Assembly: GCF_003947435.1 (NCBI RefSeq)
Contig: NZ_RCOS01000062.1
Span: forward strand, 1-64,000
Direction: 5' to 3'
Length of the DNA stretch: 64,000 nt
From: Candidatus Methanodesulfokora washburnensis
GTDB taxonomy: Archaea; Korarchaeota; Korarchaeia; Korarchaeales; Korarchaeaceae
Shown here piece by piece: positions 1-64,000 of the stretch; within the stretch, counting starts at the first letter, position 1, and every line of letters begins with the position of its first letter. Below the pieces are notes generated by a model. That model did no database searches, was not told the origin of the DNA, and saw only the letters and a list, made by a program, of their open reading frames with translations. The translations under genes and the position numbers were made by a program.

Positions 1-242
1 CTTCAGCTATAAAACATGGTTTAGCTGATGTTGGCGTGGGGATAGAGGTTGTAGCTAGATATTATGACCTAGACTTCATGCCGATTTCATATGAGGATTA
101 TGACTTCTTAGTCAGAAAGGACAGAGTGGAGAAGAGGGGAGTGAGGACATTTATAGAAATACTTAGATCAGAGGAAGCCAGATCTGTCATAAGCTCTATC
201 CCTGGAATGATCCCCAAGGAAAACATGGGGGAAGTGCTTTAG
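1..242 (+). CDS. Partial C-terminus of a periplasmic-binding-like domain protein, probably MoeA-fused or molybdate-related
   Basis: This is the 3' end of a gene that starts before the window; the frame is open from base 3 to the TAG at 240-242. The visible 79 residues include a stretch reading ADVGVGIE, then YDLDFMPI, then YDFLV. This is the usual end of the type 2 periplasmic-binding-like domain found in ModE/LysR-type regulators and fused to archaeal MoeA. That domain binds a small ligand such as molybdate or a pterin precursor. A MoaB-like gene lies 3.2 kb downstream, which mildly supports a molybdenum-cofactor role. The N-terminal part is missing, so the full architecture and function are inference. 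Confidence 0.6.
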   Translation, partial: SAIKHGLADVGVGIEVVARYYDLDFMPISYEDYDFLVRKDRVEKRGVRTFIEILRSEEARSVISSIPGMIPKENMGEVL

Positions 243-348
243 CCTTATATTTCCACTTAATGAACTAAAGAACTCATTCTTGCTGCTGATAGATTTCTGC
301 TATAAACTTAGGAAAAGGGAGCCTTAAATGACTTTGCAGTTAACTTTG

Positions 349-1248
349 TTAGGGCTTGATGACCTCTCCTGTTTCTGTGTCGATGCACTTCTGCTCCTCT
401 AGCATTTCTGCCAAATAGGGCCATCTGCTCATGTTATCTATTTCTGCCAAGTGCTCATAGTAAGTTGGCTTATTATTGTGTGATATCCATGCTAATGGAA
501 TGCCTGTCTTACGATCCACGCAGCATATAAAAGAGCTCTCGGGATAGATGTACTTAACTATTATAATACTTCTATTGTTTATATTTATCTCTTTTATGAA
601 CTCCATGGAAACATTCCAAGCAATTCCGAAGATGGGGGCTTCTACGTATATTCTCCTTTTCGATACAAGCTCCTCAGTCCAGTATTGGGGAAACCACTGG
701 CTGCTTATCAATATCATCATCTGTTTCTCATCTTTTACGGGCCTATAGTAAACAATTGCTGATCCATTGACTCGGCGCCCCTCCCATGCATGGTAGAGGA
801 CATCGGGCTTAAGTAATCCTTTGGCACCTCTCTTGTTATATATAGCTATGTATCTTATTTCTTTAAATATACCTTTAGAATGAAAGGGATAAGCCTCTAG
901 TACGAATATGTAGACCAGATAGTGGGTTCTGTTCTCCAAGATGACCATATAATCTGATCCATAGTGATATACTGCCTTTCCTTTGATACAGTTCTCTAAG
1001 AACTGGATAGGTCCCTGCTTAATAAATGCCAAGGGTCCTCCACATCCCTTTACATATCCTGTGAAATTGTACATTATGACAGTTCCATTCCTAAAGAGAT
1101 CATTTACCTCGGTATTTTGCACCGATGCCCTGCACAGGTTGATGACCTCATCCACATCAGATAGTTCGGATTGTTCATAATACAATATAAGGTAGGATAC
1201 AAACAATATAAATAAAAAAATAGATATAATAAGAAGGGGTTTTCTCAT
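349..1248 (-). CDS. Membrane-anchored extracellular protein of unknown function
   Basis: The 299-residue protein has a short basic N-terminus and one hydrophobic segment at about residues 5-24. A long polar domain follows and would lie outside the cell. The outer domain carries at least six N-x-S/T sequons (NFT, NRT, NGS, NVS, NRS, NMS) and several cysteines, fitting a glycosylated surface protein. Its ATG lies 10 bases past the stop of the secreted cysteine-rich gene at 1259-2074, so the two are probably one operon with this gene second. I do not recognise the family and assign no function. Confidence 0.7.
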   Translation of the reverse strand: MRKPLLIISIFLFILFVSYLILYYEQSELSDVDEVINLCRASVQNTEVNDLFRNGTVIMYNFTGYVKGCGGPLAFIKQGPIQFLENCIKGKAVYHYGSDYMVILENRTHYLVYIFVLEAYPFHSKGIFKEIRYIAIYNKRGAKGLLKPDVLYHAWEGRRVNGSAIVYYRPVKDEKQMMILISSQWFPQYWTEELVSKRRIYVEAPIFGIAWNVSMEFIKEININNRSIIIVKYIYPESSFICCVDRKTGIPLAWISHNNKPTYYEHLAEIDNMSRWPYLAEMLEEQKCIDTETGEVIKP

Positions 1249-1258
1249 GGATTACACC

Positions 1259-2074
1259 TTAACAGCTCTGATGCCATGCCAAACTATAAGTGGGCCAGAA
1301 GCCATTAAGGTAGCCATACCAGTTGGGGTCTGGATTGGGCTCAGGTCCCTCACTGCGTCCTATGTAAGGAGGACGACCACTACGTGCATCAAGCCAAGCC
1401 TCATACCTGTATCCATAGCCAATGTCTCTTGTGAAATCATATATCCCCCGTTCTGGATAGGAGAAAACGCTTTCATAATACCCCTTAGATGTTACATAAG
1501 TCCTGAACTCATTTACGCTGTTGAAACGTCTTTCTTCTCCAGGAGCAGATCCGAATCCCAGCAGCGGATCTGGATTTTCACATCCCCACAGACAGTAAAC
1601 ACTTCCAGGAGTGCAACAGCTAGCTGGCATCTGCACTATGCGACAGGAGGAGACAAATATCCTAGGACATGGCACATTCAATGCTGTCCAGCAGTTATAA
1701 AAGCTTATGCCTCCAGCACATTTTCCACCGTTAAGGGAGCAGTATTGCTGATATGGTGTTATCTGAGATGCGCTAAGCTCCTTACAGCTTTTTACATAAT
1801 TTTCAGCTTTTTTAAGCTCAGAAATCAGTATCCTCCTCTTCTCACTTCTCGGGAGATTGCAGAATTCCTTAGCCCTCTTGATATCCTCATTAGTGAGACC
1901 GGAAGCACTCATCTCCTCCTCCGTCATTTTGCAGAGCTTCTTCTCGAATATATCGACAAATTTATCAGCAATCTCGTTGATATTGCCTTTGATATCCTCG
2001 GAATTTGCCGATACCGTCGCTATGGATGCCAACAAGACTGCAAGAAGAGCTAGAACAATTAATACCCCCTTCAT
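1259..2074 (-). CDS. Secreted cysteine-rich protein of unknown function
   Basis: The 271-residue product begins with a clear signal peptide: MKG, then a hydrophobic run to about residue 21, then a TVSA cleavage-like site. The mature part starts with a charged helical stretch. A middle region follows with about a dozen cysteines, including a CC pair, a PGSVYCLWGC segment and a final C-terminal Cys. The end is rich in Tyr, Trp and Pro. The cysteines suggest disulfides formed outside the cell. It leads a two-gene unit with the anchored protein at 349-1248. I do not recognise a family; a secreted enzyme or surface-complex subunit are both possible. Confidence 0.7.
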   Translation of the reverse strand: MKGVLIVLALLAVLLASIATVSANSEDIKGNINEIADKFVDIFEKKLCKMTEEEMSASGLTNEDIKRAKEFCNLPRSEKRRILISELKKAENYVKSCKELSASQITPYQQYCSLNGGKCAGGISFYNCWTALNVPCPRIFVSSCRIVQMPASCCTPGSVYCLWGCENPDPLLGFGSAPGEERRFNSVNEFRTYVTSKGYYESVFSYPERGIYDFTRDIGYGYRYEAWLDARSGRPPYIGRSEGPEPNPDPNWYGYLNGFWPTYSLAWHQSC

Positions 2075-2284
2075 TGTTACCCCTTAAAACGTAAACCGGA
2101 AATAATATAAAGTTTTTTTAATTTTATAGTTTGTTATAATGTAGATAAAATTAAAGCTCTACCGGGAAACTACGCCCTGCATCAATGAAGCTACTTCCAC
2201 AATCCTCATATCTTGAAGTAGAAATAACTCATCTGATCTATCTCAGCTAGACTAATGCGATAATGATAAGATCTTGCTGCAGTT

Positions 2285-3355
2285 CTATTTATCCCTTCTA
2301 ACTGCTCTCTCGGCTATCTCCTTCAGCAACTCTTTTTGATCATCCCTCATTTCCAGCTCATCTATGAGATCCTTGCACCTCTCCATATACTCCTCGGCCA
2401 TGAGCTGGGAGAAGGAAAGGGCCCCGCTTTCGATCACAGCATTCCTCACGAACTCCAGCTCATCATCAGTCAGATCCTTCTTTCCGAGAAGGGAGATGAG
2501 TTTTCTGGCTTTATCCTCGCTTAACACCTCGTAAGCCTTTGTCACCAGTATTGTTCTCTTCCCCTGCTTTATGTCGCTGTCAACAGGTTTCCCGGTCTTC
2601 CTTGGATCCCCGAAGAGGCCGAGTATATCATCCCTTATCTGGAATGCTATGCCTATCATAAACCCAAGCTCCTCTAGATCATCCAGAAGATCCTCTCTTC
2701 CAGCTAGAATAGCTCCTATCTTCAGAGATGCTGCATATAAAGCCCCTGTTTTAAGCTTAAGCATCTCTATTATCTGCTCAACAGAAGGCATCGTCAGGCC
2801 GCTCAGATACATATCTAAGAGCTGTCCCTCTATCAGCCTTCTGTATGCAATGATGTACTCCTCAATAGATCTTGTTGTTGCTTTCTCTGGAAATCCGCTT
2901 TCCAAAATTGCCTCTATTCCCAGCTCCAGAAGGCTATCTCCTCCAAGTATTCCGAGGGATATTCCAGAGTTTCTCGGAGGGCTGAATTTGTCGCTTGCCA
3001 TTTCCCTGAACCATCTTTCATACTGCACATGTAAAGCCGGAAGTCCCCTTCTCGTCTCGCTTTCATCCATTATGTCGTCATGAACCAAGGATGAGTTGTG
3101 AAGTAGCTCAACGGAGATGGATGCCCTCACAGCCCTGTCTACATCCTCCCCTCCGGATCCAATATATGAGACCAAGAGAGCGATCGGCCTAGCTCTTTTG
3201 CCTCCAGCGAGCACATATTCCATTATTTTCTCATAGTATGCTTTAACTACTTCATTGTCTTTTTTCATTTTCTTCTCCAGAAGCTCTGTTATGCATTTGT
3301 TTATCAATGGAATATAGTTGCTTGCAAACTCGTCCAAGCGGCCCGTTTGAATCAC
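2285..3355 (-). CDS. idsA: Polyprenyl (geranylgeranyl) diphosphate synthase
   Basis: The 356-residue protein is a trans-isoprenyl diphosphate synthase, which condenses isopentenyl diphosphate onto allylic diphosphates for archaeal lipid chains. The GGKRARP motif is near residue 51. The first aspartate-rich motif DDIMDE is near residues 93-98 with RRG after it, and the second, RDDILGLFGD, is near residue 242. A KTG and a GKRT segment also fit the family. The listed start is a GTG that overlaps a GAGGTG ribosome-binding-like stretch; a TTG six codons downstream (3337) is possible. Product chain length (C15, C20 or longer) cannot be read with certainty. Isopentenyl phosphate kinase of the same pathway lies at 38140. 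Confidence 0.93.
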   Translation of the reverse strand: MIQTGRLDEFASNYIPLINKCITELLEKKMKKDNEVVKAYYEKIMEYVLAGGKRARPIALLVSYIGSGGEDVDRAVRASISVELLHNSSLVHDDIMDESETRRGLPALHVQYERWFREMASDKFSPPRNSGISLGILGGDSLLELGIEAILESGFPEKATTRSIEEYIIAYRRLIEGQLLDMYLSGLTMPSVEQIIEMLKLKTGALYAASLKIGAILAGREDLLDDLEELGFMIGIAFQIRDDILGLFGDPRKTGKPVDSDIKQGKRTILVTKAYEVLSEDKARKLISLLGKKDLTDDELEFVRNAVIESGALSFSQLMAEEYMERCKDLIDELEMRDDQKELLKEIAERAVRRDK

Positions 3356-3472
3356 CTCAGCGCTTGGGACATGGGAGAATAAAAAGCGATAGTAAATTTA
3401 TATAAAATCTAAAATTAATAATATTTTGAATTCAGTCTTACCTGTTTTTTAAAGCGAGGTTCAACAGTCCTT

Positions 3473-3997
3473 ATGAGAAGCCATGAGGAACACAGAAAGG
3501 AGGCAAGCTCCCCTCTAAAGTTCTCCATATTGACTGTCAGCACTTCTAAATATGAGAACAGAGAACAGAGAGATATAACAGGGGATTTAGCCGAGGAGCT
3601 TCTTAGAAGATCAGGTAATGAAATTGTGGAGAGGGACATATGCCCTGATAATCCGGATATGATAAGGGAGGCAGTTATGAGAATGGTGAGAAAATCCGAT
3701 GTAGTTATTGTCTGCGGAGGAACAGGAATACACCCACAGGATCTCACAATTGAGGCTATAAAACCAGTTTTTGAGAGAGAAATAACTGGATTCGGTGAGA
3801 TCTTCAGGTTTCTAAGTTATAGTGAGGTGGGTCCTGCTGCTATGCTTAGCAGGGCCACTGCAGGTGTGATAAATGGGACAGTTGTGTATCTTTTGCCAGG
3901 ATCCCCTGATGCCGTGAGGCTGGCCCTTGAGAGGATAATAATACCAGAGTCCGCTCATGCAGTTTGGGTCGCTAGAGGATATAGCAAGAAAAGATAA
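3473..3997 (+). CDS. moaB: MoaB/Mog-family molybdenum cofactor protein
   Basis: The 174-residue protein matches the MoaB/Mog fold, which adenylylates molybdopterin on the way to molybdenum or tungsten cofactor. Visible signatures are LTVSTSKYENR near the N-terminus, then SDVVIVCGGTGIHPQDLT with the GGTG phosphate loop. They are followed by GFGEIFRFLSY, GPAAMLSRA and the closing LLPGSPDAV motif. The length is normal. It stands alone between the divergent prenyl synthase and the dnaG region. The partial gene at the window start may belong to the same pathway. Confidence 0.92.
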   Translation: MRSHEEHRKEASSPLKFSILTVSTSKYENREQRDITGDLAEELLRRSGNEIVERDICPDNPDMIREAVMRMVRKSDVVIVCGGTGIHPQDLTIEAIKPVFEREITGFGEIFRFLSYSEVGPAAMLSRATAGVINGTVVYLLPGSPDAVRLALERIIIPESAHAVWVARGYSKKR

Positions 3998-4057
3998 TTA
4001 TTATATATTTTGTTAAGTATTTATAGATTAAATCATTTTATGGAGTGCCCCAGTAGG

Positions 4058-4068
4058 AATTATATATC
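4058..4068 (+). promoter_or_regulatory. TATA box for the dnaG leader RNA
   Basis: A TTATATAT stretch at about 4060-4067 lies 22-28 bases before the first base of helix P1 (4088). This is the normal spacing from an archaeal TATA box to the transcription start. It implies that transcription begins at or within a base or two of the structured RNA. Inferred from sequence only. Confidence 0.55.
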
Positions 4069-4086
4069 CGAGCTTGGATATTCGAT

Positions 4087-4169
4087 GGCGCCTACCCACG
4101 ATTGACCCCGGGGTAGGGAGGAAGGCGTGGGCCGACCTTTGACCTCAGGGGATTGTCGGTAGGCGCACA
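4087..4169 (+). ncRNA. Structured RNA: perfect three-way junction upstream of dnaG
   Basis: Three helices close with no unpaired base at the junction. P1 pairs 4088-4094 (GCGCCTA) with 4160-4166 (TAGGCGC). P2 pairs 4095-4100 (CCCACG) with 4126-4131 (CGTGGG). P3 pairs 4132-4136 (CCGAC) with 4155-4159 (GTCGG). All 18 pairs are Watson-Crick. The segment is far more GC-rich than its flanks, as expected for a structured RNA in a hyperthermophile. ACA follows P1 directly at 4167-4169, recalling box H/ACA RNAs, but the branched fold is not the usual H/ACA hairpin. It is either a separate small RNA or a 5' leader of dnaG, whose ATG is 24 bases past P1. I do not recognise a known family. Confidence 0.65.
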
Positions 4170-4190
4170 AATCTATAAGAGGTGCTTAAA

Positions 4191-5447
4191 ATGGGAGAGG
4201 TGGAGGAGCAGAGGCAGAAATTGTTGCCTCACAAATATGTAGCTAGGCTTCACATAACGATAAATGGTGTTGTTGATCCAAGTGATGTTATAGGGGCAAT
4301 TTTTGGCCAGCTGGAGGGCCTTTTAGGCCCAGAATTGGAGCTTAAGGAGCTCCAGAGAACCGGAAAGGTCGGAAGGATATACGTGAAGCTGAAGAAAGTC
4401 GATGAGAAATCAGAGGGCATCATAATGTTTCCCTCAGGGCTTGATAGAGTGAGCACCGCTCTTTTGGTGGCTGCCATGGAGACAATAGATAAGGTAGGCC
4501 CGTATCCGGCAACAGTTACTTTGAAGGAGATAGTGGATGAGCGAGAGGAGAGGAGGAAGGAGATTGCGAAGAGAGCAGCGGAAATACTGAAGTCATGGAC
4601 TGCATCATCTAGAGATTACCAGAGGAAGATACTTGATATGATAAGAACTGAGGCCGCAAAGGCAAGTTTGGTGCTCTATGGAAAAGAGGGACTGCCAGCA
4701 GCAAAGGGCGTGGAGGAGGCAGAGGAGATAATAGTCGTGGAGGGAAGAGCTGACGTTCTTAACATGATAAGATATGGCTACAGCAATGTCATAGCTGTAG
4801 GAGGAGCTGTTGAGAGGATACCTGACTCCCTAGTAGATCTCATAAGGAGGAAATATGCCACAGCTTTTGTGGATGGTGATAGAGGAGGGGAGCTTGTTCT
4901 TAGGTCTCTTCTTGAGCAAACAGATATAGATTTCGTTGCTAGGGCTCCAAACGGAAAAGGTGTAGAGGAATTAACAGCAAAGGAGATAAAAGCCGCCCTT
5001 TCATCTGCTGTGCCTGCTGATGAAGTAGCAAAGGAGCTCGGTATAAGGAGGGAGAGAAGGAAAGAGGTTGAGAAAAAGCTTGTCGAGGTACAAGCAGAAA
5101 GTATAACAGAGATTCAAGAAGAACCACAGGTAAAAGCTTCAGAGATCCAGATACAGAAGCTAAACGGGATACCTGAGCCCTTAAGGGGGATATTCCAGGA
5201 GATAGCTGGGAAGGAAAAGGCAGTGCTCCTTGGAGAGAACTTCGACAGAATAGCAGAGATTCCCATATCTGAACTATATAACAGTATAGGAAATATAAAG
5301 GATGTGAAACACATAGTTTATGACGGCATAGTCACGCAGAGGATAATTGATAAGGCCTATCAATCAGGTGTTAGAACAATTGTAGGAGCTAAGATCCACG
5401 AGGTCATCAAGATACCAGCAGGTTTGAGAGTGATAACGCTGGAGTAA
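4191..5447 (+). CDS. dnaG: Archaeal DnaG-type primase, TOPRIM domain, exosome-associated
   Basis: The protein is archaeal DnaG. In Sulfolobus it is a stable part of the RNA exosome and also has reported primase activity. The TOPRIM domain sits at about residues 178-255, with the catalytic glutamate in VVEGRADVL and the acidic pair in FVDGDRGG. The sequence APNGKGVEEL follows, then a charged linker and a conserved C-terminal domain. I place the start at ATG 4191, six bases after GAGGTG; a GTG at 4182 is in frame but lies in that site. Pelota follows after four bases, so the two are probably co-transcribed. Confidence 0.95.
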   Translation: MGEVEEQRQKLLPHKYVARLHITINGVVDPSDVIGAIFGQLEGLLGPELELKELQRTGKVGRIYVKLKKVDEKSEGIIMFPSGLDRVSTALLVAAMETIDKVGPYPATVTLKEIVDEREERRKEIAKRAAEILKSWTASSRDYQRKILDMIRTEAAKASLVLYGKEGLPAAKGVEEAEEIIVVEGRADVLNMIRYGYSNVIAVGGAVERIPDSLVDLIRRKYATAFVDGDRGGELVLRSLLEQTDIDFVARAPNGKGVEELTAKEIKAALSSAVPADEVAKELGIRRERRKEVEKKLVEVQAESITEIQEEPQVKASEIQIQKLNGIPEPLRGIFQEIAGKEKAVLLGENFDRIAEIPISELYNSIGNIKDVKHIVYDGIVTQRIIDKAYQSGVRTIVGAKIHEVIKIPAGLRVITLE

Positions 5448-5451
5448 AAGC

Positions 5452-6516
5452 ATGAGAATTCTGGAGGAGGACAGAAAGAGGGGAATAGTTAAGCTGAAGA
5501 TAGATAGCACAGAGGACCTTATCTGGCTGTATTATCTGATAGAAAAGGACGATTTGATCACAATGAAGACCCTCAGAAAGGTTAAACCGGAGTCTCAAAG
5601 AGCTGACAGCGGAGAGATGGTGCCGATGGTAATTACAATAAGAGTGGAAAAGGCGAAAATAGATGAGTATGCTGACAGGATAAGGATAACTGGAATAGTA
5701 GTATCAGCTCCCGAGAGGTTTGGCATAAAGGGGAAGCATCACACGCTGAATGTGAGCGTTGGAGATGTGTTGGAGATAGAGAAGAGTTGGAGAAGGGAGC
5801 ACTATGTTATTATGGAGAAAGCACTGGAGAGATCGGAAAAGCCGAGAGTACTGCTTATAGCTATGGATGAGAGAAGAGCTACTGTTGCTCTGCTCGATAA
5901 CTTCAGGCTGGAGGAGGTGGCAGTGCTCTCATCCAGATCTGCGTCAAAGGAGGATCTTGACAGCTATCATGATTCCATGTCGGGAACGTTTAAAGAACTG
6001 ATATCGATAATAGATAACTTCATAAAGGAGGGGGTAGCAGCAGTAATAGTAGGCGGTCCTGGATTCTTCAAGGAGAGCTTTCTCTCATATCTAAAGGAGA
6101 AAAGACCGGATATAGCTGAAAAAGTTAGGATATATGATGCAAGCAACTCAACCATGAACGGCATAAGGGAGCTGATAAGGAGAGGATCTGTTGACTCCGT
6201 GATAAGGGACCTTGAGATGACTAAGGCCATGGAAGTGATGGATAAATTTCTAGAGCTTCTGGCAAGGGGATCCAACCTTATCTCATATGGAATTGAGGAT
6301 GTCAAAAAATCCGTTCAGTATGGAGCTGCAGAGAAGATACTCATATCAAGCGATCTTTTATTCTCCGAGGAACATAGAGATGCTGTTCTGGAAATATTAG
6401 CGGATGCCGAGGCAAAAAAGACGGATTTTCATGTAGTGGACAGCAGATCCGAGGTCGGGGAGCAGTTGAAAATGTTTGGCCATATAATAGCAGTTCTGAG
6501 ATTTCCAGTATATTAA
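5452..6516 (+). CDS. pelA: mRNA surveillance protein pelota (Dom34)
   Basis: The 354-residue protein is archaeal pelota, the release-factor-like protein that rescues stalled ribosomes with aEF1A and ABCE1. It begins MRILEEDRKRGIVKLKI, as expected of the Sm-like N-terminal domain. The TLRKV, ERFGIKGKHHTL and SWRREHY segments follow, then the central and C-terminal eRF1-like domains with VGGPGFFKE and the closing HIIAVLRFP. Length is typical. It follows dnaG by four bases, coupling exosome and ribosome-rescue functions. Its stop codon region overlaps the convergent nucleotidyltransferase gene by four bases. Confidence 0.96.
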   Translation: MRILEEDRKRGIVKLKIDSTEDLIWLYYLIEKDDLITMKTLRKVKPESQRADSGEMVPMVITIRVEKAKIDEYADRIRITGIVVSAPERFGIKGKHHTLNVSVGDVLEIEKSWRREHYVIMEKALERSEKPRVLLIAMDERRATVALLDNFRLEEVAVLSSRSASKEDLDSYHDSMSGTFKELISIIDNFIKEGVAAVIVGGPGFFKESFLSYLKEKRPDIAEKVRIYDASNSTMNGIRELIRRGSVDSVIRDLEMTKAMEVMDKFLELLARGSNLISYGIEDVKKSVQYGAAEKILISSDLLFSEEHRDAVLEILADAEAKKTDFHVVDSRSEVGEQLKMFGHIIAVLRFPVY

Positions 6517-7211
6517 ATAAGTCCTGAAGATCTCATTCTCCTGAAAAACCACTTCTTCACTCTGGATAACCTTAAAATGGCCTCCTCAAGTCCCTCCTCT
6601 GTATTAAGCTGGTACTTTAAGTACAAACCCGTTGTTCCGACTTCCTTTCTCCTCCTCAGCACTTTAACTCTCTCCTCCACTACTTTAATTGGTATTGATA
6701 GAATTTTAGCTGCAAGGGCTTCTCTGCCAACTACTCCTATGGATATATGGCCTTCTTCAACTGGGTAAACCAGCATAAGCTTTTTATCCACTCCAGGAAC
6801 TCTTTTTCTCACATCTTTCAGGTCATTCATCCCGCCAAACCTGTAGAAAAAGCTCTCCTTCTCCCCAAGATGACAGAGAGGAAATGATACTGTAACCATG
6901 CCCTCATAGTGAATGTAGAATTTCGGCGTGCTTCTTGGAGTTGCTTGAACTATCTCCCTTCTGACAGGATCGCCTAGCTCAGCCAATATGCTCTCCACCG
7001 ATGAGAGAGGAAGCACCGGCTCAAGCACAATTATGTCTATGTCGCTGGCTTTTCTCACATCACCTCTTGCAACACTCCCGTAGACATAAGACTTTACTCC
7101 AAAACTGAACAATCTGCTCATAAACCTCAAAGCCACCTCTCTTTTCATCTTAAGGAGATTCCAGTGCTCCTCATCATATATCACATGTATCTCGGGCTCA
7201 AATGGAAGCAT
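6513..7211 (-). CDS. Nucleotidyltransferase-domain protein
   Basis: The 232-residue protein has the minimal nucleotidyltransferase signature near residues 41-60: YGSVARGDVRKASDIDIIV, with the G-S pair and two aspartates of the metal site. A roughly 150-residue C-terminal part follows. It holds GHISIGVVG and a basic tail, and is longer than the short MNT antitoxins. Substrate and role are unknown; the family includes enzymes that add nucleotides to proteins, RNA or drugs. It converges on pelA with a four-base overlap. A short open frame just upstream (7232-7318) may be a degraded partner gene. Confidence 0.8.
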   Translation of the reverse strand: MLPFEPEIHVIYDEEHWNLLKMKREVALRFMSRLFSFGVKSYVYGSVARGDVRKASDIDIIVLEPVLPLSSVESILAELGDPVRREIVQATPRSTPKFYIHYEGMVTVSFPLCHLGEKESFFYRFGGMNDLKDVRKRVPGVDKKLMLVYPVEEGHISIGVVGREALAAKILSIPIKVVEERVKVLRRRKEVGTTGLYLKYQLNTEEGLEEAILRLSRVKKWFFRRMRSSGLI

Positions 7212-7484
7212 TTATGACCTCCTATATCTTAGATCCGGAGAAGCTCATCCATCTTCACCTGTTCTATAATTTCATCAAGGTTGGACAGGACATTCCTGAA
7301 ATTGACTAGAGCTGTTCCTTAATAACTTAACGTTGGATGAAAGCTGCTTTGAAGCTCCACTTTGATTGTTCAACAGTGAACCATGGGCCTAATTCCCGGC
7401 CATTATTTACATGAAAGCCTTTTCAGAGCGAGATTAACAGAAAGCTTTAAAATCTTTTACCTGCTCTTTGAAAGTTTGTTGGGC

Positions 7485-8099
7485 ATGACCGGCAAGTTGT
7501 GCACGATGTGCAGGACAAGAGAGGCCATATATACAAGGGAGTACTCTGGAGAGAGGCTTTGCGAACAATGTCTGAGAAAATCGATAATAATTAAGGTAAG
7601 AAAAACGATAGGAAAGCTGAAGCTTCTGGAAAGAGATGATAAAATACTTTTTGTTCCCCTTGGAAGAGATCTAGATGAGCCTGCATTCCAAATATTGAGC
7701 ACAATAGAGAGCAGCTTTCCGGAAGTCTCCCTTGAAATCATAAAGCCTGAGCTTCCCATAGGATATGATGAAATACCTCGTGCTGTCAGAGAATATTGTA
7801 GACAGGATGCAAAAATTGTCCTTCCCCTATTTCTAGATGATCTAGTTGCGATCTTCTTCAGATATTGTGACACCGGCTCTCCAGATGTCCTCATCAAGAG
7901 AGGAAGGCTCGTTATAGCTGGAGAAGACATAAAGAATGCGATATCCCCCTATATCGAGGTTATCTCTAGGGAAGTGGGGGTTGCTTGGGGTGTGAAAACG
8001 GCTGAAAACCCTTATTTAAAGCTAGCTTGGGAGCTTGAAGATGATACCCCTGGAGCTCTCTACAATATATATCATTCATATGAAAGAATAATTCAATAA
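7485..8099 (+). CDS. TtuA/NcsA-like protein lacking the PP-loop
   Basis: From ATG 7485 the product is 204 residues. The N-terminus LCTMCRTREAIYTREYSGE followed by LCEQC is the first zinc finger of TtuA/NcsA tRNA 2-thiolation enzymes (Cys 6, 9, 26, 29). The place where those enzymes carry the ATP-binding SGGKDS loop reads ILFVPLGRDLDEPA, with no such motif. The later LATGHNLDDEA-like segment is reduced to LPLFLDDLVAIFF. It is therefore probably not an active thiolase; a regulatory or scaffold role is inference. A TTTAAAAT element at about 7446 suits a near-leaderless start at 7485. An upstream in-frame ATG (7383) would add unrelated residues. Confidence 0.75.
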   Translation: MTGKLCTMCRTREAIYTREYSGERLCEQCLRKSIIIKVRKTIGKLKLLERDDKILFVPLGRDLDEPAFQILSTIESSFPEVSLEIIKPELPIGYDEIPRAVREYCRQDAKIVLPLFLDDLVAIFFRYCDTGSPDVLIKRGRLVIAGEDIKNAISPYIEVISREVGVAWGVKTAENPYLKLAWELEDDTPGALYNIYHSYERIIQ

Positions 8100-8172
8100 A
8101 TAAATCCTATTAATGGAACAAAAAGGTTAAAAAGAGCTAATCTTCCAAGCAAGTGAACCAGGAGGAGAGCTC

Positions 8173-9615
8173 ATGTCGGAGAAAAAAGCATATGAGCTGA
8201 CAGAAAAAGAGATAGATTTCTCAAGATGGTTTGATGAGCTTCTCTTTAAGGCAGAAATACTTGATGATAGATATCCTGTCAAGGGAATGTACGTGTGGCT
8301 TCCCTATGGTTACTCAATAATGGAGAACATAATGAACATAATGGAGAGGCTGATGAGAGAGACAGGCCATAAGAGAGTTTATTTCCCATCCATAGTGCCG
8401 GAATCAGTTCTCTCTAGGGAGTTCAACTTCATAAAAGGATTTCAAAACACAATATATTGGATAACTAGAGTTGGCCTGACCGATCTAAATGAAAGGCTCG
8501 CCTTGAGGCCGACAAGCGAGGCTATAATGTATGAGATACTCTCCAGATGGATAAAAAGCTACGCAGATCTTCCCCTCAGGATATATCAGGTAGTGCCGGT
8601 CTATAGATATGAAACAAAGGCGACAAGGCCCATGCTCAGAGTTAGGGAGATAGCCTTCTTTAAGGAGGGCCACACATTTCACGCCACATTTGAGGAGGCA
8701 GAAGAACAGATAAAGCTGGGCGTTGAGATATACAAGAGGTTCTATGATGAACTCCTGATTCCATACATTGTTGTGAAAACTCCTCCCTGGGACACGTTTC
8801 CGGGAGCTCACTACAATTATGATCTCATCACTGTAATGCCCGATGGAAAGGCCCTTGAGCTGGGAAGCGTGATAAACTTTGGAGACCTATTTGCTAAGAC
8901 CTACAACCTCCAGTATGTTGATAGAGATGGCAGCAAGAAGTATGTCAACACAACTAGTTTTGGCATATCTGAAAGATCGTTTGCAGCTGTCATAGGGATA
9001 CTTGGGGACAATAAAGGATTGAGGCTGCCACCGAAGATAAGCCCTATAAAAGTTGTAATCGTCCCAATACCAGCAAAGGAGCATGAAAGAGAGATAGAAG
9101 AGTATGCTAGGGAGGTATATAGAGTTGTTTCATCCTCGTTTAGCTCTGTCTTGGATGATAGGGAAGATGAGAAACCCGGCTATAAATTTTACAAGTGGGA
9201 AATAAAGGGCATACCTGTCAGGGTTGAGGTAGGGGAGAAAGAGCTAAAGGACAGGACTGTCACCCTTTTCAGAAGGGACACAGGAGACAGAGTGATGGTG
9301 AGGTTTGAGGAAATTAATGCAAGGATAGAGGAGCTGCTGAGGGATATAGAGGAGAACTTGAGAAGAGAGGCATTGGAGTACTTCAGGTCTAGGATAGCGT
9401 ACATTGAGGATAAAAAGGCCATAAAAGAATTGTTAGAGAAAAAGATAGTCTCATTCCCATGGTGTGGAAAGAAAGAGTGCGCCCTTGATGTAGAGGAGGC
9501 AGCTGGATATTCCCTGCTTGGCTACGAGGAGAATAAGCTTGAAGGAGAGAATAAGAAGTGTATATCATGTGGAGAGAAAGCAGTACATCTTGCTTGGGTG
9601 GGCAGGAGCTACTAA
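8173..9615 (+). CDS. proS: Prolyl-tRNA synthetase, archaeal/eukaryal type
   Basis: The 480-residue protein charges tRNA-Pro. Class II motifs are visible: the PSIVPES region of motif 1, LRPTSEAIMYE, then RYETKATRPMLRVREIAFFKEGHT (split here by motif 2), and the motif 3 region near KDNGLRLPP-like sequence. An anticodon-binding domain follows. The C-terminal part has zinc-type cysteines (WCGKKECAL and CISCGEK) and ends in Tyr, as in archaeal-type ProRS. The start ATG follows a GGAGGAG stretch. The last codons and stop lie in a short tandem duplication (9604-9646). Confidence 0.97.
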   Translation: MSEKKAYELTEKEIDFSRWFDELLFKAEILDDRYPVKGMYVWLPYGYSIMENIMNIMERLMRETGHKRVYFPSIVPESVLSREFNFIKGFQNTIYWITRVGLTDLNERLALRPTSEAIMYEILSRWIKSYADLPLRIYQVVPVYRYETKATRPMLRVREIAFFKEGHTFHATFEEAEEQIKLGVEIYKRFYDELLIPYIVVKTPPWDTFPGAHYNYDLITVMPDGKALELGSVINFGDLFAKTYNLQYVDRDGSKKYVNTTSFGISERSFAAVIGILGDNKGLRLPPKISPIKVVIVPIPAKEHEREIEEYAREVYRVVSSSFSSVLDDREDEKPGYKFYKWEIKGIPVRVEVGEKELKDRTVTLFRRDTGDRVMVRFEEINARIEELLRDIEENLRREALEYFRSRIAYIEDKKAIKELLEKKIVSFPWCGKKECALDVEEAAGYSLLGYEENKLEGENKKCISCGEKAVHLAWVGRSY

Positions 9616-9646
9616 AATACTATTAGGAGGCTACTAAAATACTATT
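9604..9646 (+). repeat. Tandem 21/22-bp duplication across the proS stop
   Basis: The unit AGGAGCTACTAAAATACTATT at 9604-9624 is followed at once by the same sequence with one extra G (9625-9646). The first copy contains the last proS codons and the TAA stop. The second copy is non-coding. It looks like a recent local duplication. Confidence 0.85.
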
Positions 9647-9723
9647 TATTGATTTCTTCACAATGAGTAACGGTTAAATAGGTGGGATGTAGGATAAAAT
9701 TGGTAATTAAAAGGGTGATGTAA

Positions 9724-10065
9724 TTGGCAAAGAAAAGGAAGAACAGGGGAAGAAATCTGAAGAACTCAGGTCATGAGAGAACAGTTCAATGCTACAAATG
9801 CCACAGGCTTGTTCCCGCTGATAAAGCGATAAAGGTGACTGTGTGGACTTCTCCTGTGCAGGGATCTATTGCAAAGGATCTGGAGAAGAAGGGAGCATAT
9901 GTGTCAAAGAGGCTTGAAACCCGCTATTACTGTGTGAGCTGCGCAGTATATTATGGAATAGTAAGTCCTAGAAAGGAGGAGGACAGAAAGATAAGAGCAC
10001 CTCTTCAAGCTAGATCAAAGAAAACTGGCTCTTCCACTATACCTCTTAAGTTCCTGAAGATCTAG
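9724..10065 (+). CDS. rps26e: Small-subunit ribosomal protein S26e
   Basis: The 113-residue protein matches S26e: a basic N-terminus, VQCYKCHRLVPADKAIKV with a zinc CxxC pair, then a second pair in YYCVSCAVYYGIVSPR, and a basic tail. S26e is found in Thermoproteota, related archaeal lineages and eukaryotes, and is generally absent from Euryarchaeota, so it helps place the organism. The start is TTG six bases after GGGTG. The stop overlaps the end of the convergent polB gene by four bases. A weak TTAAATAG element lies about 50 bases upstream. Confidence 0.95.
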   Translation: MAKKRKNRGRNLKNSGHERTVQCYKCHRLVPADKAIKVTVWTSPVQGSIAKDLEKKGAYVSKRLETRYYCVSCAVYYGIVSPRKEEDRKIRAPLQARSKKTGSSTIPLKFLKI

Positions 10066-12386
10066 AAGAAATCGGCAAGTCCTCCTGTGCTTATGCCAAG
10101 CTCCTTTACTCCCAGCGGGGATAATACTCTCATTACTGCTGGGATCACCTGATTTTCAATGTAGTACTCCACATCGATATCCTCTATTCTTGCCATGAAG
10201 TATGGAAGAGACCTCTGATACAATTTTCCGGATCCCTTCACCACGACATAGCCCACCTTATCCCCTGGCTGAATCCTCCACCCCTTCTCCCTCATTATTC
10301 TTGCCACCTCAACATGAGGAGCCCTTGCCTTGTAATCCTCGGCTGATTTCGTAATTTCTTTCCATATTATATAATGCTTTAGCGGGATTTTGCCAGCCTT
10401 CATCATCGAGACAAGATCCAGTACATACTCCTTCGCCCTTTTAATCCCCCTTTCCACATTCTCCTCAGTGAGTATTATCTCTATGACCTTCTTCTGGGCA
10501 TCTCTAGCTATCTTTGGCCAATCTCCCCTCACAAACTCAAGTCCCACAACATCTATTGTCCCATCTTCAAGGAGGCCTGCATATCTCTTCTTAGCCTCCG
10601 TGAATATTATCCTCTTGAAGACTCTCTCAAGCTTTATGTCCAAGGATAGCTCTCTTTTTATCTCCTCCAGTAGTTTGTTCACTTTTTCCGCATCATACTT
10701 GACAAATATGCTGTCTGTATCACCGTATATTATCTCAAGCTCCATCTCCTTTGCGATTTCCATTGCCCTTCTTATCGTATATCTCCCCCATGCAGCTGTA
10801 GCCTCAGCAACGGGCTTCATGTACCACCTAGCTCCTACCCATCCACAGTACCCATATGTCGCATTTGCTATCACCTTTATCGCCTTTTCCCTAGCAGCTA
10901 AGAGTTTGTACTCAGCAGAACCTTCCTTTGCTCTCGCTAGAGCTTCTTTTATCTCCTTTCTAGCTGATAACAACTTTCTCAGAATCTCCTTGTAGAGACC
11001 GGGGGGCTCCTTTCTGAAGCAGTATCCGACCTCCGGGGCTATATTGCACTCTTCTGGGGGCACTTTCTCATCCGGTGGAATGTAGGTGTCAGGGGATATG
11101 TTGTTAAGAACCATTATATTGGGATACATACTAGCGAAGTCAAGCACTGCAACATTAGAGTGAATCCCAGGCTTGGGAGTAAGGACCATCCCTCCCACAT
11201 AAGTCTCTGCGGATACCTCCTTTCTCTGCGGGATCAGCTCTCCTCTCTCCAAGGCTTCCCTGATTATGAACCACTCTACCCTGAATCCAACAGCAGCTGA
11301 GGCAACATGATCCAATGGAAGTCCAACTATCTGAGAGAGTTGAACTGCATATTCGATGAACTTATCCCCTATCCTCCTTATCAGATTCACTCTTCTTCTC
11401 GAGAACTCAGCTATTGATCCTAGATCCCCTTTCTCCCTCATCTCCCTGAGCTCATGTTCCTCTATATCATCAGGCCTCCCAAGCCCCAGATATTCCGCTA
11501 CATTCTCAAGTGTCTTGAGTTTTACCTCGTATAAATCCTCAGCAAAATCCATTAGATCCATATTGGCCCTTCCTGTAATTGATACATGACCATAAACGCT
11601 AGTATGAGGCTCAGACTTTACCCTTCCAACATCAAGATGAATTCCGTTTATTTTTGCCCTCTTGACAAGATAATCCCAGTCTCTCTTGTTTGTCCCATAG
11701 CCAAATATTATATCTGGGTCAAAACTGCTTATATAGCCGACAAAAGACGATAGAACATCCCTCTCATCCCCTATAAAGGTCTTTACATCATCTCCCAGTA
11801 CTGATATAGCCGTTATAGGATCCCTCTCAGGATCTGGACTGCCCTTCCCCCCTATGAGCACACAGTGAAAGGCCATTATCCTTAGATCCGGAAGATTACT
11901 CCTTTCCACACGCTTAAAATCTCCTACGATTCTGAAGACTCCATCTACTCTTACATTGGATTTCGCTTCCTCCTCAACCTCAACCTCAAACCAGCTGCTT
12001 GGACTTATCCCTTTCTCAAACATGTACTGCATGGAATATCTTATGTCATGTCCATAGCATCCATTCACAAACTCCATTTTTGATATCTTTTTTGCAACTT
12101 CATCGATCTCATCGGGATCTCTAACATAGACTCTAATTGCATCAATCTCTTTTCCAAGGAGTTTTCTCCTGACAATTTCTGTTTTCTCAACTCCTTTAAC
12201 AGCAGATATCTTTTTTGCAACTTCATCTGGGCTTAGATTTTTTGGAACAACGAAGAAGCTCCCAATAAAACTCCTATCCAGCAGCAAAACTCTTCTTCCG
12301 TCCTCAGTTATACCCCATATCTGCACTTCAGGCCTGCTATCTTCCTTCTCTGTATTTATATCAAGGAGCCAGAAGGACAACCTCAT
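10062..12386 (-). CDS. polB: Family B DNA polymerase with degraded 3'-5' exonuclease motifs
   Basis: The 774-residue protein has a complete family B polymerase core. Motif A is LDFASMYPNIM (about 415-425), motif B is KVIANATYGY (about 503-512) and motif C is YGDTDSIFVK (about 554-563). The exonuclease domain is altered. Where active enzymes read FDIE (Exo I) it reads MAFHCVLIGG (about 171-180), lacking both acidic residues. Exo II keeps NKRDWDYL. The Exo III region (about 327-340) reads AEFSRRRVNLIRRIG and lacks the usual aspartate. It should polymerise but not proofread. This resembles the loss seen in crenarchaeal PolB2-type paralogues, though the paralogue class here is not proven. Confidence 0.93.
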   Translation of the reverse strand: MRLSFWLLDINTEKEDSRPEVQIWGITEDGRRVLLLDRSFIGSFFVVPKNLSPDEVAKKISAVKGVEKTEIVRRKLLGKEIDAIRVYVRDPDEIDEVAKKISKMEFVNGCYGHDIRYSMQYMFEKGISPSSWFEVEVEEEAKSNVRVDGVFRIVGDFKRVERSNLPDLRIMAFHCVLIGGKGSPDPERDPITAISVLGDDVKTFIGDERDVLSSFVGYISSFDPDIIFGYGTNKRDWDYLVKRAKINGIHLDVGRVKSEPHTSVYGHVSITGRANMDLMDFAEDLYEVKLKTLENVAEYLGLGRPDDIEEHELREMREKGDLGSIAEFSRRRVNLIRRIGDKFIEYAVQLSQIVGLPLDHVASAAVGFRVEWFIIREALERGELIPQRKEVSAETYVGGMVLTPKPGIHSNVAVLDFASMYPNIMVLNNISPDTYIPPDEKVPPEECNIAPEVGYCFRKEPPGLYKEILRKLLSARKEIKEALARAKEGSAEYKLLAAREKAIKVIANATYGYCGWVGARWYMKPVAEATAAWGRYTIRRAMEIAKEMELEIIYGDTDSIFVKYDAEKVNKLLEEIKRELSLDIKLERVFKRIIFTEAKKRYAGLLEDGTIDVVGLEFVRGDWPKIARDAQKKVIEIILTEENVERGIKRAKEYVLDLVSMMKAGKIPLKHYIIWKEITKSAEDYKARAPHVEVARIMREKGWRIQPGDKVGYVVVKGSGKLYQRSLPYFMARIEDIDVEYYIENQVIPAVMRVLSPLGVKELGISTGGLADFF

Positions 12387-12477
12387 ACTTTTTTCCTGCT
12401 CTCATCAAGCTTAAACATAAGATTAATATAAATGGACTTTCTTTGATTGAAGGTCACTTTTTTAACATCTTCAAGGC

Positions 12478-13269
12478 TTGTTTCTAGTGAGAAGGCTTGA
12501 GTTCGCAGAGAGGCCTGTGATAATAGGTGTGATACACCTTCCTCCAACTCTTGGATCCCCTCTCTTCAGAAATATGGATGAAATCGTGGAGAAAGCATCA
12601 AAAGAAGCCGAGATAATGGAGAAGGGAGGAGTAGATGCTGTTATCGTGGAGAACTTCTGGGACATCCCCTTCTATCCAAGAAGGGTTCCTCCCGAGACTA
12701 TAGCAAGCATGACCCTTGCTGTTAACGCTGCTGTTAAGAGCTCAAGCATACCTGTCGGGGTAAATGTTCTCAGAAATGATTCTCTGGCGGCATTGGCAAT
12801 AGCAAAAGCGACAGGTGCCTCTTTCATAAGGGTAAATGTTCTCATGTGGGCATATGCAACGGATCAGGGCATAATAGAAGGGGAGGCCTTCAGGCTCCTG
12901 AGAAAGAGAAGAGAGCTCGGCGGAGGGGTAGATATATTTGCTGATGTGAGAGTGAAGCATGCAAGGCCTATAGTGGAGCAGCCTATTGTTGATGAAGCGA
13001 AGGATCTAATTGAGAGGGGGCTTGCAGATGCGATAATAGTAACTGGAAGCAGGACAGGAGTGCCTCCTGATGAACATATTCTAAGGGAGATAAGGGAGAA
13101 AGTGGACTGCAAGTTGTTGATAGGAAGTGGTATAACGCCGGAGAATGCGAATCTTCTTAAATATGCTGATGGAGCAATAGTAGGATCTTATTTCAGAGGA
13201 GGAGATTTAAAAGCACCAATAGACCAAGAAAGGGTGAAAAAACTTGTGGAGATAGCAAAAAGAATTTGA
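12478..13269 (+). CDS. BtpA-family TIM-barrel protein
   Basis: The 263-residue protein belongs to the BtpA family (named for a cyanobacterial photosystem I biogenesis protein). Its archaeal members have no established function. Signatures are VIGVIHLPPTLGSP near the start and GGVDAVIVENFWDIPF. The later part has SIPVGVNVLRNDS, FIRVNVL and IIVTGSRTG, and ends in IGSGITPENA with YADGAIVGS, a phosphate-binding TIM-barrel ending. The start is TTG. It is followed by the IS605-like remnant. The fold suggests an enzyme on a phosphorylated substrate, but that is inference. Confidence 0.88.
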   Translation: MFLVRRLEFAERPVIIGVIHLPPTLGSPLFRNMDEIVEKASKEAEIMEKGGVDAVIVENFWDIPFYPRRVPPETIASMTLAVNAAVKSSSIPVGVNVLRNDSLAALAIAKATGASFIRVNVLMWAYATDQGIIEGEAFRLLRKRRELGGGVDIFADVRVKHARPIVEQPIVDEAKDLIERGLADAIIVTGSRTGVPPDEHILREIREKVDCKLLIGSGITPENANLLKYADGAIVGSYFRGGDLKAPIDQERVKKLVEIAKRI

Positions 13270-13288
13270 TAAATCAAGCTGGACTTAT

Positions 13289-13540
13289 AAAAATGGGAGC
13301 CCAGAAAACCCAGAGCTTTAGCTCTGGGATGAATGGGCAAAGTTTAAATACAAACCTCCCTGAAATCCATGGCTCGGATGTTCCGGGTCCGTGAGGGAGG
13401 CAAGATGCCTTTAGCCCATGCCTTAACGAGAGGCATGGGATGGGGGAGCTGTGAGCCCCCCGAACCAGCAGATGAGGGGACAGGCGTAAAGCCTGCTCTA
13501 AACGCTGGAAGCTCCCGACTTTAGTCGTGGAGCAGCTCAC
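13289..13540 (+). mobile_element. tnpB-less IS200/IS605-type remnant or MITE
   Basis: The segment is bounded by two hairpins that both have TTTA loops. The left one is 13309-13328 (CCCAGAGC/GCTCTGGG). The right one is 13511-13533 (GCTCCCGAC/GTCGTGGAGC, one bulged T). The right-hand part resembles the 3' end of archaeal IS605/IS1341-type elements as I remember it, ending near TCAC. TTAT precedes the left end. Possible boundaries TTAT|...TCAC fit the single-strand cleavage style of this family but are approximate. No transposase or tnpB frame remains. The right end lies two bases from the aminotransferase stop codon. Confidence 0.7.
13372..13540 (+). ncRNA. Candidate solo omega-RNA (reRNA) of an IS605-type element
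   Basis: Inside the remnant lies a chain of stems. CCCATGCC/GGCATGGG pairs 13415-13422 with 13432-13439. GGGGG/CCCCC pairs 13442-13446 with 13456-13460. CAGGC/GCCTG pairs 13481-13485 with 13491-13495, nested within CCAGC/GCTGG at 13465-13469 and 13504-13508. The terminal TTTA hairpin closes the chain. This order resembles the RNA from the 3' end of tnpB elements, which guides TnpB nuclease. A TTTAAATA box at 13343-13350 would start transcription near 13372, so the RNA has its own possible promoter. Whether it is expressed or used by a TnpB elsewhere is unknown. Confidence 0.6.
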
Positions 13541-13542
13541 TG

Positions 13543-14763
13543 CTAGCTAGATCCCGTTACAAACTCCTTTATTCTGTTTATTCCCTCCTCTATGTACCCT
13601 AGATCCTCCACAGATGGGGCAAAGGAAAGCCTTACCCATCCTTCCATGCCAAAATCAGCTCCCGGAGCTAGAGCAACCTGCTGCTCCTTGAGAAGCCTGC
13701 TGACAAATGTAGAGGAGGATCTTTCTATCATAGATGCATCGAAGAAGACGTAAAATCCACCTTTGGGCTCAAGTATCTCTATCTTCGGCACCTCTCTCAT
13801 GAGCTCAACTGTTTTTCTTGCAACTTCTCCGTATTTCTTAGGAGTATATTCCCTTATGAACTTCTTGATTCCATTCACATCCTTTGAAATTGCTTTTACA
13901 AACACTCTTTGAGGAAGCCTGCTAGGGGCAAGGGATTTTGCCTGTTCCACCGTCTCAATTGCCCTTATAAGATCCGGATTTGCCACAATATGGCTCATTC
14001 TCCATCCAGGAAGCCTTAATTCCTTGGAGAGAGTGAGAAGAAGTATTAAAGAGTCACTTTTATATGGATTTGAGATGTATCTAGGCTCCTTCTCAAAGTG
14101 AAAAGCCCTGTAAGCCTCGTCCAATAGTATATAGAATTTCCTCTCCTCAGCTATGTCTATAACTGCCTTCATGAGATCATCATCTATCACTTGGCCATCT
14201 GGATTTCCAGGAGATGTCAGTATAAGTAGTTTGGTTCTGTCAGTCACGATCTCCTGAAGCTCGTCTATATTGGGGGAGAAGAAGTGATCCTTTATGAGGT
14301 TCCACCTCTTTATTCTCACATCCATGCCGGCCTCTATTATGATCTGCCTATCATAGTTGAGATAGCTTGGCCTTGTGAGCACAACCTCATCTCCCGGATT
14401 TAACAACACTTTAAATAAAGCTGATGTCAAATCTGTGCTTCCATTTCCAGATATTATCTCCTCTACTCCAAATTTTCCTCCAAAAACCTCCCTTTCATAT
14501 TTGCATATGGCTTCTAAGTAATCCGGATCCCCTTTTGTCGGTGGATACCCTGCGCTGATCCTCAGCTCTTCATCGCTAAGTTCTCTGTAAGCATCGAATA
14601 TCTGTCTTGGAGGAGGATCCTGCGGCCACCCTCCACCAAGATATATCAGTTTCTTCGGATACTTCTCAGGATGCTTCTGAAAATCAGCAACAAGGTTCAT
14701 TATCTCCCTTATAGAGCTTGGATTTTTTATCGAATATAGAGCTATATCGGAAATTCCTCTCAA
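13543..14763 (-). CDS. Class I/II PLP-dependent aminotransferase
   Basis: The 406-residue protein is a fold-type I aminotransferase. It shows NGSTDLTSALF near the cofactor phosphate site, TSPGNPDGQVI, LLDEAYRAF with the pyridoxal-binding aspartate, and the Schiff-base lysine in TLSKELRLPGWR. The ending has VRLSFA with the carboxylate-binding arginine. Family members act on Asp, Ala, aromatic or branched amino acids; the substrate cannot be read here. It stands alone, with its stop immediately next to the IS605-like remnant. Confidence 0.9.
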   Translation of the reverse strand: MRGISDIALYSIKNPSSIREIMNLVADFQKHPEKYPKKLIYLGGGWPQDPPPRQIFDAYRELSDEELRISAGYPPTKGDPDYLEAICKYEREVFGGKFGVEEIISGNGSTDLTSALFKVLLNPGDEVVLTRPSYLNYDRQIIIEAGMDVRIKRWNLIKDHFFSPNIDELQEIVTDRTKLLILTSPGNPDGQVIDDDLMKAVIDIAEERKFYILLDEAYRAFHFEKEPRYISNPYKSDSLILLLTLSKELRLPGWRMSHIVANPDLIRAIETVEQAKSLAPSRLPQRVFVKAISKDVNGIKKFIREYTPKKYGEVARKTVELMREVPKIEILEPKGGFYVFFDASMIERSSSTFVSRLLKEQQVALAPGADFGMEGWVRLSFAPSVEDLGYIEEGINRIKEFVTGSS

Positions 14764-14825
14764 GTTCTCACATCGGAAGAAAGAGGGTTAAAAATAAAAA
14801 CAGAATTCATTCATTGTTAAAAAAT

Positions 14826-16199
14826 TTATTTGTAGGAAAACGGTCTCCCAACCCCAACGTACACGCACCCAGCTCTATTCTCCACAACATCTCTTCCATC
14901 GACCAAGCCGACTCTCCTTCTTGCACACAGTTTGCTAAAATCGATCTCCTTATACAAGCTGTGGTCTGTGGATATTACAATTATATCAGCCCAGGTCAGA
15001 ACTTCCTCGAGATTTGATGTAAGCTTAACTCCGAGCTCCTTCAGAACCTCATCCTCCTTTATAAATGGATCATGGACAATTATGCTCCTATATCCAAGTC
15101 TCATTAGCTCTAGAACTAGGTCATATGTTGGAGATAGTCTCGAATCATCAAGATCTCCTCTGAATGCTAGGCCGAGAATGCCTATGTTTGGATAGCTCAA
15201 TTCCATTATTTCAGCAACTTTTTTCACCAGAAAGGAGATTTTTCCCGGCATATCTCTGTTTATTTTCCTAGCTGTCTCCACAAGGCTCAGCTTAATTCCA
15301 AGGGAGTTGGCTTTCTCCATGAGAAAGACAGGATATATAGGTATGCAGAGGCCTCCAACGCCTGTTCCTGGCTTGTGAAGATGTGAGTAGGGCTGACTGT
15401 TAGCCGCCTCTCTTATCTCCTCAAAATCAAGCCCCAGTTCTCTGCAGAGCTCGGCCAGCTCATTTGCCAAAGCTATGTTCACATCTCTATAAACTCCCTC
15501 AGCAAGCTTTTCAAACTCAGCAGCCATCTCGTTAGACATCCTCTTAACTCCTTTCTTTGCTATCATTTCATACAGAGCTGAGGCAACCCTGAGGCTTTTA
15601 GGTCCTATCCCTCCAACGATCTTAGGATAATTCTCCACTATGTCCTTTATAGCCCTTCCTTCTGCTATTCTCTCAGGACTATATGCCAAGAGAAAGTCAT
15701 CCTCAGCCTTCATTCCAGTTTTCTCCTCAAGAATTCTCTTTAAGAACCCCCTTGTAGTCCCGGGAGGAACGCTACTCTCCAGTATGACAAGATCGCCTCG
15801 CTTAAGTCCAGCTGCTATCGATAAAGCTGCTTTCTCAAGGGCACTGAGATCAGGTTTTCCATTCAAAAGGGTGACAGGAACTGTTATTACCTTCACCTCA
15901 GTCTCTCTCGATGCACTAGCACCATCTGTTGTCGCTCTTACCCTCCCATCCCTGACAAATTTTGAAAGCCAATCCTGAACAAGTGGTTCGTTTATTGGAC
16001 TTTCCCCATTATTTATCTTCATCACTATATCTTTCTTCACATCAACTCCTATGCATCTAGCTCCTGCATTGGCCCAAGCGAGCATCGAAGGTATGCCAAC
16101 CCTGCCCAAGCCAAAGAAAGAAGCTCTTATCTCTCCTCTGGACAAAAGACTTTTTAGTTCCTCATCACTCAGCTCTGCCAGCATTTTATCCCCTGTCAT
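14826..16199 (-). CDS. Nucleotide-sugar dehydrogenase (UDP-Glc/ManNAc dehydrogenase family)
   Basis: The 457-residue protein oxidises the C6 hydroxyl of a UDP-sugar to a uronic acid with NAD. The Rossmann motif is FFGLGRVGIPSMLAWANAG (about 28-46). ESSVPPGTT and the catalytic cysteine motif GVGGLCIPIYP follow, then the C-terminal domain with LGLAFRGDLDDSRLSP. The usual DP after the cysteine is YP here. It probably supplies sugars for N-glycans or surface polysaccharide; a phosphohexomutase lies nearby at 16689. The substrate (UDP-Glc, UDP-GlcNAc or UDP-ManNAc) is undecided. Confidence 0.9.
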   Translation of the reverse strand: MTGDKMLAELSDEELKSLLSRGEIRASFFGLGRVGIPSMLAWANAGARCIGVDVKKDIVMKINNGESPINEPLVQDWLSKFVRDGRVRATTDGASASRETEVKVITVPVTLLNGKPDLSALEKAALSIAAGLKRGDLVILESSVPPGTTRGFLKRILEEKTGMKAEDDFLLAYSPERIAEGRAIKDIVENYPKIVGGIGPKSLRVASALYEMIAKKGVKRMSNEMAAEFEKLAEGVYRDVNIALANELAELCRELGLDFEEIREAANSQPYSHLHKPGTGVGGLCIPIYPVFLMEKANSLGIKLSLVETARKINRDMPGKISFLVKKVAEIMELSYPNIGILGLAFRGDLDDSRLSPTYDLVLELMRLGYRSIIVHDPFIKEDEVLKELGVKLTSNLEEVLTWADIIVISTDHSLYKEIDFSKLCARRRVGLVDGRDVVENRAGCVYVGVGRPFSYK

Positions 16200-16267
16200 G
16201 ATGGAGGCTATTTAAAAAATAGAACCCATCAGTCATGATTATATTCTCCCCGTTGTTCTGCAGCTTG

Positions 16268-16696
16268 ATGTCAGCAGAGCTCAGGTTAAATGTGAACAAG
16301 ATATCATCTGCATTTCTTCTAATGCCAGCTGTTTTTATGGTTATTGCATCAATTCTTCCAATCAGTTTGGCCAGAAGTGAGGCAGAATCAGCATTTGCAG
16401 TTCTCGTAACCACTACAGTTGCTCTTGTCCTGTTCTTCATAAGCCAAAGATATGCAAGAGGAATGATCCTATCAGAGGATGCGGAAAAATTCGTTAGAAA
16501 CCTCACCAGAGGATTGATCCTTTCATCTCTCCTCATTCCTTTAGTGGGGCTTTTTGCCTCGATTTACTCCACTCAACCTGGGGCCTTTGCATCGTATCTT
16601 CCCTTCGCTGTAATCTCCTACAGCTCAGCTGGAACCATGTTGAAGATGGCATCTGACAAAATAGATAGGATGGAGAAGGAGAGAAAGCTCAGTTAG
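16268..16696 (+). CDS. Small polytopic membrane protein of unknown function
   Basis: From ATG 16268 the product is 142 residues with about four hydrophobic segments, a short basic loop and a charged C-terminal tail (DKIDRMEKERKLS). An ATG at 16235 would add 11 mostly hydrophobic residues. A TATTTAAAAAAT element at 16206-16217 would place the transcript start near 16240, which favours the later ATG. It overlaps the 3' end of the convergent phosphomutase by eight bases. I do not recognise a family. Confidence 0.65.
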   Translation: MSAELRLNVNKISSAFLLMPAVFMVIASILPISLARSEAESAFAVLVTTTVALVLFFISQRYARGMILSEDAEKFVRNLTRGLILSSLLIPLVGLFASIYSTQPGAFASYLPFAVISYSSAGTMLKMASDKIDRMEKERKLS

Positions 16697-18032
16697 AGAG
16701 GATCCTCAATATCTCATTCCTTATCCTCTCAGCTTCATCCCTGCTTTTGTGCTCTATGACTATCCTCACTTTATGCTCCGTTTTGGATTCTCTAATCAGA
16801 AACCATCCGGATTCTCCATCCAACCTTATGCCATCCATCTCATTTACTGCCATGCCCTTCTCCTTAGCCATCTCCATCAGCTTTCTCTTCACATTCTCCC
16901 AGTTCACTTTCACTTTAATATCAAACCTAATAATGTGATATCTGGGAAGTTCTGAGATAAGCTGGCTTATCTTCTTCCCCTCCTTGGCCATTCTCTCAAT
17001 TATTTTAGCTGCAGCAAAGGGTCCATCTCTTCCATAGTGGAATTTAGGATATATCACGCCTCCACAGCTCCCCTCCCCTCCAACATCAGCGTTTATCTCG
17101 AGCATTTTATGGGCCACGTAAACTTCTCCTACCGGCACCTTGACTATTCTGGCGCCATATCTGGATGCTATATCATCAAACATTCTGGATGAGGCTATGT
17201 TCACAACAACAGTTCCTCCCCTAAGCTCCCTCAGTATCCCGTCCACCACTAGTGCTAAAGATATGTCCTCTGGCATGACCTCCCCTTGCTCGGTGACTAT
17301 GGTCAGCCTATCTGCATCTGTGTCATGAGCAAAGCCGATTGACGCACCCAAGGATCTTGTAACGCTTGATAAAGATGTGAGGGTTTCTGGCCTCGGCTCC
17401 AGTTCCCTAGAAAATACTCCGGGAACCGAGTTTATTGTAATCAGCTCCGTGCCAAGATCCCTCATTATGTAAGGGGTTACAAAAACACCAGCCCCTCCAT
17501 TTGGGTCCAGCACCACACGAATTTTTGCCTCCTTTATCGAGCTCATATCCACAAGCCTCTCAATAGCTGCTATGTACTCCGGTATTACATCAAGATGCTC
17601 CTCCTTTCCAACTGAGCTCCAAGGAGAATTGTAGAATGATCCTTTTTCATAGAGCTTTTTCACCTCTTCTGTCTCCTCCGGCCTTATCAATATGCCCTTT
17701 CTACCCAACAGCTTCAGCGCGTTCCACTCGGGTGGGTTGTGAGATGCCGAGATTACCACACCTCCATCAGCGTTCAGGTAATCCACAGCCCATTCTATTG
17801 TAGGAGTTGGCACAGTACCTAGGTTTATCACATCGACTCCAGCGCTGTTCAGCCCTGCTACAACTGCCTTGGACACAATGGGGCTGCTTTTTCTTGTATC
17901 CATTCCAACAACCACTTCAGAGCCTTCTCCCAGAATTGATCCAAAGGCATTTCCTATCCTCAGTGCATCCATTGCTGTAAAAGATTGTCCAAACACCCCT
18001 CTTATGCCTAGAGGTGTGAAGATAAGGGACAT
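16689..18032 (-). CDS. Phosphomannomutase/phosphoglucosamine mutase family
   Basis: The 447-residue protein is an alpha-D-phosphohexomutase. The active-site serine is in VISASHNPPEWNALK, the metal site is HDTDADR, and the sugar-binding loop is GEGSCGG. The phosphate-binding end carries GWFLIRESKTEHKVRI. Family members interconvert the 1- and 6-phosphates of mannose, glucose or glucosamine; the exact sugar is not decided by these motifs. It is two bases downstream of gap on the same strand, so pgk-gap-mutase probably form one operon joining gluconeogenesis to sugar precursor supply. Confidence 0.93.
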   Translation of the reverse strand: MSLIFTPLGIRGVFGQSFTAMDALRIGNAFGSILGEGSEVVVGMDTRKSSPIVSKAVVAGLNSAGVDVINLGTVPTPTIEWAVDYLNADGGVVISASHNPPEWNALKLLGRKGILIRPEETEEVKKLYEKGSFYNSPWSSVGKEEHLDVIPEYIAAIERLVDMSSIKEAKIRVVLDPNGGAGVFVTPYIMRDLGTELITINSVPGVFSRELEPRPETLTSLSSVTRSLGASIGFAHDTDADRLTIVTEQGEVMPEDISLALVVDGILRELRGGTVVVNIASSRMFDDIASRYGARIVKVPVGEVYVAHKMLEINADVGGEGSCGGVIYPKFHYGRDGPFAAAKIIERMAKEGKKISQLISELPRYHIIRFDIKVKVNWENVKRKLMEMAKEKGMAVNEMDGIRLDGESGWFLIRESKTEHKVRIVIEHKSRDEAERIRNEILRILSN

Positions 18033-18034
18033 TC

Positions 18035-19057
18035 TTATATCCTGCCCCTCACTATTCCCAAGGTTCTGTCGGTTGTGTTCATCGAGCTCTCAGCATCCAA
18101 GCTGGATGCAACAGCTCTTATTGCATCTATATTTTCGGGAACCACAATGGCCTCTTGATGCACAGCCTGAGCTAAGTATACCCACTCTCCCTCTGAGTGA
18201 ATTGACTCAACCCATACAACATTCTCATAGATGTTGTTCATCGGTCTGCCGAGATGTCTGCTTAGCTCGAACACATCTGATGTTGTGGTTATGCCATCCT
18301 CGCTTGAGACAAGCATGATCCTCCTCTCCTCAGATAGAGCATCCAATATCTCCTCCCTACTTACCTTTTTCCTGAGTTTTACATTTATTAAATGTAGATG
18401 TGCATGCGTAGTAGGTATCTTTATAGCTGTTGTGAATATGTTCAGGTTTTTCAGCACCGTCCTGACGTCCTCTCCATGGTGCGAAGGAGGCTTTATAGGA
18501 TCGAACTCAATGTTGTCAATGATCCCCTCCTTCTTGTCTGCAGGATCAGCTGCTCTTCTTGCTATCGTTGCTATAATTCTCTCGACACCATACTCCCTCT
18601 CAAAGAACCAAGATATCCTAGATAGAGCTGTTGTATTGCAGGATGGAACCCTTATCATCCTCTTTCCTCTCGCTTCATCGTAGTTCACCTGAGCAACAAC
18701 AGTGGCCTCAACTAAGTCCTTCTTCTCCCCTCCCTGAAATATTGCTACCCTTCCCTCCTTTTTGTACATCTCTGAGTTCGCTTTTCCGACACCTTTTGGT
18801 GTCGCATCAATGATTACATCGACTTCTCTGACCAAGTCCTCGATAAATCCATCAACTTTTATGCCAGCCTTCTTCCAGCTCTCAACAGAGTTCTCAGGAA
18901 TGAAAATTTTCATTCCCCTTGAAATAGCAGTTTTTGCTTTGTAATCAGGGGTTGTTTTGGCTATTCCCACTAGCTCCATGTCAGGTTGTTTCATCACAGC
19001 TTCAGCTACTCTGGCTCCTATGGTTCCATATCCCACAACACCAATTTTAATGGGCAC
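18035..19057 (-). CDS. gap: Type II glyceraldehyde-3-phosphate dehydrogenase
   Basis: The 340-residue protein is the archaeal (type II) phosphorylating GAPDH, with NAD(P)-binding IGVVGYGTIGARVAEAV at the N-terminus and the catalytic cysteine in RVPSCNTTALSR (about residue 140). HAHLHLINVK and the GRPMNNIYENVVW ending also fit. It interconverts glyceraldehyde 3-phosphate and 1,3-bisphosphoglycerate, probably mainly in gluconeogenesis in these organisms. Its start lies inside the end of pgk (11-base overlap), so the two are translated together. Confidence 0.97.
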   Translation of the reverse strand: MPIKIGVVGYGTIGARVAEAVMKQPDMELVGIAKTTPDYKAKTAISRGMKIFIPENSVESWKKAGIKVDGFIEDLVREVDVIIDATPKGVGKANSEMYKKEGRVAIFQGGEKKDLVEATVVAQVNYDEARGKRMIRVPSCNTTALSRISWFFEREYGVERIIATIARRAADPADKKEGIIDNIEFDPIKPPSHHGEDVRTVLKNLNIFTTAIKIPTTHAHLHLINVKLRKKVSREEILDALSEERRIMLVSSEDGITTTSDVFELSRHLGRPMNNIYENVVWVESIHSEGEWVYLAQAVHQEAIVVPENIDAIRAVASSLDAESSMNTTDRTLGIVRGRI

Positions 19058-20258
19058 GCTTCGATCCCTCCCTCAGGGCATCCAATGCCGGAAGGGGCAT
19101 GCCAGCCAAGCTATAAAGTGTTGCACCACCAGCTGTATAGATTCTTGAGTTCTTCATGTCGAGCATCCTAGCAGCAGAGCTGAGGTGGCCTCCACAGAAC
19201 ACAAACTCCCCTTTCATGTCCTTTGCTGCTTTTATAAGCTCCATTGTCCCATATCTGAACTCAGGATCCTCAAATATCCCCATGGGGCCGTTTGCTATCA
19301 CAAGATCCGAATCTGCCATTCTCTCCTTGTATATCTCAACAGTGCCAGGTCCTATATCAACTATCTTTGCATCCTTCGGCACCGAATAAACTGGAACTAT
19401 GTTCTTCTTCCCATTCTGCGTCACAACAAAGTCAACTGGATAGAAAACTCTGTCCTTATAGCTGGATAAAAGCTCCTTAGCGGCAGGCAGAAGTATATCC
19501 AGATCATCTATTATCTCAGCTGATTTTCCAGCACTGTGACCTGCAGCCATTGCAAGAAGTATTCCAAGAAGGCCGCCAGACAGAACTTCATCCACTTTCC
19601 CATGCCTCAATGCATAAATAGAGACCTTTAACTTGTCCTCCACCTTAGATCCTCCTAGAAGAAAAACTCTTTTTCCCTTTATCGAATCTATCTCCCAGAG
19701 CTCCTTCAGCATTCTTTCCATAAGTCTTCCTGCAGCAGATGGTTTTATGTAGGGAAATGCGACAAGAGATGGATGACCTCTGTGTATTGTCTGAAATGCA
19801 TCGTTCACATATACATCAAAGAGAGGACCGAGCCTCCTCACAAAATGGGTCCTGAGCAGCTTATCTACGCTCAGTTCCTCGTTTTCCTCGGATATTATCC
19901 TCAGATTCTCGAGCATTATCACTTCTCCTGGTTTCATCGAGCTTATTCTATCCCTTACCCACTTGGACATCACATCATCGACGTGCTCGACATTTATGCC
20001 CGAGAACTCAGATAGATACTTCGCATGCTGTTCTGTTGATATAAAATCAGAGCTGCCCGGCCTACCCTGATGAGTTGCGACTACAACAGAGGATCCGGCT
20101 GAAACTATCTCTTTTAGGGTATCAACGGCATCCTTAAACTTCTCTGTATCCAGTATCTCTCCATTTTTTCCCACAGGAACATTCAGATCAACCCTCAAAA
20201 AGACCCTTTTGCCCGATACATCTATATCATCAAGGGTTGGTATGTCCTTGATGGGCAT
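19047..20258 (-). CDS. pgk: Phosphoglycerate kinase
   Basis: The 403-residue protein transfers phosphate between 1,3-bisphosphoglycerate and ADP. Visible motifs are RVFLRVDLNVPV at the N-terminus, THQGRPG, NDAFQTIHRGHPSL, LLGGSKVEDKL, and the ATP-binding end NGPMGIFEDPEF followed by FCGGHLSSA. Length is normal for an archaeal enzyme. It is the first gene of a pgk-gap-mutase operon, with gap overlapping its end. Confidence 0.97.
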   Translation of the reverse strand: MPIKDIPTLDDIDVSGKRVFLRVDLNVPVGKNGEILDTEKFKDAVDTLKEIVSAGSSVVVATHQGRPGSSDFISTEQHAKYLSEFSGINVEHVDDVMSKWVRDRISSMKPGEVIMLENLRIISEENEELSVDKLLRTHFVRRLGPLFDVYVNDAFQTIHRGHPSLVAFPYIKPSAAGRLMERMLKELWEIDSIKGKRVFLLGGSKVEDKLKVSIYALRHGKVDEVLSGGLLGILLAMAAGHSAGKSAEIIDDLDILLPAAKELLSSYKDRVFYPVDFVVTQNGKKNIVPVYSVPKDAKIVDIGPGTVEIYKERMADSDLVIANGPMGIFEDPEFRYGTMELIKAAKDMKGEFVFCGGHLSSAARMLDMKNSRIYTAGGATLYSLAGMPLPALDALREGSKRAH

Positions 20259-20345
20259 CTTATCCCTAGTTTAATGGCTGTTAAAGTATCAATAAAAAAT
20301 TTTTTCCATATTTATATATTAGTTAGCTAGTGCTAGGTCTTAGGA

Positions 20346-21164
20346 TCACTTGCTTGCTATCGCACCCTCCAGCGCTTTTCCACAACTGCATGACCTGGTC
20401 AGTGGTATTAGCTCCACAGTTCTAGCCACTACATCTCTCAAATTCTTCAAATTCCTCTCATATATCTCAGCAACTTCATCATGAGTTAGCTTTCTGCTCC
20501 CCTGAACTCCAGCAGCATAGTTTGTGACGAGACACAAAGTGGCATAGCACATAGCCAGTTCTCTGGCTAGAACAGCTTCAGGAACTCCTGTCATCCCAAC
20601 TATGTCCCCGCCAAGGAAGGAGAAAGCTTTTATTTCAGCAGGGGTCTCAAACCTGTTTCCCTCTGTTACCACGTACACCCCTCTATCAACGAACTTCACA
20701 CCAGCTTCGCTGAGAGATTGAAGAATAGCAGACCTTATCTCCGGGCAGTATGGATCTGGAGTCATGGATACATGAACTACTCCCCTCAGAATCCTCCCAT
20801 CCACCATAATCTCGGTCTTTCCATCGTAAAATGTGCTATCTCTGTTCTTTGTGAAGTCGATGAAATCATGTGGGACGACAAAAGTCCCCGGTTCAATAGA
20901 TGGGTTTATTGCACCAACAGCATTAGTTGCCACAACTCTTTCCACTCCTATCTGTTTCAAGGCATATAAATTGGCCTTATAATTCACCTTAGATGGGGGT
21001 ATCTCATGTCTTCTTCCGTGTCTGGCAATAAAAGCCACTTCCACATCCCTTACTTTCCCCACTTCCAAGATGACATTCCCAAATGGAGTTTCTACCTCTC
21101 TCTGCTCCGGATTCTCAAATAGAGAGTAGAATCCGCTTCCTCCAATTATCGCAACTCTTGGCAT
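20346..21164 (-). CDS. mtnP: S-methyl-5'-thioadenosine phosphorylase
   Basis: The 272-residue protein is an archaeal MTA phosphorylase, which splits methylthioadenosine (from polyamine synthesis) into adenine and methylthioribose 1-phosphate. It shows IIGGSGFYSLF, ARHGRRHEIPPSKVNYKAN, TPDPYCPEIR and VGMTGVPEAVLARE. The C-terminal SCSCGKAL holds the CxC pair that stabilises hyperthermophilic MTAP II. I start at ATG 21164, five bases after GAGGTG, rather than the GTG at 21170. It diverges from the thermosome gene with a shared AT-rich promoter region. The adenine it releases could feed the adenine deaminase at 31213. Confidence 0.94.
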   Translation of the reverse strand: MPRVAIIGGSGFYSLFENPEQREVETPFGNVILEVGKVRDVEVAFIARHGRRHEIPPSKVNYKANLYALKQIGVERVVATNAVGAINPSIEPGTFVVPHDFIDFTKNRDSTFYDGKTEIMVDGRILRGVVHVSMTPDPYCPEIRSAILQSLSEAGVKFVDRGVYVVTEGNRFETPAEIKAFSFLGGDIVGMTGVPEAVLARELAMCYATLCLVTNYAAGVQGSRKLTHDEVAEIYERNLKNLRDVVARTVELIPLTRSCSCGKALEGAIASK

Positions 21165-21197
21165 GAGCACACCTCCTGCTCTTATAAGGGTAGCTCA

Positions 21198-21210
21198 ACA
21201 TTTATATTTG
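21198..21210. promoter_or_regulatory. Shared TATA region between mtnP and the thermosome gene
   Basis: ACATTTATATTTG at 21198-21210 reads as a TATA box on either strand. It lies about 55 bases before the thermosome ATG and about 35 before the mtnP ATG. It may serve both divergent genes. Inferred from sequence and spacing. Confidence 0.45.
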
Positions 21211-21262
21211 CATCTAGCTACATTGAGACAGACAGGTTGTGCGCTAATGGAGGTGATGTCTA

Positions 21263-22927
21263 ATGGCCATAGCCAATATAGGAGGTAGACCTGTCCTTAT
21301 CCTCAAGGAGGGTACTACTAGGACTAAGGGTGAGGAAGCTAGAAGGATAAACATGGAGGCAGCAAAGGCAATAGCTGACATAATAAAGACATCTCTAGGA
21401 CCCAAGGGAATGGATAAAATGATAGTGGACTCCCTAGGAGATATAACAGTCAGCAATGATGGAGCCACAATACTCCAAGAGATGGAAGTGGCCCATCCAG
21501 CCGCAAAGTTGATGGTGAATCTCGCTAAAGCTCAGGATAAGGAGGCTGGAGATGGAACCACGACAGCCGTTGTCCTTGCAGGTGAGCTCATTGAGAAGGC
21601 AGAGGATCTGCTCAACAAGGATATACACCCAACTATAATAATAGATGGGTTTGAGAAAGCCCTTAAATATGCTCAAGAGGAGCTGGACAATCTGGCAACA
21701 AAAGTGAACCCCGATGATAAGGAATGGCTCATAAAGGTTGCTACAACAGCAATGGCCAGCAAGATGATAAGAGGAGAGAAGGAGTTCTTGGCTAGAATAG
21801 CTGTTGAATCAGTCCTATCTGTGGCAGAGGAGCACAATGGAAAGAAAGTTGTTGACATAGACAATGTCAAGATAATGAAGAAGAAGGGAAAGAGCCTCTC
21901 TGAGACCGAGTATGTGAAGGGGATAGTACTGGACAAGGAGGTAGTCCACAGGAACATGCCAAGAAGAGTTGAAAATGCAAAAATAGCCCTGCTAAACGTG
22001 TCATTAGAGGTCAAAAAGCCGGAGATAGATGTTGAAGTTCAGGTATCCAGTCCTCAGGAACTTAGAGGCTTTATAGAGCAGGAGACAAAGATGCTCCAGG
22101 AGAAGGTGGAGAAGATAGCTGCATCCGGGGCCAATGTGGTTTTCTGCCAGAAGGGAATAGATGAAGTTGCCCAGCACTTCCTAGCAAAGCGTGGAATTCT
22201 TGCAGCTAGGAGAATAAGCGAGAAAGATATGACAAGGCTGGAGAAGGCAACTGGTGGTAGGATAATAAGCAATCTTGATGATCTAACACCAGAGAGCCTT
22301 GGATATGCCGGTCTAGTTGAGGAGCGCAAGGTTGGAGATGACAGGATGATATTCGTGGAGAACTGCAAGAACCCAAAGGCTGTGACAATACTTCTCAGGG
22401 CTGGAGCTGACACCATACTGGATGAAGCAGAGAGAGGGCTTAAGGATGCCCTATATGTGACAAGAAATGTCGTCGAGGATGGAAAAGTGCTCTGGGGAGG
22501 AGGAGCTGTACAGCAAGCGCTGGCAATAAGGCTGAGAAGGTATGCTGAGAAGGTTGGAGGGAAGGATCAACTCGCAATTGAGGCATTTGCGGATGCTCTT
22601 GAGAGCATACCTAGGATATTGGCAGAAAACGCTGGAATGGACTCTGTTGACGCTATAGTTAGGCTGAGAAAGGAGCATTCAGAGGGAAGAATATCCTATG
22701 GAATAGATCCAATAGCCGGGGATATAGCAGACATGGCAAAGCTCAACGTTGTTGACACATACAGAGCTGTGAGAAATGCTCTAGCAGCTGCTACAGAGAC
22801 TGCTACACTGATAATAAAGACTGATGACATAATATCAGCAAAGCCATACGAGAAGGAGGAGAAGAAGGAGAAGGGAGAAAAGGAGAAAGAAGAGGAGAAG
22901 GGCTTCGGAAAGGAATCTGAGTTCTAA
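21263..22927 (+). CDS. thsA: Thermosome subunit (group II chaperonin)
   Basis: The 554-residue protein is an archaeal CCT/TCP-1-like chaperonin, which folds proteins in a double ring using ATP. Visible are TSLGPKGMDKMIVDSLGD, TVSNDGATIL, GDGTTTAVVLAGEL (about 96-109), and the later WGGGAVQQALAIRLR. The C-terminal tail is rich in Glu and Lys, as in other thermophilic subunits. The start follows GGAGGTGATG. The next gene uses the same reading frame straight after the stop (see 22940). Confidence 0.97.
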   Translation: MAIANIGGRPVLILKEGTTRTKGEEARRINMEAAKAIADIIKTSLGPKGMDKMIVDSLGDITVSNDGATILQEMEVAHPAAKLMVNLAKAQDKEAGDGTTTAVVLAGELIEKAEDLLNKDIHPTIIIDGFEKALKYAQEELDNLATKVNPDDKEWLIKVATTAMASKMIRGEKEFLARIAVESVLSVAEEHNGKKVVDIDNVKIMKKKGKSLSETEYVKGIVLDKEVVHRNMPRRVENAKIALLNVSLEVKKPEIDVEVQVSSPQELRGFIEQETKMLQEKVEKIAASGANVVFCQKGIDEVAQHFLAKRGILAARRISEKDMTRLEKATGGRIISNLDDLTPESLGYAGLVEERKVGDDRMIFVENCKNPKAVTILLRAGADTILDEAERGLKDALYVTRNVVEDGKVLWGGGAVQQALAIRLRRYAEKVGGKDQLAIEAFADALESIPRILAENAGMDSVDAIVRLRKEHSEGRISYGIDPIAGDIADMAKLNVVDTYRAVRNALAAATETATLIIKTDDIISAKPYEKEEKKEKGEKEKEEEKGFGKESEF

Positions 22928-22939
22928 GGAGGTAATAGC

Positions 22940-23740
22940 CTGAGAAAAGATGCTCTTCTTCTCGACTTACTTCTATTTTTATTTTTTGTTGTAATTCTAT
23001 TTATTATTCTGTCCCCAAAGGATAGGATGTTCGACATAAGAGGTAGTGTCACAGGCGCTTCTGCCACTTACTACAGGCTTGTGTCAAACAATATCAGCGT
23101 TCTGGCGAGTGTTTCTGTTGCAAGAGTTGAGGGAGGATATCTGAATGCAACAGGGAAAATAGTGTACGCAACGGATAGCTTCATCGTATTCTATGATATT
23201 CCAAGAGGTAACACATTTTTGATAGGACAGGACTTCACGAACCCAGCTGTTTCCGCAATTCCTGTGAGGATAACTTATAGAGTATCTGAGGACGATGGCT
23301 TCAGAAAGTTCTTCATTAGAATTCCGGATGGAGACGCTGGAAATATGCTGTCCATGGCCAGAGCTGCATGTAACTCGATAAAAACACTGGAGAAGGCCTG
23401 CTATCTGACAGGTATCATAGATGTATGGTATAAGTCCAACTCCTCAGTGGCATCCAGCCTTATAAACAGCCTAGCTGTCAAGGATATTCAGGGCATATTC
23501 GACATAGAGACCGTTGGAAATGAGATAACGCTTAAGATAAGGTCTGCTTCACTGGACGGAGTGGTTATGTTTCTATCGGATCTGAACAAAATGTTAGCCC
23601 AACAGGGAATAGAAGTTAGGGGGATATATGCTGTAGAAACCTCTGAGATAATAATCGAGAGAGGAGTGGGAAGCAACGATGCCATTTCAGTTATAAGAAA
23701 TCTGGGGCTGGAGGTAGTTGGGGTTCAGGAGAGGTGTTGA
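22940..23740 (+). CDS. Single-pass membrane-anchored protein of unknown function, CTG start
   Basis: The frame is open from just after the thermosome stop, and the first ATG is at 23027. Codons before it encode RKDALLLDLLLFLFFVVIL, a clear N-terminal membrane anchor. The only start-like codon that keeps this anchor is CTG at 22940, six bases after GGAGGT (22928-22933). I therefore take CTG as the start (266 residues). The rest is an extracellular-type domain rich in beta and Asn. The next gene has the same plan (anchor plus soluble domain) and begins in its last codons. Both precede two Wzy-like polymerase genes. I do not recognise the family. Confidence 0.7.
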   Translation: MRKDALLLDLLLFLFFVVILFIILSPKDRMFDIRGSVTGASATYYRLVSNNISVLASVSVARVEGGYLNATGKIVYATDSFIVFYDIPRGNTFLIGQDFTNPAVSAIPVRITYRVSEDDGFRKFFIRIPDGDAGNMLSMARAACNSIKTLEKACYLTGIIDVWYKSNSSVASSLINSLAVKDIQGIFDIETVGNEITLKIRSASLDGVVMFLSDLNKMLAQQGIEVRGIYAVETSEIIIERGVGSNDAISVIRNLGLEVVGVQERC

Positions 23741-23742
23741 TC

Positions 23743-24573
23743 TTGAAACACATTCTTCTGGACATCCTTGTGATAGCACTTCTGTTCTCCTCTGCTTACT
23801 ATATTTTTTCTCTGAGAAAGTCATATGCCTATGAAGGATCTATGGCAGATGGCCTTGCAGCAGCATACATAGCTAACTACTATAGAGCTAGAGGATCGAG
23901 CTTCTTGGCCTATGTTCACGGGGTTTCAAACGAAGGGATGCCGGTTGATATAGTCGGAAGAGTAGTGGACTCGACTAGGGCGACAATAGTTATATACTCT
24001 GGAAATAGGACGTTCAGCATATATTCAGATGGACAGAAGGTGAAGGAGCCGTTTTTCAAGGACATAAATCCATTTTACATACAGATGAAGTCTAATAGGG
24101 AGCTGAGAAATGTATTGGTAAAAATAAATCCAATAAATGGAGATCTACATGATCTAGAAAAAATATGCAAGAACATAAACTCGGTTCTGGATCATGCAGG
24201 TCTCAGAGTGGAGATTATAACATTGAACTTTTATCTTTTCAACTCCGACTTTATGAATAGGATAAAATCAGGAGAAGTTCCGATTCAGCTGATTCTATAT
24301 GAGATAAATACAGCTGGCATGGGAAGGGCATCTCTGGTCACCTCTGTGCTTAATCCATATTATCTCAGCATTCAAGACATGCCATTAAATAGAATCGGAG
24401 ATCTAGATGGAATTCTGAGACCTTGGATGGGAGAAAGAGCTTTTATCTCTGAGATAGAGGTGAGAATAGTGCTCAGCAGTGTTCCAACTCAGGAGCAGAT
24501 ATCTTATATAATAAAAGCAGTTGGAGCTATTCATGAAGTCAGGTATGTAAAAGTCGTATCCGAATTCTGGTGA
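23743..24573 (+). CDS. Single-pass membrane-anchored protein of unknown function
   Basis: The protein starts with a hydrophobic segment at about residues 3-20 (LDILVIALLFSSAYYIF), followed by a 250-residue outer domain. The TTG at 23743 lies six bases after GAGGTG; upstream GTG 23734 or TTG 23737 would add two or three residues. Its layout parallels the preceding gene at 22940-23740, and both end in a domain that reads like repeated alpha-beta halves. The two may be distant paralogues or partner subunits. The next gene begins four bases later. No known family is recognised. Confidence 0.7.
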   Translation: MKHILLDILVIALLFSSAYYIFSLRKSYAYEGSMADGLAAAYIANYYRARGSSFLAYVHGVSNEGMPVDIVGRVVDSTRATIVIYSGNRTFSIYSDGQKVKEPFFKDINPFYIQMKSNRELRNVLVKINPINGDLHDLEKICKNINSVLDHAGLRVEIITLNFYLFNSDFMNRIKSGEVPIQLILYEINTAGMGRASLVTSVLNPYYLSIQDMPLNRIGDLDGILRPWMGERAFISEIEVRIVLSSVPTQEQISYIIKAVGAIHEVRYVKVVSEFW

Positions 24574-24577
24574 TCGG

Positions 24578-25900
24578 ATGAAAAGCATAGTTCTTCTCAT
24601 TTTATCTGGAATCTACTGGATATTCGTCAAGCTTGGTGAATATCTCTTCAAATTCCTCAGCTCATTTCATAGAGAGAGCAAGGAGATAACGCAAGTATTT
24701 GAGAGGTTATCGAAGATCTCTGATAATCTGATGCCAGCTTATGAGGGGAGCATCTTGCTGAAACCATTTAGGCCTTTCGTTAGAAGATATGGTCTTCTCT
24801 CCCACTATCTCTTGGTGCCTCTTCTCACAGCAGCATATATAGTGCTTGCCCTGATGAGCTCTGTCCCGTTCCCCTTTCTCTACAGTTTAGTGGAGGGAAT
24901 AATCCTCTGGATAATAGCAGTGATGATCTACTGCTTTTCCTCAATGATTGCAGAAGATCTATCCAAAAGGCTGGATCCAAGGAAGGTGAATGACTTAGAG
25001 ATAGCTTATTTCTCACTTCCACTGCTTTTAGCAGGAATAATAATTTTAATATACAATTACATGAATATAGGCTCTCTACCCGTCCTCAGCCCAGAACTTA
25101 GAAGCCATAACGTGGTCTGGATGATTGGCTATGACCTTTATCTGATCGGGATATCCCTTTTTACCTCTTCTCTTGTCTCCTTATATCTATCTGGAAGGGT
25201 GAGCAAATCCTTCCTCTATGAATACTCTGCAATAGCAATCCTTCTCACTGTAATAGTGACATTTCCATCCGGATTCAGGCTGGATGTTTTCACTGCCCTA
25301 GTTCCGATAATAACAGTTCTTTGGTTCAGGAGGATAGTGAAAGCAAGGCATATAATTCTGTACTTGCTGCTTCCCCTCTTTCTCATATTCGTTGGTCAGA
25401 AGTATATACTTATGTTAAGAGCTGGAGCTCAGACGGATATCTGGTACATCTTGGTCAGCAGAGCTGGCTTCACCCTCTATTCCCTCAGCTTGATAATAAG
25501 GAGCTTTGGTCCATGGGGAATAAGCTACGGAGAGATTCTCTTTCTTAACCCGATACTGACAATACTTGGCATTCCAAGGCTTCTAATAGGACCTTTTCTC
25601 GGCAGTGTGATAGTGGGAATACCTTCATCATACACAAGCACTTTCATAGGCCCCATATGGGTGGACTTCGGAATAATTGGCCTAATTCTCCTGCCTCTGA
25701 TATTCGGCAGTATTACTGGTGCATATTACAGCTTGGCTGTAAGAGGAAGCAGTGTTTCCCTAGCTCTGTACTCAATACTGCTATCCTGCATGCTCGTCTG
25801 GATAGAGTCCGGACCCGTTCATCCATATCTCTACATTCCCTTCTTTCTCACAGTCTTGCTAATTCCTCTGATCTCCAGGAGGAGGTCCGTTGGAGATTAA
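24578..25900 (+). CDS. Wzy-like oligosaccharide repeat-unit polymerase (putative), first copy
   Basis: The 440-residue protein has roughly ten membrane segments after a charged N-terminal region. It shows SGFRLDVF after one segment. Late in the protein a loop leads to TSTFIGPIWVDFGIIG and FGSITGAYYS, the pattern of O-antigen or oligosaccharide polymerases of the Wzy type. Those enzymes join lipid-linked glycan units on the outer face of the membrane. The following gene shares the same marks, so they are probably tandem paralogues. Function as a polymerase or ligase is inference from fold-like motifs only. Confidence 0.6.
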   Translation: MKSIVLLILSGIYWIFVKLGEYLFKFLSSFHRESKEITQVFERLSKISDNLMPAYEGSILLKPFRPFVRRYGLLSHYLLVPLLTAAYIVLALMSSVPFPFLYSLVEGIILWIIAVMIYCFSSMIAEDLSKRLDPRKVNDLEIAYFSLPLLLAGIIILIYNYMNIGSLPVLSPELRSHNVVWMIGYDLYLIGISLFTSSLVSLYLSGRVSKSFLYEYSAIAILLTVIVTFPSGFRLDVFTALVPIITVLWFRRIVKARHIILYLLLPLFLIFVGQKYILMLRAGAQTDIWYILVSRAGFTLYSLSLIIRSFGPWGISYGEILFLNPILTILGIPRLLIGPFLGSVIVGIPSSYTSTFIGPIWVDFGIIGLILLPLIFGSITGAYYSLAVRGSSVSLALYSILLSCMLVWIESGPVHPYLYIPFFLTVLLIPLISRRRSVGD

Positions 25901-27002
25901 GGAGGTAGTGATACATCCAGCTCTAATCCCCTCCGTGATCCCTTCTCTTGTCGCCCTTGTATCCCTATTAAGAGGAGATCTCTCCACATTTCTAGTTGAG
26001 ATTGTTGGTATTATCTCACTTTTTCTTGGAATTATTGCTGGACAGAGAATTGAGGACAGGGTTGCATCTGCAATCTCCTTTTTTCTGCTTCTTCTTCTAT
26101 CCTTAGTGATTCTTTCAAGCTTCTCCATAGCTGGATACATATCAGCCTTTATTTCAGTTTTTCTAATCATTCTATTGGTAAGACTCGAGCTCACCTCTTC
26201 GGACAGGGACATGCTCCTTCTATCCCTTCTTGCCCTGATTCTGGGGGGATCCCTTGTTCTCTATGCCTTTTCAACAGGATACCCTCCAAAGTGGAGATCT
26301 GATGTCCAGATACCTTTGACTCTCTCGCTGGGGCTTGCTCTTATCTTCATATCATATCCGAGGGCACTTCATCTGATGTATGGTAAGAAAGGCCTCATAT
26401 TAACTCTTATAACATCGATTTTGGCATTCATGAGCGGATTCAGAGCAGATATAATCTTCATACTAGTGGAATTTTTTGTCATATGCCTTGTCAAGGGGAG
26501 ATATAAGGAGCTATCAACAGCCCTTCCCATTTTCCTCATCCTCCTCCTGATCTACGGAATCCTGAGGCCGGAGGCATATGATCTCTTGAAGAGAGTGGAG
26601 TCGATCTCATTATACTTAGGAAATATTGTTAAATATTCAATTCCGTGGGGAATAGCCCGGCATCCTCTTTGGGTTTTCACGACAAGAGTTCATCCATCCC
26701 AGTTCATAGGAAGGGCCTTCTTCGGGAGGAGCACGGGGATAACCCTCACTCTTTTCGGAAATATGGTGTTCGATGCAGGGCTTCCTGAGCTTCTCCTCCT
26801 CTCCTTCTTAATAGGGATTGCTGGGGGCCATATATATTCAAGAAGGAATTCTTACCCGTATGATTATGCGATCTATTTAGCTATAATGACAGTCAGCTCG
26901 GATACAGGGCTTACACAGCTTTTTCTTCTGATGATACCAGCTCTTATGCTCCATGAATCCCTTCTCTCGTGTAGAAAGATATTCTGTGGAAAGAAATTTT
27001 AA
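25890..27002 (+). CDS. Wzy-like oligosaccharide repeat-unit polymerase (putative), second copy
   Basis: The 370-residue protein is also polytopic, with about nine or ten segments. It has MSGFRADI at the same relative place as SGFRLDVF in the preceding gene, and a late GNMVFDAGLPE followed by GIAGGHIYSRR. These correspond to the DFG and G-x-YS region of the first copy. It overlaps that gene by 11 bases and starts with TTG after GAGGAGGT. A pair of polymerase-like proteins in one operon suggests two different linkage steps or a heteromer. Substrate unknown. Confidence 0.6.
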   Translation: MEIKEVVIHPALIPSVIPSLVALVSLLRGDLSTFLVEIVGIISLFLGIIAGQRIEDRVASAISFFLLLLLSLVILSSFSIAGYISAFISVFLIILLVRLELTSSDRDMLLLSLLALILGGSLVLYAFSTGYPPKWRSDVQIPLTLSLGLALIFISYPRALHLMYGKKGLILTLITSILAFMSGFRADIIFILVEFFVICLVKGRYKELSTALPIFLILLLIYGILRPEAYDLLKRVESISLYLGNIVKYSIPWGIARHPLWVFTTRVHPSQFIGRAFFGRSTGITLTLFGNMVFDAGLPELLLLSFLIGIAGGHIYSRRNSYPYDYAIYLAIMTVSSDTGLTQLFLLMIPALMLHESLLSCRKIFCGKKF

Positions 27003-27047
27003 AAGCTGGAGAGTTATGTTTAAGTAGCGATAGCTCTAGGAAGTCTC

Positions 27048-27449
27048 ATGCCGTTCTACTACCATGGTCCCATTGCTCTCAAAGGAAGAAGTGAGACAGG
27101 GAAAGCAATAAAACTTAACAGAAAGAAGAGAAAGATGGAACTAGGTAGAGAGCCAGCTATGACATCTATAGGAGAGAGAAAGCTCAAGAAAATCAGAGCT
27201 AAAGGAGGAAATGAGAAGTTCAGGCTTCTTCAGGACAATGAAGTTAACTTAGTCGTTGGAAAGGGCATCGTTAAGAAAGCGAAGCTTATAGACGTCGTGG
27301 AGAATCCATCTGATATAAAGCTCAGCAGAAAGAAGGTGATAACAAAGGGAACCATAATCAAAACAGATCTAGGAAAAGCTGTAATAACAAGCAGACCCGG
27401 TCAGGATGGTGTGCTAAATGCAATATTGATAGAGGAGAAGGCAAGTTGA
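27048..27449 (+). CDS. rps8e: Small-subunit ribosomal protein S8e
   Basis: The 133-residue protein matches S8e: YHGPIALKGRSETGKAI, then KRKMELGREPAMT, RAKGGNEKFRLL, and a C-terminal TDLGKAVITSRPGQDGVLNA. It is slightly shorter at the N-terminus than eukaryotic S8, as is usual in archaea. It is first in a unit with srp19 and gar1. Its TGA stop overlaps the TTG start of srp19 in the sequence TTGA. Confidence 0.94.
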   Translation: MPFYYHGPIALKGRSETGKAIKLNRKKRKMELGREPAMTSIGERKLKKIRAKGGNEKFRLLQDNEVNLVVGKGIVKKAKLIDVVENPSDIKLSRKKVITKGTIIKTDLGKAVITSRPGQDGVLNAILIEEKAS

Positions 27450-27727
27450 GAGAGAGAAACTACAAGATACTATATCCTGTTTATTTTGATGCCAAGGCAA
27501 CTAGATCTGAAGGAAGAAGGGTTCCATTAAACTTGGCTGTGAAAAGACCTAAGGCAGATGATATACTAATTGCTCTAAGAAAAATGGGAATTAAAGCTGA
27601 GATATCGGGTGAAAGTCATCCCTCAAGGTGGTTTAGAAGGGAGGGAAGGGTGATAGCAGAGACAAATATGAAGAAGACTTATCTCATAAGAGAGGTTGCG
27701 AAGAAATTGAAGGAGGCATATACTTGA
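27446..27727 (+). CDS. srp19: Signal recognition particle protein SRP19
   Basis: The 93-residue protein binds SRP RNA and helps SRP54 load. It shows YPVYFDAKATRSEGRRVPL, the family's main motif, and HPSRWFRREGRVIAE. The start is TTG in a TTGA overlap with rps8e, suggesting translational coupling. SRP54 itself is in the window at 41315. Its end overlaps the gar1 start the same way. Confidence 0.95.
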   Translation: MRERNYKILYPVYFDAKATRSEGRRVPLNLAVKRPKADDILIALRKMGIKAEISGESHPSRWFRREGRVIAETNMKKTYLIREVAKKLKEAYT

Positions 27728-28011
27728 GGAAAATAGGAAGGATAGAGAAAGTTACTAGATCAAGAAACTTTCTAGTGAAAGCTGAAGGGATTATATTCTC
27801 GGATCCGAAGGATGCTCCAGTTATATCAGAGGATCTGAGAATGCTGGGGATTGTGAGAGATGTCATAGGACCGGCTGATTCCCCATATCTCCTCGTCAAG
27901 ATCCTAGTTCCACTAGATAAGGCCTCAGAGTTCGTGGGGAAAGAGGTTTACATGCCTTCATCGAAGAAGGAGTGGAGAACACTGTCAGAGAAGATCAGGA
28001 GAGAATTCTGA
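27724..28011 (+). CDS. gar1: H/ACA ribonucleoprotein subunit Gar1
   Basis: The 95-residue protein fits archaeal Gar1, which binds Cbf5 in the pseudouridylation complex. It starts RKIGRIEKVTRSRNFLV, followed by LRMLGIVRDVIGPADSPYLLVK, the beta-barrel core. A TTG start lies in a TTGA overlap with srp19. It converges on trm1 and overlaps it by 17 bases. The partner Cbf5 lies at 50623. Confidence 0.9.
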   Translation: MRKIGRIEKVTRSRNFLVKAEGIIFSDPKDAPVISEDLRMLGIVRDVIGPADSPYLLVKILVPLDKASEFVGKEVYMPSSKKEWRTLSEKIRREF

Positions 28012-29149
28012 TCATTTCCGCAAGGTTTGCATCAGTCTTAATTGCCTTTGGTTCTGCGTGAGATCTTGATGCAGAAAAACCTCTTTCTCTGAGCTTTTCC
28101 ACAACCTTATTCACTCCTGGAGAGCTTATTCTGAGCTTTCTTGATATCAGATCTAGATCGTGGTAAAATGGGATGTCAATCTCATCTGCCAAGCTCTTCA
28201 GGATTTTCCTAGACTCCTCTGAGGGAACGCACTCCATTATTCTACTAATGAATTCTTTATTTTTGTATGATCCTATCCAGACAGGTCCCATAAGCCTCAT
28301 CCTTGATCCACATAATTCACATGTTATCCTTCCAGGTGGCTCTACAGCCCTTGTTGTGCTCCAGTTTCCGCACTCACAGTAATTGACCCATCCTAAGTTC
28401 TCCTCTATTACCTTTCTGAACTCAAGAGCCCCCCTCTCTATCAGAAAGTAAGCCCTAACATAGTGAAGATGAGAGTAAGCGAGGAGTGGTATGGCAAGCA
28501 GATCCTTAAGAGTTGCTTCCATCAAGATGAAGTATATGAGAGCTCTTATCCCGAACTCCTTGTGAAAGTGGGTCCTAGTTCCAGACACCCTGTAATATCT
28601 GAAGAGCTTCAAAGGATAAACTCCGAAGAGAGGAGCTGTATCAGTAGCTGTGACAGCTAATATTCCCCCTCTTCTCACTATTCTCAGGGAATCCCTTGTA
28701 TATGGAGCCGGAGAGCCAAAGGGATCCAGATCCACATACCAGAACTTGATGCCAATTTCCATTAGCTCAGATGTCAGCATGCCTGCATCCTTGCAGGTAA
28801 CCTTAACTCTATCTTCCACATTATTTAACGCTACATTTTTTCTTATTATATGAGCTGCTACTGGATTTTTATCGTTTGCCCACACTCTATCCACATCGCT
28901 CTCCACAGCCCACCTTATTGATCTAACGCCTGTGGCAGCCATCAGATCTATTGATGCGGATTTTCCATCTTTTCTGAGAATTCTGTTTACAGCAACTGAG
29001 ATATCTCTGTTCACCTTCATGTCAGGGTTATAGAATACTTCCGCCTTTGTGTAGGATATTCCCCTCTTACTTAGCTCCTCCAGGTCCGTTGCGTAAAACG
29101 ACACCTCTCCCTCCTTATAGAGTGCCAGCTTTATCTCATAGGACAACAT
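27995..29149 (-). CDS. trm1: tRNA (guanine26-N2)-dimethyltransferase
   Basis: The 384-residue protein is Trm1, which makes dimethylguanosine at tRNA position 26. It has YNPDMKVNRDI, a SAM-binding region with DLMAATGVRSIRW, and the DLDPFGSPAPY motif. A zinc ribbon (CECG near residue 260, then CELCG) and a C-terminal winged-helix end follow. It is the last gene of the S30e-nop5-flpA-trm1 unit and overlaps the end of gar1. Confidence 0.95.
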   Translation of the reverse strand: MLSYEIKLALYKEGEVSFYATDLEELSKRGISYTKAEVFYNPDMKVNRDISVAVNRILRKDGKSASIDLMAATGVRSIRWAVESDVDRVWANDKNPVAAHIIRKNVALNNVEDRVKVTCKDAGMLTSELMEIGIKFWYVDLDPFGSPAPYTRDSLRIVRRGGILAVTATDTAPLFGVYPLKLFRYYRVSGTRTHFHKEFGIRALIYFILMEATLKDLLAIPLLAYSHLHYVRAYFLIERGALEFRKVIEENLGWVNYCECGNWSTTRAVEPPGRITCELCGSRMRLMGPVWIGSYKNKEFISRIMECVPSEESRKILKSLADEIDIPFYHDLDLISRKLRISSPGVNKVVEKLRERGFSASRSHAEPKAIKTDANLAEMIRILS

Positions 29150-29154
29150 GACAC

Positions 29155-29835
29155 CTACTTCTTTACTAAAATTATTGCATGTTTCTGATCATAGGGAGAG
29201 AGATCCACCTGTTGTATTGGATTGTACCCGCTTTGCATGAGCTTCTCCTGAACCATTCTGTAAACCTTCTTTGGAGGAGCTGTCACATCTATGCTGCTGG
29301 CCTTTACAGCTATCATTGCATATCCCCCTTTTTTCAGGAATAAATCGGCATTTCTTATGAGTATTTCAGCTTCATCTCTCTGGGCTACATCTGTGTAAAT
29401 TACATCAACCTCCTCCACAATATCCACGTAGCTTTCCACATCCCTAGCTGATGCAAGTATTGGTATTATGTTCCTTCTAGCCTCGGAAACAGGGAGAAGA
29501 TCCCTTAGAACTCTCTGAGATACTTCAACTCCATATATAATACCTTCATTTCCAATTATATCACTAAAATGAGATGCTGTTGTTCCAGATGCTATTCCTA
29601 AATATAAAATCTTTGTCCCAGGTCTTATTGGAAAGGTCCTCAAGCCATTTATTATTGCTGCAGCAGGCTTAGATCTCCTCGGATCCCATATCCTGTATTC
29701 CTCTCCCCCAATTATTCTAACGGTTTCATCATAGCTTCTGAAGCCGGGAACGATGTTCTTAGTTGCTAGAATCCTCTTCCCTCCTTGATCTATCCAGTAC
29801 ACTCCCTTGAACTTATCATGTTCTACAACTTTCAC
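29155..29835 (-). CDS. flpA: Fibrillarin, rRNA/tRNA 2'-O-methyltransferase
   Basis: The 226-residue protein is the catalytic subunit of box C/D ribonucleoproteins. It begins with KFKGVYWIDQGGKRILATKN (opening motif), has the SAM loop ILYLGIASGTTASHFSD (about 86-102), then DVIYTDVAQRDEAEI, and ends KHAIILVKK. The start is GTG after GAGGTGG. Its partner nop5 ends immediately upstream with no spare base, so the two are coupled. Confidence 0.97.
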   Translation of the reverse strand: MKVVEHDKFKGVYWIDQGGKRILATKNIVPGFRSYDETVRIIGGEEYRIWDPRRSKPAAAIINGLRTFPIRPGTKILYLGIASGTTASHFSDIIGNEGIIYGVEVSQRVLRDLLPVSEARRNIIPILASARDVESYVDIVEEVDVIYTDVAQRDEAEILIRNADLFLKKGGYAMIAVKASSIDVTAPPKKVYRMVQEKLMQSGYNPIQQVDLSPYDQKHAIILVKK

Positions 29836-30960
29836 TCAACCACCTCTGAGCTTTGCAAGCCTCTCATCTATCTCCTCCCTCAGCTTCTTGCCGATTGACC
29901 TATCGGATCCGTATGCATCCACTCTGGCAGCAATTGATATCTTAGTGGCCAACAATCTTGCTATCTTTCCTCTTAACTTCTTTGGCGCACTTCTTACCTC
30001 CTTTGCTTGGAAAAGAATTCCATGTTTAGGAGGCTTCGTCCCCTTTGTCATGTGAAGGAATATGGCCTTGTGAGCACCCAGTATCTGTATCGTGCTCGCT
30101 GGAAGTTGAGCCAGCTTATCAAGTCCTCCCGCCATTGTTATAAGTCTTGCTCCTAGCAGAGGACCCGCTACATCGGAAAGATTTGGTGCAATCTCCCTCA
30201 TCAGCCCCTCTATATATCTCTCCACTCTCTCCCTCGTCTCGAAAAGCTCATTTAAAACAGATATTACATCTCTTATCTCTCCCTTAACCCCTATCCCGAG
30301 GGTCTTCTTCATAGCTTCAGATAACCTGCTGACAACTTCATCTGGAAGACCGGCCCTCAGAAGATCATCCTTTCCACCATCCCCTGCTATTGCCATAGCC
30401 GCTCTGACAAATAGCTCATGGTCTTCAACTATGGAATCTAGCTCAGGCATATAGATGGAGAACCACTCCCTTACCGCTGGCATCAATATGTTTAGGGACT
30501 TGTTCAAGTGATCCAAGTAATCCACAGCTTTCATCACGAGGAGATCTTTCCTTGAAAGCTCCTTCTTTATTTGCATCCTTGCAAGACTCAGAGATATGTC
30601 TACAAGCAGGTTTCTAAGCTCTTCTTTCTCTTTCCCGGATATAATCGACATTATTTCTCTTTTCTTCCTCCTAAGAACGACAAATGGATCCATATTAGGC
30701 GCTACTTTAGTGTTTATCCCAGGGAACTCCCCAAGAATTACATCCCTTAGACTAGATGACTCTAAATAAAGAGTATCTATGTTTTTTATCCACCTGGAGA
30801 TCAGATCCCTCAGCTCATCAACAATCTCCCCCGATCTGATCGAATGAAGCCTCTTAGCTGCATCCTCCGGATCATCAGGAAATCTTGAGAAGTCTATGAG
30901 CTCCCCTCTCTCATCCAGCATGCATATACCAACAGGGGTTATGGAGAGAAAGAGATCCAT
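29836..30960 (-). CDS. nop5: Nop5/Nop56/58 C/D box RNP scaffold protein
   Basis: The 374-residue protein bridges L7Ae-bound RNA and fibrillarin. It has an N-terminal domain, a central coiled-coil region, and the Nop domain with LIMAGGLDKLAQLPASTIQ-like sequence (here ITMAGG) and ILGAHKAIFLHM. A basic end follows with KIARLLATKISIAARVDAYG. It lies ten bases after rps30e and directly before flpA in the same unit. Confidence 0.96.
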   Translation of the reverse strand: MDLFLSITPVGICMLDERGELIDFSRFPDDPEDAAKRLHSIRSGEIVDELRDLISRWIKNIDTLYLESSSLRDVILGEFPGINTKVAPNMDPFVVLRRKKREIMSIISGKEKEELRNLLVDISLSLARMQIKKELSRKDLLVMKAVDYLDHLNKSLNILMPAVREWFSIYMPELDSIVEDHELFVRAAMAIAGDGGKDDLLRAGLPDEVVSRLSEAMKKTLGIGVKGEIRDVISVLNELFETRERVERYIEGLMREIAPNLSDVAGPLLGARLITMAGGLDKLAQLPASTIQILGAHKAIFLHMTKGTKPPKHGILFQAKEVRSAPKKLRGKIARLLATKISIAARVDAYGSDRSIGKKLREEIDERLAKLRGG

Positions 30961-30970
30961 TTAGTCACCG

Positions 30971-31138
30971 TCAGGCTGGGTTCTGGCCTGCCTTCCTTCC
31001 GAGCACAAATCTCTTTCTGAAAATGCTCTTTATCCTCACTCTTGGTACAGGGCTTCTTCTTGGTCTTCTCTCAACTTTAGGGGTCAGGGATCTGACCTTT
31101 CCAGCTTTGTTCAGGGCACCGTGAGTACCTCTGGGCAT
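30971..31138 (-). CDS. rps30e: Small-subunit ribosomal protein S30e
   Basis: Reading the minus strand of this gap gives an ATG at 31138 and a 55-residue frame ending at a TGA (30971-30973). The protein starts MPRGTHGALNKAGKVR and continues SLTPKVERR, with RVRIKSIFRKRFVLGR later. This is a clear match to S30e. S30e is present in Thermoproteota and eukaryotes and generally missing in Euryarchaeota. It leads the unit S30e-nop5-flpA-trm1, tying a ribosomal protein to rRNA-modification machinery. Confidence 0.93.
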   Translation of the reverse strand: MPRGTHGALNKAGKVRSLTPKVERRPRRSPVPRVRIKSIFRKRFVLGRKAGQNPA

Positions 31139-31212
31139 ACCTTATCACCATCTTCTTCATCCAAGTGGGATAATTAAACTTTGTGAGAGCACTATTGGAA
31201 TTATTAAAAGTT

Positions 31213-33000
31213 TCAGTCTTCATAGAATAAGCTAACCTGTCTGTAGTTTACCGTGTCCACCAGTCCTCTGTCCGTTATTCTAAGCTCCGGAAGAACATCC
31301 AAGGCCAAGAGAGACATTGTCATGAAAGGAGAAACCCACTTGCATCCTCTTTCTCTCCATAGATTGTAGGTCCTCTCAAGCTGATCGGCCACAATTTCAG
31401 GCTCCTCTGTGGACATCAATCCGGCAAGTGGGAGCTTCACCAACGACAGGATCCTGCCCTCATCTACTGAGATTATCCCTCCCCCAACCTCAGCCAGAGT
31501 ATTGGCAGCTAAAGCCATGTCCTCATCCCTGAGGCCAAGGATCAGTAGGTTGTGAGTGTCATGTGCTATTGTGGATGCTACAGCTCCTAACTTGAATCCA
31601 AATCCCATGACAAAGCCAAGTCCTATGTTGCCAGTTCCCTTATGCCTTTCGACAACAGCCACCTTGTATATATTCCTCCTCTCATCGGGAAGGACAAGGT
31701 TGTCTCTGACATCTAGCTCTTCCACTCTGCTTTTCGTGAGGACATTCCCTTCAAGAGCTTCTATGACCCTTACTTTAACTTTACCCTCTTTTACAGAAGT
31801 TTTTATCTCAAAATCCTCCTTTTTAAGCTTCCTCCCTACTTTAACAGTTTTGAGAAATCTCTCTTCATAGCTCGGAGGTATCAACTTTGTGACAAGCTTT
31901 CCCTCTCTTGCTACAACTTTTCCATCTGTTATTACCACATCCACCTCGACCTTGCTCAGGCTTTTCAATATGAGAATATCTGCGTATCTTCCAGGAGCAA
32001 CGCTCCCTATATCCCTAGCTAGACCATAGTGCTCTGCTGGATTGATTGTAGCCATCTGAATAGCTTTTATTGGATCAACACCCTCCTCTATTGCCCTTCT
32101 GACTACATGATCCATTTGTCCCTGCTTTAGTATTGAGTCAACTTCCCTGTCATCAGTTACAAGACAGGCATGCCTTGAGTCAAGCTTGGCCTCTGTTATT
32201 GCCTTCACGGTTTCGGCTACGTCAAGCCAAGCAGAGCCTTCTCTCATATACGCATACATGCCCAACCTCAGCCTTTCAACAGCATCTATCTTGCGAGTTA
32301 GCTCATGGGAGGAGGATATCCCTGCCGCTGCATATGCAGCTAATTCTCTTCCCAGCAGACCGGCATCATGTCCCTCAACTATTTTCCCCAGTTTGTGAGC
32401 TGCATTTATCTTCTCAAAAACTTCCTTATCCAGATTAAGCACACCAGGATAGTTCATCATCTCCCCTAAGGCGATTACTCCGTCCCATTTCAGCATTTCT
32501 TCCACTTCTCTTGGGCCCAGATAAGCCCCGGATGTCTCAAACATAGGGTTTGCTGGCACGCATGAGGGAGCTGTTACAAAGACCTTAAGAGGAAGATCTG
32601 CTGCCTCATTAAGCATAAGTTTTACACCATCCAAGCCCAGCACATTTGCGATCTCGTGAGGATCTATGAACACAGTTGTAGTACCCCTTGGAAGCACGGC
32701 TTTTGCAAAATTGGTCAAGCACAGCATGCTGCTCTCCACATGGACATGAGCATCAATAAAGCCTGGAACTACATACTTTCCTTTTGCATCGATTACAACA
32801 GTATTTGGGCCTATTGTATGCTCGACATCTCCCACTATTGCCACTCTATCTCCCTTTATTGCAACTCCCCAGCCCTCCAATACCTCGCCCGAGTTCACAT
32901 TAACAAAGTTGCTGTTCAATACAACTAAATCGGCCTTCTCAATTCCCAATGCAACCTTTACCAAAAGGCCAGATATTTCCCAGATCTTGCTTCTTCCCAT
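31213..33000 (-). CDS. ade: Adenine deaminase
   Basis: The 595-residue protein is an amidohydrolase-superfamily adenine deaminase, making hypoxanthine from adenine. It shows VVPGFIDAHVHVESSM with the HxH metal ligands, GTTTVFIDPHEIANVLG, VEGHDAGL, and the C-terminal adenine deaminase domain with NIGLGFVMGFG and IAHDTHNLLI. Length is typical. It stands alone with a 360-base gap upstream. Together with mtnP it could salvage the adenine of methylthioadenosine. Confidence 0.96.
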   Translation of the reverse strand: MGRSKIWEISGLLVKVALGIEKADLVVLNSNFVNVNSGEVLEGWGVAIKGDRVAIVGDVEHTIGPNTVVIDAKGKYVVPGFIDAHVHVESSMLCLTNFAKAVLPRGTTTVFIDPHEIANVLGLDGVKLMLNEAADLPLKVFVTAPSCVPANPMFETSGAYLGPREVEEMLKWDGVIALGEMMNYPGVLNLDKEVFEKINAAHKLGKIVEGHDAGLLGRELAAYAAAGISSSHELTRKIDAVERLRLGMYAYMREGSAWLDVAETVKAITEAKLDSRHACLVTDDREVDSILKQGQMDHVVRRAIEEGVDPIKAIQMATINPAEHYGLARDIGSVAPGRYADILILKSLSKVEVDVVITDGKVVAREGKLVTKLIPPSYEERFLKTVKVGRKLKKEDFEIKTSVKEGKVKVRVIEALEGNVLTKSRVEELDVRDNLVLPDERRNIYKVAVVERHKGTGNIGLGFVMGFGFKLGAVASTIAHDTHNLLILGLRDEDMALAANTLAEVGGGIISVDEGRILSLVKLPLAGLMSTEEPEIVADQLERTYNLWRERGCKWVSPFMTMSLLALDVLPELRITDRGLVDTVNYRQVSLFYED

Positions 33001-33360
33001 AGTTATCCCGTTGTCAGATAGTTATTTATAACATTATCTGTTCCATATCTGATAGCAACTATCCGTTACCATCCTCGTAGATGGCTTTAATGAGTGACAG
33101 GACCCCCATCCTGAGATAGTGCCCATTTAATGCTACTTCCCATCACATGTCGGGCACAAGAGACAGATCTTTCAACTATAAATTTATCATTGTGAGTATG
33201 CACATAAGAGTTAAAGGACTTTTGGAAGCTTCTGATGAACCCTAAGAAGATCTCAGTTTACTGAGGATTAACATTATTTAAACTTATGTAGAAACTTGAA
33301 AAATCATAAAAAGTAGTTCAGGAAGTCCTGTAGTTGATTGAGAAAGCCATGTCGGACAGC
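33001..33360. other. 360-bp gap without a recognised gene
   Basis: I find no convincing protein frame here on either strand. The region includes the upstream sequence of ade (TTATTTATAACATT, about 33022-33035, can serve as a minus-strand TATA) and a box C/D-like stretch near 33232. One 32-base segment recurs near 44733-44761. Another weak C/D-like stretch reads TGAGTGA...CTGA at about 33091-33114. Confidence 0.5.
33214..33245 (+). repeat. Dispersed motif copy 1, CTGATGAACCCTAA
   Basis: ACTTTTGGAAGCTTCTGATG plus AACCCTAA here matches the segment at 44733-44761 in most positions, with one indel. CTGATGA resembles a box C (RTGATGA), and a CTGA box D-like sequence lies 22 bases downstream at 33261-33264. 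It may be part of a small C/D RNA or a dispersed repeat. Confidence 0.4.
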
Positions 33361-34374
33361 TCATGATTCATAAACAGGCAATCCAACTATTATGTTATGC
33401 CTGTTTCTGATCACCCTTACCCTCACCTGACTTCCAACTGGTATGTTGGATGCATTTATCACAGTTATTGTCCTGTTTCTAGCCCTTCCCAGAGCCTCAT
33501 CTGCTCTCATTCCTGGAGCAATTATATCCACGTATACAGTTTCTCCTACCGAAAATGGAACCTTGATCTGCCTTGAGTAGTGTATTCCAAAGTCCTCTGG
33601 TCCCAGCACAAGCTTTACTCCGAACTCCTTCTCCCAATTTTTAAGTGCCTCATAAAACTTTTTCCAAGACATAGGCTTGACTCCAGCATTTCTTCCTCTT
33701 TTGTACAGCTCGTACTTCTGTATTCCAAGAGGAGGCCACCTTTTCCCCGCTCCTATTGAAAGTGCAAACTCTATTATCTTAGGAATTTCCTCATCATTTA
33801 TGCCGGGAACCCAAACAGGAGCTACCAAAAGATCGATTGCGCTTTCGGCTATAGTTTTAGCTGCTTTTATTATTTTATCTATTTTAAGCCACTGAGAACC
33901 TGAGAGATATCTGGCCTTTCCCTCTTCTAGGGAATCTATGCTCAGATTTATCCTATCAACTCCAGCTTTTTCTAGATTTTTTATCAGATTATCTGTTAGC
34001 AGGGCACCATGAGTCTGAATTGATATCACTTTTACTTCAGGAATCTCTCTTATATCTCCAACTAACTTTGGGAGATCCTTGTAGGTGAGAGGATCCCCCA
34101 CTGTATCTATATGTGCTTCTATATCGTCATCCCCTTTGAACTTCACCACTCTTTCAAACTCCCTTATCAGATATTCCTCCTCTACTATGTACTCAGCCTT
34201 TCTTCTTGACTTAGGACCTGCATCTGTGGAGCAGAATATGCAAGAGAGAGGACATGTTGATATAGGCCTAACTTGAATTAGATTAGTCCCTCTGTCTATT
34301 AAGCCAAATGCTATCGAGCCAATTAATGGAATACCTGAGCTTGAGGATATCTTAACTATCTTTCTCGTCGCCAA
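33361..34374 (-). CDS. Radical SAM protein with C-terminal TRAM-like domain (COG2100-like)
   Basis: The 337-residue protein carries the radical SAM cluster motif CPLSCIFC (C-x3-C-x2-C), then DTVGDPLTY and RINLSIDSL, which fit the barrel. The last 65 residues (VGETVYVDIIAPGM... VGSQVRVRVIRNRHNIIVG) look like a TRAM beta-barrel, which often binds RNA. This suggests a modifier of RNA or of a ribosome-linked target, but the substrate is unknown. The start is TTG. It overlaps the Nudix gene by 23 bases in a three-gene unit. Confidence 0.85.
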   Translation of the reverse strand: MATRKIVKISSSSGIPLIGSIAFGLIDRGTNLIQVRPISTCPLSCIFCSTDAGPKSRRKAEYIVEEEYLIREFERVVKFKGDDDIEAHIDTVGDPLTYKDLPKLVGDIREIPEVKVISIQTHGALLTDNLIKNLEKAGVDRINLSIDSLEEGKARYLSGSQWLKIDKIIKAAKTIAESAIDLLVAPVWVPGINDEEIPKIIEFALSIGAGKRWPPLGIQKYELYKRGRNAGVKPMSWKKFYEALKNWEKEFGVKLVLGPEDFGIHYSRQIKVPFSVGETVYVDIIAPGMRADEALGRARNRTITVINASNIPVGSQVRVRVIRNRHNIIVGLPVYES

Positions 34375-35095
34375 TAAGCTCTTTCACCCTTTTTCTTATC
34401 TCCTCCTCGCTTTCGTCTACTTCAACTAGCTGATATTCATTATAGCCTCTTTTTCTGACAGGCCTCTCTATGTTCATTCCCTTAAGCCTTATACACCTTC
34501 TGGTCGGATGCATCTCAACCTCAACAACTGCCCTAGCTATGCTCTCAGCTGTGGCCTCTTGAAGCACTATCACAGCATCCTTTAGGACAAGAAACATTCT
34601 CTTATGTATATGTCCCTCTGGAGTGCAGATTATCAATTCCTCCACATCAGAGTTCCTCACGTTCATGATCCTTCTTTTAAGAGCTCTTATAAGATCCTTT
34701 GTCGATCTAGTCACATTAGTCAAGTCCGAGTCTAAGCCAAACCAACTCACATCAGAGACATCACTTCCAGCAGAGGGAGTTCCGCCTAGCAAATCACAAA
34801 GATAATCTATTATAACATAGTGGTATCTCACCCTGTCCAGCTCATCCTTCTCAACAACTTCTGAAACCCAGATAGGATACAGCGGCTTTACATCAACTCC
34901 TAGCTCCTCCTTTGCCTCTCTGACAACAGCTTCCTCTAATCTCTCTCCTTCCTCCACAACACCTCCTGGAATAGACCATAGACCTGCTCCAGGAGGATTT
35001 TTCCTCCTTGCCAGAAGGATTTTGCCATTGCTCAGCAAAACAACCCCGACAGCAACCATTGGGTGCTTAGGATACTCCCTTTGTGATTTCTCCAT
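34352..35095 (-). CDS. Nudix hydrolase fused to an uncharacterised C-terminal domain
   Basis: The first 145 residues are a Nudix domain. The box GGVVEEGERLEEAVVREAKEELG lies at about 44-66 (split here: GGVVEEGERLEEAVV then REAKEELG). It resembles ADP-ribose or NADH pyrophosphatases. From about residue 150 a second domain of roughly 95 residues follows, with EELIICTPEGHIHKRM and HPTRRCIRL; I do not recognise it. The length is well beyond a simple Nudix enzyme, so it is a fusion. It overlaps the nitrilase gene by 29 bases and the radical SAM gene by 23. Confidence 0.88.
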   Translation of the reverse strand: MEKSQREYPKHPMVAVGVVLLSNGKILLARRKNPPGAGLWSIPGGVVEEGERLEEAVVREAKEELGVDVKPLYPIWVSEVVEKDELDRVRYHYVIIDYLCDLLGGTPSAGSDVSDVSWFGLDSDLTNVTRSTKDLIRALKRRIMNVRNSDVEELIICTPEGHIHKRMFLVLKDAVIVLQEATAESIARAVVEVEMHPTRRCIRLKGMNIERPVRKRGYNEYQLVEVDESEEEIRKRVKELIGDEKDS

Positions 35096-35879
35096 ACAAC
35101 TCCGGCCTCCTGTCTGACCAGAGATCGTTTCTTTCTGTTATCTTCTTGTTTCTAGCTTCAGATGGATCTATTTCTACAACTGCTACATGTTCCCCTCTTT
35201 CAGGAGCTCTTGCAAGAATCTCCATCTTTGGACTTGTTATTTGGCTCATCCCAGTGAATTTCAACCTTTTCTCACCTGATACATCCTCTCCGCTTCTGTT
35301 CGCAGTTATCGTGAATACCCTGTTCTCAATGGATCTAGCTAGCATTGCAGTTTGGGCATAAGGGAGGACTAGATTCGCAGGATGCGCTATTATCTCGGCA
35401 CCTTTCAGAGCTAACACCCTGCATGCCTCAGGAAATATCCAATCAAAGCAGATCATGATGCCAACTTTCATGCCAGATAGATTGAACACATTAAACCCGG
35501 TATCCCCTGGGGAGAAAAGAAGTTTCTCGTCGAGAAATAGATGGCTCTTTCTGTAGACCCCGGCTATATCTCCATTTTCCTTTATAGCGACAGCAGAGTT
35601 ATAGAATGTTTTTCCAGCTTTCTCCGGAAATCCAGCCACAATAGAACAGGAAAGCTCTGATGAAAGTCTTTCCAGAAATTTTATTGTTATTCCTCCGGAT
35701 ATCTCTTCAGAGAGTTTCTCTAGCTCTCTAACTGATGTGAAAAGATATCCAGTGCTGAAAAGCTCTGGAAAAACAAGCAAGTCCGCTTCTAGATCTCTCA
35801 AAAGAAGGGAGACTCTTTCCAGATTTCCCTCAACATCGCCAAATTTGGGCTCATTTTGCACATATCCAACTTTTTTCAT
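35067..35879 (-). CDS. Carbon-nitrogen hydrolase (nitrilase superfamily)
   Basis: The 270-residue protein has the catalytic triad positions: Glu in VFPELFSTGYL, Lys in YRKSHLF, and Cys in GIMICFDWIFPEACR. The family hydrolyses amides (for example omega-amidase, N-carbamoyl amidase). No substrate is evident. It is the first gene of a unit with Nudix and radical SAM genes, with overlaps at both junctions. A shared pathway involving NAD or a modified nucleotide is possible, and nadM lies just beyond on the other strand. Confidence 0.92.
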   Translation of the reverse strand: MKKVGYVQNEPKFGDVEGNLERVSLLLRDLEADLLVFPELFSTGYLFTSVRELEKLSEEISGGITIKFLERLSSELSCSIVAGFPEKAGKTFYNSAVAIKENGDIAGVYRKSHLFLDEKLLFSPGDTGFNVFNLSGMKVGIMICFDWIFPEACRVLALKGAEIIAHPANLVLPYAQTAMLARSIENRVFTITANRSGEDVSGEKRLKFTGMSQITSPKMEILARAPERGEHVAVVEIDPSEARNKKITERNDLWSDRRPELYGEITKGVS

Positions 35880-36010
35880 ATGAGATTAGACAGAAGAAGC
35901 TTATAATTGTTCTGATAGCGTTTTCCTAAATTTCTCTAGGATCAACAACTATTATCTATCATAAGCAGTTAAGAATTTAAATTCCAGTTAAGCCACTACA
36001 GGGGATTTAG

Positions 36011-36529
36011 TTGTATAGAAGAGCCCTTTTAGTTGGAAGATTTCAGCCACTTCACTGGGGTCACATCCACTGCTTTAAGTATGTTCTTGAGAGAGCATCG
36101 GAGCTTGTCATAGGGATAGGCAGCTCCCAGCACTCCAATACCGAGAGAAATCCCCTTTCAACAGCTGAGAGATATGAGATGATAGTGAGAACACTGAGAA
36201 GGGAGGGTTTTCCTATGGAGAGAATATCAATAGTTCCAATACCTGATACGGAGAGACCTGAGGAGAACTGGGGAATGATAGTGCTGGAGAGAATCCCAAG
36301 GATAGATATAGCTTTTTCAAATGATCCCGAGACTGTGAAGTGCCTGTCAGAAGTCGGGATTCGTGTGGAGGGAATACCATTCCACAAAAGGAAGCTCTAT
36401 GAGGCAACAAAGATAAGAAAAAAGATATTACAAGGAGACAACTCTTGGAGAGACCTTGTTCCAGAAGAAGTCGCCAAATTTCTCGATGAGATAAAGTTTG
36501 AGGAGAGGCTTAAATCCATAATCTCCTGA
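36011..36529 (+). CDS. nadM: Nicotinamide-nucleotide adenylyltransferase, archaeal type
   Basis: The 172-residue protein makes NAD from NMN and ATP. It shows LVGRFQPLHWGHIHCFKYVL with the HxGH-type (HWGH) nucleotide motif, IGIGSSQHSNTERNPLSTAER, and IAFSNDPETVK. Length is typical for archaeal NMNAT. The start is TTG. It lies divergent from the nitrilase gene and convergent with the PIN-ATPase gene. Confidence 0.95.
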   Translation: MYRRALLVGRFQPLHWGHIHCFKYVLERASELVIGIGSSQHSNTERNPLSTAERYEMIVRTLRREGFPMERISIVPIPDTERPEENWGMIVLERIPRIDIAFSNDPETVKCLSEVGIRVEGIPFHKRKLYEATKIRKKILQGDNSWRDLVPEEVAKFLDEIKFEERLKSIIS

Positions 36530-36530
36530 G

Positions 36531-38111
36531 TCATGTAGTTTTTATCCTAAGGCTTCCTCTTCTCACTGCATCTATTACAGCTCTTCCAGCCGGACTCTTC
36601 TTCGCTAGATTTATCCTTCCTCTCTCATCAGTTCTAATCGTGATTATCTCTTCATCTCCTGAGTAGAGAGTAACTTCTGTGTTCGCCATCTCCCTTCCAA
36701 GAGAGAGAACTATAGAGTTTTTCCTCTTTATGATGTGATATCCCACCTCTTCTTCCTCCAGCGGTACTATTCCCTCACTCTCTCTAACAGGCATTATCAC
36801 AGTCTCCTCACCAAATGTGTATATCTCATATTCCTGCTTTCCTGTCTCAAAATTGGTCACAAGAACGACAGGTCTTGCAAGAGTTCTATCCTTCATACCC
36901 CTTGGAAGCTTAACCACAATCCTGAGGCTGTACACTTTCTCTATTCTTCCATCCTTTATGAATATTATTGTATCCACTATATGAGGAAGTGCCCCGAGAT
37001 CAACCCTGCCAAGAAACCTCTGAACAGCTTCTATGGGGCTTCCACAGTGGACAACACCCACCATTCCAACACCAGCAAGCCTCATGTCAGCATATATCAG
37101 GAAGTCCTCGGATGTTCTCATCTCATCGAATATTGCATAATCAGGTCTAACCAAGAGCAGAAGGCTTGCCGTTTTCTCGAATGATCCCTCGAGCTTTCCG
37201 TACTGCGTTATCTCAGGTCCGACAAAGAGATCTCTTGGTGATTCAAGGGTCTTAACTATCTTTCCCTTTCTCATGTAAAACTCAGCAAGAGCACTTGCAA
37301 AAGTAGTCTTGCCGGCTCCAGGAGGACCTGCTATTATCACACCCTCTGCTTTTTCAGAAAGCCTTTTCTTCAGTTTTTCACTCAGCGAATAATCCTCCAA
37401 TGTCACTTTTACCAGAGGTCTTACTGCTGTTATCTCTATGCCATCGGAGAAGGGAGGCATTGCCACTAGAATCCTGTACTCTCCCATCTGCACCAGATGA
37501 GCTTCCCTCGTCCTCACTTCCAGCATTGCATCCGGACTGAACTTTGCATATTCCAGCACTTCGTATGCGAGCTTTCTCATCTCCTCCTCCGTCATGGGCT
37601 CCTCTCTGAGCTTTACCAAGACGAAGTTTCCAGGTCTTCCCTTCTTTGCCAGCGGAGGAACTCCCTCCTTCAGGTGAATGCTCATCACATCCTCCTGAAA
37701 GAACCCTATTATCGAAGGCTTCTCCACTCCAGTGGGACCCAGATACCTCACATTTATCCCCCTAGAGTGTAACCCCATTGCCCTAACTGCATCTCCTGTG
37801 AGTACAACTGCATTGAACTTCTTGCTCAGCTCCACTATCCCGTCTATACCTTTTCCTGTGGAATCCTCCACTCTTAACTTATCCCCCAACAATTCCTTCA
37901 GTTTTAGAAGGGAACTCATGCCCTTAAGGGCCATTTTGTCCCCTTTTTCTGCACTTCTCTCCATTTTCCTCAAGATGCTAGCAGGTATTATTATTTCTCC
38001 TTCAGCATATTTTTCCAAGTCTTTCTGAATGAGGTCATAGAGCAGCACGCTCTCGTCAGCTACATATACCTCTCCCATCCACCTCTCCACTGGTACAGGA
38101 TGGACAAACAT
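36531..38111 (-). CDS. PIN domain plus VirB11-like ATPase (COG1855)
   Basis: The 526-residue protein begins with a PIN nuclease-like domain (about 17-130: VADESVLLYD, VVLTGDAVR). A linker with FVLVKLRE follows, then a type II/IV secretion-like ATPase with the P-loop IIAGPPGAGKTTFA (about 259-272) and the VRPDYAIFDEMRTSEDFLIYADMRLAG Walker B region (split across 330-356). The end has a beta-rich part. The family is widespread in archaea and lacks a settled role; RNA-linked functions have been proposed. It is divergent from ipk. Confidence 0.93.
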   Translation of the reverse strand: MFVHPVPVERWMGEVYVADESVLLYDLIQKDLEKYAEGEIIIPASILRKMERSAEKGDKMALKGMSSLLKLKELLGDKLRVEDSTGKGIDGIVELSKKFNAVVLTGDAVRAMGLHSRGINVRYLGPTGVEKPSIIGFFQEDVMSIHLKEGVPPLAKKGRPGNFVLVKLREEPMTEEEMRKLAYEVLEYAKFSPDAMLEVRTREAHLVQMGEYRILVAMPPFSDGIEITAVRPLVKVTLEDYSLSEKLKKRLSEKAEGVIIAGPPGAGKTTFASALAEFYMRKGKIVKTLESPRDLFVGPEITQYGKLEGSFEKTASLLLLVRPDYAIFDEMRTSEDFLIYADMRLAGVGMVGVVHCGSPIEAVQRFLGRVDLGALPHIVDTIIFIKDGRIEKVYSLRIVVKLPRGMKDRTLARPVVLVTNFETGKQEYEIYTFGEETVIMPVRESEGIVPLEEEEVGYHIIKRKNSIVLSLGREMANTEVTLYSGDEEIITIRTDERGRINLAKKSPAGRAVIDAVRRGSLRIKTT

Positions 38112-38139
38112 AAAAATAGTTGTGCTTCACAAATTCCCT

Positions 38140-38886
38140 GTGGAGAAGGCAGTCTTCATAAAGATAGGAGGATCCCTTATAACGGATAAAAAGAGTGGAG
38201 CTCTTACAGTTAAAGAAAAGATAATATCAGATATAGGAGCTGATCTAGCAGATATCATAGAGGAGAGAAGGGTTATCTTGGCAAATGGGGCTGGATCATT
38301 CGGGCATCCAGTAGTAAAACGCTATGGAATTGACAAGAACGGAATGAATGCCGGCGGAATATCTAAGGTCTGCTCATCAGTGGATCATTTGAACAGGGTT
38401 ATCGTGAGATCCCTTGTTGAAATGGGAATTCCTGCTGTATCCTTCCCCCCAAGATCCTTTGTCTACAGAGATTCTGGTGGAAACTTTGTCCTCTTTAAAG
38501 AGCCTATTGCAAACATGCTGAAGATTGGAGTTGTGCCAGTTGCCTATGGAGATCTGATTTTCGATGAGAGAAAGGGCTCCTCTGTGATATCAGGAGATGA
38601 TATACCTCTCTTAATCTCAGATCTGATAGATACTGCAGTCTTTCTAATAGACATGCCTGGAATCATTAACGAAAGAGGAGAAGTTGTGAGAAGGATGGAT
38701 GAGAGACATATCGACATATTGAAAGAAGATCATGAAGTAGATGTCACTGGAGGCATCCTTAGCAAGGTAAAAAAGGGGTTCTTACTAAGAAAAATAGGTA
38801 TAAGGGTTATTATATCGGGATTTTCTAAAAAAGGCGATATTAAATCCGCTTTAAGAGGAGAATTGGGCACAGAGCTTATTCCATGA
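38140..38886 (+). CDS. ipk: Isopentenyl phosphate kinase
   Basis: The protein makes isopentenyl diphosphate in the archaeal mevalonate pathway. It shows AVFIKIGGSLITDK near the N-terminus, ANGAGSFGHPVVKRYG with the catalytic His, ISGDDIPLLISDL, and DVTGGILSKVKKG. An upstream TATA-like CATAAAAATAG (38108-38118) would place transcription near 38138, so I prefer GTG 38140 as a leaderless start; GTG 38122 is an alternative adding six residues. It overlaps DUF655 tail to tail by 11 bases. The product feeds the prenyl synthase at 2285. Confidence 0.93.
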   Translation: MEKAVFIKIGGSLITDKKSGALTVKEKIISDIGADLADIIEERRVILANGAGSFGHPVVKRYGIDKNGMNAGGISKVCSSVDHLNRVIVRSLVEMGIPAVSFPPRSFVYRDSGGNFVLFKEPIANMLKIGVVPVAYGDLIFDERKGSSVISGDDIPLLISDLIDTAVFLIDMPGIINERGEVVRRMDERHIDILKEDHEVDVTGGILSKVKKGFLLRKIGIRVIISGFSKKGDIKSALRGELGTELIP

Positions 38887-39442
38887 GCTCCTCCAAGAAG
38901 AGCTTCTTGTGAGCCACAAATATGTATACGTTTTGCGGAACTGTAAGTTCTTGCATAACCCTCTCTGCTATGGCCCTAGCCGGATCCTTCAGGCCTGTCC
39001 TGTTCTTTATGTCTTCAAAGCTTTTGAAAGGCTCCTTCGCCCTCTCCTCTAGAATTTTCTGCACCATCTTTTTCCCCACTCCTGGCAGAAGCTCAAGCTG
39101 ATGAAACTTAGGAGTTATTGGAAGGCTTTCGTTGAAAAACTGAACAAAAAACTGCTCCTCTTCTCTAACAGCCCTCTCGACGGTGTCCTCAAGTACCATT
39201 CTAGCCTGCTCGCTTAGCTCCTCATGCGATAGATATCTCACGAACTTGCTCACCTCCTGCCTTAATCCCTTCCCGACATATACCCTGCTTCCCTGTCTCA
39301 CCTCTGCATTTGGCCTCAGCATAAATTCCATTAATATAAAATATCTGCTCCCAATGAGCTGTACTTTTCTCTGGTACTCATCTATTGATAGCACGTATGC
39401 AAACATATCATGGGGGATTTTTCTACCGGATAGCTTCCACAT
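38876..39442 (-). CDS. DUF655 protein with helix-hairpin-helix motif
   Basis: The 188-residue protein fits the archaeal DUF655 family: AYVLSIDEYQRKVQLIGSRY (N-terminal OB-like part) and a helix-hairpin-helix near LELLPGVGKKMVQKILEERA. FEDIKNRTGL follows. It most likely binds nucleic acid without sequence preference. It lies downstream of rpl21e-rpoF on the same strand, a common archaeal neighbourhood that suggests a role in RNA or transcription. Confidence 0.88.
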   Translation of the reverse strand: MWKLSGRKIPHDMFAYVLSIDEYQRKVQLIGSRYFILMEFMLRPNAEVRQGSRVYVGKGLRQEVSKFVRYLSHEELSEQARMVLEDTVERAVREEEQFFVQFFNESLPITPKFHQLELLPGVGKKMVQKILEERAKEPFKSFEDIKNRTGLKDPARAIAERVMQELTVPQNVYIFVAHKKLFLEELME

Positions 39443-39484
39443 TTCACTGCACCACTTCTAGATGAAAAAGGAATATTGTTAAAG

Positions 39485-39838
39485 TTAACTGTTGATCTTT
39501 TTTCTGATGCTCTCCAGTAGCTTTGCTATGCCCTCATATTCCTTTTCCCCAAGCAGAGGGTATCCCCTGTATAGATAGGCCATTATCTCATCCTTCTTCT
39601 CCGGTGCTATGTCCACGAGCATTATTGCGTCCTCTTCCTTTATGCCATAATCTTCCACCAACCTCTTAACAGCTTCTCTTGCCTCTTTTGCGGAGCTAAC
39701 TTTGTCATACTTGGATAAATACTCGAACAGCTTTCTCTGGTCTATTATAAGTGAGGACAAGTTCTCGCTCCATCTGCTATATACAAGCTCCTTGACCTCA
39801 CTTATTGTGATAGGGGTCTTCTTTATCACATCCGGCAT
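39485..39838 (-). CDS. rpoF: RNA polymerase subunit F (Rpb4)
   Basis: The product forms the polymerase stalk with RpoE (Rpb7). It starts MPDVIKKTPITISEVKELV and ends in a helical HRDC-like part with EDAIMLVDIAPEKKDEIMAY. I place the start at ATG 39838, six bases after AGGTG, giving 117 residues; an earlier start at 39847 would add three. It directly follows rpl21e, the usual archaeal order. Confidence 0.92.
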   Translation of the reverse strand: MPDVIKKTPITISEVKELVYSRWSENLSSLIIDQRKLFEYLSKYDKVSSAKEAREAVKRLVEDYGIKEEDAIMLVDIAPEKKDEIMAYLYRGYPLLGEKEYEGIAKLLESIRKKINS

Positions 39839-39847
39839 AAGCAGCAC

Positions 39848-40144
39848 CTATTCTTTATGCTCCTTAAGATGAACTGGGTTCACTATCAGCCTTTTCACCT
39901 TATCTCCTAGTTTTACATCAACTATGAAGGCTCTTCCTCTCTTTCCAGCAACAATACCAACTTTTCCCTGATATCTCTTATGGGGCATCCCCTTTCTCAC
40001 AGAAGGCTCAACATCTATTACCACCTTATCCCCCACATTGAACTCCTGAACAAATCTGTTTACTGGGGGCATTCCCTTCTCTCTGGGGGCCTTGCTCAAG
40101 AACCCCCTAGATCTACTGAGAAATCCCCTAGATCTGTTACCCAT
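39848..40144 (-). CDS. rpl21e: Large-subunit ribosomal protein L21e
   Basis: The protein matches L21e, with a basic N-terminus, PREKGMPPVNRFVQEFNVGDKVVI, RYQGKVGIVAGKRGRAFIV and the end LIVNPVHLKEHKE. I start at ATG 40144, six bases after AGGTG (98 residues). The N-terminus contains RSRGFLS twice in succession, which aligns with the usual basic start of the family. It slightly overlaps the end of pus10. Confidence 0.94.
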   Translation of the reverse strand: MGNRSRGFLSRSRGFLSKAPREKGMPPVNRFVQEFNVGDKVVIDVEPSVRKGMPHKRYQGKVGIVAGKRGRAFIVDVKLGDKVKRLIVNPVHLKEHKE

Positions 40145-41318
40145 ATTCATCACCTAAAATATCTATAACATCAAGCTCCTTACATGTGGATTCTCTTCCG
40201 AGCAGGGACGAGATGCTTGGCCTCGTCCTACCATTATCTCCGCTTACAAGCTCCTTAATATATAAACCCCCTTCACACTCAACTATAGCTTCAAAACTAT
40301 TAATATCATATTTAATTATATTGAATTTGAACACCTTTCTCCTTCTCTCTATATCCGCTCTCCTTCTGAGAACTCTGGTGGGGGTTCTCTGACTTATAAC
40401 ACAATTGGATAGCCTTTCTTCAAGCATCTTAACCTCTGTCTCACTCAGGTTATTGACCTCAACTCTCATTCTATATACTTTTCTAGACCTAGCTTCCTTG
40501 AGAAGCACTATCTCCTGCCTATTTGAATATCTAAGTCCTATTACCTCTATTTTTCCCATATTCTCCTCATTTATAATTTTTTCAAGTTGACTCAGATCTG
40601 CCTTTCTTTTTTTAGGATCGACTAGCTCCATGACAAAAGGCCTTCCGGGACCAAGCATTCTGACATCGATATCTTCTCTACCAGATGCATGTATGTGGTA
40701 TTCTGATGCGAGAAAGGCTTTTTTAAGGATATCCCCCACCATTTTCTCCACAGATGGATATTTATAGCCTGTCCAGTTGCATTTCTCACATCCCACTCCG
40801 TTGCATTGCGGACATATCCACCTAGATTGAGATATCCCTCTCTCCAGCTTTCTGTATCTGCCATAAATATATACAGGCTTCACTTGAATGCTCACATCAG
40901 CTCTGTTAAAATCGAATATAACTGTCACATCCGGATCCTCCTCATCAACTACAACACCTATCCTTGAGGAGAGGATCTCATCTAGATGTCTTGATACAGT
41001 TAACTTCACCGACTCTGCATCAGATAACCCATATCTAGACCTTATTCTGTCCAGTCTCTCTATTACAATTGGTGGAACAACAACTCCTGCCTTTATTGTG
41101 CTGAACTCGTAATCCTTCAGCATTGAAAGAGCTTTTGAGAGAATTTGATCAATTTTATCCTCAAAAAGATTCTCACATGAGTAACATGGTCTTCCTCTTC
41201 TGCCAAATAATTTGAGAAGGGAGAGACCCCTTATCCATCCTGGAATCCTTGTGGATGATCCATAGAGCGAGCCAGAGCAGAACATACAGAGCTCAAGTTC
41301 ATCAAGCACAAAAGTCAA
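40137..41318 (-). CDS. pus10: tRNA pseudouridine synthase Pus10
   Basis: The 393-residue protein is archaeal Pus10, which makes pseudouridine at tRNA positions 54 and 55. The N-terminus has zinc cysteine pairs (CMFCSGS; CYSCENLF), then QPKx-like RNA-binding THUMP segments, and CPQCNGVGCEKCNWTG. The catalytic region has HIHASGREDIDVRMLGPGRPF, with the catalytic Asp. Length is normal. It overlaps srp54 by four bases and the L21e start by eight. Confidence 0.95.
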   Translation of the reverse strand: MTFVLDELELCMFCSGSLYGSSTRIPGWIRGLSLLKLFGRRGRPCYSCENLFEDKIDQILSKALSMLKDYEFSTIKAGVVVPPIVIERLDRIRSRYGLSDAESVKLTVSRHLDEILSSRIGVVVDEEDPDVTVIFDFNRADVSIQVKPVYIYGRYRKLERGISQSRWICPQCNGVGCEKCNWTGYKYPSVEKMVGDILKKAFLASEYHIHASGREDIDVRMLGPGRPFVMELVDPKKRKADLSQLEKIINEENMGKIEVIGLRYSNRQEIVLLKEARSRKVYRMRVEVNNLSETEVKMLEERLSNCVISQRTPTRVLRRRADIERRRKVFKFNIIKYDINSFEAIVECEGGLYIKELVSGDNGRTRPSISSLLGRESTCKELDVIDILGDEYG

Positions 41319-42592
41319 ATTTTATACCCCTTCAGAAGTCTTCTCATCAACCTATTTCCACCACTCATGACGGACTTAGCCATGCTGTATGCCCTCAGGA
41401 GAGATCTTACATCTCTCTGTGTGGTCCCAGAGCCCCTTGCAATTCTCTCTATTCTAGTTCCAGATATTATCGATGGATCTCTCCTCTCCTCCTCCGTCAT
41501 TGATTTTATTATAGCTATCCACTTAACTATTATCCTCTCATCCATCTCAGCTTGTACTCTCGCTCCCGGTATAAGGCCGATAAGACGATCCAGAGGACCG
41601 AGTTTCCTCATATTTTCCAGATATTCCATGAAATCGTACATGTCGAACTTTCCCTTTATCTGAGGCGGTTTTATTGCCTCCTCTATCTTCTCAACAAGCT
41701 CTGCTATGTCCCCCATTCCCAACAGTTTTGATATGAACCTGTCTGCATCAAAAGGCTGAATATCCTCCACCTTTTCTCCAACTCCAATGAAATATATCGG
41801 GACTCCCGCGGCTGAAACTGCTGAGAGGGCCCCTCCTCCTTTTGCGGATCCATCGAGCTTGGTAACAACAACCCCTCCTAGAGGAGCAACCTCTGAAAAA
41901 GCCTTTGCTTGGGAGAATGCTGCTTGGCCAATTGATGCATCCAAGACAAGGAGTGTGTAATCAGGGTTGGCAACTCTGATGTACTCCTTTAGTTCTTCCA
42001 TCAGACCTCTCTCATCCTTATGCCTTCCAGCGGTATCTATTATTACAATATTATAATCTTTAAATTTATTTATTCCCTCAGCTATTATCTTTTCTGGTCT
42101 CTCTCCATCAATCCAGAAGACAGGAACGCTGTCTCCAACCAAGCCAATTATCTGTTGATGCGATGCAGGCCTTATCGTGTCGGAGGATATTATTGCAACC
42201 TTTCCATATCTCTTCTTGAACCATATTCCGAGCTTTGCTGCTGTGGTAGTTTTGCCAGATCCCTCAGTTCCAACCAAGAGGATTCTGTTCTGCTTCCCCT
42301 GTTTTATTTCCAAGCTCGGCTTCCTTCCACCGAGCATGTTAACAAGCTCATCATACAAGATCTTGACAGCAATTTCCTTTTTGGAGACACCGGGAGGCAC
42401 CTTCTCTGACATAACCCTGCTCTTTATCCTCCTAGATAGCTCTAGAACAATTTTTACATTGACATCTGCTTCAAGAAGACTTCTCTGCACATCTCTTATG
42501 AATTCATTTAACGATATCTCATCTAGAGTAGGTCTCCCGATCATTCTGCTTATAGCAGAGGAAAGCTTTGATCCAAGAGACTCTAGAACCAA
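41315..42592 (-). CDS. srp54: Signal recognition particle GTPase SRP54
   Basis: The 425-residue protein targets secreted and membrane proteins to SecY. The N domain leads into GTEGSGKTTTAAKLG (P-loop), DTAGRHKDERGLMEEL, TKLDGSAKGGGALS, and GDIAELVEK. The methionine-rich M domain carries LGPLDRLIGLIPG and RGSGTTQRDVRSLL. It follows aIF5A directly and precedes pus10. Its partners SRP19 and SecY are also in the window. Confidence 0.97.
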   Translation of the reverse strand: MVLESLGSKLSSAISRMIGRPTLDEISLNEFIRDVQRSLLEADVNVKIVLELSRRIKSRVMSEKVPPGVSKKEIAVKILYDELVNMLGGRKPSLEIKQGKQNRILLVGTEGSGKTTTAAKLGIWFKKRYGKVAIISSDTIRPASHQQIIGLVGDSVPVFWIDGERPEKIIAEGINKFKDYNIVIIDTAGRHKDERGLMEELKEYIRVANPDYTLLVLDASIGQAAFSQAKAFSEVAPLGGVVVTKLDGSAKGGGALSAVSAAGVPIYFIGVGEKVEDIQPFDADRFISKLLGMGDIAELVEKIEEAIKPPQIKGKFDMYDFMEYLENMRKLGPLDRLIGLIPGARVQAEMDERIIVKWIAIIKSMTEEERRDPSIISGTRIERIARGSGTTQRDVRSLLRAYSMAKSVMSGGNRLMRRLLKGYKI

Positions 42593-42594
42593 GG

Positions 42595-42990
42595 TTATTG
42601 CCCTTTAACTCTTACCACTCTTTTCTTGCCCATTGATACCCAGTACTCCACCTCTGCGCCTGAGGAGATTTCTCCTGCTATCTCCTCCGGAATCGGCACC
42701 TCAAATACCTCGAAAGTCTCCAGATCCATCACCTGAATAGTGTTGCCTGAGACTGAAATTATCTGCCCGCTTCTCTTATCAACTATTGGTATTTCAACAG
42801 TCGCATCAGCAGGATAGATTTTTGATCTCCTAGTTCCATCGAACAAACCTCTTGCCTCAACTCTAACTTTCGCTGACCCGTGCTTTCCTGGCTTGGATTT
42901 TGAGACGGAGAGGACCTCACATGGCTCCCCGTCTATAACAACATAACTTCCCTTTTTGAGCTCTCCAGCACTACCATGAGTGACGGACAA
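42595..42990 (-). CDS. eif5A: Translation factor aIF5A
   Basis: The 131-residue protein is archaeal IF5A, which helps ribosomes through proline-rich stretches. The hypusination loop SKPGKHGSAKVRVEA carries the lysine that is modified. The N-terminal SH3-like and C-terminal OB-like parts are complete. It sits in a unit after rps9 and before srp54 with two-base gaps. Confidence 0.96.
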   Translation of the reverse strand: MSVTHGSAGELKKGSYVVIDGEPCEVLSVSKSKPGKHGSAKVRVEARGLFDGTRRSKIYPADATVEIPIVDKRSGQIISVSGNTIQVMDLETFEVFEVPIPEEIAGEISSGAEVEYWVSMGKKRVVRVKGQ

Positions 42991-42994
42991 GTTC

Positions 42995-43423
42995 TCACCT
43001 GTAAGACTTTTGAACTCTGGCCCTCGGGCGCCTTCCTCCGTACTTCTTTGGCTCTCTCTGTCTCGGATCTCCCTTCAGTATAGTTCTGTCATATTCCCTG
43101 TATATCCTCTCAAGTTTCTCAGATCCCGTATATTCCACTAAAGCCCTACCTATTGCCATTCTTACTGCATCTGCTTGGCTCATAAAGCCTCCTCCGGAGA
43201 CCCTCACCTCTATGTCCACATCCGAGATATAATCACTTGCCAGCCAAATAGGCTCCAATACCTTCATCTGGACGAGTTCGTTTGGAAAGTAGACATCATA
43301 AGGCATTCCATTTATAAATAGCCTTCCACTTCCCTTCTTCACGACAGCAAATGCCCTAGAAGTCTTTCTAGAAGCAGAAGCAGTTGCCATTTTCACCTTC
43401 CTAACACTTTTAGCCGTGCTCAT
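42995..43423 (-). CDS. rps9: Small-subunit ribosomal protein S9
   Basis: The 142-residue protein is archaeal S9p. It shows RKTSRAFAVVKKGSGRLFING, GGGFMSQADAVRMAIGRALVEY, and the ending DPRQREPKKYGGRRPRARVQKSYR, whose basic tail reaches the P-site tRNA. Its start overlaps the rpl13 stop by four bases. It belongs to the L18e-L13-S9 unit. Confidence 0.96.
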   Translation of the reverse strand: MSTAKSVRKVKMATASASRKTSRAFAVVKKGSGRLFINGMPYDVYFPNELVQMKVLEPIWLASDYISDVDIEVRVSGGGFMSQADAVRMAIGRALVEYTGSEKLERIYREYDRTILKGDPRQREPKKYGGRRPRARVQKSYR

Positions 43424-43872
43424 TCACCACCCCTCCACCCCAGACTTCTCGACAGCTCCAACACTGTCATAATTTTTCTACCCCTCTTAGGTTTAAGCTT
43501 TTCCTTTGTGTAATCCTCATCAAGCTCCTGTATGGGCACACCTTTAAGCTCATCCGGAACCCCTATGAAAACCCTCAGTCTCTTCATAGCCTCCCTTCCC
43601 TTTGCCTTCTTTCTCGGAACCATCCCTCTTATCGTCCTCCACACTATTCTGTCCGGAGTTCTTGATATCTTCATCCCCCTCTCTGGTTTGGGCCTTCCCG
43701 GAATTTGCATTCTTTTTATGTATTTTTCTTTTATAGTATTGGGATTTCCTGTTATCACTGCCTTCTCAGCATTTATGATGGCAATCCTTTTTCCCTCAAG
43801 CAGCCTTTTTGCGACATAACTTGCCAATCTCCCCAAGATCTTTCCATCCGCATCTATTACCATGTCAAACAT
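43420..43872 (-). CDS. rpl13: Large-subunit ribosomal protein L13
   Basis: The 150-residue protein matches archaeal L13p: IDADGKILGRLASYVAKRLLEGK, IINAEKAVITGN, TIRGMVPRKKAKGREAMKRLRVF. It follows L18e by about 11 bases and overlaps rps9. Start ATG 43872 follows GGGGTG. Confidence 0.96.
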   Translation of the reverse strand: MFDMVIDADGKILGRLASYVAKRLLEGKRIAIINAEKAVITGNPNTIKEKYIKRMQIPGRPKPERGMKISRTPDRIVWRTIRGMVPRKKAKGREAMKRLRVFIGVPDELKGVPIQELDEDYTKEKLKPKRGRKIMTVLELSRSLGWRGGE

Positions 43873-43883
43873 TGTAACACCCC

Positions 43884-44249
43884 TCAGGCAACTATGATCA
43901 CATTGCTTCCCTTCGGATCAAGTCTCATTGCCTCCTCTATTCTCATCGCTTTACCACCGGCCTCCTCTATCCTCTTTGAAGCTGAAGTTGAGAACTTAAA
44001 TGCCGCAACCTTTACCGGCTTATCAAGTTTTCCATCGCCGAGAACCTTTCCAGGAACTACTATTAATTTATCCTCCTTATATAACTTGTTTATCTTGCCC
44101 AAATTGACCTCTATCCTCCTCCTTCTTGGATATCTCAGTTTCTCAGCTATAGCTGCCCACACAGGTGCATTGTTCTCCCTAGATTGCTTCTCTAGCAAAT
44201 TTATCAGTTTTCTAAGCACTGGATTTGTCGGCCCTGTTCTTCTGGCCAT
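43884..44249 (-). CDS. rpl18e: Large-subunit ribosomal protein L18e
   Basis: The 121-residue protein matches L18e: RRTGPTNPVLRKLINLL, RRRRIEVNLGKINK, VVPGKVLGDGKLDKPV, and AFKFSTSASKRIEEAGG. It leads the unit L18e-L13-S9-aIF5A-SRP54-Pus10-L21e-RpoF. In many crenarchaea L18e follows rpoD directly; here a tRNA, tautomerase and two transporter genes lie between. Confidence 0.95.
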   Translation of the reverse strand: MARRTGPTNPVLRKLINLLEKQSRENNAPVWAAIAEKLRYPRRRRIEVNLGKINKLYKEDKLIVVPGKVLGDGKLDKPVKVAAFKFSTSASKRIEEAGGKAMRIEEAMRLDPKGSNVIIVA

Positions 44250-44280
44250 ACTGACCTACCTTTAGGGAAAGGTGAACTCC

Positions 44281-44293
44281 GATTTTTAAATCT
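44281..44293 (-). promoter_or_regulatory. TATA box of the L18e unit
   Basis: On the minus strand the sequence ATAGATTTAAAAATCGG centres about 38 bases before the L18e ATG. This spacing allows a short leader with GGTAGG before the start. Inferred by spacing and AT content only. Confidence 0.5.
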
Positions 44294-44364
44294 ATGCCGC
44301 GGCCCTTTATCCTAAAACAAAGCTATTTGAAAAAGAGATAGTTACAACAGTATATAGAGAAAGG

Positions 44365-44372
44365 CATATATA
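44365..44372 (+). promoter_or_regulatory. TATA box of tRNA-Leu
   Basis: CATATATA lies about 30-37 bases before the first base of the tRNA. This is the right distance for a promoter with a short leader. No other TATA-like sequence is nearer. Confidence 0.55.
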
Positions 44373-44401
44373 GAGCAACAGGATTTGTATTAAGGTATTC
44401 T

Positions 44402-44487
44402 GCGGGGGTAGCCAAGCCAGGTCCAAGGCGCCCGCTTGAGGGGCGGGTGAGCGTAGGCTCGCGTGGGTTCAAATCCCACCCCCCGCA
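44402..44487 (+). tRNA. tRNA-Leu (anticodon GAG)
   Basis: The 86-base molecule has a 7-bp acceptor (GCGGGGG/CCCCCGC), D arm, anticodon arm CCCGC-TTGAGGG-GCGGG with anticodon GAG, a long class II variable arm (TGAGCGTAGGCTCGC), and T arm GTGGG-TTCAAAT-CCCAC. The discriminator is A. CCA is not encoded, and I see no intron. Leu codon CUC is read. Confidence 0.96.
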
Positions 44488-44517
44488 CTCGACTTTTATC
44501 CTATAGGAGGTGGAATC

Positions 44518-44721
44518 GTGCCTGTTGTTGTTGTGTACATGTGGAAAGGAGTCTCAGATAATGCCAAAAAGAGGATCATAGGGGGAATAACAAGGGTTTT
44601 TGTTGAAATTGGAATTCCAGCAGAGGCTGTTGAGGTGGTAATAGAGGAAGTTCCGAAGGAAAACTGGGGAATAGGAGGAGAGCAAGCAAGTGAGAAGCTC
44701 AAGCATGCAGAAGTTCCATAG
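44518..44721 (+). CDS. 4-oxalocrotonate tautomerase-family protein
   Basis: The 67-residue protein begins Met-Pro, so after Met removal Pro1 would be the catalytic base. VSDNAKKRIIGGITRVF and EVVIEEVPKENWGIGG match the tautomerase fold. Such proteins act as small hexamers on keto-enol acids. The GTG start follows GGAGGTG. It sits just after the tRNA and is unlinked to known degradation genes, so its role is open. Confidence 0.9.
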   Translation: MPVVVVYMWKGVSDNAKKRIIGGITRVFVEIGIPAEAVEVVIEEVPKENWGIGGEQASEKLKHAEVP

Positions 44722-44732
44722 TCGGGTAGTTA

Positions 44733-44761
44733 ACTTTTTGAAAACTGCTGACGAACCCTAA
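44733..44761 (+). repeat. Dispersed motif copy 2, CTGACGAACCCTAA
   Basis: AACTTTTTGAAAACTGCTGA then CGAACCCTAA closely matches the segment at 33214-33245. A GGATGATGAAC stretch, like a box C', follows at 44768-44778. I cannot find a good box D after it. Confidence 0.4.
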
Positions 44762-44788
44762 ACTAAGGGATGATGAACGTTCCTAGAG

Positions 44789-45673
44789 CTATTTTAATTT
44801 TCCAGCACATCCCTGCTTAGAGCAGCTGCTCATTACTATAAGCCCCAGCATTATTAGACCCATTCCGATAATATGTTTCGGCTCCAGCTTCTCTCCAAGG
44901 AATATGCTGCAGAGAAAAGTAGAGGTTATGGGTATTAGAAGGGTCACGAGATTTACATTCGTAGCTCCTGCCCTCTCGAGGATCCTGAAGAATATCAGGT
45001 AAGCAATTGCTGTGGAGAATACGCTTATCCCGATTATAGAGATCCAAGCCCTCTGAGAAGGCATGGCAAGAGTCCAAGGTTTCTCTAAAATTGCTAGAGG
45101 AAGGGAGGTGGCTGCCGCAGTTGATAACTGCCCAAAGGTTATGTTAAGAGGGGACAGACCCATCGAGTAGAACCTTCTCCCATATACAGTTGCATAAGAG
45201 TAGCAGATAACCGCAGCTATTATCATCATCTCCCCGATCAAGCTTCCTTGGATCGAGTTCCACATCATAATTACGACACCTAAAAAGCCGAGAGAGATTC
45301 CTAACATGCTGCACCTATTTATCTTCTCATCCTCTGTCAGAAGATGGGCAAAGATTAGTGTGAAGAATGGCGAGGTTGAATTTATTATTGATGCAACACT
45401 GCTGCTTATATAGATCTGTCCCCATAGGATGAGGGCATAGGGTATTGTGTTGTTCAGCACTCCCAAGATAAGTAATTCCTTCCAAGGGAGATCCTTCGGC
45501 CTTCTTGACGCTAGTATCAAGCCTATAAGCAGGGAAGCTATTGATAGACGGAGAGCCGAGATGGTGAGGGGTGGAAGCTCCTTGACCAAGATTCCCATGA
45601 AGAGCCATGAGGCCCCCCAAAGCGTAGAGAGAACAATGAGTAGTACCCATTCCTCGGTTCCCATCCTGCCCAT
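44789..45673 (-). CDS. EamA/DMT-family transporter
   Basis: The protein has ten hydrophobic segments in two related halves, as in the drug/metabolite transporter superfamily. The first half has LWGASWLFMGILVKELPP and LNNTIPYALILWGQ; the second has ISIIGISVFSTAIAYLIFF and ILERAGATNVN with the ending LGEKLEPKHIIGMGLI. I start at ATG 45673 after AAGAGG; GTG 45688 is possible. Members export amino acids or metabolites; the substrate is unknown. It is divergent from the MATE transporter gene. Confidence 0.9.
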   Translation of the reverse strand: MGRMGTEEWVLLIVLSTLWGASWLFMGILVKELPPLTISALRLSIASLLIGLILASRRPKDLPWKELLILGVLNNTIPYALILWGQIYISSSVASIINSTSPFFTLIFAHLLTEDEKINRCSMLGISLGFLGVVIMMWNSIQGSLIGEMMIIAAVICYSYATVYGRRFYSMGLSPLNITFGQLSTAAATSLPLAILEKPWTLAMPSQRAWISIIGISVFSTAIAYLIFFRILERAGATNVNLVTLLIPITSTFLCSIFLGEKLEPKHIIGMGLIMLGLIVMSSCSKQGCAGKLK

Positions 45674-45721
45674 TGTTCCTCTTTTCACTTCATTAATAAA
45701 AAGACACCGATGGTGATGATC

Positions 45722-47011
45722 ATGGATCTATCCAGATTTGCATACATAACAGCTATAGGGACTTTAGCCGATTCTTTAATAAGCCTTATTAGCTTGATAA
45801 CTGTCTCTAGGCTCTCAACTATTGCAGTAGCTGCTACTGGCATCGTATCATACCTATTTTTTGTGATAAATGCAGCCTCAATGATATTTACAGGTGGGCT
45901 AATGGTTCTGATCTCCCAAGCAGTGGGAGAAGGGAAGTTAAAGCTCGCTGAAAATGCCTCAGCTGAAACCCTTTCTCTGGCAATTGTATCATCATTAATA
46001 GCCTTGGTATCTATGCCTACGTGGCTCAAACCCTATCTTGAATTAGTATCAATGGGCAATACAGAGATCCTGTCTGAATCCTATATTTATGCTTCTATGA
46101 GGCTCCTCTCCCTTCCAGCAATGCTCATCAATGCCTCATTATCTGCCATTTACAGGGCTAGCGATGACGCTCTTACTCCAACAATCTGCTCGCTTGTGAG
46201 TGCTTCCTCAGGTGCCATAATGATACCCACAATGGCTCTTGGTTTTCTTGGGTTTCCTAGAATGGAACTTTTTGGAGCTGGGCTTGGCTCCTCTGTCTCA
46301 GCATATCTTGGCTCCATGATATACATATTGAGACCTCCTTCTCTCAGGATTAGGATTAGCAGGCCTAAATCCTTGGCAATGAGGGTTATATGGATAGGGC
46401 TGCCCACGGCAGCTGAGAGAATTATAGCTAGCATTTCTCAGAATGTTTATATAAATGCAGTTGCTAGAGGAGGTACGCTGGCCTTGGCCGCTCATAATAT
46501 AGGAATAACTGTTGAGACTGTGATAATACAGCCGAGTTTCGCTGTAGGTATGACAGCCTTAGTTAAAGCTGGCCAAAGCTTAGGATCTGAAGAGGAAGTA
46601 AACAGAGTTCTTAGGAGGAGTCTGAGAATTGGAGTATCCTGGATGGGTCTTGCTTCTATCTTATTGATAGTTATATCTCCATTCGTGGGCAAAGTTTTCT
46701 CCTCAGATCCCAATGTGGCTAAGCTCACCTCTATATATCTAATTCTTGCGGCAACGAGCGAGATAGGATTGGGGATAAGTCAGGCCTTCTTTGGCGCGAT
46801 AAGAGGAATGGGGAGCGTTTGGATTCCCTTCCTTATAAGCAGCACTTCCCTGCTATTCCTAAGGGCTTTGCCTGCGCAGCTTCTCTCTATTAAGTATGGA
46901 GCTATAGGAGCTTGGATCACCCAGAACACAGATATGTACGGAAGGGTCGCCATATCTTATGCTGTCTGGAAAGCGTTAGGAAGGAGGCTTATAAGAAGAG
47001 TATTAAGCTGA
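45722..47011 (+). CDS. MATE-family efflux transporter
   Basis: The protein has about twelve membrane segments and matches the multidrug and toxin extrusion family, which exchanges Na+ or H+ for organic cations. SRLSTIAVAATGIVSYLFFVI and PTAAERIIASISQNVYINAVA are typical half-start regions. I start at ATG 45722, six bases after GGTG; ATG 45710 is in frame. Together with the EamA gene it forms a divergent transporter pair inserted beside the rpoD operon. Confidence 0.9.
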   Translation: MDLSRFAYITAIGTLADSLISLISLITVSRLSTIAVAATGIVSYLFFVINAASMIFTGGLMVLISQAVGEGKLKLAENASAETLSLAIVSSLIALVSMPTWLKPYLELVSMGNTEILSESYIYASMRLLSLPAMLINASLSAIYRASDDALTPTICSLVSASSGAIMIPTMALGFLGFPRMELFGAGLGSSVSAYLGSMIYILRPPSLRIRISRPKSLAMRVIWIGLPTAAERIIASISQNVYINAVARGGTLALAAHNIGITVETVIIQPSFAVGMTALVKAGQSLGSEEEVNRVLRRSLRIGVSWMGLASILLIVISPFVGKVFSSDPNVAKLTSIYLILAATSEIGLGISQAFFGAIRGMGSVWIPFLISSTSLLFLRALPAQLLSIKYGAIGAWITQNTDMYGRVAISYAVWKALGRRLIRRVLS

Positions 47012-47200
47012 TAATAAAATCCTCTAGTCGGACATGCACATACTGCAACTCTAAGGCTCCTCTTTATTATTCCAGCAGCCTTTCCATTTCTAATGAACTT
47101 TCTAGTTATTTTACATGCATCTCTAGAATTCCTTCTCTCAGAGGTTTCTCATTATCAGCATTAGTTAAACGAAAGTTTTTAGTAAAGGCTTTTATTTAAT

Positions 47201-47989
47201 TTATGAAGATTTCTTCATAGCTTCTATAGCACTTGTAAACTTGCTCTCAAACTCCTCGAATTTCTTGACCAGTTCTTCTGCAGCCATAGTTATAATTCTG
47301 AATGGAGGAAGCTGTCCATTCGATTCAAATCCTATTATTATCCTTTTGTCATCCCATCTGACTCTAACACCCGGTTCTCCTCTGTTAACCATTTTTTCCA
47401 GCTGGCTGGCACATATAGGGCACTTTGTTGGATCATTCAATCTGTACCAGCTTCCTTCAAGCTTCTCCAACTCGCACTTCTCGCAGTCACTTAACTTCAC
47501 TACGCTACTGTCGAACTCGTATATTGGAAGATATGAATACCTCAAACCGCTCACGGGTTGCCATTTAGCATGCTGTTTCCCTCTGCCAAGCCTGGCTATT
47601 GCTTCCAGTTTCAATCTTTGTCCTTTTCTCATTGTTACTATTGGTATTCTGCTGCTCACTGGTATGACTAGTGGATCTGAGCTTTCAAGATCCCCAGAGT
47701 AAACTGTTATATCCTCCTCCGCCGTTTTATCGAGCTTCAATGTCACGAAGACATCCCCGCTTATCTTGTAAAGCTTTGGATCTGTCCTAAGAGGTATCAT
47801 CGCCAGCCTATGAGCTATGTACTCATCTATGAAGTCCGTTGTGTTGATGAAAAATATGACCTCATCAACAGCCATAACTGGAACCTCGGACATTATAGAT
47901 CTCCTCAGGGCATTTGCAAGAGCTGGGGTTGCATCCTCAAGCAATATCGTGGCCCTATCCTCTTTCATCTCAACCACTCTTATTTTCAT
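47201..47989 (-). CDS. rpoD: RNA polymerase subunit D (Rpb3) with four-cysteine insert
   Basis: The 262-residue protein is the archaeal alpha-like subunit D, an assembly platform with subunit L. It shows TPALANALRRSIMSEVPVMAVDEV and IAHRLAMIPLRTDP. An inserted domain has two cysteine pairs, DCEKC and TKCPICAS, about 20 residues apart, as in species whose D subunit binds an iron-sulfur cluster. The gene overlaps the preceding unknown gene by 20 bases and ends the S13-S4-S11 unit. Confidence 0.96.
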   Translation of the reverse strand: MKIRVVEMKEDRATILLEDATPALANALRRSIMSEVPVMAVDEVIFFINTTDFIDEYIAHRLAMIPLRTDPKLYKISGDVFVTLKLDKTAEEDITVYSGDLESSDPLVIPVSSRIPIVTMRKGQRLKLEAIARLGRGKQHAKWQPVSGLRYSYLPIYEFDSSVVKLSDCEKCELEKLEGSWYRLNDPTKCPICASQLEKMVNRGEPGVRVRWDDKRIIIGFESNGQLPPFRIITMAAEELVKKFEEFESKFTSAIEAMKKSS

Positions 47990-48839
47990 CTCTCCTCACC
48001 TTCTTGCTCAGTATCTCAGCCCAAGGATTGCCTGTTAGGTACTCATCTATAAACTCATCAGCACCTTTTGTCTCCTGAGGTCCAGATAGCTCAAGATCTC
48101 TTTCCTCCTCTGACATATAAGATGGTGGAATTTCAGGTCTTTCCCTTCTTTCGACAGCTTTTTCCCTTATAACACTTTCTCCAGCCTCTATTTCCGGTTT
48201 TCTAATGATCTCCTGCCTTTTGATATCGGCTATTATGCTTCTCGCAACAGCTTCTGTATCCTCCTTGCTCAACAACTTCTCTAAAAGGCTGACAACTTTA
48301 TCCAACGTATCGGTTAATCTTTGCTGTGTATCCAAGACTTTGTTCAATATATCCATCGGTACTGCTTCTGTCTGTACTGCTTTTATTCCCTCCTCCTTCT
48401 TTATTTTCTTCTCCAATATTCTCTCTTCCTTTTTGACTTTTATCTCTGTATTTCTTCTCTCAGATATTGTTTGTCTCTTTATCATCGGAAATAACTCATC
48501 TATGAGCTCAATGCTCACGTTCATAAACCCTTCATTCGCAATTATCTCCTCTAATTTATCTCTGTAAGCAGAAGTAGTCCATATGTGTACATATATAGAA
48601 TCAAACTCATCTCCAAGTCTCCTCTTTATTCGGTCGATGGTATCGCTGATTGTTTTCTCCTCATCATCGGAAACAGCCTCCATCACTACTGCTGCTATTT
48701 TAAGATCTTTTTTTGGTATGCTCACTAGGTAGAACCAGCCACTTTCATCTTCTTCTATCAGAATGTCCCCCTCAGTTATATCTGAGTAAGCTTTTTTGTA
48801 GAGCTGAAAAAGCATTTTTTCCATGCTTTCCTCGTACAT
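47970..48839 (-). CDS. Unknown protein encoded between S11 and RpoD, coiled-coil-like centre
   Basis: The 289-residue protein has an N-terminal mixed alpha-beta part (to about 120). A highly charged middle follows (VKKEERILEKKIKKEE) with a probable coiled coil LDTQQRLTDTLDKVVSLLEKL, and a C-terminal tail FIDEYLTGNPWAEILSKK. No transmembrane segment is seen. It overlaps rpoD by 20 bases, so it is translated with the polymerase subunit. I know of no fixed gene at this place in the operon. A role in transcription or translation is suggested by position only. Confidence 0.75.
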   Translation of the reverse strand: MYEESMEKMLFQLYKKAYSDITEGDILIEEDESGWFYLVSIPKKDLKIAAVVMEAVSDDEEKTISDTIDRIKRRLGDEFDSIYVHIWTTSAYRDKLEEIIANEGFMNVSIELIDELFPMIKRQTISERRNTEIKVKKEERILEKKIKKEEGIKAVQTEAVPMDILNKVLDTQQRLTDTLDKVVSLLEKLLSKEDTEAVARSIIADIKRQEIIRKPEIEAGESVIREKAVERRERPEIPPSYMSEEERDLELSGPQETKGADEFIDEYLTGNPWAEILSKKVRRDENKSG

Positions 48840-48930
48840 TCAGGAAATAGGGATAAACTTACTATTTAAACAATTTTCTTCATTAATAACAAATAATCAA
48901 ATAAAAATAAATTGACGGTTCTGTCTTTTC

Positions 48931-49323
48931 TTAGACTCTTCTTCCTCTCCTTCCATGAGGCCTTCTTGTACCATCATGAGGTATTGGAGTCACATCCTCA
49001 ACTCTTAGAAGAGTTAAACCAGCTCTAGAGAGACCTCTTATCGCAGCTGTTGCTCCTGGACCAGGTATTCTGCTCTTTATGCCACCGGGAGCCCTCACCT
49101 TTACTATTAAATGCGTTATCCCTTTCCTCATTGCTTCGTTTGCTGCAGCCATTGCAGCCTTCAGAGCTGCATATGGTGAGCCCTCGAGCCTATCAGCATC
49201 CACGAACATTCCTCCTGAGTATATTGCTATTGTCTCGGCACCGGTCAGATCAGTTATATGCACTATTGTGTCATTAAATGAGGAGTATATGTGGGCAACA
49301 CCTATCTTCTGCTTAGAGGACAT
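48931..49323 (-). CDS. rps11: Small-subunit ribosomal protein S11
   Basis: The protein matches archaeal S11p: [52 protein letters not shown], and the ending [19 protein letters not shown] start at ATG 49323, after GAGGTG plus five bases, giving 130 residues; an earlier start would overlap S4. It is third in the S13-S4-S11 order. Confidence 0.95.
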
Positions 49324-49327
49324 CAAA

Positions 49328-49816
49328 TCACCTCTTCGCACATTCAGGATGCAGGCATTCTATGCTCTGTTCCTCCTCAGCGCTCACCAGATAGCTGGGC
49401 TGTCTTATTCTCCTTCCATTAACTTTGATATGTCCGTGAACTATGAGCTGTCTTGCCATGTATGGGCTCTTTGCAAATCCCTTCCTCCAGACAATTGTCT
49501 GAAGCCTCCTCTCCAATATATCCTCTACCTTTATGTCGAGAAGGCTATCCAGTGTTGCATTCTTTCCGACTATATTGTATCTTATAAGCTTTTCTATTAT
49601 AGGCCTTGTTATAGCCATTGCCTCATCTGGCGGGAGCTTCAGGTATCTTCTTGCTATCCTTCTGTATTTTCTTGCTATCATAGCTGCCCTCCAGAGCTCT
49701 CTCTTGTTTCTCAAGCCATATTCTCCTGCTAACCTGTTGCTTTCCTCTATGACAAGCCTGTTAAGCGGTTTATAAGGCCTCTCATATTTCTTCTCAAGCC
49801 TCTTAGGATCTCCCAT
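49328..49816 (-). CDS. rps4: Small-subunit ribosomal protein S4
   Basis: The 162-residue protein is archaeal S4p: [20 protein letters not shown] start, [16 protein letters not shown], and the S4 RNA-binding region [34 protein letters not shown] (split). It follows S13 by four bases. Confidence 0.96.
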
Positions 49817-49820
49817 CTAG

Positions 49821-50264
49821 TCACCCCTTCTCCCTCTTGGAATAGCCTACTGTCCTTCCTGATCTTCCAGTAGTTCTGGTTCTCTGTCCTCTCACCTTTA
49901 ATCCGAGAGAATGCCTTATCCCCTTCCAGCACTTTATCTTCTTCATCACCGATATATCCCTTCTCTCAGCGAGAGTCACCTCATCACCTACTAGTATGTA
50001 GTCCTTTCCGTCCACGGGATCCCTTTGTCTGTTGAAGAGCCATGAAGGCATAGCCGGGTTCCTCACAACCTCCTCTATTTTGCTTATCTCCTCATCAGTT
50101 AGCTCCCCTGCTCTCTTATACCTGTCTATTCCTGCTTTTTTCAAAACTGCATTTGCAAGGGAGAAGCCTATCCCCTTTATACTTGCTAATGCAGCGTATA
50201 TTGTTCTATCTCCATCGACCGTGGTGTTCAGTATCCTTATCATCTTCCTAAACTCAGAGGTCAA
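49821..50264 (-). CDS. rps13: Small-subunit ribosomal protein S13
   Basis: The 147-residue protein is archaeal S13p: FRKMIRILNTTVDGDRTIYAAL, IKGIGFSLANAVLKKAGID, and the end LKVRGQRTRTTGRSGRTVGYS. It leads the unit S13-S4-S11-unknown-RpoD, with a TATA-like ATTTTTAAATC about 40 bases upstream. Confidence 0.96.
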   Translation of the reverse strand: MTSEFRKMIRILNTTVDGDRTIYAALASIKGIGFSLANAVLKKAGIDRYKRAGELTDEEISKIEEVVRNPAMPSWLFNRQRDPVDGKDYILVGDEVTLAERRDISVMKKIKCWKGIRHSLGLKVRGQRTRTTGRSGRTVGYSKREKG

Positions 50265-50298
50265 CTACATACCTCCGTTGAGGGGTCTCCCTATAGAG

Positions 50299-50310
50299 AT
50301 TTAAAAATTT
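50299..50310 (-). promoter_or_regulatory. TATA box of the S13-RpoD unit
   Basis: On the minus strand AAATTTTTAAATC lies 35-46 bases before the S13 ATG. The position fits a short leader with an AGGTATG stretch before the start. The rest of the gap to the tRNA-Ser gene (to 50510) holds nothing else I can name. Confidence 0.5.
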
Positions 50311-50510
50311 TCCTCAAGCTGTTGTGGAGACTTTATTATACAGTTTTAAAACCAGTATCTTCAATTTTTAAGTAGTAAAGATTTTTATATCTGAATTATT
50401 AATAGCATTATTAAGGAATAATTAATATATTGGATATAAGAAAGGAGATCCTGCTAAATTTAAGCCTATCTCGGCAAAAAGCAATGAAATTCATCTTAAG
50501 CTGAAATAAA

Positions 50511-50595
50511 CGCCGGGGGTGGGATTTGAACCCACGCGGCCCAATGGGCCACTGGCTCTCCAGGCCAGCCCCCTACCGGGCTAGGGCACCCCGGC
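50511..50595 (-). tRNA. tRNA-Ser (anticodon GGA)
   Basis: The minus strand gives a 7-bp acceptor (GCCGGGG/CCCCGGC), an anticodon arm CTGGC-CTGGAGA-GCCAG with anticodon GGA, a class II variable arm, and T arm GTGGG-TTCAAAT-CCCAC. The discriminator is G, as in serine tRNAs. CCA is not encoded and no intron is seen. It lies between S13 and cbf5. Confidence 0.95.
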
Positions 50596-50620
50596 CTCTA
50601 TTTCTGACAGACAAAGTTGT

Positions 50621-50630
50621 ATTTAAATTT
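50621..50630 (-). promoter_or_regulatory. TATA box of tRNA-Ser inside the cbf5 end
   Basis: AAATTTAAAT on the minus strand lies 26-35 bases before the tRNA 5' end. It overlaps the last codons of cbf5, so the tRNA can be made apart from the upstream operon. Confidence 0.5.
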
Positions 50631-51603
50631 CAGGTTTAATCTGTGATTGTCCTTTCCACATCCTCGGGTAGAGATCTCTCTCCATTATTACCCTGATAGG
50701 CTCGGCCACAACCCCCCTTCTTGAGCTTATTATCTCGCTTGAGTCCATAACAGCCTTTGCTACCGCAACTATCTCCCCCTTAAGAGTGAACACCCCGATC
50801 ACATCACCTTTCTTTATTCCATCTGAGACCTCGCATACTCCAGGGGCCAGCACAGGGGCACCATATGCAATAGCATTGACAGCACTATCCTTCACTACCA
50901 CTTTTTTCAAGTTCACCAGAGCCCTCTCAAGGGGCACCAAAAGCTCTCTTAAGGAACTCCAATCTCCAGATTCGGAGAATTTTCTAGCAGCTGAGAGAAA
51001 TTTATCCAAGCTCACTGCCATGTCCTCCGTGAAAACGCCCGACCTAACCCTCCTGAGGGAGGTCATGCTAGCTCCAACTCCAAGGAACTCCCCTATGTCA
51101 AAGAAGAGCTTCCTTATGTATGTGCCAGATTCCACGACGACTCTCAGCTTTACGTCCCTCCCATTCCTCTCAAGAATCTCCAATTTGTATACTCTCCTTG
51201 TTCTGAGGCTTCTGCTCACAGCTGATCTGACAGGAGGTCTCTGATATATTACAGTCTCGAACATTTTCACTGCCTTCTCAAGCTCCTCATTGCTTACATC
51301 CCCATGAAGGTGCATTGTTCCTATGTACTCCTTATCTGCTGTTGCTATTATAGCTGTGGCTTTTGTAGATTCTCCTATCGCTATTGGAAGCACCCCACTT
51401 ACCTTTGGATCAAGAGTTCCGCAATGTCCAACCTTGTCCATCTTAAGGGCCTCTTTTATCCACTTCGTTACCACATGAGAAGACGGCCCGCTTGGCTTGT
51501 CTAGGATCAGCAAACTGTACCTTAAAAAGAGTGGAAAAGGTCTTTCATCTGGGAAAAATCCATATTCCCCAGCAAGACATTCAAGTCTTTTTAGAAGGAC
51601 CAT
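50623..51603 (-). CDS. cbf5: H/ACA pseudouridine synthase Cbf5
   Basis: The 326-residue protein is the catalytic subunit of the archaeal H/ACA complex and also can act on tRNA U55. LILDKPSGPSSHVV and KVGHCGTLDPKVSGVLP carry the catalytic Asp. A PUA domain follows (GVCEVSDGIKKGDVIGVFTLKGEIVAVAKA region). It shares one base with rpl14e. Gar1 is at 27724. Confidence 0.97.
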   Translation of the reverse strand: MVLLKRLECLAGEYGFFPDERPFPLFLRYSLLILDKPSGPSSHVVTKWIKEALKMDKVGHCGTLDPKVSGVLPIAIGESTKATAIIATADKEYIGTMHLHGDVSNEELEKAVKMFETVIYQRPPVRSAVSRSLRTRRVYKLEILERNGRDVKLRVVVESGTYIRKLFFDIGEFLGVGASMTSLRRVRSGVFTEDMAVSLDKFLSAARKFSESGDWSSLRELLVPLERALVNLKKVVVKDSAVNAIAYGAPVLAPGVCEVSDGIKKGDVIGVFTLKGEIVAVAKAVMDSSEIISSRRGVVAEPIRVIMERDLYPRMWKGQSQIKPEI

Positions 51604-51881
51604 CAGCCTGCCTTCCTTTCTTTCATGATCTCTTGATATATAGATGTTTCCTTCAATGCCTCTATGACTTTTTTGTCATCAGCATCCTCCTCTATGTCTA
51701 TCTTAATGTTTAGAGGGACGAGGTGCTTTACATTCACCCTTCTCCTCTTAACTCCAGTGAGCTCCTTTGGCCCTGTCACCACGACAAAGTTCTCATCAAG
51801 TAGCTTCACAACAACACATTTTCTCCCTGCTTCCCTTCCAGCCGTTTTTATGCATACCCTGCCAACTTCTATGACTCCCAT
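51603..51881 (-). CDS. rpl14e: Large-subunit ribosomal protein L14e
   Basis: The 92-residue protein fits archaeal L14e: GVIEVGRVCIKTAGREAGRKCVVVKL, FVVVTGPKELTGVKRRRVNVKHLVPL. It is a short KOW-type ribosomal protein. Cbf5 follows at once, a common archaeal pair. The cytidylate kinase often found between L34e and L14e in crenarchaea is absent here. Confidence 0.95.
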   Translation of the reverse strand: MGVIEVGRVCIKTAGREAGRKCVVVKLLDENFVVVTGPKELTGVKRRRVNVKHLVPLNIKIDIEEDADDKKVIEALKETSIYQEIMKERKAG

Positions 51882-51938
51882 TTAATCACCCCATTGAGGA
51901 TAGAGCTCATCTTATCATAATGCTTAAAAAATTTTACG

Positions 51939-52229
51939 TCAGCTTGAGGACATTAGCAGAGCTCTCTTTTCCATCAGTTCTCTCAGACATCTTGCGCAGA
52001 GGTAGCCACCATAAGGTCTGTTTGGCCTCTTTTCGCTTTTAGATAGCTTGCTCAAAAAGCTTCTCGGTCCATTTGCCACCCCGTTCAGAGGTTTTTTGCA
52101 TATAGCACACTTAGCTGCGTTATATCTCTTCTTCCTGTAGTGGTAGACAGTCCTTCCTCCAGGAGTCCTGACAGAAACCCTCCTTTTGTTTAGCTTTCCG
52201 TGATACTCAGCTCCTTTCACGAGAGGCAT
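51939..52229 (-). CDS. rpl34e: Large-subunit ribosomal protein L34e
   Basis: From ATG 52229 the protein is 96 residues: GKLNKRRVSVRTPGGRTVYHYRK, CAICKKPLNGV, and a second pair YLCARCLRELMEKRAL. The four cysteines form the zinc site of the family. An upstream in-frame start (52247) would add six non-conserved residues. It lies downstream of the EMC3-like gene. Confidence 0.94.
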   Translation of the reverse strand: MPLVKGAEYHGKLNKRRVSVRTPGGRTVYHYRKKRYNAAKCAICKKPLNGVANGPRSFLSKLSKSEKRPNRPYGGYLCARCLRELMEKRALLMSSS

Positions 52230-52271
52230 AGGGCACCCTAACAGCACTGCAAATAGCTAATATAAGCATTT

Positions 52272-52766
52272 TCATTGAGTGGGAGAGGTCTTCATTATTT
52301 TTTGAATTATTGTAGAGAAGAAGAACGATGCTAGCACGTACACTCCAAAGTATCCCAGAACATCGTTCCCAAACACACTCCTGCCGTGGAAGAAGTCCAT
52401 TACATATGGAAGGCCGATCGGAAGCCTTATAAATGGTATTTCAGAGTAAAACCCCCCTAGTAGAATGAAAATTATCATTATCGGTATTATCGTGTACATT
52501 GTCGGTATAAAGCTCATCCTCATCATCTCCGACTGAGCTGTCTTGTACTGATATTTCATCTTCCCGAGCTTCTTCTCCAGTTTCTTGTCCCCCGTTCTGA
52601 GAAACTCCTTCTGAAGGTCTGTATACTCTTTTATCACTTTTTGATACTGCCTCATCTTATCATAATCTATTCTCTTTTTACTTATTATATTAGTAATAAG
52701 AGTTAAAAGGAAAGCGAGTGTTATTATAAATACTATTGAGTATGGAGGTATTAGGAGAATGTTCAT
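52272..52766 (-). CDS. EMC3/Oxa1-like membrane insertase (DUF106)
   Basis: The 164-residue protein has an N-terminal membrane segment, a basic helical region (DYTDL-like, QYQKVIKEYTDLQKEFLRTG) and two to three later segments. This is the plan of archaeal DUF106 proteins, homologues of EMC3 and the Oxa1 superfamily, which insert membrane proteins. It overlaps adkA by four bases and lies in the SecY unit, which fits its role. Confidence 0.9.
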   Translation of the reverse strand: MNILLIPPYSIVFIITLAFLLTLITNIISKKRIDYDKMRQYQKVIKEYTDLQKEFLRTGDKKLEKKLGKMKYQYKTAQSEMMRMSFIPTMYTIIPIMIIFILLGGFYSEIPFIRLPIGLPYVMDFFHGRSVFGNDVLGYFGVYVLASFFFSTIIQKIMKTSPTQ

Positions 52767-53341
52767 CCTCCCACTCCCAACGATTCAGCAAGCTTCTTCG
52801 CAGCCTCGTGTGCCTTGCCCTCCTCGTTTTTCACTATGATTATGTTGCACCCTGTTATGGTGGAATAAGTCGCTGCGGCCATTCTGTTCATCATCTGATG
52901 GAGTGATATCATCTCTTCCATATCCGGATCCCTTATTCTGGTCTCGTCTCTGCTTCTTCTAGCTGCTATGAGTGATGGATCTGCTTCTATCAGAATTGTG
53001 AAATCGGGCCTCAATATCCTCAGTATATGCTCTGGAAGACCGGGAAGAAAACCATTTGGCGTTTTTATAAAGCCATGAGTGTCAAGAAGCACCATTCCAT
53101 TGAACTTTGAGCTCTCCTCATATATCATCTTCGATGCCTCCTCTTGAAGTCTCCTCTGAACCTCTACAGGGAGCGTTCTCATCTCATCCCTGTGCTTCAC
53201 AAGCCCCTCCTTCTTGGCTATATCAAACATATAGTCGCCGAACACTATTACCTTCACCTTTCCATCGCTTATCTTTTTCAGCTCTTCCATAACTGTGGAT
53301 TTTCCTACTCCGGGAACTCCTATCACGATGCTTAGAGGCAT
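52763..53341 (-). CDS. adkA: Archaeal adenylate kinase
   Basis: The 192-residue protein is an AdkA-type kinase that balances AMP, ADP and ATP. The P-loop is VIGVPGVGKSTVMEEL near the N-terminus; VFGDYMFDIA, DEMRTLPVE and TRIRDPD follow, in the archaeal (not bacterial) pattern. It lies between SecY and the EMC3-like gene, as in other crenarchaea. Confidence 0.95.
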   Translation of the reverse strand: MPLSIVIGVPGVGKSTVMEELKKISDGKVKVIVFGDYMFDIAKKEGLVKHRDEMRTLPVEVQRRLQEEASKMIYEESSKFNGMVLLDTHGFIKTPNGFLPGLPEHILRILRPDFTILIEADPSLIAARRSRDETRIRDPDMEEMISLHQMMNRMAAATYSTITGCNIIIVKNEEGKAHEAAKKLAESLGVGG

Positions 53342-53415
53342 AGAGAGCTTCTCATGAGGTTATTAAAAACATTGTTGATCCTGTGGGATCTTTCAGTTGA
53401 ATACAATCAGTTTGG

Positions 53416-54804
53416 TCATCCTCCTAGGAATCTCTTTATCTTGGGATATACCTCAAGAGCTCTTTCTCTCATTATTACCTCATAGAACGAGGCTATTATC
53501 GTCACAGCAAGTAGTATACCACTTCCTGTGCCAAGAGCTCCAGTAAAATCGGCAATAGCTGCAAGGAAACCGACAAGAAATCCTCCTACTATTGTAACTG
53601 CGTTTATGTATCTCTCTATTGTGGCTTTTACAACCTTAGGGCTTGATCTAACTCCTGGAAGTACAATCCCCTGCTTGACAAGCTGCTCTGCAACTGTGCT
53701 CGCATCCATTCCAGCTGTCATAACCCAAATTTTTGCAAACAAAATGCAACCAACAACTGTTATCAGAAGGTATGCAGCTGCCGCATCAGGATATGAGTAG
53801 AGGAATGACGGACTGTAAGGCCTCTGTATGTAGTAAGCTAGGCCTGAGACAGGAATCATGCTGCTTCCCTCTATTTTCCATCTTCCCAATATGTCAACAA
53901 GAGTCCTCATCCAGCCACCTTCATTTCCAAATCTGGTCCAAACAAGCCTAGATACCATCTCCAAGTCTCCAACAAGAGCTGAGGTGAATATTATGGGGAC
54001 ATTGCTTACATAGAGAAGCCTTATGGGATATCTCATTCTCTGCCCTCCAACCATGGAATGCGCTATGGGTACCTCTATTCTTATCTGATATGCCCATATC
54101 ACAAGTAGGAATACGACAAATGTAGCCACAAGCCCGACTACATCTGGCATACCCGGTCTGTAGAGGGCTGAGGATCCCTGCATAATCAGGGCAGGTATAA
54201 CCCCGACAATGCTTCCTCCGCTTGTCTTCACGGGTGAGAACATGTCCCACAAGACCTTTTGGGCAACTCCTGCAAGTATAAACAGACTTATTCCACTACC
54301 TATTCCCCATTTGCTCACCAGATCGTCAAGCATCATGAGAAGGAAGCTTCCCAGAGCCATTTGAAGTATTATTATCAGCTCCATCTTTGGATCTGTTGGA
54401 TATCTGCCGAGGGCATATGTGCCGTTCTCAAATAATATGAAGAATATTGCCAACACCCTCTGGGATTCCTGAAAGAACCTCCTGTCCTCCGGATCAGTCA
54501 GATCCAGCTTTATTATCTTGCTTCCGAGAAGAAGCTCCATTACTATCCCTGCTGTGACAACAGGGCCTATTCCAAGCTCCACTATGCTTCCAGTTGCACC
54601 TGCAAATATCACTCTGAGGCCCGCTAGATAGTCCACCGCAGTCTTTGGTATGCCGTATATGGGTATCTGAGTTAGAAGATAATAAAGCATTAGAGCTACT
54701 CCAGTCCAGCCAAGCTTCTCCTTAAATGAAGGCCTTTGAGATGGTTTCTCCACTTCTGGTATGAACTTATTTAGAATGCTGACTATCCTCCTCACTCCAT
54801 TCAT
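53416..54804 (-). CDS. secY: Protein translocase subunit SecY
   Basis: The 462-residue protein has ten membrane segments and is the channel of the Sec translocon. It shows ALMLYYLLTQIPIYGIPK (first segments), LLGSKIIKLDLTDPEDRRFFQESQR, and VVFLLVIWAYQIRIEVPIAHS. It follows L15 by eight bases in the spc-like order L15-SecY-Adk. Confidence 0.97.
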   Translation of the reverse strand: MNGVRRIVSILNKFIPEVEKPSQRPSFKEKLGWTGVALMLYYLLTQIPIYGIPKTAVDYLAGLRVIFAGATGSIVELGIGPVVTAGIVMELLLGSKIIKLDLTDPEDRRFFQESQRVLAIFFILFENGTYALGRYPTDPKMELIIILQMALGSFLLMMLDDLVSKWGIGSGISLFILAGVAQKVLWDMFSPVKTSGGSIVGVIPALIMQGSSALYRPGMPDVVGLVATFVVFLLVIWAYQIRIEVPIAHSMVGGQRMRYPIRLLYVSNVPIIFTSALVGDLEMVSRLVWTRFGNEGGWMRTLVDILGRWKIEGSSMIPVSGLAYYIQRPYSPSFLYSYPDAAAAYLLITVVGCILFAKIWVMTAGMDASTVAEQLVKQGIVLPGVRSSPKVVKATIERYINAVTIVGGFLVGFLAAIADFTGALGTGSGILLAVTIIASFYEVIMRERALEVYPKIKRFLGG

Positions 54805-54812
54805 AAAACCAC

Positions 54813-55262
54813 CTATACCTTCACCGCTTCTCCTCCTGCTTGGCTTATTCTCTCAAGAGCTACCCTTGAAAATTCCCTCGCTTTTATCACCATTGGCCTG
54901 TCTATTCTCCCTTTTCCAAGCACCTTATCGTATCCAGCCATGATCAGATCCACCTCCAATTTTCCATCTTCTCTCATCTTAACAGCTCCTTTCTGTTCAA
55001 GCTCCTCTATAATTTTCTCTATATCCCCTAAGTTTATTGAATTCATTTCCCTAGCTCTAGGTCTCTTGAAACCTCTCCTGCCCATGCCAAAGTAATCAGG
55101 CCAATGCGCTGTGTACCATGTCCACCAGTGTTTGTGCGCACCGGCTCCTCCAAATCCGCCCCCTCTTCCACTTCTTCTGTGCTGTCTCTGTTTTCCATAG
55201 CCGTAAAGTCTGCTTCCCCTCAGCTTTCTCGTCTTCTTCCTTCTTCTAGGTATGAACATCAT
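54813..55262 (-). CDS. rpl15: Large-subunit ribosomal protein L15
   Basis: The 149-residue protein is archaeal L15p: RRRKKTRKLRGSRLYGYGK, GRGGGFGGAGAHKHWWTWY, and the C-terminal VIKAREFSRVALERISQAGG. Two ATG codons in tandem begin the frame, after GGAGG. It overlaps L30 by four bases. Confidence 0.96.
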   Translation of the reverse strand: MMFIPRRRKKTRKLRGSRLYGYGKQRQHRRSGRGGGFGGAGAHKHWWTWYTAHWPDYFGMGRRGFKRPRAREMNSINLGDIEKIIEELEQKGAVKMREDGKLEVDLIMAGYDKVLGKGRIDRPMVIKAREFSRVALERISQAGGEAVKV

Positions 55263-55729
55263 ATCATCCTCCTCAACAACTCATTTATACTGCTTCCCCT
55301 GTAGCCTAACTCCCCTCCATCAGAAAATGGTCTTTTTGTGGACTTCTTGAACCCACCTTTGGGTGGAGTAAGCCTGAAATATGGTTTTATCCAGTTGAAA
55401 TCACTTAGTTTAACCTTTTCTGAGATCAATGCATCAACAAACTCATCTATTCCGCCGTAATTTGTGTTTCTTCTTATCACTTCCTCGGTTATCCTCTCTC
55501 CATTCTTAGTCACACCTCTTTTCAATATGAGAAGTTTCAGAGTTTCTCTATCTATTTCACCATATGTCACGAAATCCTTCACCTTCTCAAGCATCCCCAT
55601 GTAGGAATCAGTTCCCGGAACAACGGATGCCCAGAACTTTCTCCTTACATTCAGGAGATCCATCGTGATCCTCATGTCATGTCTTACGTTGACAGTTCCT
55701 TTTATCCTGACCACCGCAAAGAGAGGCAA
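55259..55729 (-). CDS. rpl30: Large-subunit ribosomal protein L30
   Basis: The protein fits archaeal L30p: LFAVVRIKGTVNVRHDM, DLLNVRRKFWASVVPG, and the RLTPPKGGFKKSTKRPFSDGG ending. I start at TTG 55729, six bases after GAGGTG, giving 156 residues; the TTG at 55747 would overlap S5 and ignore this site. Confidence 0.94.
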   Translation of the reverse strand: MPLFAVVRIKGTVNVRHDMRITMDLLNVRRKFWASVVPGTDSYMGMLEKVKDFVTYGEIDRETLKLLILKRGVTKNGERITEEVIRRNTNYGGIDEFVDALISEKVKLSDFNWIKPYFRLTPPKGGFKKSTKRPFSDGGELGYRGSSINELLRRMI

Positions 55730-55734
55730 TAAAA

Positions 55735-56379
55735 TCACCTCTTCCAATCGCTTGGTAAGTTCGTCTTGTTCATGTTCAACAGTGCATTGTAAACAGCCAT
55801 AGCGTAATTCATCCTGTTCCTAGACATGCCTCTGGAGAACACTCTTGCATCTTTCACTCCGGCCAACTTTAATATTATTCTAGCTGTCTCGCTGCACACT
55901 AAACCTAATCCCCTTGGAGCTGGCATTATCTCAACTCTAACGGATCCTGATTTTCCTCTTGTCAAGATGGGAACCGAATGTGGCCTACCACAGCCACATT
56001 CCCAGGAACCGCATCCCTTTCTAACTTTTATTAGGTTAAGCTTTGCATTTCTGACAGCATCATCAAAAGCCATCCTGAACTCCTTTCCCTTCCCCTTTCC
56101 TATTCCAACGAAGTTCTCTCCATCCCCAACTGCCACTATAACCCTTATTTGGGATAGCTCCCCTGCGTCCGTCTGTCTTTGAACTTTTCTCACCTCTATG
56201 ATTTCTTTCTGAAGATTTGGAATGAGAATGTCAACTATCTCAGGCTCCTTTATTGGGATTCCTCTCCTCAGTATTTCATCCATTGTCTTTATCTTTCCCT
56301 CAGCTACAAGCTTTCCCAGCCTAGTTCTCGGTATCCACTCCTTCTGCATCACTGCTTGTTGTTCTATCTCCTCGCTCAT
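55735..56379 (-). CDS. rps5: Small-subunit ribosomal protein S5
   Basis: The 214-residue protein is archaeal S5p: EWIPRTRLGKLVAEGKI, VIVAVGDGENFVGIGKGKGKEF, KGCGSWECGCGRPHSVP, PAPRGLGLVCSETARIILKLAG. It overlaps L18 by four bases. Confidence 0.96.
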   Translation of the reverse strand: MSEEIEQQAVMQKEWIPRTRLGKLVAEGKIKTMDEILRRGIPIKEPEIVDILIPNLQKEIIEVRKVQRQTDAGELSQIRVIVAVGDGENFVGIGKGKGKEFRMAFDDAVRNAKLNLIKVRKGCGSWECGCGRPHSVPILTRGKSGSVRVEIMPAPRGLGLVCSETARIILKLAGVKDARVFSRGMSRNRMNYAMAVYNALLNMNKTNLPSDWKR

Positions 56380-56948
56380 GAAGTCACCTCCCTTATTCTA
56401 TTCAGGACATCTTCAAAGTCCTTCTCTATGAGAAGGGGATCTCCTCCCCTTTTAAGGATGTCGGAGAACCTCCTCTTAAATTCCTCCTCGTTCTCTTCTT
56501 TAATTATTCTAGCATATTCAGCTATATGTGATCCCTTTATTCTGCTCTCATCGGGCAGTATCTCCTCACCATAGTTAACCGATATTCCAGCATCCACAGC
56601 TCCCTTGAGCGCAGCATATAGCCTTGATCCCTTTGTAGACGGATGTCTGCCTATATCCAGAACTGCTTCGCTTATTCCCTCTTTAATAGCCCGTAATCCT
56701 GCAAGATATCCAGTTAAATAAGCTGCAGGTACGTTTTTTGTTCCATGCTTCCATCCATATCTCAGCAGCTCCTTAGACACAGCATATGCCCTGACCATAT
56801 CTCCATTCTTATTATAATCTATGAATTGAACTATTATATATCTATTTGTCTTTCTCACAACAAGCCTTGTCTTCCCACTTTTCAGCAAGGCGAGCCTTCG
56901 CCTGTAATCAGTCTTGCCCTCTATCCTTCTTCTAACTATTTTTATCAA
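56376..56948 (-). CDS. rpl18: Large-subunit ribosomal protein L18
   Basis: The 190-residue protein is archaeal L18p, a 5S rRNA binder: RRRIEGKTDYRRRLALLKSG, RLVVRKTNRYIIVQ, AYLTGYLAGLRAI, and SRLYAALKGAVDAG. The start is TTG in a four-base overlap with rpl19e. Confidence 0.96.
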   Translation of the reverse strand: MIKIVRRRIEGKTDYRRRLALLKSGKTRLVVRKTNRYIIVQFIDYNKNGDMVRAYAVSKELLRYGWKHGTKNVPAAYLTGYLAGLRAIKEGISEAVLDIGRHPSTKGSRLYAALKGAVDAGISVNYGEEILPDESRIKGSHIAEYARIIKEENEEEFKRRFSDILKRGGDPLLIEKDFEDVLNRIREVTS

Positions 56949-57367
56949 GAGCCAGCCCCTCCCATCTCCTTCATTATGGACTCCTTGAGATGTGCAACTG
57001 AGTGGAAGTTCGCCAACTTGCTGTAGTAATACCTGTATGTCCTCCTATCTATCTTGCCAGAATCTCTCATGCTCCTAAGGGCTTTTCTTAGCGCCCTTAT
57101 CTTTCTTATCCACCTCCTCTTCCTTGAAAGAGTTGAGAATTTTCCTCCTTTTCTTCTTCCAGGTCCCTTCCTCCTCTTCCTCACTCTTGCCCTGCTCACA
57201 CCCTTCTTCGGCACCACTATTATTGCTCCGGATTTCACAAGCCTCTCTATATCCCTTCTGGTGACAGCATTTGATATCTCCTCAAGTTTCTCAGGGTTAA
57301 ACTTTATCCTGCTCTCCCCAACTCCCAGAAGATCGGAAGCCAACCTCTTCTGATATTTTAGATCCAT
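56945..57367 (-). CDS. rpl19e: Large-subunit ribosomal protein L19e
   Basis: From ATG 57367 the protein is 140 residues: QKRLASDLLGVGESRIKFNP, IVVPKKGVSRARVRKRRKGPG, and the helical end KIDRRTYRYYYSKLANF. A start at 57385 would overlap L32e and adds unconserved residues. L19e lies in the usual archaeal order L32e-L19e-L18. Confidence 0.95.
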   Translation of the reverse strand: MDLKYQKRLASDLLGVGESRIKFNPEKLEEISNAVTRRDIERLVKSGAIIVVPKKGVSRARVRKRRKGPGRRKGGKFSTLSRKRRWIRKIRALRKALRSMRDSGKIDRRTYRYYYSKLANFHSVAHLKESIMKEMGGAGS

Positions 57368-57368
57368 T

Positions 57369-57734
57369 TTAACCCTCCCCCGCAACAGAGCCCACTATTC
57401 TCACTCCAAGGGCCTTTCCTCTCTCCAAAATCTCTTTTCTTTTCCTTCTTCCAACTCCTCCTGCTATATAAATGAGTATATTGCCTGCTCCATGTTTCTC
57501 AACTAGCTCCTCCAGCTCCTTTGAGTTGTGAACAATGAAGGGCTTAAGACCACTTGGATGAATACCCCTTATCTCATCTGGATTCTTATATCCCTTTCCT
57601 GGAAGCTTTGGTCTGCTCTTCAACCTGAGTCTCTGCTTGTTATCTATTCCTCTGGGCTTTCTCCAGCTCTTAACCGAACCAAGATGCCAATATCTGGCCA
57701 GATTTATGAACCTAGGCTTCTCCTTCTTCTGCAT
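57369..57734 (-). CDS. rpl32e: Large-subunit ribosomal protein L32e
   Basis: The 121-residue protein fits L32e: YWHLGSVKSWRKPRGIDNKQR, KGYKNPDEIRGIHPSGLKPF, GRRKRKEILERGKALGVRI. It is short, with no N-terminal extension. It lies between L6 and L19e. Confidence 0.95.
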   Translation of the reverse strand: MQKKEKPRFINLARYWHLGSVKSWRKPRGIDNKQRLRLKSRPKLPGKGYKNPDEIRGIHPSGLKPFIVHNSKELEELVEKHGAGNILIYIAGGVGRRKRKEILERGKALGVRIVGSVAGEG

Positions 57735-57739
57735 TTAGA

Positions 57740-58291
57740 TCACTCCTCCAGCAAGTAGATCCCATCCATGAAGACTCTTTGATCCTTATCCTTTATCTTC
57801 GTGGCCTGTCTTATGTTAGCAGCTGTCTGAGAAACATCCTCTTTTGATGGGCCTTCTATTATGATTCTATCTCCCTCAACTCTCACATCCGTATTTCCAA
57901 CTATTTTTGCAATTCTAGGAGCTCTACTTCCCACGAAATTGCTTATTATGACAGCTTTTTTGTTCTTATCTACCTCAACCCTCATTGGGAAGTGGGCAAA
58001 CACTATTATCATCTCCTTTCTGAATCCATTCACCACTCCATTTATCATGTTCTTTATGTGGGAGGCCATTGTCCCTATGTAAGCCCTGTTAAACCTCCTA
58101 TCATCATATGTCACAAGTTTCACCTTTCCATCCTCCACTGTTATGTCCAAGAACTCCTTGTTGAACTTTCTCCTCAGCTCTCCTCTTGGCCCTCTGACCA
58201 CTATGGTATCTCCGGAAATCTCAACTTCAGCCTCGGGCTTTATCTCAACAACTCTTGTTACCGTTTTAAATGCTGTTTTCGGATATCTCAT
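57740..58291 (-). CDS. rpl6: Large-subunit ribosomal protein L6
   Basis: The protein is archaeal L6p: GDTIVVRGPRGELRRKF, NRAYIGTMASHIKNMINGV, and FPMRVEVDKNKKAVIISNF. I start at ATG 58291, seven bases after GAGGTG (183 residues); ATG 58297 is too close to that site. Confidence 0.95.
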   Translation of the reverse strand: MRYPKTAFKTVTRVVEIKPEAEVEISGDTIVVRGPRGELRRKFNKEFLDITVEDGKVKLVTYDDRRFNRAYIGTMASHIKNMINGVVNGFRKEMIIVFAHFPMRVEVDKNKKAVIISNFVGSRAPRIAKIVGNTDVRVEGDRIIIEGPSKEDVSQTAANIRQATKIKDKDQRVFMDGIYLLEE

Positions 58292-58302
58292 AAGCATTCA
58301 CC

Positions 58303-58692
58303 TCAATAGCAGTAAGCTATAAGGACACCCCCTATCCCCATCTTCTTCGCATCCCTGTTTGTCATGACCCCCTTTGATGTGGAAACTATCAAGATTCCAA
58401 CGTTTTCAGCGGGCAAATATCTTCTCTCCCAGTACTCAAACTCATCTTTCTTAACCTTAAATCTAGGTTTTATCGCACCTATCTTGTTTATCCTTCCGAT
58501 AAGCTTAACCTTAAATGCATTTCCCCTGCCATCCTCTATAAACTCGAAATCTCCTATGTAGCCCTCATCTTTGAGTATTTTCAGCACCCTTCCGAGCAAT
58601 TTTGATGCTATTCTGACTGTCACTTCATTTTTACCCACCATGGAAGCATTTGATATGACAGTTAGGGCATCTGCAAGAGGATCCAGTCTCAT
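58303..58692 (-). CDS. rps8: Small-subunit ribosomal protein S8
   Basis: The 129-residue protein is archaeal S8p: [39 protein letters not shown], and [20 protein letters not shown] at the end. The start follows GGGTGATTTC. It lies nine bases after rps14. Confidence 0.96.
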
Positions 58693-58701
58693 GAAATCAC
58701 C

Positions 58702-58857
58702 CTACTCGTACTTCCTCCATCCCATGCTAGGGGCGACCTCAACGAAGCAGTGCCTACATAAGTAAAGTCCATACTTCCTTATTATCCCCTTGCCCTTCCT
58801 GCCACACCTTCTACAGACATAAGCTCCCTTTCCCTTCGTCCTAACTTTCTGCGACAT
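58702..58857 (-). CDS. rps14: Small-subunit ribosomal protein S14, zinc type
   Basis: The gap between L5 and S8 holds a 51-residue frame on the minus strand, from ATG 58857 to TAG 58702-58704. The protein reads [20 protein letters not shown], then [10 protein letters not shown], and ends MGWRKYE. The four cysteines (CRRC, CRHC) form the zinc site of short S14. It occupies the usual place in the L5-S14-S8-L6 order. Confidence 0.96.
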
Positions 58858-58858
58858 A

Positions 58859-59386
58859 TCACCCCACCACCTTAAAGTTTAGATATTTTTGAGCATAAAT
58901 AATACCCTCCTCCTTTGTCAGCCTGTGCCTGAGAGGTATCCTAGATCTCTTTATTCGTCTCCTAGCCACTCTTCCTCCAGGCCTTTCAAGGGAGACTATC
59001 ACATCCATCCCGTAAACTCCTATCTCAGCTTTATATTTCATCCCAGGTATATCTATGTGCTCCTTTATTCCGAATGCAAAGTTTCCAAATCTATCGAATG
59101 AGCTTGCCTTAATAGTCCTCTTCACAGCCTCGGCCACTCTGTTCAGTATCTCCTCGGCTTTTTTGCCCCTTAAAGTCACCATGACAGCTATCGGCATTCC
59201 TTTTCTTATTCCAAAATCCTTTATCGTCCTTTTAGCTTTTCTAAAAGATGGTTTCTGCCCAGTTAGCTCCTCAAGAACTTGGGCTGCCTTCTGAAGGCTC
59301 TCTCCACCTGTTCCAACAGCAATATTCAGCACAACTGATCTTATCCTAGGCCTCAACATCGGATTTTCGGACCAAGGTTCCTCCAT
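58859..59386 (-). CDS. rpl5: Large-subunit ribosomal protein L5
   Basis: The 175-residue protein is archaeal L5p, which contacts 5S r[46 protein letters not shown], and [23 protein letters not shown] (split near 120). The start follows AGAGGTG. Confidence 0.96.
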
Positions 59387-59396
59387 GAGATCACCT

Positions 59397-60113
59397 CTAG
59401 ACTGATATCGCTGGATCTCTCTCCCCGAGCACTATTACATTTTCTGGAAATACTCTGTATATCAAGTTTTTGTTCTTCATGTCCCTGATTGTTATGAACT
59501 CCCCTATCTCCTCAATCCTTCCAACATGGCCCGAGGCCTTCCCCCTGATAACCATCACAGGAGCCCCTAGGACAAGGGGAAACCTCCTCTCAATACCGAG
59601 AGAGGGAAGGGATATCAAAAGGGAATCTCCTGGTATAACCTTTGACAGCTCTGATTTTTGATCCACTAGGAAATTCTTTCCATCATGAGCAGTGAGCTGA
59701 ATCCTGCCGCCAGCATATGTGGTCTTCTTAGTAACCTTAACCACCTTTAGTCCTGCCTCTCCCTTGTCTATCTTCACAAGCTTGAGCACCTTGTAGGGAT
59801 CTGATGATACTCTGTAATTTAAGTCTAAATCCGGAATTGATACTACATCCATCAAGCCGACTGGAAACTTGTGATCCCATCTAGGTTTTCCATCAACATA
59901 TATTTTCTTCATATGTATTATTTTTTTCGCCTCCGATGCCGATGAGGCCAAGCCGAGCACATCCCTGACTAGAATTAGGAGAGGTATGCTTGATTCTATT
60001 GGATGCGGACCTGGACTTGGCTTTACCGTCCACTTGAATGTTTTTCTGGCAACAGGCCAATATGACGGAGCAGCCATTCTCTTCATCTTCCTAGATCCAC
60101 CTTTGTTCGTCAT
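59397..60113 (-). CDS. rps4e: Small-subunit ribosomal protein S4e
   Basis: The 238-residue protein fits S4e: [45 protein letters not shown] (S4-like RNA binding), and the KOW-like ending [19 protein letters not shown]. Its start overlaps the rpl24 stop by four bases, as in other archaeal spc-type operons. Confidence 0.96.
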
Positions 60114-60484
60114 GATGCCTCACCAGCCCTCCTTCTCTCTATTATCTTCATCCTCTCCTCATCATCCCTGTTTATCTCAACGATCTCCACCTTCGATGGA
60201 TGTATGGGAACCGGTATCTCGGTTCCATCTGCTTTCTTCCTCGTAATTCCCTCTATATATATCCTTCTTTTCTTTCTGTCTACTCTTATCACTTTCCCCT
60301 CCTTCAACCTGTACTTTATATCCCCCCTCACAACCCTTACCTTGTCCCCCTTCCTAACTGGAAGGGACCTTATTCCCAGCTCCTCTCTGAGCTTATCAGA
60401 GAGATGAGCCGACATCATAACCCCTATCCTGTGAAGAGGGGCATTGAAGTAATACTTCCTCTGCTTGCTCGGCTTGCTGGACAT
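60110..60484 (-). CDS. rpl24: Large-subunit ribosomal protein L24
   Basis: The protein is archaeal L24p: [34 protein letters not shown]-like KOW segment (here [15 protein letters not shown]), and [19 protein letters not shown] start at ATG 60484, six bases after AGGTG (124 residues). Confidence 0.96.
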
Positions 60485-60493
60485 ATATATCAC

Positions 60494-60922
60494 CTAAACT
60501 ACTATAGCTGAGAGAGCGCTTATAGAAGGCCACTTCTCAATTGCCTCCTTTGCTATTGGACCTCTTATTTCAGTTCCAACTGGAGTTGCATCCTCATTCA
60601 CTATTATAGCTGCATTGTCCTCGAACACGACCCACTGACCTGACTTCCTCCTGAAGGGCTTCCTCTGCCTCACTATGATGGCTCTCAAGGGCTTGTGTAG
60701 CAGATCGTATTTGCCCTGCTTCACCACAGCAACGACCATATCGCCAACACTGGCCGATGGAATCCTCCCCTTTCTCCCCTTGTACCCGACAACGCTTATT
60801 ATCTGCAGAATCCTGGCTCCGGTATTGTCAGCGCACTTCACTCTAGCCATGACGGGCAATCCCCTAGATATCCTAGGCTTTATTCCCTTAGCCTTCCTTC
60901 TCCTTACAGCCCTTCGGGCCAT
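60494..60922 (-). CDS. rpl14: Large-subunit ribosomal protein L14
   Basis: The protein is archaeal L14p: [61 protein letters not shown] start at ATG 60922, nine bases after GAGAGG (142 residues, the usual length); ATG 60931 or the upstream start at 61003 would add unconserved residues. It is first in this minus-strand unit, so the L22-S3-L29-S17 part of the cluster lies elsewhere. Confidence 0.95.
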
Positions 60923-60966
60923 GCTCAACATCCTCTCGTTGACTTTATCCTGCAAGCACACTGCTG

Positions 60967-60980
60967 GATATAAAAAATTT
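60967..60980 (-). promoter_or_regulatory. TATA box of the L14-led ribosomal unit
   Basis: On the minus strand AAATTTTTTATATC (60967-60980) would start transcription near 60947, about 25 bases before the L14 ATG. It suggests the long cluster begins at L14 here, independently of the COG2509-like gene further upstream on the same strand. Confidence 0.55.
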
Positions 60981-61022
60981 CGCCAAAGAGCCAAGGATAT
61001 CATTGTTATATGGTTTGTTATA

Positions 61023-62444
61023 TCAGCTTTTAATTTTATTTGATATACTTCTCCCTATGACCACTCCAGAGGCAGATGCCTGCACAAGACCTCTGGATAC
61101 ACCAGCAGCATCCCCTCCAGCATAGAGCCCTTTAACATTCTTGGTTTCCAAATCCTCCTTCAGATCCAGCTTAGCAGTGTGAAGCTTCACCTCAACCCCA
61201 TACAAAAGTGTCTGGTCTGAGTACACACCTGGGATTATCTCGTTCATCTTCTCCAGCATCTCAACTATGTCCTTCAGGTATCTGTAAGGGAGCACGAAGC
61301 TTAGATCTCCTGGAACTGCTTCTTTCAGAGTTGGCTTGACAATGCTTCTTGCTATTCTCTCATAAGTTGATCTTCTGCCTCTTAACAGATCTCCAAGCCT
61401 CTGTATTATTGGCTGATTTCCAGCTATGTTGTTAGCCAGTTTAGCTATATCCAACGCATAGGATATAGTGTCTTTGTACGGATAAGTAAACTTCGTGCTG
61501 ACCAATACTGCAAAATTGGTGTTCTCAGTTTTCTCCTCCTCCTTTGCCATTCCATTCACTGTAACTATGCCGAAGTAGGACTCTGTCACCACCTCTCCAT
61601 TTGGGTTTACACAGAAAACTCTCACTCTATCGTCAAAAGTTCTGCTGTAGTATATCAGCTTTGGCTCATATAGAACATCTGTGAACTCCTTCATCACCTC
61701 TGAAAGCACCTCTACCCTTACTCCAAGATCAACCCTTCCCTCATCAACCTTAATTCCCAGCCTTTTTGCCTCCTCAACAAGCCACATAGATCCTATCCTT
61801 CCAGGAGCCGCCACAACGAATTTCGCTTTGAGAAACTGTCCATCTGAAAGATGTACTCCTCTCACCTGTCCATTCTCCACAGCTATCCTGCTTACCTTTT
61901 TGTTAAACAGAATCTCAACTCCTCTGTCCATCAAGAACTTTCTGAAGTTTCCTAAGACTATGTATCCTCCATCAGTCCCCATATGCCTTATTCTGAATGG
62001 TATCAACTGCATCCCCACTTTATAGGCCCTCCTCTTGAGGTCCTCCACTGCATTTCTGTCCTCTCCATACATCTTAGCTGGTGCCCCGAATGACAGGTAA
62101 ACCTTGTCAACATAATCTATCAGCTCATCTATGCTGCTTCCCACAACCTCTGCAAGATCCCCTCCGACCTCCCTGGAGAGATTCAGCTTCCCATCGCTGA
62201 AAGCCCCGGCTCCTCCAAATCCTGAGACTATGCTACAGGGATTGCACATTATGCATGCTCCTCTCTCTTTTCTAGGACATTTTCTGCTCTCTAAATCATT
62301 TCCCATCTCTATTATCAATACATCAGCATTGGGAACAATTTTCTTTATCTCATATGCTGCAAAAAGCCCTGTAGGTCCAGCCCCAATTATTATTACATCC
62401 CATTCATCCTGCAATGCTAGTTCCCTAGTTTTGATAGGGCTCAA
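61023..62444 (-). CDS. FAD-dependent dehydrogenase-like protein (COG2509 type)
   Basis: The 473-residue protein has an N-terminal FAD-binding site [18 protein letters not shown] and a cysteine cluster [31 protein letters not shown] follows, and the end has [22 protein letters not shown]. This fits the uncharacterised COG2509 flavoproteins. The four cysteines may bind a cluster or a metal. Substrate unknown. It lies upstream of L14 with a promoter between them. Confidence 0.92.
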
Positions 62445-62461
62445 AGTTCTAGGTAAAAACT

Positions 62462-63205
62462 TTACTGCTGAATATATAGATCAGATAGCCTTCCCAAATA
62501 GAATCCATCCAAGGTGAATATATCTGATTCCCTGAGATCTATTGTTCCATGGGAGAAAATAGGCCCTCTGTAGTTTTTGGGCACCTCTCCTTTGTTCAGC
62601 AGAGCACTTCCCAAAAATTTGTTAAACGCTGGCATTATAATAGCTCTCTTCTTTTCCCTCCTCCCATGAAGTTTTACCCTTGAGAAAACAAAGACCCTGA
62701 CTAACTCTCTCAAATTCTCATCTTCCATCAAAACTGCTGGATGAAGATGAGCCATTATCAAATACCTTGAGTTCAATACATCATCGGAAGGCCAAGAGTG
62801 ACCATGAAATAGCCCTACTCCCTCTATCACCGTTCCTTGGCTTCCCACAACTTCTACTTCTCTCGGAACCATCCTCTCCAAGAGCCCATCATGATTTCCT
62901 TTTATCACTATTATCCTGTCGAAGAACTGAAGCCATAATGAGATAGCTTGATTTATCCTCTCCTCAGTCCTTTTATGAGAGCCTATTCTCTCCTTCAGAT
63001 CTCCGAGGACTATCAATTTCTTGGCATCACAACTCCTAGCTATATTCACCGCATCCATCGCCAAATCCCTGCTCTGATCGGGTATATATATGCCCTTTTT
63101 CCTCAGATTCTCCTCAAAACCTAGATGAAGGTCTGCTATCAACAGATACCTCTCATCTCCATCTATCAGAAGAGAGGGAAAACCCCACACAGGTCTTATC
63201 TGCAA
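62462..63205 (-). CDS. Metallophosphoesterase (COG1407 type)
   Basis: The 247-residue protein has calcineurin-like motifs: LLIADLHLGFE, LGDLKE, VIKGNHDGLLE, LFHGHSWP and MAHLHPAV. These give the two-metal site. Members of this group sit near helicase or repair genes in some archaea, but no certain role is known. It precedes the flavoprotein gene on the same strand by 17 bases. Confidence 0.92.
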   Translation of the reverse strand: MQIRPVWGFPSLLIDGDERYLLIADLHLGFEENLRKKGIYIPDQSRDLAMDAVNIARSCDAKKLIVLGDLKERIGSHKRTEERINQAISLWLQFFDRIIVIKGNHDGLLERMVPREVEVVGSQGTVIEGVGLFHGHSWPSDDVLNSRYLIMAHLHPAVLMEDENLRELVRVFVFSRVKLHGRREKKRAIIMPAFNKFLGSALLNKGEVPKNYRGPIFSHGTIDLRESDIFTLDGFYLGRLSDLYIQQ

Positions 63206-63258
63206 CTCTAGTTTTCGAGCAGCAATGCTTTTAGCCTTTTACCCATACATTCAATAAA

Positions 63259-63600
63259 ATGATACCTGCAAAATATAGTTTTCTCAGAAAGGAGCTCCCA
63301 AAAAGAAGCATCAGAAAGCTTATAGATGTGGTTTACAGGAGAAAAGTGGAGAGACACATATTTCTTCCGAGTGGATTCTCATTTTATCTTGTAAGAGGAA
63401 GAGAGGGTGCATATATAGTGTTCGATAGGAACTACTGCAGCTGCATAGATTTTCTTCTGAGCGTTATCATTAGGGAGGAGAGGAAGCTCTGCTACCACAT
63501 AGCTGCCGTTATGATGGCGGAGGACATGAACTTGGTAAGGACAATAGAGCATAAAGATGATGAGCTTGAGACTGTTCTCAGGGAAATTTTCATGCAATAA
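63259..63600 (+). CDS. SWIM zinc-finger protein
   Basis: The 113-residue protein has YCSCIDFLLSVIIREERKLCYH (split: YCSC, then LCYHIAAV), the CxC-x(n)-CxH zinc finger of SWIM domains, in its second half. SWIM domains bind DNA or proteins and in archaea are linked with recombination or repair. It stands alone before the XRE regulator on the same strand. Confidence 0.85.
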   Translation: MIPAKYSFLRKELPKRSIRKLIDVVYRRKVERHIFLPSGFSFYLVRGREGAYIVFDRNYCSCIDFLLSVIIREERKLCYHIAAVMMAEDMNLVRTIEHKDDELETVLREIFMQ

Positions 63601-63650
63601 AAGAATGCTTATATAGTGAAGCTCTCAGCATCATTAGGTGACTGTCGAGG

Positions 63651-64000
63651 TTGGTGGAGATAAAGGACGAGGAAGAGATAGAGCCGATGTCATATCATAG
63701 GAGAGTTCTGAAGGAGATGGTCGCTAAAAAGATAGCAGGAGACATTCTCTACTCATCAAACATAGGATTGGCTATGAAAAAGTGGAGAGAGTACTTCGGA
63801 GTGAAGCAGAGCGAGCTTGCAAAGATGCTGGGAATATCGGCATCTGTGATATCGGACTATGAGTCGGGCAGGAGGAGAAGCCCGGGGTCCTACGTTCTCA
63901 AGAGATTCATACAGGCTATAATAGCGAAAGATGAGGAAACCGGAGGAAATAAGCTGAAGGTTCTCGCAAAGTCCATGGGAATCGGGTTGCTTCTCTCAAG
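63651..64000 (+). CDS. XRE-type HTH transcriptional regulator, partial
   Basis: The frame is open from TTG 63651 (or GTG 63654) to the end of the window. The helix-turn-helix is visible: LAMKKWREYFGVKQSELAKM, LGISASVISDYESGRRRSP. A GCTTATATAG TATA-like stretch at about 63607-63616 would start transcription near 63640. The C-terminal part lies outside, so the effector domain cannot be judged. It is probably one of the archaeal XRE regulators with a conserved C-terminal region. Confidence 0.85.
   Translation, partial: MVEIKDEEEIEPMSYHRRVLKEMVAKKIAGDILYSSNIGLAMKKWREYFGVKQSELAKMLGISASVISDYESGRRRSPGSYVLKRFIQAIIAKDEETGGNKLKVLAKSMGIGLLLS

Follow-up and report, generated by a model that had tools for sequence, protein, structure and literature searches.

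The window, the whole 64,000-nucleotide stretch of DNA analysed here, contains a short G+C-rich segment between a MogA-like gene and dnaG, which encodes archaeal DnaG, a Toprim-domain protein and exosome subunit (Table 1). dnaG is followed by a gene of the eRF1 family whose domains identify it as aPelota. The segment at 4087–4169 (GGCGCCTACCCACGATTGACCCCGGGGTAGGGAGGAAGGCGTGGGCCGACCTTTGACCTCAGGGGATTGTCGGTAGGCGCACA) has a GC content of 65%, against 18–45% in its flanks, in agreement with the rise reported in a preliminary description of this DNA. The longest dnaG frame opens at GTG 4182; judging by the spacing of the Shine–Dalgarno-like sequence, however, ATG 4191 is the likely start codon, about 20 nt beyond the ACA box. 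The source genome (G000) measures 2.94 Mb with 5.5% contamination, most relatives measuring 1.0–1.9 Mb, and its assembly may be a mixture of organisms.

Table 1. Positions of the genes, promoter and RNA elements at the dnaG locus (window coordinates).
Feature	Sequence	Position	Strand	Remarks
MogA-like gene		3473–3997		5′ neighbour of the RNA segment
TATA box	ATTATATA	4061–4068	+	Preceded by AGTAGGA (BRE-like)
P1 lower stem, 5′ arm	GCGCCTACC	4088–4096	+	9 bp with 4158–4166
Internal loop (pseudouridylation-pocket-like), 5′ strand	CACGATTGA	4097–4105	+	
P2 upper stem, 5′ arm	CCCCGGGG	4106–4113	+	Pairs with 4143–4151
Predicted kink-turn 1, non-bulged strand	UA	4114–4115	+	
Predicted shared C-stem, 5′ strand	GG	4116–4117	+	Pairs with CC 4136–4137
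Predicted kink-turn 2, bulged strand	GAG + GA	4118–4122	+	Opposite strand GA 4134–4135
Apical hairpin P3	GGC-GUGG-GCC	4124–4133	+	AGC-GUGG-GCU in genus g4
Predicted kink-turn 2, non-bulged strand	GA	4134–4135	+	
Predicted C-stem, 3′ strand, with kink-turn 1 bulge and GA	CC + UUU + GA	4136–4142	+	CC 4136–4137, UUU 4138–4140, GA 4141–4142
P2 upper stem, 3′ arm	CCTCAGGGG	4143–4151	+	Covariation
Internal loop, 3′ strand	ATTGTC	4152–4157	+	AYTAGT in most homologues
P1 lower stem, 3′ arm	GGTAGGCGC	4158–4166	+	Covariation
ACA box	ACA	4167–4169	+	Immediately 3′ of P1
Shine–Dalgarno-like sequence	GAGGTG	4179–4184	+	From sequence; also present in homologues
dnaG (archaeal DnaG, Toprim domain, exosome subunit)		4191–5447	+	Pfam Toprim_4, E 9.6e-07

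The segment 4087–4171 folds with a z-score of −5.5 relative to dinucleotide shuffles, and its fold is one long hairpin of ~82 nt (4088–4169), as supported by compensatory changes. The structure scored on a covariation alignment of 24 distinct sequences (A3) comprised P1 (9 bp), P2 (9 bp), the C-stem (2 bp) and the apical hairpin (3 bp). In this alignment, 96.1% of cells are paired and 16 of the 23 pairs have changed on both sides. Double-change cells numbered 56, as opposed to 13.6 in shuffles, and none of 500 shuffles scored equally high; when the structure was slid along the alignment as a control, paired cells dropped to 37–50%. Double changes occur in 7 of the 9 pairs of the lower stem P1, where 98.6% of cells are paired, and likewise in 7 of the 9 pairs of the upper stem P2. 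Between the two stems, the conserved part of the 5′ strand of the internal loop, [A/T]TGA, adjoins P2. The ACA that directly follows P1 in the window, as the preliminary description had seen, is present in 25 of 26 sequences (two of which are copies of one locus), the remaining one, from G003, having TCA. It is retained while the adjoining P1 varies in sequence and covaries.

The same segment had initially been drawn as a three-way junction of the helices GCGCCTA/TAGGCGC, CCCACG/CGTGGG and CCGAC/GTCGG. All three are present in the window as written, and the complementarity of the third persists in relatives (96–99% of cells paired). The first is genuine, except that it spans 9 bp rather than 7 and encloses an internal loop and a single upper stem; it is the helix shared with the hairpin, and it contributed every double change scored for the junction across the 17 sequences on which that fold was tested. 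By contrast, the second helix is paired in just 62–63% of cells in those relatives, with no double changes, and the third, paired in 98.8% of cells there, has changed on one side only. The compensatory changes that the preliminary description had called for are those of the long hairpin, its lower stem included, and not those of the other two helices. When enforced, the junction reaches −38.0 kcal/mol compared with −50.3 kcal/mol for the hairpin, making it 12 kcal/mol weaker, and at 37 as well as 80 °C the ensemble probability of its helices is 0.00 in each of the 26 homologous sequences. Covariation and energy together refute the junction as the ground state, and it is almost inconceivable that the RNA functions in this fold or adopts it as an alternative. 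The third helix corresponds to an apical CYGAY that is complementary to the 3′ pocket strand in 96% of cells (window positions 4132–4136 and 4155–4159); its persistence may simply reflect the conservation of both stretches.

A tRNA-like pairing had also been remarked upon, but neither ARAGORN nor Rfam finds a tRNA there, and a tRNA or tRNA-like identity was rejected. The statement that the RNA belongs to no recognised family was borne out, since positions 4000–4250 matched none of 4227 Rfam families, even at E 10. A possible likeness between GGGAGGAAAG and a conserved element of RNase P was set aside, the RNA being too short and having no Rfam match.

Above P2, sequence and covariation favour two opposed kink-turns with a common 2-bp C-stem, in which GA-RR-GAG-GA lies opposite GA-YY-NNN-GA. 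This arrangement is preferred because the pair formed by columns 38 and 57 of the C-stem goes from GC to AU in nine sequences (GC 11, AU 9, GU 4). An alternative C-stem pairing GAGG with YC was rejected, as it displays one-sided changes only, compared with nine double changes for the chosen C-stem. In predicted kink-turn 1, the TGA is invariant or nearly so and the three-base bulge is variable; the non-bulged strand is GA in genera g2, g3 and g5 and AA in G001. Different genera have U, G or A at its 2n position, and natural kink-turns tolerate change at 2n within the range G, U or A (PMC3985660). The predicted element resembles the non-standard kink-turns of the Kt-23 type in this respect; however, Kt-23 is ribosomal and single, whereas the korarchaeal RNA would carry two kink-turns on one C-stem. 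The GAGGA of predicted kink-turn 2 is near-invariant across all homologues, and the first pair of the apical P3 is A–U in 17 and G–C in 6 sequences of alignment A3. The apex (GAGGANRGCGUGGGCYGA) and the loop residues AUGA and AYUAG are conserved above the level of the stems.

A 108-base query matched 17 genomes of the same family, in each case upstream of dnaG. A wider search with a covariance model across the phylum's 29 genomes detected the RNA in 25, as a single copy in each; a second match in G016 corresponds to the same hairpin read on the other strand. The RNA occurs in every genome of family f1 but one, which is 72% complete, and outside this family in G024 (another family of the same order) and G025 (another family of the same class). 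The model found no homologue in families f4 and f5. The search upstream of dnaG proposed in the preliminary description thus succeeded in all 25 RNA-bearing genomes, where dnaG is the same-strand downstream gene. Its start codon usually lies 0–46 nt past the model-matched stretch, and ~160 nt past it in genus g2. aPelota comes next after dnaG wherever the locus sequence extended far enough and a match emerged, and the gene upstream of the RNA differs among genomes (polyprenyl synthetase, MogA-like or other). The element is a real and conserved small RNA, and every one of the 25 Korarchaeota genomes that have it carries it in the dnaG 5′ leader.

The proposal that the RNA has its own promoter agrees with the comparative data. 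The centre of the TATA box lies 26 nt before the start of P1 in the window, and this spacing is kept at 23–29 nt in 22 of 24 homologues; transcription should therefore begin at P1. Between the RNA and dnaG, the window shows neither a terminator nor another convincing promoter. From the position of the TATA box relative to P1, the gap of ~20 nt containing a Shine–Dalgarno sequence and the lack of a terminator, the dnaG transcript most likely begins with this RNA. Some genomes have A+T-rich stretches downstream of the RNA that score about as highly as the TATA box and may constitute a second dnaG promoter, above all in genus g2, which has the longest gap. In genus g4 (for example L033), GGCAAGTGTCGTAT between the TATA box and P1 is nearly identical among members, beyond what a promoter spacer needs.

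Archaeal box H/ACA RNAs have a lower stem of 7–9 bp, a distance of 14–16 nt from the pocket-closing pair to the ACA, and 8–11 bp from the pocket to the kink-turn, with 10 in productive guides (PMC4652768). Korarchaeum is among the archaea that bear cbf5 (PMC2738675). In the korarchaeal RNA, the covarying lower stem measures 9 bp in the window and 9–10 bp in most homologues, and P2 is separated from the ACA by 15 nt in the window and 16 nt in most homologues. The predicted kink-turn sits 8–9 layers above the pocket, which is within the range of 8–11 and under the strict value of 10.

The hairpin covariance model, built only from these RNAs, was run on 394 archaeal genomes and matched two loci only beyond the phylum. 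One of these (L156 1467–1593 in G256; E 1.3e-4) is independently identified by Rfam as HgcE/Pab105, a known H/ACA RNA, at 88.5 bits. The other (L155 1501–1591 in G141, from another archaeal phylum; E 1.8e-6) is an H/ACA-shaped hairpin with the same predicted double kink-turn (GA-GA-GUC-GA ... GA-UC-AAU-GA), a similar 3′ pocket strand, UUAGU, and an ACA after P1. It has no Rfam match and, unlike its korarchaeal counterparts, is located away from dnaG; inspection by eye places it close to an enolase-like frame on the opposite strand.

The H/ACA-like identity raised in the preliminary description is accordingly supported by the ACA, the spacing, the fold and the cross-detection of HgcE, and the RNA very probably belongs to the box H/ACA structural class. 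It shares with the archaeal box H/ACA sRNAs (Pab/Pf/Afu; Rfam HgcE RF00060, HgcF, HgcG and Pab21) a 9-bp lower stem with the ACA directly 3′, a pocket 15–16 nt from the ACA and an upper stem ending in a kink-turn. It differs from them in its predicted second, opposed kink-turn, its conserved apex, its fixed place in the dnaG leader, an upper stem of 8–9 rather than 10 layers, the absence of an Rfam match and the lack of an rRNA or tRNA target in the scans described below.

The scan of stable RNAs covered 16S, 23S and tRNAs. For the guides of G000, G001 and G009, the best complementarity to 16S and 23S rRNA was no better than that of shuffled guides, whose 95th percentile was ~23. Nothing consistent was found among ~45 tRNAs from G009 and most of those from G000 and G001, nor within the dnaG locus itself, and strict target patterns run on whole genomes gave no match common to all genomes with the same guide. 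Such a scan can detect a good match, because the pocket of L156 (HgcE) scored 31, compared with ~23, in a strong bipartite match to korarchaeal 16S rRNA around U15; this is not put forward as a proven target. The 23S rRNA of G009 (L152) is 3548 bases long compared with ~3050 in G000 and G001, which suggests an insertion or intron of ~500 bases. As the scans returned no consistent target, the RNA is classed as an orphan.

With moderate confidence, we regard the element as an orphan H/ACA-type RNA that is co-transcribed with dnaG and would give rise to a processed RNP RNA acting in trans. This reading is based on the single-copy homologues fixed before dnaG in 25 of 29 genomes, the covariation, the retained ACA, the spacings within published ranges, the cross-detection of HgcE and L155, and the fixed TATA box. 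The TATA promoter would drive a transcript that starts at the lower stem and carries the RNA as its 5′ leader, ahead of dnaG. Known archaeal H/ACA RNPs suggest that the PUA domain of Cbf5 would be anchored by the ACA and that L7Ae would bind the kink-turn, thereby protecting the hairpin. The hairpin would then be cut from the dnaG mRNA, or retained on it, and would direct pseudouridylation of a target outside ordinary rRNA and tRNA sequence. Against a guide function stand the negative target scans, the 8–9 layers as opposed to 10 in productive guides, and an apex more conserved than a guide needs.

A possible but unlikely alternative is that the element is a cis-acting leader, in which kink-turns in the dnaG 5′ UTR bind L7Ae, a whole H/ACA RNP or the gene product and control translation or stability, the H/ACA shape being a borrowed protein platform and not a trans guide. 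Such a leader had been among the early proposals, and the TATA spacing and the constant place before dnaG support it: all 25 genomes keep the RNA and dnaG together despite differing upstream genes, and any transcript begun at the sole convincing promoter has to include the RNA, with Shine–Dalgarno sites following. Linkage within one class could, however, also reflect plain inheritance of the operon. Sequence and covariation place a kink-turn within a protein-coding gene's 5′ UTR, as expected of an L7Ae-regulated leader, and kink-turns are the means by which archaeal L7Ae represses mRNAs, its own among them (PMC5539422). The l7ae mRNA leader of Sulfolobus similarly combines a kink-turn in the 5′ UTR with a TATA promoter and a Shine–Dalgarno sequence (PMC5539422), but there the kink-turn overlaps the Shine–Dalgarno sequence and is accompanied by neither ACA nor pocket, whereas the korarchaeal hairpin lies upstream of the Shine–Dalgarno sequence without overlap, with ~10–45 nt between its end and the start codon, or ~160 nt in genus g2. 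The negative scans for a trans target favour a cis role, for which, conversely, neither the ACA nor the pocket spacing would be needed. It is quite unlikely that the H/ACA-type element with its double kink-turn serves throughout Korarchaeia as a regulatory leader of dnaG, through which L7Ae and Cbf5 would control the exosome, or through which the mRNA would be pseudouridylated in cis.

The same negative scans, together with the conservation of the apex and of the loop residues AUGA and AYUAG, could also point to a different structured RNA, namely a ligand- or protein-binding leader that resembles an H/ACA RNA through a chance ACA. This is very unlikely, as the ACA persists in nearly every sequence beside a covarying P1, the spacing fits H/ACA RNAs and the model cross-detects HgcE. 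As for the favoured orphan H/ACA-type RNA, its trans-guide role and a cis-leader role could both hold together.

The family is ready for Rfam, with coverage of the Korarchaeota, and the predicted double kink-turn on a 2-bp C-stem presents a concrete target for structure determination. Whether H/ACA RNPs act beyond rRNA in archaea is an open question in the literature (PMC7991803); if the korarchaeal RNA is a guide, it would be one for a target that is neither rRNA nor tRNA. If it is a leader, it would tie RNA modification to RNA decay.
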